A DNA stretch of 64,000 nucleotides from Ceratotherium simum simum (Eukaryota > Chordata > Mammalia > Perissodactyla > Rhinocerotidae). The notes under the pieces were generated by a model. It worked only from the letters and a program-made list of their open reading frames with translations, had not been told where the DNA came from and did no database searches. Each line of letters starts with the position of its first letter. Within the stretch, counting starts at the first letter, position 1. This document shows positions 1-64,000 of the stretch, one piece after another. The translations under genes and the position numbers were made by a program. The stretch covers positions 1,773,607-1,837,606 of the forward strand of contig NW_004454261.1 in the NCBI RefSeq assembly GCF_000283155.1, given 5' to 3'.

Positions 1-879
1 CTTCTTCCCATGCAGCCTGAGACCAGCCTTGACACTTCCCCATCCGCGCTGCTGCTGAGCCATCAGAGGTGGCCCGTCCCCTTCCCCCCGCCCCCCCACG
101 GTGAGGAAGTCACTTGCTTGTCTCCTTGGCCAGACCCTGCCTGCTTTCTAAGAGCCCAGGAGGCGTGCACTGGGGGCCCCAGTCCCTGCAGTGGCCCGCC
201 TGGGTCCCGGGGTATTCGGGCCCCGTGGGAAGACTTTCCTCCCAGCTGCGGTTCAGGGCACGCAGACAGCGCCCCGGGGGCTGTCAGGTGTGGCTGGAAT
301 TACCCAGGTAGAGAGAATCAGGCCCGAGAATCAGGACTCAGGATCGGAAGGAGAGAAAGTGGTTAGCCAGTCCCTCCCTTAACCCGCCTGCGTTAATGAC
401 ACGTTTCCTCTGTCAAGGTCTGTGTCCCATGCCCGCGGCAGAAATGGAGGCTTTCTGGACCCTTTAGAAGGTTGGTTGTGCCGGGGATGGGGTGGCCGGG
501 AAGGCTGGAGGGTGGGCTGATGGGATTCATTTGCTGGGCCTGGGGTGGGGGGAGAGTTGGCAGGAAGTGGTTTTCCACAATCCTGGGGTCACTGCCTTCA
601 GGGACAGTTGGCTGGGACCCAGGCCAGTGGCTGCAGCTTTGTGTGCTGTTGCTGGAGACTTCTCTTTCCACCCAGTGTCCCCCTCCAACTGCCTGGGGCT
701 CCGTCAGCAAATGGTGGTGGATTCTGGCTCTGAAAGGGACTTTCATCCAGTTCTCTCTCGCACGTGATTTTAAATAACTTGTATAGTTGACGGTGTCAGC
801 TGTCATGTAGTTTCTGTTATGTCAGGTACTTTACCTGTGTCATCTCATTTAATTCTCACTGGAGCCCTAAGTGTAGCTA

Positions 880-1010
880 CTGCAGTCCCATTTTATAGCT
901 GGGGAAATGGAGGCACAGAGAAGTTAAGTGGCTTCCCCAAGGTCACACAGCCCAGAAGGGGCAGAGCCGGGATTTGAACCCGTATCTCTCTGAGAGCAGA
1001 GCCCACTGAT
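880..1010 (+). repeat. MIR-type SINE fragment
   Basis: Contains the MIR-like core 'gaggcacagagaagttaagtg' followed by 'cccaaggtcacacagc' and 'gggatttgaacc'. Confidence 0.75.
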
Positions 1011-1379
1011 TTCACCCCTGGACTGAGAGTGAAGCTAGTCCTTCTTTATGGGGACATTTTGCTTCACCTCTTCCGTGTGATCTCTGTCCTGTGACCGGGG
1101 GCTGCTATCTTTTTTTTTAAGCCTCTGGGCACCTGCCCATCCTGGGGCCTGGCTGGCAAGAAGGTGGTTGCCGACCAAACCAGGGGTCCCTTTGACGTCA
1201 GATAGCGTTCAAGCGAGAACAGGGACTCGTTCACTCAACCTGAAATGTTTGTTGAGCGCTTTCTGTGTGCCAGGCACGGCCCTGGGCCCAGGGATAGAGC
1301 AGGAACAGGACGGCGGTGGGCCTGCCCCCGTGGGCTGAGAGCCCAGTGAGGAGGGCTCGCTCCCCCAGCCTCGTCCCTG

Positions 1380-1555
1380 GTGGTATTTGGGGTCGGATCA
1401 TTCTCTGCAGTGGCGTTGGGGCCGTCCTGTGTATTGTGGGACGCTCTGCAGCATCCCTGGTCTCCACCAGCCAGATGCGGGCAGGCTGCCTTCCAGTCGT
1501 GTCAACCGAACATGTGCCCTGGGGGGGCAGATGGTCCCTGGGTGAGACCCCCTGG
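1380..1555 (-). mobile_element. MER5A-type hAT-Charlie element
   Basis: Antisense copy with attctctgcagtgg, gcagcatccctgg and tgccctggggg segments shared with the other copies in this window. Degenerate. Confidence 0.65.
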
Positions 1556-1784
1556 GTTAGGGGATGCCGTTAACCCCCAAGAAACTCTGCATCCTTATCA
1601 TCTGACTGCTGAGGTCCAGGATGCTGCCCACGTTTAAATATACAAACTGAGTGGGAGAGAGAGAGGAAGGACTCACAGATGCTGGGGGTCACCCTGGTGT
1701 CCACCGTCTGACCCTCAGGAACTTATTCAGGTGTCTACCGTGAGCGGGGATCAAACTCAGTTTTTTTTGCTTGATACCGAGTGT

Positions 1785-2000
1785 GGAGTTTCTCCCCCTC
1801 GGCACTGTGGATGCTCAGGCCGGGTAGTCCTCTGGGAGGGGGGGCCGTCCTGGGTGCTGGGGGGGTGGGTCGAGCAGCATCCCTGGCCCCACCCACTTGA
1901 TGCCAGCAGCACACCCGGTGTGACAAGCACAGATGTCCCAGACATGGCCCAGTGTCCCCTGGGGGGCAGAATCGCCCCCATTGAGAGGCACTGTCCTAGG
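1785..2000 (-). mobile_element. MER5A-type hAT-Charlie element
   Basis: Segments gcagcatccctggcccc, acccacttgatgccag, gtcccctggggggcag and attgagaggcactg match the MER5A pattern in reverse. Confidence 0.75.
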
Positions 2001-2606
2001 GTGAGTGCTGTGCAGAAAGACGTGGTGCTGAGGTGGGGGTGACAAGGTAGCAACTTCGGATTGAGTGCCGGGAACACCTCTGAAGAGGAGCTGTCAGGAC
2101 CTGAAGGATAAGAGGGAGCAAGTCATACAGGAAGCAGGAAAGGCGCCCCGGGCAGAGGGACCGGCAAGTGCAAAGGCCCTGTGGTGGGAAGGAGTCCCTG
2201 CGTTTCGGGGAGAGTCAGGCCAGTGTGGCTGCAGATCGTGGTCCAGGGCAGAGGGAGAAGGTGAGGTCGGGAGGGCCGTCAGAGCAGCCACAGCGGGGAG
2301 TTGGGGAGTGTTCCGTGTTTGGCAGGTGCCCGCAGGTGGCGTCCCCGGAGTCATTGGAAGCGCCCATCCTCTCAGGGACCTCGCCTTGGGAGAACCGCCC
2401 GATTTCTGGCGGATGCCGGGCACCGTCTTGGATTTCAGGGCAAGGCCTGAACTATCCTCTGCGTCAGGACGCCCTGGGCGTTGGGCGGCCCCAGAATGGG
2501 GCGGGGAGAAGGGGGCGCGCGCTCGCCCTCCCCGGCCGCCCAGGGCTGCAGCTCTGCGGTCTCTCCCCGCAGGCCCCCCGCCCTCCTGAGGTCAGCCGAG
2601 CGGTTC

Positions 2607-37120
<34,514 letters not shown>

Positions 37121-37866
37121 GCCCCGCGGCGCCGGGCCGCGCATCCAGAGCACAAGTGGCTTCGCCGCCGCCGCCGGGGGACCAGCGGGCGCGCCCGAGT
37201 GGCCCCGCCGCCCCCGCCGGACAGCCCGCCCCGGGGGGGCCGCCTTCGCCGCCCCGCGCCTTTGATCCGTTGTTAATGCTCCTGGGTTTCCTGCCTGCTG
37301 TTTCTTGGTTGCCAGGACGGAGAGATGCGGCCGACACCCATGAGGCACTTTTCAAGCCATGCGCTCCTGTCCCCGCTGTGGTCCGGGAGCAGGAGGCCGG
37401 CAGAGGCTGCCCGGCCAGCCCCGGCGGCACCGAGCATGCGATGCCTCCCCGCCCGCCCACCGCGTCCCCGTGCTTTGTTCTGGAGGGCGTTTTTCATCAT
37501 TATTTAAAAGACAGCAAGGGGTGCCTCAATTAGAATCGGGGTGCGCCGCGGGGGCCACCCGCCGGCGCCCGGGGAGCCCCGCTTCTCCGGGAGCGGGGAG
37601 CCGAGTCCCCCAGGCCGCGAGCGCGCGGGCGCCGGGAGTGGAGCCATCCCGCCTCAGGGTAATCCTTCCTCCTCCCTTTCCCTCCCCGCCAACAGTTCTG
37701 CCGGGGGGGCAAAAAAGAACAAAAGAAGCAAAAAAAAAAAAAAAAAAGCCCCATCAGAAACGAACCACCTCTACATATTATGGAAAGAAAATATTTTTGT
37801 CGATTCTTATTCTTTTATAATTATGCGTGGCAGAAGTAGACTCATTAAACGATTCCAGGTGTAAGC
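37121..37866 (+). other. DPP9: DPP9 3' UTR
   Basis: DNA after the stop codon is GC-rich up to about 37660, then has an A-run (37720-37747) and an AT-rich end with ATTAAA at 37844-37849. The cleavage point is not visible directly; the end given is an estimate about 15 bases after the signal. Confidence 0.7.
37844..37849 (+). terminator. DPP9 polyadenylation signal (ATTAAA)
   Basis: ATTAAA is the only canonical-type signal in the first 750 bases after the DPP9 stop, followed by a GT-containing stretch (aggtgtaagcgtggtc). Confidence 0.65.
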
Positions 37867-38499
37867 GTGGTCACCTGCCTGAATGAGGTTCCTTCCAGCC
37901 CTGGGGCTGGTGGAGGGGCTCCTCTGAGCGGGAGGGGGCCCGCCCCTCACTGGGAGAGACCCCCCCCCCCATCAGTCGGGTCCGGTGGGGACGGTTCCTG
38001 CCCAGACTCCCGGGCCCGGCACAGCCAGGTGCGCATCCTTCTGGAGGATGCGCCCCCCTTTTGCGTCTGCGCTTATCCAGGGGCCTGACACCCTGGCTCA
38101 GGGGTCAGGAAACACCAACCCAGGAGCGCAGGCCGTGCACCTGTTCACGTTTGTCCCAGCAGCCGAGAGCCCGAGAGAGGCTGGTGGCTGTGCCGACGGC
38201 GCTCGCGCGCTTGAGTTCCTAACAGCAGGCTGGCCTTGCCCTGCGCGGTCACCCTGTCCAGCCTCTGGGAAGCTCCGCTTTTATTTTTAATGGCTCAACA
38301 AATAAAAGGGTATAGAGAGGAGAGACGCACCCCCCCCCCCAGAGGAGACCCTGCCCCAGTCTATATTTTTAATACCTGCATTCTCTCCCGCCCTGTGAAT
38401 GTGCCAGAATTTATTTTGCCAGGTACCTATCAAGGGATAATGTGGGTTATTCTGGGCTTTTTATATGAAATCAGTATAAATCAGAGGACAGGAGATTTT

Positions 38500-38705
38500 C
38501 TCTGTAAAGAACCAAATCATAAATATTTTAGGCTTTGCAGGCCGGACAGTCTGTGCCCCCAACTACTCAACTCCGCCCTCCTAGTTCACAAGCAGGCACG
38601 GAGGATATGTAAATGAGTGGGCGTGGCTGTGTGCCAATAAAACTTTATTTACAAAACCAGGCAGCTGGCCAGATTTGACCCACAGGCTGTAATTGGCCAA
38701 CCCCT
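38500..38705 (+). mobile_element. MER-type (hAT-like) element
   Basis: 'aaatattttaggctttgcag', gcccccaactactcaactcc, 'ccaataaaactttatttac', ttggccaacccct. Opposite orientation to the 21538 copy. Confidence 0.8.
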
Positions 38706-39160
38706 AGAAAATTGATACTTCAACAAATAGCCTTGTGCATCTTTGGGGCATATGTTTTGAGTTTATAGGGTAAACTATTCTAGGAATATCTTCTAGGAAT
38801 TAACAAAAGAAAGGCATATTCATTCTTAATTTTGAAGAATATTGCCAGATTGCCTTCCAAAGAGAATGCCTCAGTGTACACTCCTGCCAAGAGGGGAGAA
38901 ATGGCCTTGCTTCTCCATTCCGTCACCAGCACTACGTGTTATCACACATTTTTGTCTTTGCCAATCTTACGGGTGAAACATGTCATCTCACTGTAATTTG
39001 AACTCAAATTTCTTTTATGTGTGGGGATATTTTCATGTTTTAAGACACTTGTTTACTAGTAATCATTTGCCCACCTTTCTTTTGACCTGTCCGCCTCATT
39101 GATTTGTAGACACTCTTTATATATGAAGGAAATCAATCCATTGTCATACATGTTGCAAAT
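38706..39160. mobile_element. Probable old L1 3' fragment
   Basis: AT-rich sequence with 'gattgccttccaaagagaat' and 'tctttgccaatcttacgggt', phrases typical of old L1 3' ends. Strand not assigned. Confidence 0.5.
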
Positions 39161-39612
39161 TGAACTATGTTGCGGATTTCAAAATGTTTTATGGGTAGGA
39201 AGCTCAGCCAATGAATGTTTAAAATCATCTCAGGAACAAGATGTCTTTCACCCAATCCACTGAAATAAAGTGGAGGAGGGAACTAGTCACAAGTCACAGA
39301 AACGAGGCACAGAAAGGGAAGTGGGGTGCCAACAGGAAGCAGGAATGGATGATGGGCAGCTACAAAAGGACAAGTGTCTGCTGGCAGTCAGTCTCAGTCT
39401 CCCTGAGATGGCAGGTTAAGAGGCGTTTGTTTCTCCCAGGTTGCTACATGGGCCGCTAGTGTCCACCCCCACTGGTGGGGTTTCCGTCAGCGGGAGGGTC
39501 CCCGATGCTGTTTCAGATTGTCTATATGTGCTCGATTCCTCTTCTAGTGGAACGGCTTAGCTCTTCCCTAACTGGCAGGAACCCATATACATGAACATAA
39601 AACCCTGTGTCA

Positions 39613-39848
39613 GGGCCCGCCCCGTGGCGTAGCAGTTAAGTGCGTGTGCTCCGCTGCTGGCGGCCTGGGTTCGGATCCTGGGCGCGCACTGATGCACCGC
39701 TTGTCGGGCTATGCTGTGACAGTGTCCCATATAAAGTGGAGGAAGATGGGCACAGCTGTTAGCCCAGGACCAGTCTTCCTCAGCAAAAAGAGGAGGATTG
39801 GCAGGTGTTAGCTCAGGGCTGATCTCCCTCACACACACACAAAACACA
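39613..39848 (+). mobile_element. ERE-type SINE
   Basis: 'agggcccgccccgtggcgta' start, ctccgctgctggcggcctgg, 'gtcttcctcagcaaaaagag' tail. Similar words (aaaccctgtgtc and aaacccatgtc) flank it as a probable target duplication. Confidence 0.9.
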
Positions 39849-40696
39849 ACAAACCCATGTCATATCGGTTGCAGATATTTTCCTGGTTTGTCATTTGCCT
39901 TTCCAACATATTTATGGTATTTTAAAAAAATAATAACTATAGACACATAGGAAGTTGCAAAAATAGTGCAGAGTCCGGTGTACCCTTCCCCCAGCTTACC
40001 TAACAGAGTGCATTGTCCAAACCGGGAAACTGACATGAGCACAGTGCAATTAACTAGACTTGAGAGCTTTTTGGATTTTAACAGCTTTCACACGTGCTCA
40101 TTTGTGTGTGAGTGGTTCTGTTCCTCTCTCACCTGTATAGAGTCCTGTAACACCAACACAATCAAAATGCAGAACTGCTCATTCATCACAAAGGAGCTCC
40201 TCTATCCAATCCCTTTACATCCACACCCCCTGCCGTTTGTGGTGTCCTGATGGTAGAGAGAGAAATCGTGATACTTGGTGTTATCAAATCTTTTTTTCCT
40301 TTAGGGCTGCTAAATTTCATGTCAAGATTAGAAAGCAGGATCTTTGGAATGATGGTTTTTTCTTTTAATCACTTTAGTGTGGGTTTTTTGTTTTGTTTTG
40401 TTTTTTCAAGAAGCTTGGGGCTCAATCTTTCTGAAAAGAAAACACACACACACACAAACACACACAAACCTACTGAAACAGCTCACAGTTGAAATATCTT
40501 GTTAGCAACAGCGCTCGGCCACTAATCGAACCCTTCATAGTGAGAGGCTGAAGGTCAAATACCGTGGTGGGATGTGGGAAAGACATCAACGGAGCCATGC
40601 TGTGCAAAATGTTGAAGGAATAGGACAGCGGTCGTCCAGTTTATGCGGCTAGGTTCTAATGGATCCAGAGCAGGCAGTTGCAAGGAGGAAGATTTT

Positions 40697-40977
40697 TCTT
40701 TCTTTTCTTTCTTTCTTTCTTTCTTTTTTTTTTTTTTTTGGTGAGGAAGATTGGCCCTGAGCTAACATCTGTTGCCAATCTTCCTCTTTTTTGCTTGAGG
40801 AAGACTGTCCCTGAGCTAACATCTGTGCCAATCTTCCTCTACTTTGTACATGGGACGCCGCCACAGCATGGCTTGATGAGAGGTATGTAGGTCCGAGCCC
40901 AGGATCTGAACCCACAAACCCGGGGCCGCTGAAGCGGAGCACAGGAATTTAACCACTATGCCACTGGGCAGCCTCGG
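40697..40977 (-). mobile_element. ERE-type SINE, antisense
   Basis: Begins with a T-rich tail (tttctttctttctttt), then 'aagattggccctgagctaac', 'gcccaggatctgaaccc', 'ttaaccactatgccactggg'. Confidence 0.9.
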
Positions 40978-41459
40978 AAGAAATTTCTTAACACAAGCAG
41001 GTGTCCCAGTGTAGGAGAGGCTGCCACAGCAGGAAAGCATGAATCCCGTGGGTGGAGTTATCTGCAGGATAGCCAGTCCACCGCATGACCCTCCTGATCC
41101 CCCTGAAATTGCCCCTCCTCTGTGTTGGGGGTAATTAGATTCCTCACAGGGTGCGATGGAGTCCCGCTCAGGGGTCACCTGTGACATTGTCTCTCTGCAT
41201 TCTGTTCTTTCTAGCCAGGAAGGACTAGGAAAACCAGCCTAATTCTAATTCTGGACACTCCAGATCTGGCCACCAGTGTTTTCTTGAAATTTTCAGCAAT
41301 ACGTGAGCAAAAAAAAAAAAGATTTCCTACTGTAGGTGAGAACTTGGGATTACTTCGTCGGCTTCTAATGCTAGTAACGGCCAGTATTTAGAGTTCTTAC
41401 TTGTAGGAGCTTTACCTACATTCCCTCAGTTAATCCTCCTGACAACTCCCTGAGGTAGG

Positions 41460-41640
41460 AATTATTTTCTTTTTAATTTTTAATTTTGAAGTAATTTCAG
41501 TCTCACAGAAAAGCTGAAGAAATGGTTGTGTTCTCAAATACCCTTCACCCAGCTTCCCCTAATGTTAACATCTTATGTAACCGTGGCACAAGCCAGGTTA
41601 TTGAAGTCAGGAAATTAACATCAATACCATCCTATTATCT
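41460..41640. mobile_element. Probable old L1 fragment
   Basis: Reads 'gaagtaatttcagtctcaca' and 'cacccagcttcccctaatgt', a pattern common to old L1 3' regions; a related stretch lies at 39925-40250. Confidence 0.5.
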
Positions 41641-41965
41641 AATATATAATTAAATTACATGATTAATATAATTAATTGATATATTTAATTATATCAAATA
41701 ATTGCTAATTTAAATTATATTGATTTAAGTTAATATATTAATATATTAATATATTAATACATAATAATATTAATTATATTCATACATGTTTAAATTATAT
41801 CTATTTTGATATAATACATATTTATATTTATATATAAATATATAATTGTGTCAATTATATATTAATTATATTAACATGTAATATATTAATTCTGCATTAT
41901 ATACTCTATTAATATACTAATAAATTAATATATTAATTTGAATTAAAAAATTTAATTAATGTATT
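41636..41965. repeat. AT-rich low-complexity tract
   Basis: About 330 bp made almost only of A and T, with taatatattaat units, in an otherwise GC-rich window. Confidence 0.95.
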
Positions 41966-42024
41966 TCATATATAGACTTCATTTGGATTTCACCATTTCT
42001 CCCTCTAGGTCATTTTTCTGGTCC

Positions 42025-42392
42025 AGGATTGTTATGGACTGAATCTTTGTGTCCCCCCAAAATTCATATGTTGAATCCTAACCCCCAAGGGGATGATATC
42101 AGGAGGTGGGGCCTTTGGGAGGTGATTAGGTCATGAGGGTGGGGCCCTGGTGAATGAGATTAGAGCCCTTATAACAGAGACCCCAGAGAGCTCCCTGCCC
42201 CTGCCACCACGTGAGGACACAGTGAGAAGGGCCATCTATGGCCGGAAGGCAGACCCTCCCCAAACAAGGGATCTGCCTGCACCTTGATCTGGGACTTCCA
42301 GCCTCCAGAGCCGTGAGAAACAAACGTCTGTTGTTTAAGTCCTTCCGTTTCCGGCATTTTTGTCACAGCAGCCAGAACCAAGACTAGGATCC
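42025..42392 (+). mobile_element. MaLR LTR (sense)
   Basis: 'tgttatggactgaatctttg', 'ccccccaaaattcatatgtt', gaggtggggcctttggg, 'cgtgagaaacaaacgtctgt'. Close to full length, sense orientation. Confidence 0.85.
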
Positions 42393-42547
42393 AGTCGAGG
42401 GGCCCACATTGCCTCTCGTGGTCTTGGTCCCTTCATTCTGAGATGGATCCTCGGCCCTTGTCTTTCATGACGGTTTTGAGGGGTACTGCCCAGTTATCTT
42501 GTAGAGCACCCCTCATCTCGGGATTGTCTGATGTTTGCTTAGATTAA

Positions 42548-42756
42548 TAAATTTTTTTTTAAATTCTATTTATTTTTCCCCCAAAGCCCCAGTAGACAGT
42601 TGTATGTCACAGCTGCACTTCCTTCTAGTTGCTGTATGTGGGACGCGGCCTCAGCAAGGCTGGAGAAGCGGTGCGTTGGTGCGCGCCCAGGATCCGAACC
42701 CAGGACGCCAGCAGCGGAGCATGCGCACTTAACCGCTAAGCCACGGGGGCGGGGGG
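42548..42756 (-). mobile_element. ERE-type SINE, antisense
   Basis: 'aaagccccagtagacagttg', ccaggatccgaacccagg, 'acttaaccgctaagccacgg'. Same subtype as the copies at 13994 and 19958. Confidence 0.92.
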
Positions 42757-43234
42757 TGCTGAATGTTTGCTTAGATTAGATTGAGGTCGTGCATTTGGGG
42801 CAGGAGTTCCAGAGGCACCGCTGGGAAGGTGTGTCCCCCTCGGTGCTTCCTGTCTGCGGCTCTGTGATGTCGCCGTCTCATTTCTGGTGACGTTAACTTT
42901 GATCATTGGGCTAAAGACGGTGTCTCCGTTGTAGATGACTATTTTTCTCTTTGTAACTCATAAGTGTCTTGGGGGGAAATACTTGGAGACTGTGCAAATA
43001 GCCTGTTTCACATCATCCTTTCCGGCACCAATATTGAGCATCCATCCACGGATCTTGGCTGCAACGTTTTTGAGGCGTTAGTCTAATGGTGATCCTCCAT
43101 TTCCCTCATTCCGTCTACATTTACTACTTGGAAGAGAAGCAGGGTCAGTCCACGGCTAGTAAGTGAGGGACGACTGGACCCTGAGGCCAGGACACGGGCT
43201 CCAAGGCCACCCACCCCAGGGATTCTCCCAGGAC

Positions 43235-43386
43235 TCCCAAGCCCCCCAAGATGGCGGCGCCGGCGGCAGGGGGCGGGGCGCGCCGGGTCACGTGGCCGCG
43301 CCGACGAGGACGTGGCCTCCCGCGGACGCCCCACGTGTCCCTCGCCGCGCCCCGTCGCCGCCCCTGCCGTGCGGACCCAGTCCAAG
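43235..43386 (+). promoter_or_regulatory. MYDGF promoter / CpG island
   Basis: A TATA-less, very CpG-dense stretch just before the MYDGF start. It has two aagatggcggc words matching the YY1 consensus (43248 and 43384, the second over the start codon), a GC box (gggggcggggc), two CACGTG E-boxes (43289-43294 and 43332-43337) and a gacgtgg half-site resembling unfolded-protein-response elements (43309-43315). Use of these sites is inferred. Confidence 0.7.
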
Positions 43387-43800
43387 ATGGCGGCGCCCAG
43401 CGGCGGGAGGAGCTGTGGCGGCGCGAGCATGTGGGCCGCGCTGCTCCTGGCGGCCGTGGCGCTGGGGCCGGCTGAGGCGGCGTCCGAGCCCACGACGGTG
43501 GCCTTTGACGTGGCGCCCAGCGGCGGGAGGAGCTGTGGCGGCGCGAGCATGTGGGCCGCGCTGCTCCTGGCGGCCGTGGCGCTGGGGCCGGCTGAGGCGG
43601 CGTCCGAGCCCACGACGGTGGCCTTTGACGTGGCGCCCAGCGGCGGGAGGAGCTGTGGCGGCGCGAGCATGTGGGCCGCGCTGCTCCTGGCGGCCGTGGC
43701 GCTGGGGCCGGCTGAGGCGGCGTCCGAGCCCACGACGGTGGCCTTTGACGTGCGGCCCGGCGGCGTCGTGCACTCCTTCTCCCAGGACGTGGGCCCGGGG
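43387..43800 (+). CDS. MYDGF: MYDGF exon 1 (signal peptide, three 120-bp copies)
   Basis: ATG at 43387 in a strong context (A at -3, G at +4). The block from GGRSCGGASMWAALLLAAVA through TVAFDV occurs three times without a base difference, then RPGGVVHSFSQDVGPG follows once. 138 codons here against 58 in human. Donor gggg|gtacgt. Each copy has its own in-frame ATG (43429, 43549, 43669) before the hydrophobic core. Confidence 0.9.
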
Positions 43801-46800
43801 GTACGTGCCTCAGCCGCCGCCGCGGGGGCTCGCGCTAGGGCGGGGCCCGAGGAGGGGGCGCGGACCCACCCGGGGGCGGGGCTTGAGGAGGGGGCGCAGA
43901 CCCACCCGGGGTCGGGGCTGCAGGCGGGGGCGCGGACCCCCCGGGGGCGGGGCTGGAGGAGGGGACGCGGAGCACCAGGGGCGGGGCCTGAGGAGGGGGC
44001 GCATACCCACTCGGGGTCGGGGCTGCAGGAGGGGGCGCGGACCCCTGGGGGCGGGGCTAGAGGAGGGGACGCGGAGCACCAGGGGCGGGGCTGGAGGCGG
44101 GGGCGCGGACCCCTGGGGGCGGGGCTGGAGGAGGGGGCGCAGACTCTCGGGGGCGGGGCTGGAGGAGGGGGCACGGACCACCAGGGGTCGCGGGACTCCA
44201 GTGCAGGATCATCACCGAATCTGAACTTCTAGAGGCCTCCTGGGGGCTGGCGACTCTGAGGGGGCTGGGTCACGAGCCTCAGTCCCCGTCTCCTCTCACT
44301 TGCCCAGAGCAAGTCCTGTCCCCCAGCCCCAGGCGAGTGGCCGGCCATCGGAGAGCAGGGCGGACCCAGAGGTGGGGAGAGGGAAGCTGGAGGCTGAGGG
44401 GTGTATGCCCCGGGCCCTGCAGAAGGTCGCTGCTGCAGCTCTAACCAGGGAGGAAGGGGACAGACTGCTCTTTCCTTCCACTTCACAAGGCCCCACATCC
44501 TTTACGTTGAGATGTGAGGCCAGGCCTCTACGTGGAGGCAGCAGGCCTGGGTCTAGCCCAGTGCTGTCCCCAGCTTGTTGGAGAAGTTGCTTCCTCCCCC
44601 CTCCTCCTTTTCCTTGTCTGTAACAACCATATCAACAGTCACTGTCTGTTGAGTGCTTCCTTAGCGCCGGGTCTTGTGCCGAATGCATCATGTGTTAAGC
44701 CCATCTTACAGATGAGGAAACGGAGGCCCAGAAAAGTTTGCACTTATCCAAGGCTCACAGCAGAGCAGAGACGGGGCCCCCAGGTGTCCCTGCTTCCACA
44801 GCCCGTGTTCCTAGATGACTGGGTGCTGGAGGGGGGTGACCTCTCCCTTCCTGTTCCTCATCCCCACATCTCCTGACCCAGGAGGTCTGCAGACCTGGGA
44901 GGCCTGGCAGGGTTGGCCTCCAGGGACATGGGCCAAAGCGATCTGGCCTCCTGTCCCCTGAGTACAAATGCCCAAAAGAGGGCTGAGGTTGATTCTGCGT
45001 CTCGGAAGGATGGCCTGAGGCTCCTGAGGCCCTGCACGTAAGCACTAAAGGTTACCTCCTACCAAGCCTTTTTTCCCCTTCCCTTCTTAGGGCAAGTACA
45101 CTTGTGTGTTCACCTACGCTTCTCAAGGAGGGACCAATGAGGTGAGTGGTTCAAAATTCCTCGTAGTTTAGTATGACGATGTCCATTGTCATCCAGAGAT
45201 GCTCCCAGGGGACAGCAGGGCTGGGTCGTGTGTGTGTGTTAACTTCCACTCATTAAACTATTCTTGCTTTACCAATAAAAGCGAGAGTGCTCCCTTTAAC
45301 TAGTGGTGGCAGAGTCCACTCATAATTCCACAAAGTGAGCTGATGTCTGGACAGAAAGAGGGAGGTGAGATGTGAATCTGCCATTCCCTTGAGCCTCTCT
45401 TAGGAGTGTTGTATTCGTTTTCTGTGCTCTTTAACAAGTATCACAGGCTCAGAAGCTCAAAACAACACCCGTTTGTTATCTCACGGTTCTGGAGGTCAGA
45501 GGTCCCAGCGGCTGTGCTGGGTGCTTCATAAAACCGAAATCAGGGTGTCAGCCAGGGCACACAAGGGAGATTTGACAGAAGAGGAGAGGACACAGGAGAG
45601 GCCACGTGACGATGGAGGCAGAGACGAGTGATGCGGCCACGAGCCAAGGAACACGGGGAGCCACTGGGAACTGGGCGAGGCAGGAAGGACCCTCCCCTGG
45701 AGCCTCCGGAGGGACGGCCCTGCTACACCTTGACTTTGGACTTCTGGCCTCCAGGACTGTGAGAGAGTAAATTTCAGTTGCTGCAAGCGACCAAATTTGT
45801 GGTAGTTTGTTACAGCAGCCCCAGAAACTGATACATAAGCAACAGACGACTGGTACAGCCAGGAATGCACCGTGACACGTAAAACCTCTGAGAAGAAAAG
45901 ACTGTTTTCAGTTCTGGCTGGGTGCCGCTGCTTGGTTCTGTCTGGAGGGAGAGCAGCATGTGTTCGAGAAGAGGCGCAGAGCAGACTTTCTCCTGGCGAC
46001 TGTTAGAAAGAGTGGAACAAAACTGAGAAGGAAGACTTAACCGTCGCTGCGAAAATCAGTTAAAAACATTTTTTGTATCCCTTATTGCGCTTTCCTCCCC
46101 AACACGCAGACTTCAGGAAACACTGCTCTCATTCTAGAACATTCTGTGGTCCCGCATCCCATAACAGTGTAGAGTCTGAGAGACGGCGGCCACCCGGGAA
46201 CCCCTACAGCACATGCGTGGCCTTCCCAGCAGGCTGGTTCTGCGTCCATCTCCTTGTCTTGCCCTCAGGACAGTGAAATGGGCCAGAGGGGTCTCCCCCC
46301 TCGGCACTGCTGACATGGGGCCCGGTCATTCTCTGTGGGGGGCTGTCCTGGGTGCTGTGGGGGGTTGAGCAGCATCCCTGGCCTCCACCCACTCGATATC
46401 AGGAGTACCCCCAGTGTGACAACCACAGACGTCCCCAGATGTCACCCAGTGTCCCCCGGGGGACAGAATTATCCCCAGTTGAAAACCACTGGGCAAAAGT
46501 GACATGAAATCCACTTTTATTATCTTAGATATATCCACTTTGTAAATAAAAGTCAATGACTCCCAGCGGCAGTGTTTTAACAACGTGTAGCAAGCGACTG
46601 GTGACACCCCTCCCAGCGGTGCCAGCGGTGGCCACTCTCCCGCGGAGCATCGCCGCCGTCGTCCGCCCTTCTCTCTGCCACTCGGACAGTGGGCGTCCTG
46701 CGATTATCCGCCCGTTCCTCCCACACCTCCAGGCCTCGCTGCTTCTCCAGACCGTCCACTCCGCTGTGGGAGGGCGCCAAGTGGTGGAACATTCTTCCTA

Positions 46801-49800
46801 ATAGCGAGCCAAGGCCCGCGGTCCAGCCCTGGCCCCCAGGAGCTCCGGAATGAGTCCCAGAGCGCCCTCTTCCACGTGTCAGCCCTGCCGATGCCTCTTT
46901 CGTCGTGTAGACAGTCAACTTACCAGACAATAAAATGGCCACAGCCCCGCTAGCGTGGCGTTTATCAGGCGCCCGCCCGGTGCTAAGCCACATCGCATCG
47001 CATTTCATCCTCGCCATGGCCCCAGGACGCGATACTGTTCTGGCATCATCCCCTTTTCACACTCGAGGACACGGAGGCCCAGAGGTGGAGGAATCTCCAG
47101 GCTCCCGCAGCTGGGAGGTGACCGCGGTCCCCAGACGCAGGCCCCTCCCCACTGCTCTGTGCCAGGACGTGCCCAGTGTCACCAGCAACTTGGAAAACAG
47201 CACATGTGCCTCCCTGATTGAACCTGGAGGTAGACAGTCCACTGCAGCACAGAGGGAGAGCCACGGTCACTCCCTCCGGGCGGTGTGACCATGGCTGAGG
47301 CCTTCTCTTGGAATAGCAGTTGAGTCACAAACTCTGAAACCAGCAGTAGGTGTGATTCTTCTGTCTTGGACGAGGGGATTCATCCTGAAGGAAATCACCT
47401 AAGAGGGAAGCAAACGGATTTGGCACAGTTGGAGATGTTCCGCAGGATCTGCTAGGCAGCACCCAGGCAGGCCCCTCCAAGATGCTCCTTGGAGCAGCTG
47501 AAATGGAAGGTGCGAGAGGCCCAGGGGCGCTTCTCCAGACAGCCAGGCCTGTGTCCAAGGCTTCCTCATCAGAGAGAAGAAAGAGCGGTTTCCAGTCTGG
47601 GCACCCAGGAGGCCTCAGGGCAGCGGCTCACAGGGGGCTGCTCACACCAGGCTCGGGGGCCAGGGCCTCTGAGGGAGGGCGGCGGATCTTGCTTCTTTGA
47701 TGGTGGTTCGTTTCTCCCGGGTCACCTGAGAGGCCAGTGGTGTCAGGTGACAGTGGGCACAGGGTTATTCGTGATCTCTCAGTGCCGGCACGCTTGGCAG
47801 GAACGCAAAGAGGTGTGGCCACTTGGGAAACCTGGCCATTTCTCGTAAACACACTTAACAGACAACCCGATCCACCCAACAGAAATGAAAACTTAGGGCC
47901 ACACAAAAACTTGTACGTGACTGTTTGTAGCAGCGTGATTGCTAACAGCCAATGAGCGGAAACAACCCAGATGTCCGTCAGCAGATGAGTGGATAAATAA
48001 GATGCGGTCCATCCACACACTGGAATATGACGCAGCCGTGAAAACGAGTGAGGCCCTGACACAGCCACACAGTGGATGGACCTTGAACACACGACGCTCA
48101 GTGAGAGAACCAGACACGGAAGGAAATCTGTTTATAGGAAATGTCCAGAACAGGCAGATCTCTAGAGACAAAATGGATGAGTTTGTTGTCAGGGGCTGGG
48201 GGAGGGGGGTGGGGAGTGACCACTCATTGGGGTGGCGTTTCTTTTTGTGGTGATGGAATATTCTGGAATTATAGGTGATGGTTGCATAATTCTGAATATA
48301 TGAGAAACCACTGAATTCACCTTAAAAGGGTGAATTGTAGGGGCCGGCCTGGTGGTGTAGTAGTTAAGCTTGCGCGCTTCACTTCAGCAGCCCCGGGTTC
48401 GCAGGTTCAAATCCTGGGTGCAGACCGATGCACCCGCTCATCAAGCCATGCTGTGGTGGCGTCTCACATACAGAATGGAGGAAGATGAGCACGGATGTTA
48501 GCTCAGGGCCAATCTTCCTCAACAATAACAAAAAAAAAACTGAGTTGTACAGTATGTAACAGGACAACTGTACAGTGTAACCATATTGCAAACTGTTTCT
48601 CACTGTTAAAAGTGAATGAACTGTGGGTGCTTACAGCAACCTGGATGGACCTTGAATTTGTCACGTGAAGTGAAAACAGATACAAAAGACCACACACTGA
48701 TGATTCCACTCAGGTGACATTTTGCAGAGCCACAGCAGTGGGGACCGAGATCAGATCCGTGGTCACCAGGAGTTTGCAGGAAGGGGTTGACCCGGGGGAA
48801 CCAGGGGCCTATTTGGGGAGATAGAACGGATCTGTATCCTGATAGAGTGGTGGATACAACCATATGCATTTGTCAAACTCATAGAACTGGGCGCTAAAAT
48901 GGGTGCATTTCACCATCTGTTATTTATATCCTAATAAAAAACAGTAGCGGCTATCATTTACATGTCATCTATTATACCCAGCCACTTATAACGCTAATCC
49001 CCCTGGCCTTACAGAGAAGGTCACAGAGGCCCAGGCTGAAGGGGGCACCTCGCTGCTCCCCGCCCTGCAGCCACGAGCCATGGTCAAGTTCATGTATCAC
49101 AGGACCACTCAGACGGATGTTGACCGTAGTGCTAAGAAACTCTTGGTTTTAAATTTGTTTGCATTCAATTTTTTTTTTTTTTCCTGAGGAAGATTCACCC
49201 TGAGCTAACATCCATTGCCAGTTTTCCTCTATTTTGTATGTGGGTCGCCACCACAGCATGGCCGCTGACGAGTGGTGTGGGTCCGTGCCCGGGAACTGAA
49301 CCCGGGCCGCCAAAGCCAAGCACGCCGAACCTAACCACCAGGCCACAGTGCCAGCCCCCATAGTTTTCTTTTAATGTTTAAATATTTGCCTCATTTTCAT
49401 GAATGAGCTTTTAAGAGCTATGGAAAACCTTCCCAGATATATTTCACAGCAGAAAACCATTTCCCGTTCTCGGAGGCCTTGACACCCAACAGGTGTTTAT
49501 TTTTAAAGAGAAAAAAATTACGCCAGGTCGCAGGTGTGGCCTGGAGGCGACCCTGTCCTGCAGGTGTAATTGGTTCCCACATTCTGCCACAGGCAAAAAG
49601 CTTCTAGGTGACCATTTACTCCCATTATAATAAACGTGAAAATGGCCTGGTTTCTCTTCAGCAAAAGGCTCTGACATTAAACCCGGAACACTGGTAATCT
49701 GAGTCCATTATTGCTCTGGGAGAGGGCTGTAAACTCATTTTCCTAGCAAAACGCAAAAACGCCTTAGGCCACCCAGAAGTCATGTAGGTTTTCTGTTCCC

Positions 49801-52800
49801 ATTTGGCCGGGTTTTCAGAGGCCGTGAAAATCAAAATAAACTGGTAGCGATGTGTTTTGGAACCTTGAAATTTTTTAATTTAGTGTTTTTGAAAAGCTAA
49901 CACATTCACATCGCTCAAAAAGAAAAACATGAAAAGCTTCCCAGCACCTTCCATGTGCCCAGTTCTCGCCCACATCCTACGTGTAACCACGGTTATTAAA
50001 ATCCCGTGTCTTTTCCGAGGACCGTTTATGCTTCTCCAAGCAAGCAAGAATATGCTGTCTTCCTTTCTTTTATTCTCGTGTCTGTTTTTGTTAACAGACT
50101 TTATCTTTTAGAGCGGTTTGAGGTTCACAGCAAAATTGAGCGGAAGGCACAGCGATTCTGGTATATTTCTGCACCCCAGGCCCCCGTTATCGACATCGCC
50201 ACCAGAGGGCGCAGCTGGTACAGTCGAGGAACCTACAGGGACGGGTCACAGTCACCCCAAGCCCGTGGTTGACGTTAGGGTCACTCTCGGTGGTGTGCGC
50301 TCTGTGGGTTTGGATGAGTGTACAGTGACACATGTCCCCCATTATGGGTCCCACAGCAGTGTCACCGCCGCCGGGCAGAGCGTGGGGACCTGCGGGCCGG
50401 GCTCCGGCCGGGAGGCCCAGGGAAGGTTTGCTCGCTTTGCAGAACTGGAAGCCCTCGGGGCGAGCCGCGCGCAGCCAGGCTGTGTGTGCGGACTGACCCG
50501 TGTCTGTCTTTGTCCCCAGAGGTGGCAGATGAGTCTGGGGACCAGCGAAGACAACCAGCACTTCACCTGCACCATCTGGAGGTGAGGGTGGGTCCCGGCC
50601 GTGGTCGGTATCCTGGCTCGCGGCTGCTCCGGGCAGCAGGGGAAGGGGGCGGACACACGACGGGGTCCTGCACCCCGAGAGGTGCGCAGGCCGGCGGGGG
50701 GACGTCACCCACGTGCGGGCGGGAGAGGGGTGCCTGACCGTGCTGGGAGCTGGCGGGGGCGGGGGGGCCCCCAGGGAAGCACGTGGACCTGGAGGCCCAG
50801 AGCGGTTGGGGGGCTGGGAGTGCAGTCCAGGCGGTGGGGGCTGCACCTGGGGGGGGGCCAGGCTCCCCAGACGCTCCCGCCATGTCACCGCAGTCATGGT
50901 CACAGTTCAGTGCCTTGTCCATGCTCCTCGTCCCCTTGCTGGGAGCCAGCTGGTGAGCCCGAGAGGGGTGATGGACAGGGAGTGCTCAGCCCTCCGGCAG
51001 GGACGAGGGTGACAGAGCTGCCTCGGGTCCTGTCCCAGCTCCCCGGGCTCCGCGGCCTGGGGCCTATCGCCCAAGAGGACCGTTTCTCCTGCATTTATTG
51101 TGCGCCTGGAACAGCACAGGCACTGTGGGGGTGTGCAGAAGAAGCCCACGCCAAGGTCCCACCCTCAGGGCACCGGGGTCAACATGGGGAGAGATCACAA
51201 ATGGGACACAATTACAGAGCAGTGACGGCGACATTTAACTAAAGGACACGGCGCGTGTTAATCATACTCATGGGCGTCATCCCAGTCTCCTGCTTGACAT
51301 TGTATAAACAGCAGGCGTCTACTAGATAGTGGGGGGTCTCACGCGCTCTGCAGGACTGGCCCCTGTTGGCACAGGCGGAGGCCCCGGGGCCAGGAGCCCA
51401 GTGTCCTCACCAGGCCAGAGCCCGTCTGCGCCGCCCCAGTGGTGGGCGCGCCCCCGTCACAGGGAAGGCCCCCGCCTGCGCCCATCCTCTGCAGATCGCT
51501 GCCTCGCTCTGCCACGTGAGCCCCGCCCTCTCGGTGCCCAGGGACACGCAGCCACGGGGCGGAGAGAATCGGGGGGCTCCCTGATCGCCCCCCACCCACC
51601 TGCACACGCCCCCGGCCGGGCTCTCCTGGCTGCCGCCCCCCACCCCCATCAGTGTGTGCCCTCCACACGCGCCCGATGGAGCCCTCACATGGCAGACACC
51701 ATCGTCCCCTCGTGTCACCGGCCCTCCCCTCGGCTCCTCGCTGCTCTGGCCACGCTCACCTTGTGGGTCCTGAAATGCCCCCGTTTGCACCCTCCCTGGG
51801 ACCTTTGAGATGCTCCCCCGCCCCTTCCTAGTTAACTCCTGTACTTCTCGCCCTCCGGGGTTGTCGCTGGCCCGGCCCTCACTGCCACACCTGGAACGTC
51901 GTGGACACTCAGTTACAAACCATTCAGTGAACGAACAGGAGGAAGGGTCCCGTCCCAGAACAGCTCGAAAGGGAAAGAGCCAGAAGAACGTTCTGGCAAA
52001 GAGGAAAGGGGGATGATGTTGAGGGGGCCCCGTCCTCCCCAGAGCCAGCAGCGCCGTGAAACGGTTCCCGTCTTGAGGAGGGGGCGCGCGCAGCCCCTGA
52101 CCGCGCCCGGCTCTCTCTGCAGGCCCCAGGGCAAGTCCTATCTCTACTTCACACAGTTCCGGGCAGAGGTGCGGGGCGCCGAGATCGAGTATGGCATGGC
52201 CTACGTGAGTACCGGCGGGCGTGGGGGCTGCGCGGGCCGCCCCGCCGTGGACGCACCTTTCAGGGCACTGGGGGGGGGCAGGCCCACCCACGCCCCCGAG
52301 GATAATCCCCTTGACTTCAGGTCAGCTCAGGAGGGCCTTGAGAGCATCTCCAGATTACCAGCACACTAGCGAGAGTTTGCGTCACTGGGGACCGTGGCCT
52401 TTCCAAGTCCACACATCAGGCGGCCCACCACGCCCTTGAGCCAGCTGCTCTCCGAGGTCCCCTCTTACCTTAAAGCTCTGTTATTGTAGCTGAGTTGAAA
52501 GAGACACCATTCCGATCTTTAAAAATTACACTCAAGAGACTGCCGTGCTTGTATCATTTCCACAAATTAACTCAAGAAAATACTTGAAGTAAATACTCCC
52601 CCCCCCCCAGGATTTGCAGTGAAGGCGTGAAGTTTTCAGCCAGTTGACGGGTCTCTTAAGTGGATTAACCCAACTCTTCTATGGGATTCTCCCTTCCATG
52701 CTAAGAAAAGCATCGCGCGGCTTTAGTCCGCGCTTCCAGCGATTGGAACCACGTTCTCCCCCGGTTAGCAAAGTTTCCCGTTTCCTTGCAGTCGCAAGCC

Positions 52801-53808
52801 GCGTTTGAAAGGGAGAGCGACGTTCCCCTGAAAAGTGAGGAATTCGAAGTGACCAAAACGGCAGGTGCGTAAAGAGGGGTTGTGGGGCGGAACCCGGGTA
52901 CCAGCCGTGGGACCGCGTGTGTGACGGGGGAGGCGGGTCACGCCCCGTGTCCTCTGAGCCTCGCGGGGCAGGTGCTGAGCAGAAAGATGGGTGGGAAGCT
53001 CCAGAGTTGGGGCTCAATGTGCGAGCAGTGGGGGGCGAGCAAGTGTGATGATGGACATGGGGGTTCGCCGAGTCGGGGGGCCCTGAGGGTCCTGAGGGGC
53101 AGGGAAAGACGAGGTGAAGGACCCCACGTGGCTGTGGGCGTCACCAGGCGTGAAAGTGGAGGGGAGGGGACGGCAGGGGCAGGGGGCTTTTAGGGGAGGG
53201 GCTGGGTCCGGAAGGAGCCCCGCCCAGTCCGCAGGTCCTCGAGGGCCTGGGGAGCATTCAGGGTGGAGGTCGAGGATGGGAGATGGGGTTGCTGGCAGAC
53301 CCTGAGCCCCAGGGCACGCAGTGGGAGGAGAGGAGGGGCAGGGAGTCAGGGTCCGGCTCGGGTGGGGGACGGCAGGTGGAGGCCGGATTCCCTGGTCCTG
53401 CTGGAAAAGCGTCACATGGGCCTCTGACAAATCTGTCAGTGTGAGCAGGAGGTGACACAGTCCCACCCCTGACCCCCGTCCATTCTCCATGTGGCCAAAA
53501 TGACCACGGCTCTGCCCACCTTGAACTCTCCTGTGGCCCCCACTGCCCTCAGGACAGGCCCACCAACCTCTCCACCTTTCTTCTTCCCTCACCTGTAAGA
53601 CTCTCGGGGCTGGGAGCCTTTCCTGGGTGGAGTCCACTCAGGGGACGGCTCCCCTGCCCGGCCCCCGGCCCAGGACCCCGAGAACCCGCAGGGTGGCGAG
53701 GGCCCAACTGACGTTTCTTGTTTTGCAGTGTCCCACAGGCCCGGGGCCTTCAAGGCCGAGCTGTCCAAGCTGGTGATTGTGGCCAGGGCGTCCCGCAGCG
53801 AGCTGTGA
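43387..53808 (+). CDS. MYDGF: MYDGF, myeloid-derived growth factor (6 exons; exon 1 tandemly triplicated)
   Basis: MYDGF (formerly C19orf10/IL25) is a small beta-sandwich protein with a signal peptide, reported as a bone-marrow-derived growth factor and as an ER/Golgi-resident protein. Exons: 43387-43800, 45091-45141, 50520-50581, 52123-52204, 52792-52864, 53729-53808, all GT-AG with phase kept. As written the frame gives 253 residues. Human has 173, and the excess is exactly 80 residues, two extra copies of a 40-residue block in exon 1. The body (SEPTTVAFDVRPGGVVHSF, YTCVFTYASQGGTNE, FTCTIWRPQGKSYLYFTQF, EVRGAEIEY, FKAELSKLVIVA) is clearly MYDGF. The C-terminus RSEL is a KDEL-like retrieval signal (human RTEL). 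Apart from the triplication the gene looks intact. Confidence 0.95.
43392..43751 (+). repeat. Perfect 120-bp tandem triplication in MYDGF exon 1
   Basis: Units 43392-43511, 43512-43631 and 43632-43751 are identical base for base. The period is 120, a multiple of three, so the frame stays open. Confidence 0.97.
43845..44195. repeat. G-rich minisatellite in MYDGF intron 1
   Basis: Repeating units of roughly 36 bp such as gaggagggggcgcggaccc followed by gggggcggggct. Several runs of four or five G per unit make G-quadruplex formation plausible. It directly follows exon 1. Confidence 0.85.
44640..44770 (+). repeat. MIR-type SINE fragment
   Basis: 'actgtctgttgagtgcttcc', 'gatgaggaaacggaggccca', aaggctcacagcagagc: a MIR-like order of motifs, in MYDGF intron 1. 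Confidence 0.75.
45091..45141 (+). CDS. MYDGF: MYDGF exon 2
   Basis: 17 codons, GKYTCVFTYASQGGTNE. Acceptor cttcttag after a T/C-rich tract, donor tgag|gtgagt. Confidence 0.96.
45412..45555 (-). mobile_element. MaLR LTR end (antisense)
   Basis: 'gtattcgttttctgtgctct', 'tatctcacggttctggaggt'. It lies head-on to the sense copy that follows. Confidence 0.65.
45560..45838 (+). mobile_element. MaLR LTR 3' part (sense)
   Basis: 'ttgactttggacttctggcc', ctccaggactgtgagagag, 'gtggtagtttgttacagcag', 'cagaaactgatacat'. Confidence 0.75.
46295..46495 (-). mobile_element. MER5A-type hAT-Charlie element
   Basis: Antisense, nearly complete: ccctcggcactgctgac, gcagcatccctggcctcc, 'gtgtgacaaccacagacgtc', 'cagttgaaaaccactgg'. 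Confidence 0.85.
47850..48335 (+). mobile_element. Old L1 (L1M) fragment
   Basis: Phrases 'agcagcgtgattgctaacag', 'gtggataaataagatgcggt', 'cactggaatatgacgcagcc' and 'gtgatggaatattctggaat' are typical of old L1 3' ends. Confidence 0.65.
48340..48539 (+). mobile_element. ERE-type SINE
   Basis: gggccggcctggtggtgtag start, 'gttcgcaggttcaaatcctg', 'cggatgttagctcagggcca', A tail. Flanked by tgaattgta and tgagttgta, a slightly decayed target duplication; it sits in the L1 fragment. Confidence 0.92.
49168..49358 (-). mobile_element. ERE-type SINE, antisense
   Basis: T-run, then 'gaagattcaccctgagctaa', ggaactgaacccgggccgcc, 'aacctaaccaccaggccac'. Confidence 0.9.
50199..50212 (+). promoter_or_regulatory. 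Candidate CTCF site in MYDGF intron 2
   Basis: CCACCAGAGGGCGC fits the CTCF core consensus (CCASYAGRKGGCRS) at every position. It lies in an L1-like stretch 305 bases before exon 3. Binding is inferred from the motif only. Confidence 0.5.
50520..50581 (+). CDS. MYDGF: MYDGF exon 3
   Basis: RWQMSLGTSEDNQHFTCTIW plus two bases of Arg. The first codon is AGG (Arg) where human has Gln. Acceptor gtccccag, donor gag|gtgagg. Confidence 0.95.
52123..52204 (+). CDS. MYDGF: MYDGF exon 4
   Basis: PQGKSYLYFTQFRAEVRGA, then EIEYGMAY. Acceptor tctctgcag, donor ctac|gtgagt. Confidence 0.97.
52792..52864 (+). CDS. MYDGF: MYDGF exon 5
   Basis: SQAAFERESDVPLKSEEF, then EVTKTA and one base of Val. Acceptor ccttgcag, donor gcag|gtgcgt. 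Confidence 0.97.
53729..53808 (+). CDS. MYDGF: MYDGF exon 6 and stop
   Basis: SHRPGAFKAELSKLVIVARA, then SRSEL and TGA at 53806-53808. The C-terminal RSEL is of the KDEL-like type. Acceptor ttttgcag. Confidence 0.97.
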
Positions 53809-54240
53809 CCAGCGGCCCCGGCGAGGGCGACGGTTCCTAGTCTCTGCTGACAGAGCCGGGCCGCGGGGGCTGGCGCCTCACTGGTTTTCTAGGGGGACTG
53901 TTGGTTTTCTGCCCGGGCCGATGTGGCCCTGTTCCGAGGGGCTCTCAGGGGTGGCCGAGGCCCCAGGACAGGGTCCACCCACCCAGCACCCCCGCACTGC
54001 TCCTCTGGACGCGGGGTGTGGGTCTGAGACCCGCTGCTCGTCTTTCCTGCCTGGGAGGCCTCGCGGCACCAGGTGGGGCTCCCGGGGGACGCCGGCTTTT
54101 CTGCAGCCAGCGTGCGTCCCCGTGGGATCAGGCGGGGCTCCGCAGTGCTCAGGCATTTTCCCCCGGGGGCCTCCCTCCAGACTAACTGGGAAGAAATGAA
54201 ACGTTCTTTTGTATTTAAATAAAAAAGACCACTGAAAAGC
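53809..54240 (+). other. MYDGF: MYDGF 3' UTR
   Basis: About 430 bases from the stop to just after AATAAA at 54218. Two further AATAAA words (54553 and 54644) could serve longer forms. Confidence 0.75.
54218..54223 (+). terminator. MYDGF polyadenylation signal (AATAAA)
   Basis: First canonical signal after the stop, in gtatttaaataaaaaagacc. Confidence 0.75.
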
Positions 54241-55677
54241 AACCACACGGACGGACGCGGCATCTGGCACTGGTGCCCGCCTGGCCGGGCACAGGGGGTG
54301 GGGTCCCCACCCCGGGACAGCAGTGGGGGGCTCGCACCCCCACTTCCCTTCCCCGTTGGAAGCGGGTAAGCCGCGTCACCCCGGGCACGGGGAACCTCCG
54401 GGCACGGCTTTTCGGGAGCTCCTAGGCCAGGGGCTGGCGGAGGGGGGTGCTCCAGGCAGACCTCCTCTGCACCTGGTGACTGGCTTTGCTACTGTTTCGA
54501 AGCTGGATTGTGGCACGGTGACTTAAAAAACAAACACCCACAGGCAAAGAAAAATAAATGGAACCCCAAATCCCCCAGCCACTCAGAGGGGCCCTGGGAG
54601 TCTGACCCCCAGCCCGACCTCTGAGCATGTCTCCTCGCCAGCAAATAAAGGGAAAGAAAGCCGGTGGCTGTGTCGGCTGAGCCCCGGGGCTGTGGGGCGG
54701 GGTCCTCAACAGGGGAGCGTGTTGGAGGGATGGAGGCCCTCCCTCCAGCCAGCCGAGGAGCTGGGCGCTGCCGGGACTCCACCGCCAGAGGAGAAGTGGC
54801 CGAGGGCGCCTGGGTCCCCGCCCAGGGTCACACCCCGTCCACACCCGCAGTGGACACAGGTGTAAGAGTGACTTCAGGGTTAGGTGCCTGAGCAGGCAGA
54901 AGAGGGGGACCTCGGCCCGGGGATGCTCGTGGTAAAGAATAGGCCGCCTGCACTGTCATGCGCATGAGTCCTGTGCCACCTTGTGGGGGAGGTTCTGAAG
55001 GGCGCCCACGTCCACGGGGAGGGTCACTCGACCAAGAACACCCGGGCTTCAAGGTCTGCGAGCCCAGGGACCTACGGGGGTCAGGGAGATGCCTCCAGGG
55101 GCCAAGAGCCTCTCCCGTCCCCGACTTTGAGGTTCAGTGGACCAGGCGAGTCTCAACAGGACAGGAGATGATTATGGTCGCCCGGGGCCTCCTGCAAACC
55201 AGGCCGTTGGACACTGGCGAGGGTGACATGCACCCCAGGCCCCGAGGAAGGTCCACGGTCAGCCTGGAATCACCACTTCCCAACCCCGGGCGTCGTTGGG
55301 GTGCAGAGCTGGTGGGTGCAATGTGCTGGGACGGGAGGCATCTGTGGACACAGGAAGCTGCCCCCTGAGCCCCACGTGCCGTGTGCGTGTGTCTTTATTA
55401 GCTTTCAGATCCACACTGTGGCCCCAGGATCTTTGCTCATGACGAGGAGCTGAATGGAACCCTTGCTGGGGCACACAGAAGTAGGCACCGCCACTCCGCT
55501 CGTCTGTCATCCCGGCGGAGTGGAAACCGAGCCCGTCAATCTGTCACCGAGGCCACGGGCCTGTGACATTTACATGCAACCTCGATTTAAAAGGCAAAAA
55601 CCCCCGGAGGGCACGAGAAAGACACGCCAAGCAGTTTAACCGCCACTTCCACATAAGGCAAATGGGAGATGTGCGCT

Positions 55678-55683
55678 TTTATT
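55678..55683 (-). terminator. Candidate TNFAIP8L1 polyadenylation signal
   Basis: TTTATT on the plus strand (AATAAA on the minus). A second candidate is at 55394-55399. Confidence 0.4.
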
Positions 55684-55693
55684 TAAAGAGTTC

Positions 55694-57332
55694 TGTAGTG
55701 TTCTTTGGTTTTTTAAAATGAAATCTCAAATTTATGAAGAGTCAAGATGGGCTGCACAGCCCAGCAGGGGACAGTACAAAGCGTCATGCACCTTGACAAT
55801 ACTCGGTCAGCAGGGCTGAGGGCAAAGGGTTTCATCTGGGCTTCTGGGGTCATTGAAACGCACGTCCGTTCTTGAGTTTGCAGAGCCATCTCTTGACCGG
55901 AGATAAGAGGAGAAGTTTGCCTTAGAGGGTGAGGCCGAGGTGGGAACAGCTGGCTCTCACGCCAAAGCCTCTGGCTTTTTCAGAGAAACAGAAACCAGAC
56001 CACAGCAAGGCCGCCCTGGATCCGGGCTCATCGTCTCCCGGCAGCCAGCACAGCAGGCTGGGGAGAGGCAAAAGGGAGTGGTGGGGACTGTGGCAAAGCA
56101 GAGACGGGACAGCCTCTGTGCAGCTTCACCTGCGGGCAGCGCAGAAACTCCAGATCTAGATTGGGACCCGCGATTTCCTCGGTTTTAAATGTTGGCAGCT
56201 AACCCCAAATGTCTCACGCCAGGTGGGGCCAAGCAAAGCTATCTTCTCGCCTAATGCCTGAAGGCCTCCTGTCTGCAACCTTTGCCCTCAACAGACCCGG
56301 TTCTGCCAAACAGTCACGGGACACGGTTCCCCCCATCCCCCTCCACGGAGGGCGCCCAGGAAAACCCTCCCGACGCCAACATGGCCAGACCTGCCCCCGT
56401 GTTTTGCAACCTTTTATACCCACGCCCCCTTCTGACAACAAAAATCGCGAATCCACGCGCTCTGTCCCCTCCCACATGGGAGCCAGGGCTGCGATCCCAA
56501 CTGGATGGGGGCGTCCTCGAGACGGCCCCACCGCAGCCCTCAGCCGGCTCCCCATGATCGGTCCTGGGGCTGCGGGCAGGGTACCCCGGACGGGCGGCCG
56601 GAACAACAGACACTCGTCCACTCCCAGTTCTGGAGCTGGAGTCTGAGATCGGGGTCAGCGGGGTGGCTCCCTCTGAGGGCCGATCTGCCCTCTCCCCGGG
56701 CTGCCGGGGGTCGCCGGCCATCCTTGGGGTCCCCTGGCTGGTAGACACCCCCCTCCTGTTTCTGCTTGTACCTCCATATGCCCTTCTCTGCGTCTGGGCA
56801 CAAACGTCCCCTTTTTCTAAGGACAGCGGTCACACGGGATCAGGGCCACCCTGTAGTCTGACCCGACTTAACTAATGACATGCGTAACGACCCTATTTCC
56901 AAATGAGGTCATACTCGGAGGCGCTGGGGGTTAGGACTTCAGCAGAGGAATTTGGGGGACACAGCTCCCCCGTCCCACTCCCTCCCGGTTCACTGTGACC
57001 CCGTCTGAAGGACGAAAAGCCCAGACACAGGAAGTGGGGAGCCCGGCTTTCGGAGACATCAAGGGATTTGAGGGTGCAGGCGGGTCACCCACCGGCTACC
57101 GCGGCCACGACAGGTGGCCCCGGGCGGACAGCGCTCTGGGGGCGCGTGGTGGGGGGGTCCCCACGCTGAATCCCACTCCCTGCGCGAGATCAGGCGGGAA
57201 GAGAGGGGACGTGGTCCTTACATCTGCTGTTTCAGACGGGTCAGCGTCCCCCGAAGGGGACGGCCAGCTGTCCGGGGCGCGCGGCCACGGTGGGGGGGTG
57301 AGGAGGGTGACGCGACCCCGGGGGCGCGGGGC
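55694..57332 (-). other. TNFAIP8L1: TNFAIP8L1 3' UTR (estimated extent)
   Basis: DNA 3' of the TNFAIP8L1 stop on the minus strand. There are two AATAAA words on that strand, at 55678-55683 and 55394-55399. A MaLR LTR (56605-56990) lies inside. The extent is a guess from the first signal. Confidence 0.4.
56605..56990 (-). mobile_element. MaLR LTR
   Basis: Antisense: 'ccagttctggagctggagtc', 'tttctaaggacagcggtcac', 'ctatttccaaatgaggtcat', gctgggggttaggacttcag. Confidence 0.8.
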
Positions 57333-57893
57333 TCAGATGCTGCCGTCGTCCAGCATCCTGGAGAGGCCGTCGCAGAGGCGGCCCAGGTGTGAGCGGTAGG
57401 GCTCGGCGGGCCCGTAGAGCGCGGCCAGGAAGTCGCCGTCGGCCAGGCGGCCGAAGACGTGGCCGATGCGGCCGCGGGACTTGGCGGTGAGGTGCGGCCC
57501 GGCGGCCTGGAGCAGCAGGTCGCGGCACTCGAGCAGGCCGGCGGCCAGCACGCGCCGGTCGAAGGAGAAGGCCACCTGCTGGAAGGTCAGGGCCGTCAGG
57601 GCCAGGCGGCGCGCGCGCTGGCGGAGGCGCCCCAGCGCGGCCAGCCCGTCGGCGCCCAGGACGCCGCCGCGGAGCAGCAGGGCCACCTTCAGCGCCACCT
57701 TCACCAGGCCGCGCACCAGCCTCCGTGCCTCCGCGCGGCTGCGCGTGAACTCCTTGGTGGCGCGGTACAGCTCGTCCAGCACCGCGCTGCTCGCCTCGTC
57801 CAGGAAGGCGGCCGCCGTGGCCCTCGAGGCCACCTTGCCCAGGAGCTGCTTCTGCGCCTGCAGGGCCAGGCTCTTGCTGCTGAAGGCGTCCAT
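57333..57893 (-). CDS. TNFAIP8L1: TNFAIP8L1 (TIPE1), TNF alpha-induced protein 8-like 1
   Basis: A TIPE-family protein: an all-helical fold with a central hydrophobic cavity that binds phosphoinositides. TIPE1 is reported to act in cell death, autophagy and mTOR signalling. The single coding exon reads from CAT at 57891-57893 to TCA at 57333-57335 and gives 186 residues, the human length. Recognised blocks are MDAFSSKSLALQAQKQL, LDELYRATKEFTRSR, FDRRVLAAGLLECRDLL, GPHLTAKSRGRI and the C-terminal ALYGPAEPYRSHL. An open frame continues 29 codons upstream of this Met, but a splice acceptor (cccggcag) lies just 5 bases before it, so the Met is the start, as in the family. The coding DNA is very GC-rich. 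It faces MYDGF tail to tail. Confidence 0.95.
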   Translation of the reverse strand: MDAFSSKSLALQAQKQLLGKVASRATAAAFLDEASSAVLDELYRATKEFTRSRAEARRLVRGLVKVALKVALLLRGGVLGADGLAALGRLRQRARRLALTALTFQQVAFSFDRRVLAAGLLECRDLLLQAAGPHLTAKSRGRIGHVFGRLADGDFLAALYGPAEPYRSHLGRLCDGLSRMLDDGSI

Positions 57894-57898
57894 CGGCC

Positions 57899-57925
57899 CT
57901 GCCGGGGACAGACAGACAGACAGAC
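57899..57925 (-). promoter_or_regulatory. TNFAIP8L1 splice acceptor with TCTG-repeat pyrimidine tract
   Basis: On the minus strand, six or so TCTG units run into ccccggcag, and the exon opens ggccg then ATG. The repeat stands in for the usual pyrimidine tract. Confidence 0.75.
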
Positions 57926-59239
57926 AGACAGACCCCCGTCGGGTCAGGGCGCCGGGAAGGACACAGCGCCCCCGGAACACCAGCTAGGGAGCACCCACTG
58001 CGTGCCAGGGCTGGGCAGAGTGGACCCGCGAGCAGGGCAGGAACGCGTGGCAAGTGACACGATCCGGGAAGCCACAAGCCCGTAGCGCGGGCACCCCAGC
58101 CGGTCAAGAGAGCCCCACAGGCTTCCTGGAGGAAGGGGCAGAGGAGAAGGTGGGGGAACACAGAGCACAAGAACCTGCATAGGAAAAGCTTGTGGAAAAG
58201 CAGCATTCACACTGAAGAGATGATGCCCCAAGGGACCCTAAGGGACCTAAGGGGATTGGTTTCTTAAAACAAAAGAGAGTGCTAAGTCAAAGGAATGAAT
58301 GCCTAATGGCGAAATCTGGGTAGGCCTTCTGAGGCCCACTACTTGTGGGCCCTGGCACCAGCCCCCCAAACCCACCATACCCTTGCTGTGAGTTGAGAAA
58401 GGGCTCAAGGTGAGTTATCACAGGGGGTCCAGCTCATCATTCCCCACCCCCATCCCGCGCTTTGGTGAGAGAGGGTCCAACCACCTCCTTCCCACAGCAC
58501 CAGAGTTCTTCCTAAACTGCACATCTGGGCATAGCCCTTCCCTTCTGAGAACCTTCTGGCAGCTCCCAGGACCAAGCCCCATACCTCATTCAAGCCCCTG
58601 CCTCTTCCTTGGTGAACTCCTATACATCCCCCAAAGCCCTGGCCCCCAAGCCCCTGCCTCTTCCCCTCACAGATTCATCCCTCAGCTCAGCCTGGACACC
58701 ACTTCCTCTAGGAAGCCACCCCAGAACAGCCAAACTGAGCGCGAAGCCCCTCCTCTGGGCCACACAGTGCCCCAGGCGTCCCCCATCACTGCTCTGCCCC
58801 CCCCCACAGGCTTTGCTTCCTCAATGGTCTGCCTGACCCCAGGCCACGGGGGAGGTAATGGGTCTCATTCCTTATCCGATGTCTCCTTGGAGACTCTAGA
58901 AACGTCTGCCGAATGAACGCGGGGAGCCTGAGACCCACCCCCACCCTGGCCCCAGGCCAGCCGGCCAGGAATGCCACGTGGGCGCCCACTCACCCCGGGG
59001 CCCCACAAGGCCGTCTTTGTGCGAGCTCGGACCCCGGGAGGAGCCCAACCCTCGGCCGCCCTCTCCCCTGCCCTCAGGGGTCAGGGCGGGCGCGGGGGTC
59101 ACTGGACCAGCCTTCCTGCGCCCACCCGGTCACCGACCCCGGGGCTCCGCAGCGGGGCCGGCGCAGGGATGCTGTTGACTCAGGCCCGCGTGGCCGGTCC
59201 CAGTGCGTCACTTCCCGCCAGTATTGGGCGGCTTGCCCG

Positions 59240-59315
59240 TCTTGCAGAAATTACACAGGCTCAGAGAGGCTGAGCCACTTCCCCACGGCCACACAGCAGC
59301 TCGGTGACTGCCCGC
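59240..59315 (-). repeat. MIR-type SINE fragment
   Basis: 'acacaggctcagagaggctg' and 'cacggccacacagcagctcg' give the conserved MIR core order; strand uncertain. Confidence 0.6.
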
Positions 59316-59789
59316 CCCCGCCGCCTCTGCCTGCCCGCCTCCCTCCGCCTTCCCTGCCTGACGCCTGCCAGTCACTCCGAGTCCTGGAGGGCCGGGAGCT
59401 GACCCCCGTGACACCCCAATATTCAGGGCCTGCTCCCAGCTCTGACCGCCTGGTGGAGGAACATAGCTGCCCCGTGCCTCAGTTTCCCCATCTGTCAAAT
59501 GGGGAAAATCAGAACTAACTCGGTCCCGGGGCAGAAGCGTGTGGCCGACCCAGTGCCCCCCAGGCTGTGGGCTTCCCCTGGGCAAGAGGCTGGACCCCAC
59601 GGCCTGGGGCCTGGCCATTCAGGCTCCAACCACTCAGCACCCCCAGTGTGTCGACCTTCTCTGTGAAATTCTCTGGAAAAAAGAGCAGCAGCATCGGGCT
59701 GGCCGCTTGGCACTAAGAGTACCTATGCCTCCCAGATACCCTCCCACCAGTTTTTCTAGAACATTCTATTCTGTTCCCTCTACCTGGAC

Positions 59790-60072
59790 CTTTTGGCCCC
59801 ATTACTCATCCCGTAAACTCCTACTCATCCTTCAAGTCGTCACCTCCTCCTGGAAGCCCTCCCAGATGCCCCAGGCTGGGCCAGGTGCCCCCCCGGCCCC
59901 CACGGCGCCCTGGGCTTCCTCCATCGCAGCCCTGAGCACCCCAGTTTCCATGTCCACCTCCCTGGCCCCATGGCGCGGGCAGGGGCTGAGTCTCCTTTGT
60001 TCACACCACGTCTCCAGTGGCCAGCCCGGGCCTGGTACACAGCGGGCGCCCCATAAGTGTTTGTTGAATGCA
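59790..60072 (+). repeat. L2-type LINE 3' fragment
   Basis: 'tactcatccttcaagtcgtc', 'ctcctcctggaagccctccc', and the end 'cataagtgtttgttgaatgc' follow the L2 3' end pattern. Confidence 0.7.
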
Positions 60073-62359
60073 CCAGGCGAAGGATCTCTGCAAACCTCAG
60101 AATCGAGAGGGGGGCTCCCGAGGCCCTGGGTCCGGTCTGCCCAGTTTACAGATGAACAAACTGAGGCTCAGAGAGAGAGAGAAAGGCGTTGCCCTGAGTC
60201 CAGGGGCGCGGCCCTGGTGTCTGGACCCTGAGGGCCTCTCGGATGCTGTGTGACCCCGGGGCAGGGCTCTGCCCCTCTCTGGGCCTTGACCTTCCCATCT
60301 GCAGGTCCTGAGGTTGGCGGGTGGTTCAGGAGGGGAGCTGGGCCTGCTGACAGGCTTCTGGAAGGGCCCGGGCCCCGGCAGCACCTCCCTCCCAAGCCCA
60401 GAAGGAAAAGGGGCCGGGGCAGGGGCAGCTGCGGCCTCCCTCTGACCTCCCCACTCCCAGTCCCTTGGGCCAGCCCCAGGCCTGCGACACCTGGGCCAGC
60501 CCAGCTGCGCGCCCCCCGTCCCCGTCCCCGTCCCATTGTTCCGCCAGCAACGCCCCATCCCAGTGGCCAGACGGGCAGATGACAGCTCTCCCAGGGGAGC
60601 AGGCCGGGGACCAAAATAACCAGCCTTCCTTCCTGCCGCCCAGCTCACCCGGGGCCAAGGGCAGCCGGCCAGGAGGGGCCACGTCAGCCCTGCCCGGGGA
60701 CAGCCAGTGTCCCCGGTCCCTGCCACCGAATGCCAGAACAGCCCACTACGGTCACAAGCCACAAAAGCCCGCTAAGGCTTCAGGGGCTCGGTGGGAACGC
60801 TCATTCAGTCACTCAACAAGCATTTATGGAGCGCCAACTGTGTACCAGGCACTGGGGATCCAGCAACAACCGAAAGAGACCCCGTCCCTGCCTTCCCGGG
60901 GACCCCGGTCTTCGAGACCTCAGCCACCTTCTCGTTACGAGTTAACCTGGGTGTCCCCATATGTCCCTGACACGGAGTCCACACACACCATCATCTGCCT
61001 CTACCTGCCAGTTTAAAAATAAAATTCATAGACAGCGATACAGGTCCTCCTCGGAGGGAGACTGAGCGGGGAGGGTCTGGAATGTTCCATGTCTGTGTCC
61101 TGATCTGGGTCTACACGACTGTAAAAAGGCACAGAGCCAGATGATCGCACAACAACGTGAAAACACAAACACCGGCAAATTGTACGCTTTTGAAGGGTGA
61201 AATTGACGGTATGTGAATTACATGTCGCCAAGCTGGACGCTTACTGTCCACGTATTAAGCGTTTATATTTTACGCCTCTGTGCCCCTTACTGGATATATT
61301 TTATGCCTCGTTTTTAAAACCTTAAATAAATTTAAATTTTTTTAAATCAGGATTTGGCCCAAACTGTGACACGAACAGAAAGAAAAGGGATTCACAGTTC
61401 AGACGTGTCAACCACGTCCACACAGCCAGGCACACGGTGGGCGCTCGACGCGTGTTCATGAAAAAGATTTTCCCTCCTTAAAAGCTCAGGGCCACTGCCC
61501 TTTGTCCCCCGGGGACATCGCAAGGACACGGAGCTAGAAATTCTCGTCCACAAAGAGCCCCCATCTTCCCTGGATTTACCCAGGAGGTGCATTTCGGGAA
61601 TGTTCACGGAATATTAAAACAGGGCAAAAAAACCCCGCTCGTGGGTTTATTGTTCTGGCGGGACAGAGGAAGTCGTGGGGGCCGGGGGGCTGCCCCAAGC
61701 GTGGCTGGAGGGCTGGTGTCCCTGGTCCCTGCCCCCTCAGCTGCCAGAACATCCTGTTATTATCACAAGCGAAAGGAAAGCCCTCCAAAATTCCAGAACA
61801 AGCCCCTGAGAGGTGTTGTCGCCCCCGCTGGAAGGAGGAGACGCCAGAAACCAGCGGACACAGAAATAAACAGGATAATTTCAGGGAGAGATAAGGGCCC
61901 GGGGGGCGGGGAGGGACAGCAGGTGACCTTGGCCGGATGGTCAGGAAGGCCTCTCTGAGGTGGAGCCCCCAGAGCTGGGACTGGAAGGCAAGGTCTGGGA
62001 CAAAGGGGAGCCAGGCGTGGGGAATGGCTGGTGCAAAGGCCCTGGGGCAGGACTGTGCCTGGCGTGTTAGAGGAACAGCGAGGAGGCCTCTGTCCTCCCA
62101 CAGCCCTGAGGCCTCCCTGCTGGGACCCCAGACAAGCCCCACGACCCAGGGGCAGCTTTCCCATCTGTGAAATGGGCGTCCAGGCGCTGAGTCCCTGGCT
62201 CTGTCGACTCCTGCCCTGCCCCCCACATTCTGCCCCCCGACCTCGAGCCTCAGGGTTGCTCTCGGCAGGACAGCATCCTTTACCTGCAGAGGCAGAGGCC
62301 GAGGGGCATTCCTGTCTCCCCGTCGCTCATTTGTCTCCAGCCCACGATCTCCTCGTTGT

Positions 62360-62620
62360 CCCTGCAACATGGCAGCCTCAGGGCCTTTGCACATGCTGTG
62401 CCCTCTGCCATGGGACTGGGGGGCCTTCTCAGCGTAAAGGTCCCCCTGCTCAGAGACGCTTTCCTTGACATCACCCCCGTCTTCTCAAGCTCACCCGTTT
62501 ATTTTCCACAATTCATTGGATCGGCCTGTTGATTTATGATTTATGCTTCCCGCACCCAACATGGGGCCATGAAGGCAGGAAACGGGTCTGTCCTACTCCT
62601 GGTGGGGTCTGCAGCCCCCA
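62360..62620 (+). repeat. L2-type LINE fragment
   Basis: 'ggcagcctcagggcctttgc', 'ttccttgacatcacccccgt', 'catgaaggcaggaaacgggt' follow the L2 3' pattern. Confidence 0.6.
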
Positions 62621-63209
62621 CTGGACGTGGGGGTGATGCGGGGACCCCACGGGGCAAGACATCCCACTTCCAGGGTCCTCGCTGCCCCTCGGGTATTCTG
62701 TGAAGGCCGTGTCCCACTCGACACGTGCTGGAAAATTCTTAACCGCCACCTTGCCGGAAAAAACTGTCCCCATAGATGTACAGGCACAGGTTTATCATCA
62801 CTGTTCCTGGCGTAAAGGATGTGGACCACACACCTTACAGGCGTTATCAACGACACAGGCCTCTATTGTAAATTCCACGTCGCCAACTGATTCCCACGGA
62901 ATGTTCTCGGCGAGTTGTGTCAAACTCGTGTCGGCAGCCTACTGTTTCGACTGACACGCGGGTGCGGTTGTGACACGGACGTCATTTAATGTCCTCCTTT
63001 GCGTTAACAAGGAAGACTAACGTGGAACGAGGAGAATTAGAACTTCGCTCATTCCTTCATGAGTGATGGGAGCAATTTCTTTCCAGAATCAGCTAGCAGT
63101 TTTCAAATAGTGGGAGAATCTAACGCTTCTGCGCTCTTCACGAGGAAACAGCCACGGACATGCGGCACTTTTACGCGTAATTTTCATTATTGACATTTTC
63201 TTAAGTTAC

Positions 63210-63402
63210 GCCAGGGGTGGGCAGACGGTGGCCCGCTGCTTGCTTTTGTAAATAAAGTTTTATTGGCACATGGCCACGCCCACTCATTTACATACAGTCT
63301 ATGGCAGTGAGGAAGGGATGCAACGGAGACTGTGTGGCTTTGCCGAGCCCAAAAAATTTACTCTCTGGCCCTTCATGGAAAAAGTGCCAATCTCTGGTCT
63401 AG
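63210..63402 (-). mobile_element. MER-type (hAT-like) element
   Basis: 'ataaagttttattggcacat', ggccacgcccactcattt, 'tggcccttcatggaaaaagt'. Same family as 21538-21765. Confidence 0.75.
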
Positions 63403-63659
63403 ACAATCACCGGAACAACAAATCAAGCCCTGATTTGCGGTATTTGCCACTTTCCGTGATGTAAATTCTCCCCCCATGGTCAATTTCAAGCTTCCAGGTT
63501 GCCATCAGCCAATGCGGAGTTGGGAAGAGATGCTGATCATTTCCACCAAATAGCTACACCAGGGGAAAATAACCTCAAGAGCAGAGGTGGTAGTAAAATG
63601 GAGTAAAATTATGAGAAAGTTAGGATTTTTGACTATTTTTTACCTTTGCTTTTTTTAGT

Positions 63660-64000
63660 TTTCTCAAAATATGATTCACATACCATAGAATTCACCCTTT
63701 TAAAGTGGACAGTTCAGCGGTGTTTATATATTCACAGCACTGAATAACCGTCACCACTAATTCCAGAACATTCCATCACCCCAAAGGAAACCCCATCCCC
63801 TCCCCAGCCCCTGACAACCACGAACCCAGTTTCTGTGGATGTGCCTGTTCTGGACATTTCACATCAAGGGGATCACACACCGTGTGTCCCTCTGTGTCTG
63901 GTTCTCTCACTGAGCATCGTGTGTTCAGGGTCCATCCACGGTGTGGCTGTGTCAGGGCCTCACCCCTCTTCAGGGCCCAATAATCATCTATACCTTTCTC
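63660..64000 (-). mobile_element. Old L1 (L1M) 3'-end fragment
   Basis: 'cttttaaagtggacagttca', 'ctaattccagaacattccat', cccctgacaaccacgaaccc; parallel to 9250-9545. It runs off the right edge. Confidence 0.7.

Follow-up and report, generated by a model that had tools for sequence, protein, structure and literature searches.

Does the first coding exon of MYDGF in the white rhinoceros contain three copies of one 120-bp segment, or did the assembly write a single segment three times? The question arises in a 64,000-nucleotide stretch of the Ceratotherium simum simum genome assembly, which is called the window here and to which all positions refer.

The 120-bp array and its gene

Window positions 43392-43751 are made up of three 120-bp tandem units that are letter-for-letter identical. 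The initial annotation had described three identical in-frame units inside MYDGF exon 1, and this was confirmed by letter comparison and by translation, which ran through all 3 units in frame and without a stop. The perfect period-120 run is 361 bases long (43392-43752), with a 1-bp microhomology (G) at 43752 at the array junction, and the unit-to-unit junction reads TTTGACGTG/GCGCCCAGCGG. At the protein level, precursor residues 3-42 (APSGGRSCGGASMWAALLLAAVALGPAEAASEPTTVAFDV) are present three times. The repeat unit corresponds to codons 3-42, which means the signal peptide and about 11 residues of the mature protein; the earlier description of a triplicated signal-peptide exon was right about the signal peptide but too wide about the exon, only part of which is in the unit. 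The features are as follows.

34579 to 34678, no strand: 100-N assembly gap with identical 80 bases on each side (exact-match scan)
43387 to 43800, plus strand: MYDGF exon 1, coding part as written, 138 codons (translation and splice sites; matches the solved MYDGF chains 6o6w and 6svk)
43392 to 43511, plus strand: unit 1 of the perfect 120-bp tandem array (sequence comparison)
43512 to 43631, plus strand: unit 2, identical (sequence comparison)
43632 to 43751, plus strand: unit 3, identical, running on into the unique remainder of the exon (sequence comparison)
45091 to 45141, plus strand: MYDGF exon 2 (spliced CDS)
50520 to 50581, plus strand: MYDGF exon 3 (spliced CDS)
52123 to 52204, plus strand: MYDGF exon 4 (spliced CDS)
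52792 to 52864, plus strand: MYDGF exon 5 (spliced CDS)
53729 to 53808, plus strand: MYDGF exon 6 with the stop codon; C-terminal RSEL (spliced CDS)

A scan for exact matches of at least 40 bases at distances of 15-7999 gave 6 matches in total. The longest was the array itself (241 bases at distance 120, plus 121 at distance 240), the next was an 80-base match at distance 180 flanking the N gap, and the remaining ones (68, 52 and 41 bases) lay within other tandem repeats. The array is far beyond chance. There is no N between its units, and when the unit was searched against the whole assembly it was found at these three places only, in a search that scores only the best candidates.

The start codon of MYDGF is at 43387 and the exon 1 donor, GTACGT, at 43801; all five introns have a GT donor and an AG acceptor. 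The six exons give a CDS of 762 bases, which encodes 253 amino acids and a stop, and apart from the array the gene is intact. Taking out two units leaves 173 residues, the same length as human MYDGF, a point of the initial annotation that the spliced CDS bears out; this one-unit protein is identical to the human sequence at 152 of 173 positions. The UPF0556 domain PF10572, the family of MYDGF (formerly C19orf10), was matched at residues 120-250 (E = 6.1e-48). According to the available text of PMC6901522, human MYDGF consists of a signal sequence of 31 residues and a mature part of 142, and it ends in RTEL. The window gene as written departs from this layout, with 253 residues and the signal segment in three copies. 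The gene is plainly the MYDGF orthologue, and only its N-terminus as written departs. The three hydrophobic segments that had been read in the precursor were also found by computation, with a Kyte-Doolittle peak of 2.55 over 11 residues and only 1.63 over 19, so that, as expected, they fit signal-peptide cores and are short for membrane spans.

Among 308 database matches, the top-ranked one was MYDGF of the black rhinoceros (Diceros bicornis minor), which has 173 residues, a single unit and the same RSEL end. It is identical to the window's one-unit protein at 170 of 173 positions, with differences at residues 10, 43 and 117. A repeat of the unit was present in none of the best 120 of the 308 homologues, nor was there any 253-residue MYDGF among them. 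This supports a single unit as the ancestral state, as had been supposed. The sole internal repeat found among these best 120 was in a Myotis brandtii MYDGF record (P0050, 180 residues), where the 17 residues equivalent to exon 2 (DKYTCVFTYASQGGTNE) stand twice in tandem, with an unrelated N-terminus; this exon repeat is either real or a gene-model error.

Three neighbouring ORFs were tested as well. The ORF at 31134-31745 matches the prolyl oligopeptidase domain and, by its position, is presumably DPP9; the ORF at 57336-57980 (minus strand) matches TNFAIP8, and on the same grounds we take it to be TNFAIP8L1; the ORF at 28613-29104 had no match. A 675-bp TGATGG-type tandem array lies before MYDGF at 30258-30932, near the prolyl-oligopeptidase-like ORF.

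Age, copy number and the source of the junction

The initial annotation had concluded from the zero divergence that the array was either an error or a very recent duplication. We reckoned the age over 360 sites (3 × 120 bp), with the copies taken as equally old and with constraint and gene conversion ignored. At the mammalian average rate of 2.2e-9 per year, zero differences give a 50% bound of 0.9 My and a 95% bound of 3.8 My. At the rhinoceros mutation rate of 2.2e-8 per generation of 25 years, as given in the available text of PMC13296254, the bounds become 2.2 My and about 9.5 My. Since the sites number only 360 and the 95% bound reaches 9.5 My, zero divergence says little on error against real change and is weak as proof of error; the choice that had been offered stands, but “very recent” was too strong.

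The written copy count of three is weak evidence and unreliable whether the array is real or not, because at tested word lengths up to 122 bases (not at 150) arrays of two, three or four units are indistinguishable. Three units and four units share all words at tested lengths up to 242 bases, not at 250.

In the single-unit locus, no word of more than 7 bases is common to the neighbourhoods of the two breakpoints, and a second unit required k-2 new k-mers at all 17 word lengths tested (15 to 300 bases), so single-unit reads cannot lead a k-mer assembler to the junction. The junction must have come from a true duplication, from a chimeric molecule or from joining that works without shared words. 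Within the 500 positions tested, no repeated word was longer than a 16-mer, CCAAGATGGCGGCGCC, which occurs twice, 136 bp apart, at 43246-43261 and 43382-43397. The MYDGF start codon lies within the second copy, which also crosses the left breakpoint of the array, but the 16-mer cannot create the array junction because its partner sits 136 bp upstream. We think that this word resembles a YY1 site, and its first copy opens an out-of-frame 74-codon ORF (43251-43475) that overlaps the second.

Breakpoint homology was rejected as a cause. The 28-bp neighbourhoods reach a local score of 17, which is not special, because many background pairs do as well: at least 17 was also reached by 224 of 761 position pairs at a spacing of 120 bp and by 1181 of 4561 pairs drawn at random from the same stretch. 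Unusual single-strand folding of the unit was likewise rejected, with a DNA fold z-score of 0.19 and 119 of 200 shuffles folding at least as well. No G4 motif (four runs of at least 3 G, loops 1-7) was found on either strand in 43187-44250.

Assembly error or real duplication

The draft in question, CerSimSim1.0 (GCA_000283155.1), is described in the available text of PMC13296254 as a short-read assembly with a contig N50 of 93 kb and 57,823 contigs, and PMC12107126 regards apparent translocations of the southern white rhinoceros draft as probable assembly errors. Within the window, exon 1 of MYDGF lies in 78-80% GC (79-80% over about 1 kb), and a GC-rich minisatellite of ~34-bp units in roughly 10 diverged copies (43838-44187) begins 37 bp past the exon. 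Nine kilobases upstream of the array, the 80-base repeat around the N gap (34499-34758) lies inside another GC-rich minisatellite, of ~41-bp units. This match is likely an unmerged overlap of contig ends, so that the true gap at 34579-34678 may be an overlap of 80 bases; because the gap sits in a minisatellite, a true repeat is possible there as well.

The assembly was sampled in 27 stretches, together 270,000 bases (36,882 of them N), and 21 of the stretches came from the scaffold of the window, so the sample is not random. It held 15 N runs, corresponding to 14 distinct gaps (one gap was cut between two stretches); the five runs lying wholly inside a stretch measured 108, 121, 258, 3179 and 5835 bases. 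Among the six gaps with both flanks in hand, an end overlap was present only at 34579-34678, and the other five had no word longer than 9 bases common to their 200-bp flanks. The 27 stretches contained no other perfect tandem pair with a unit of 40-599 bp, which indicates that such arrays are not a common fault of the assembly as sampled; perfect pairs of a shorter unit, 20-36 bp, occurred in 5 of 20 stretches. The draft was presumably made with ALLPATHS-LG from 180-bp fragments, an assumption that carries no weight in our verdict.

Taken together, we consider an assembly error slightly more likely than a real change. The reading that we prefer, with a probability of roughly 0.55, is that the array is a defect of the short-read draft and that MYDGF of this animal is an ordinary single-unit, 173-residue secreted/ER protein. 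It is favoured by the single unit of the black rhinoceros and the missing repeat among the best 120 of 308 homologues, and also by the nature of the draft, which is gapped, short-read and has a duplicated contig end 9 kb away from an exon of 78-80% GC. Short-read coverage would often fail in such a GC-rich exon beside a 34-bp minisatellite, and a chimeric read, a faulty join of contig ends or gap closing could then have laid down the same 120-bp piece three times. Several observations disfavour the error: the breakpoints share no word longer than 7 bases and k-2 new k-mers are needed, there is no other such pair in the 27 stretches and no N between the units, and the array is in frame, for which the chance is 1 in 3. 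Were the array indeed such an error, it would show plainly how a draft assembly can rewrite the N-terminus of a conserved secreted protein, and anyone relying on the gene model should be warned.

The main competitor, to which we give somewhat less than an even chance, is a real, lineage-specific, in-frame tandem multiplication, fixed or heterozygous, that gave the sequenced animal two units or more. Codons 3-42 would have been duplicated through a junction with 1 bp of microhomology, and unequal exchange or slippage between the perfect copies would have added further ones; the written three would be a lower bound or a guess, and three units would make the precursor 80 residues longer. The reading frame without a stop and the conserved exons and splice sites argue for this explanation, as does the lack of a shared word by which a k-mer assembler could invent the junction. 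With fragments of 123-242 bases, three is also the lowest count distinguishable from two, so a fragment-limited assembler might print three for any array of at least three units. The zero divergence is compatible with an age of up to 9.5 My (95% bound at the rhinoceros rate), and the 27 sampled stretches contain no similar array. Against it stand the single unit of the nearest listed relative and the best 120 of 308 homologues, in which neither a repeat nor a 253-residue MYDGF occurs.

In a real array, the first signal segment would target the ER, and signal peptidase may cut each repeated AEA/A site; every unit has an ATG with A at -3, so translation may also start at the ATG of the third unit, and a mature protein with the RSEL end could result. 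The likely outcomes would be serial AEA/A cleavage, an uncleaved N-terminal extension or third-unit initiation. It seems to us unlikely that a MYDGF with at least two in-frame units exists in white rhinoceroses, if only as a polymorphism, and that they cope with it by successive cleavage or a lower ATG. Our search found no literature joining MYDGF and the rhinoceros.

It is very improbable that the array is real but silent, never reaching the protein because transcripts start inside or below it or because the extra units are spliced out: initiation at the third-unit ATG would yield an ordinary signal peptide of 17 residues, and CpG-island promoters often have dispersed start sites, but of the four ATGs the first lies in the best context (at 43387, A at -3 and G at +4; at 43429, 43549 and 43669, A at -3 and T at +4), and removal of exactly one or two units by a GT-AG intron is ruled out because the unit has no AGGT and only an AG/GC site.

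Comparison with known systems

False duplication can arise from neighbouring contigs that overlap, and in draft genomes such duplications extend to coding exons, according to the available text of PMC2864568 and PMC9516828. Like false duplications at contig ends, the array consists of identical adjacent copies that are absent from the nearest listed relative, where the unit is single, and its own scaffold shows an 80-bp duplicated end at a gap. In contrast, the false copies in the portion seen of PMC9516828 are mostly separated by gaps, whereas the array has three copies and no gap. Short-read gap closers can also miscount tandem repeats, as reported in the text seen of PMC10265787, where four programs gave 0.9, 1.9, 1.9 and 7.9 copies of a 69-bp repeat of about 2.9 copies and a fifth was right. 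The accessible portions of this work on false duplications and gap closers contain no example of a single unit turned into three.

For a real array, the closest parallel is RANK, in which in-frame signal-peptide duplications of 12-27 bp accompany bone disease; a cleavage defect was suggested at first, and a subsequent mouse model favours another mechanism (PMC9412102, available text). In view of the link between RANK signal peptides lengthened in frame and bone disease, a fixed triplication in MYDGF would be expected to cost function, which counts against a real array. Both cases, as far as the same text describes RANK, are in-frame tandem duplications in the first exon of a secretory-pathway protein that lengthen its signal peptide, and the MYDGF array is likewise in frame and without a stop. 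However, the RANK duplications are of 12-27 bp, from human patients and with disease, whereas the MYDGF array has 120-bp units in three copies, is known from a draft assembly only and, unlike RANK, takes in almost the entire signal peptide as well as the beginning of the mature protein. With MYDGF elsewhere, the window gene has in common the mature domain, the six-exon structure and the KDEL-like end; as written, it differs by 80 extra residues before the mature domain.
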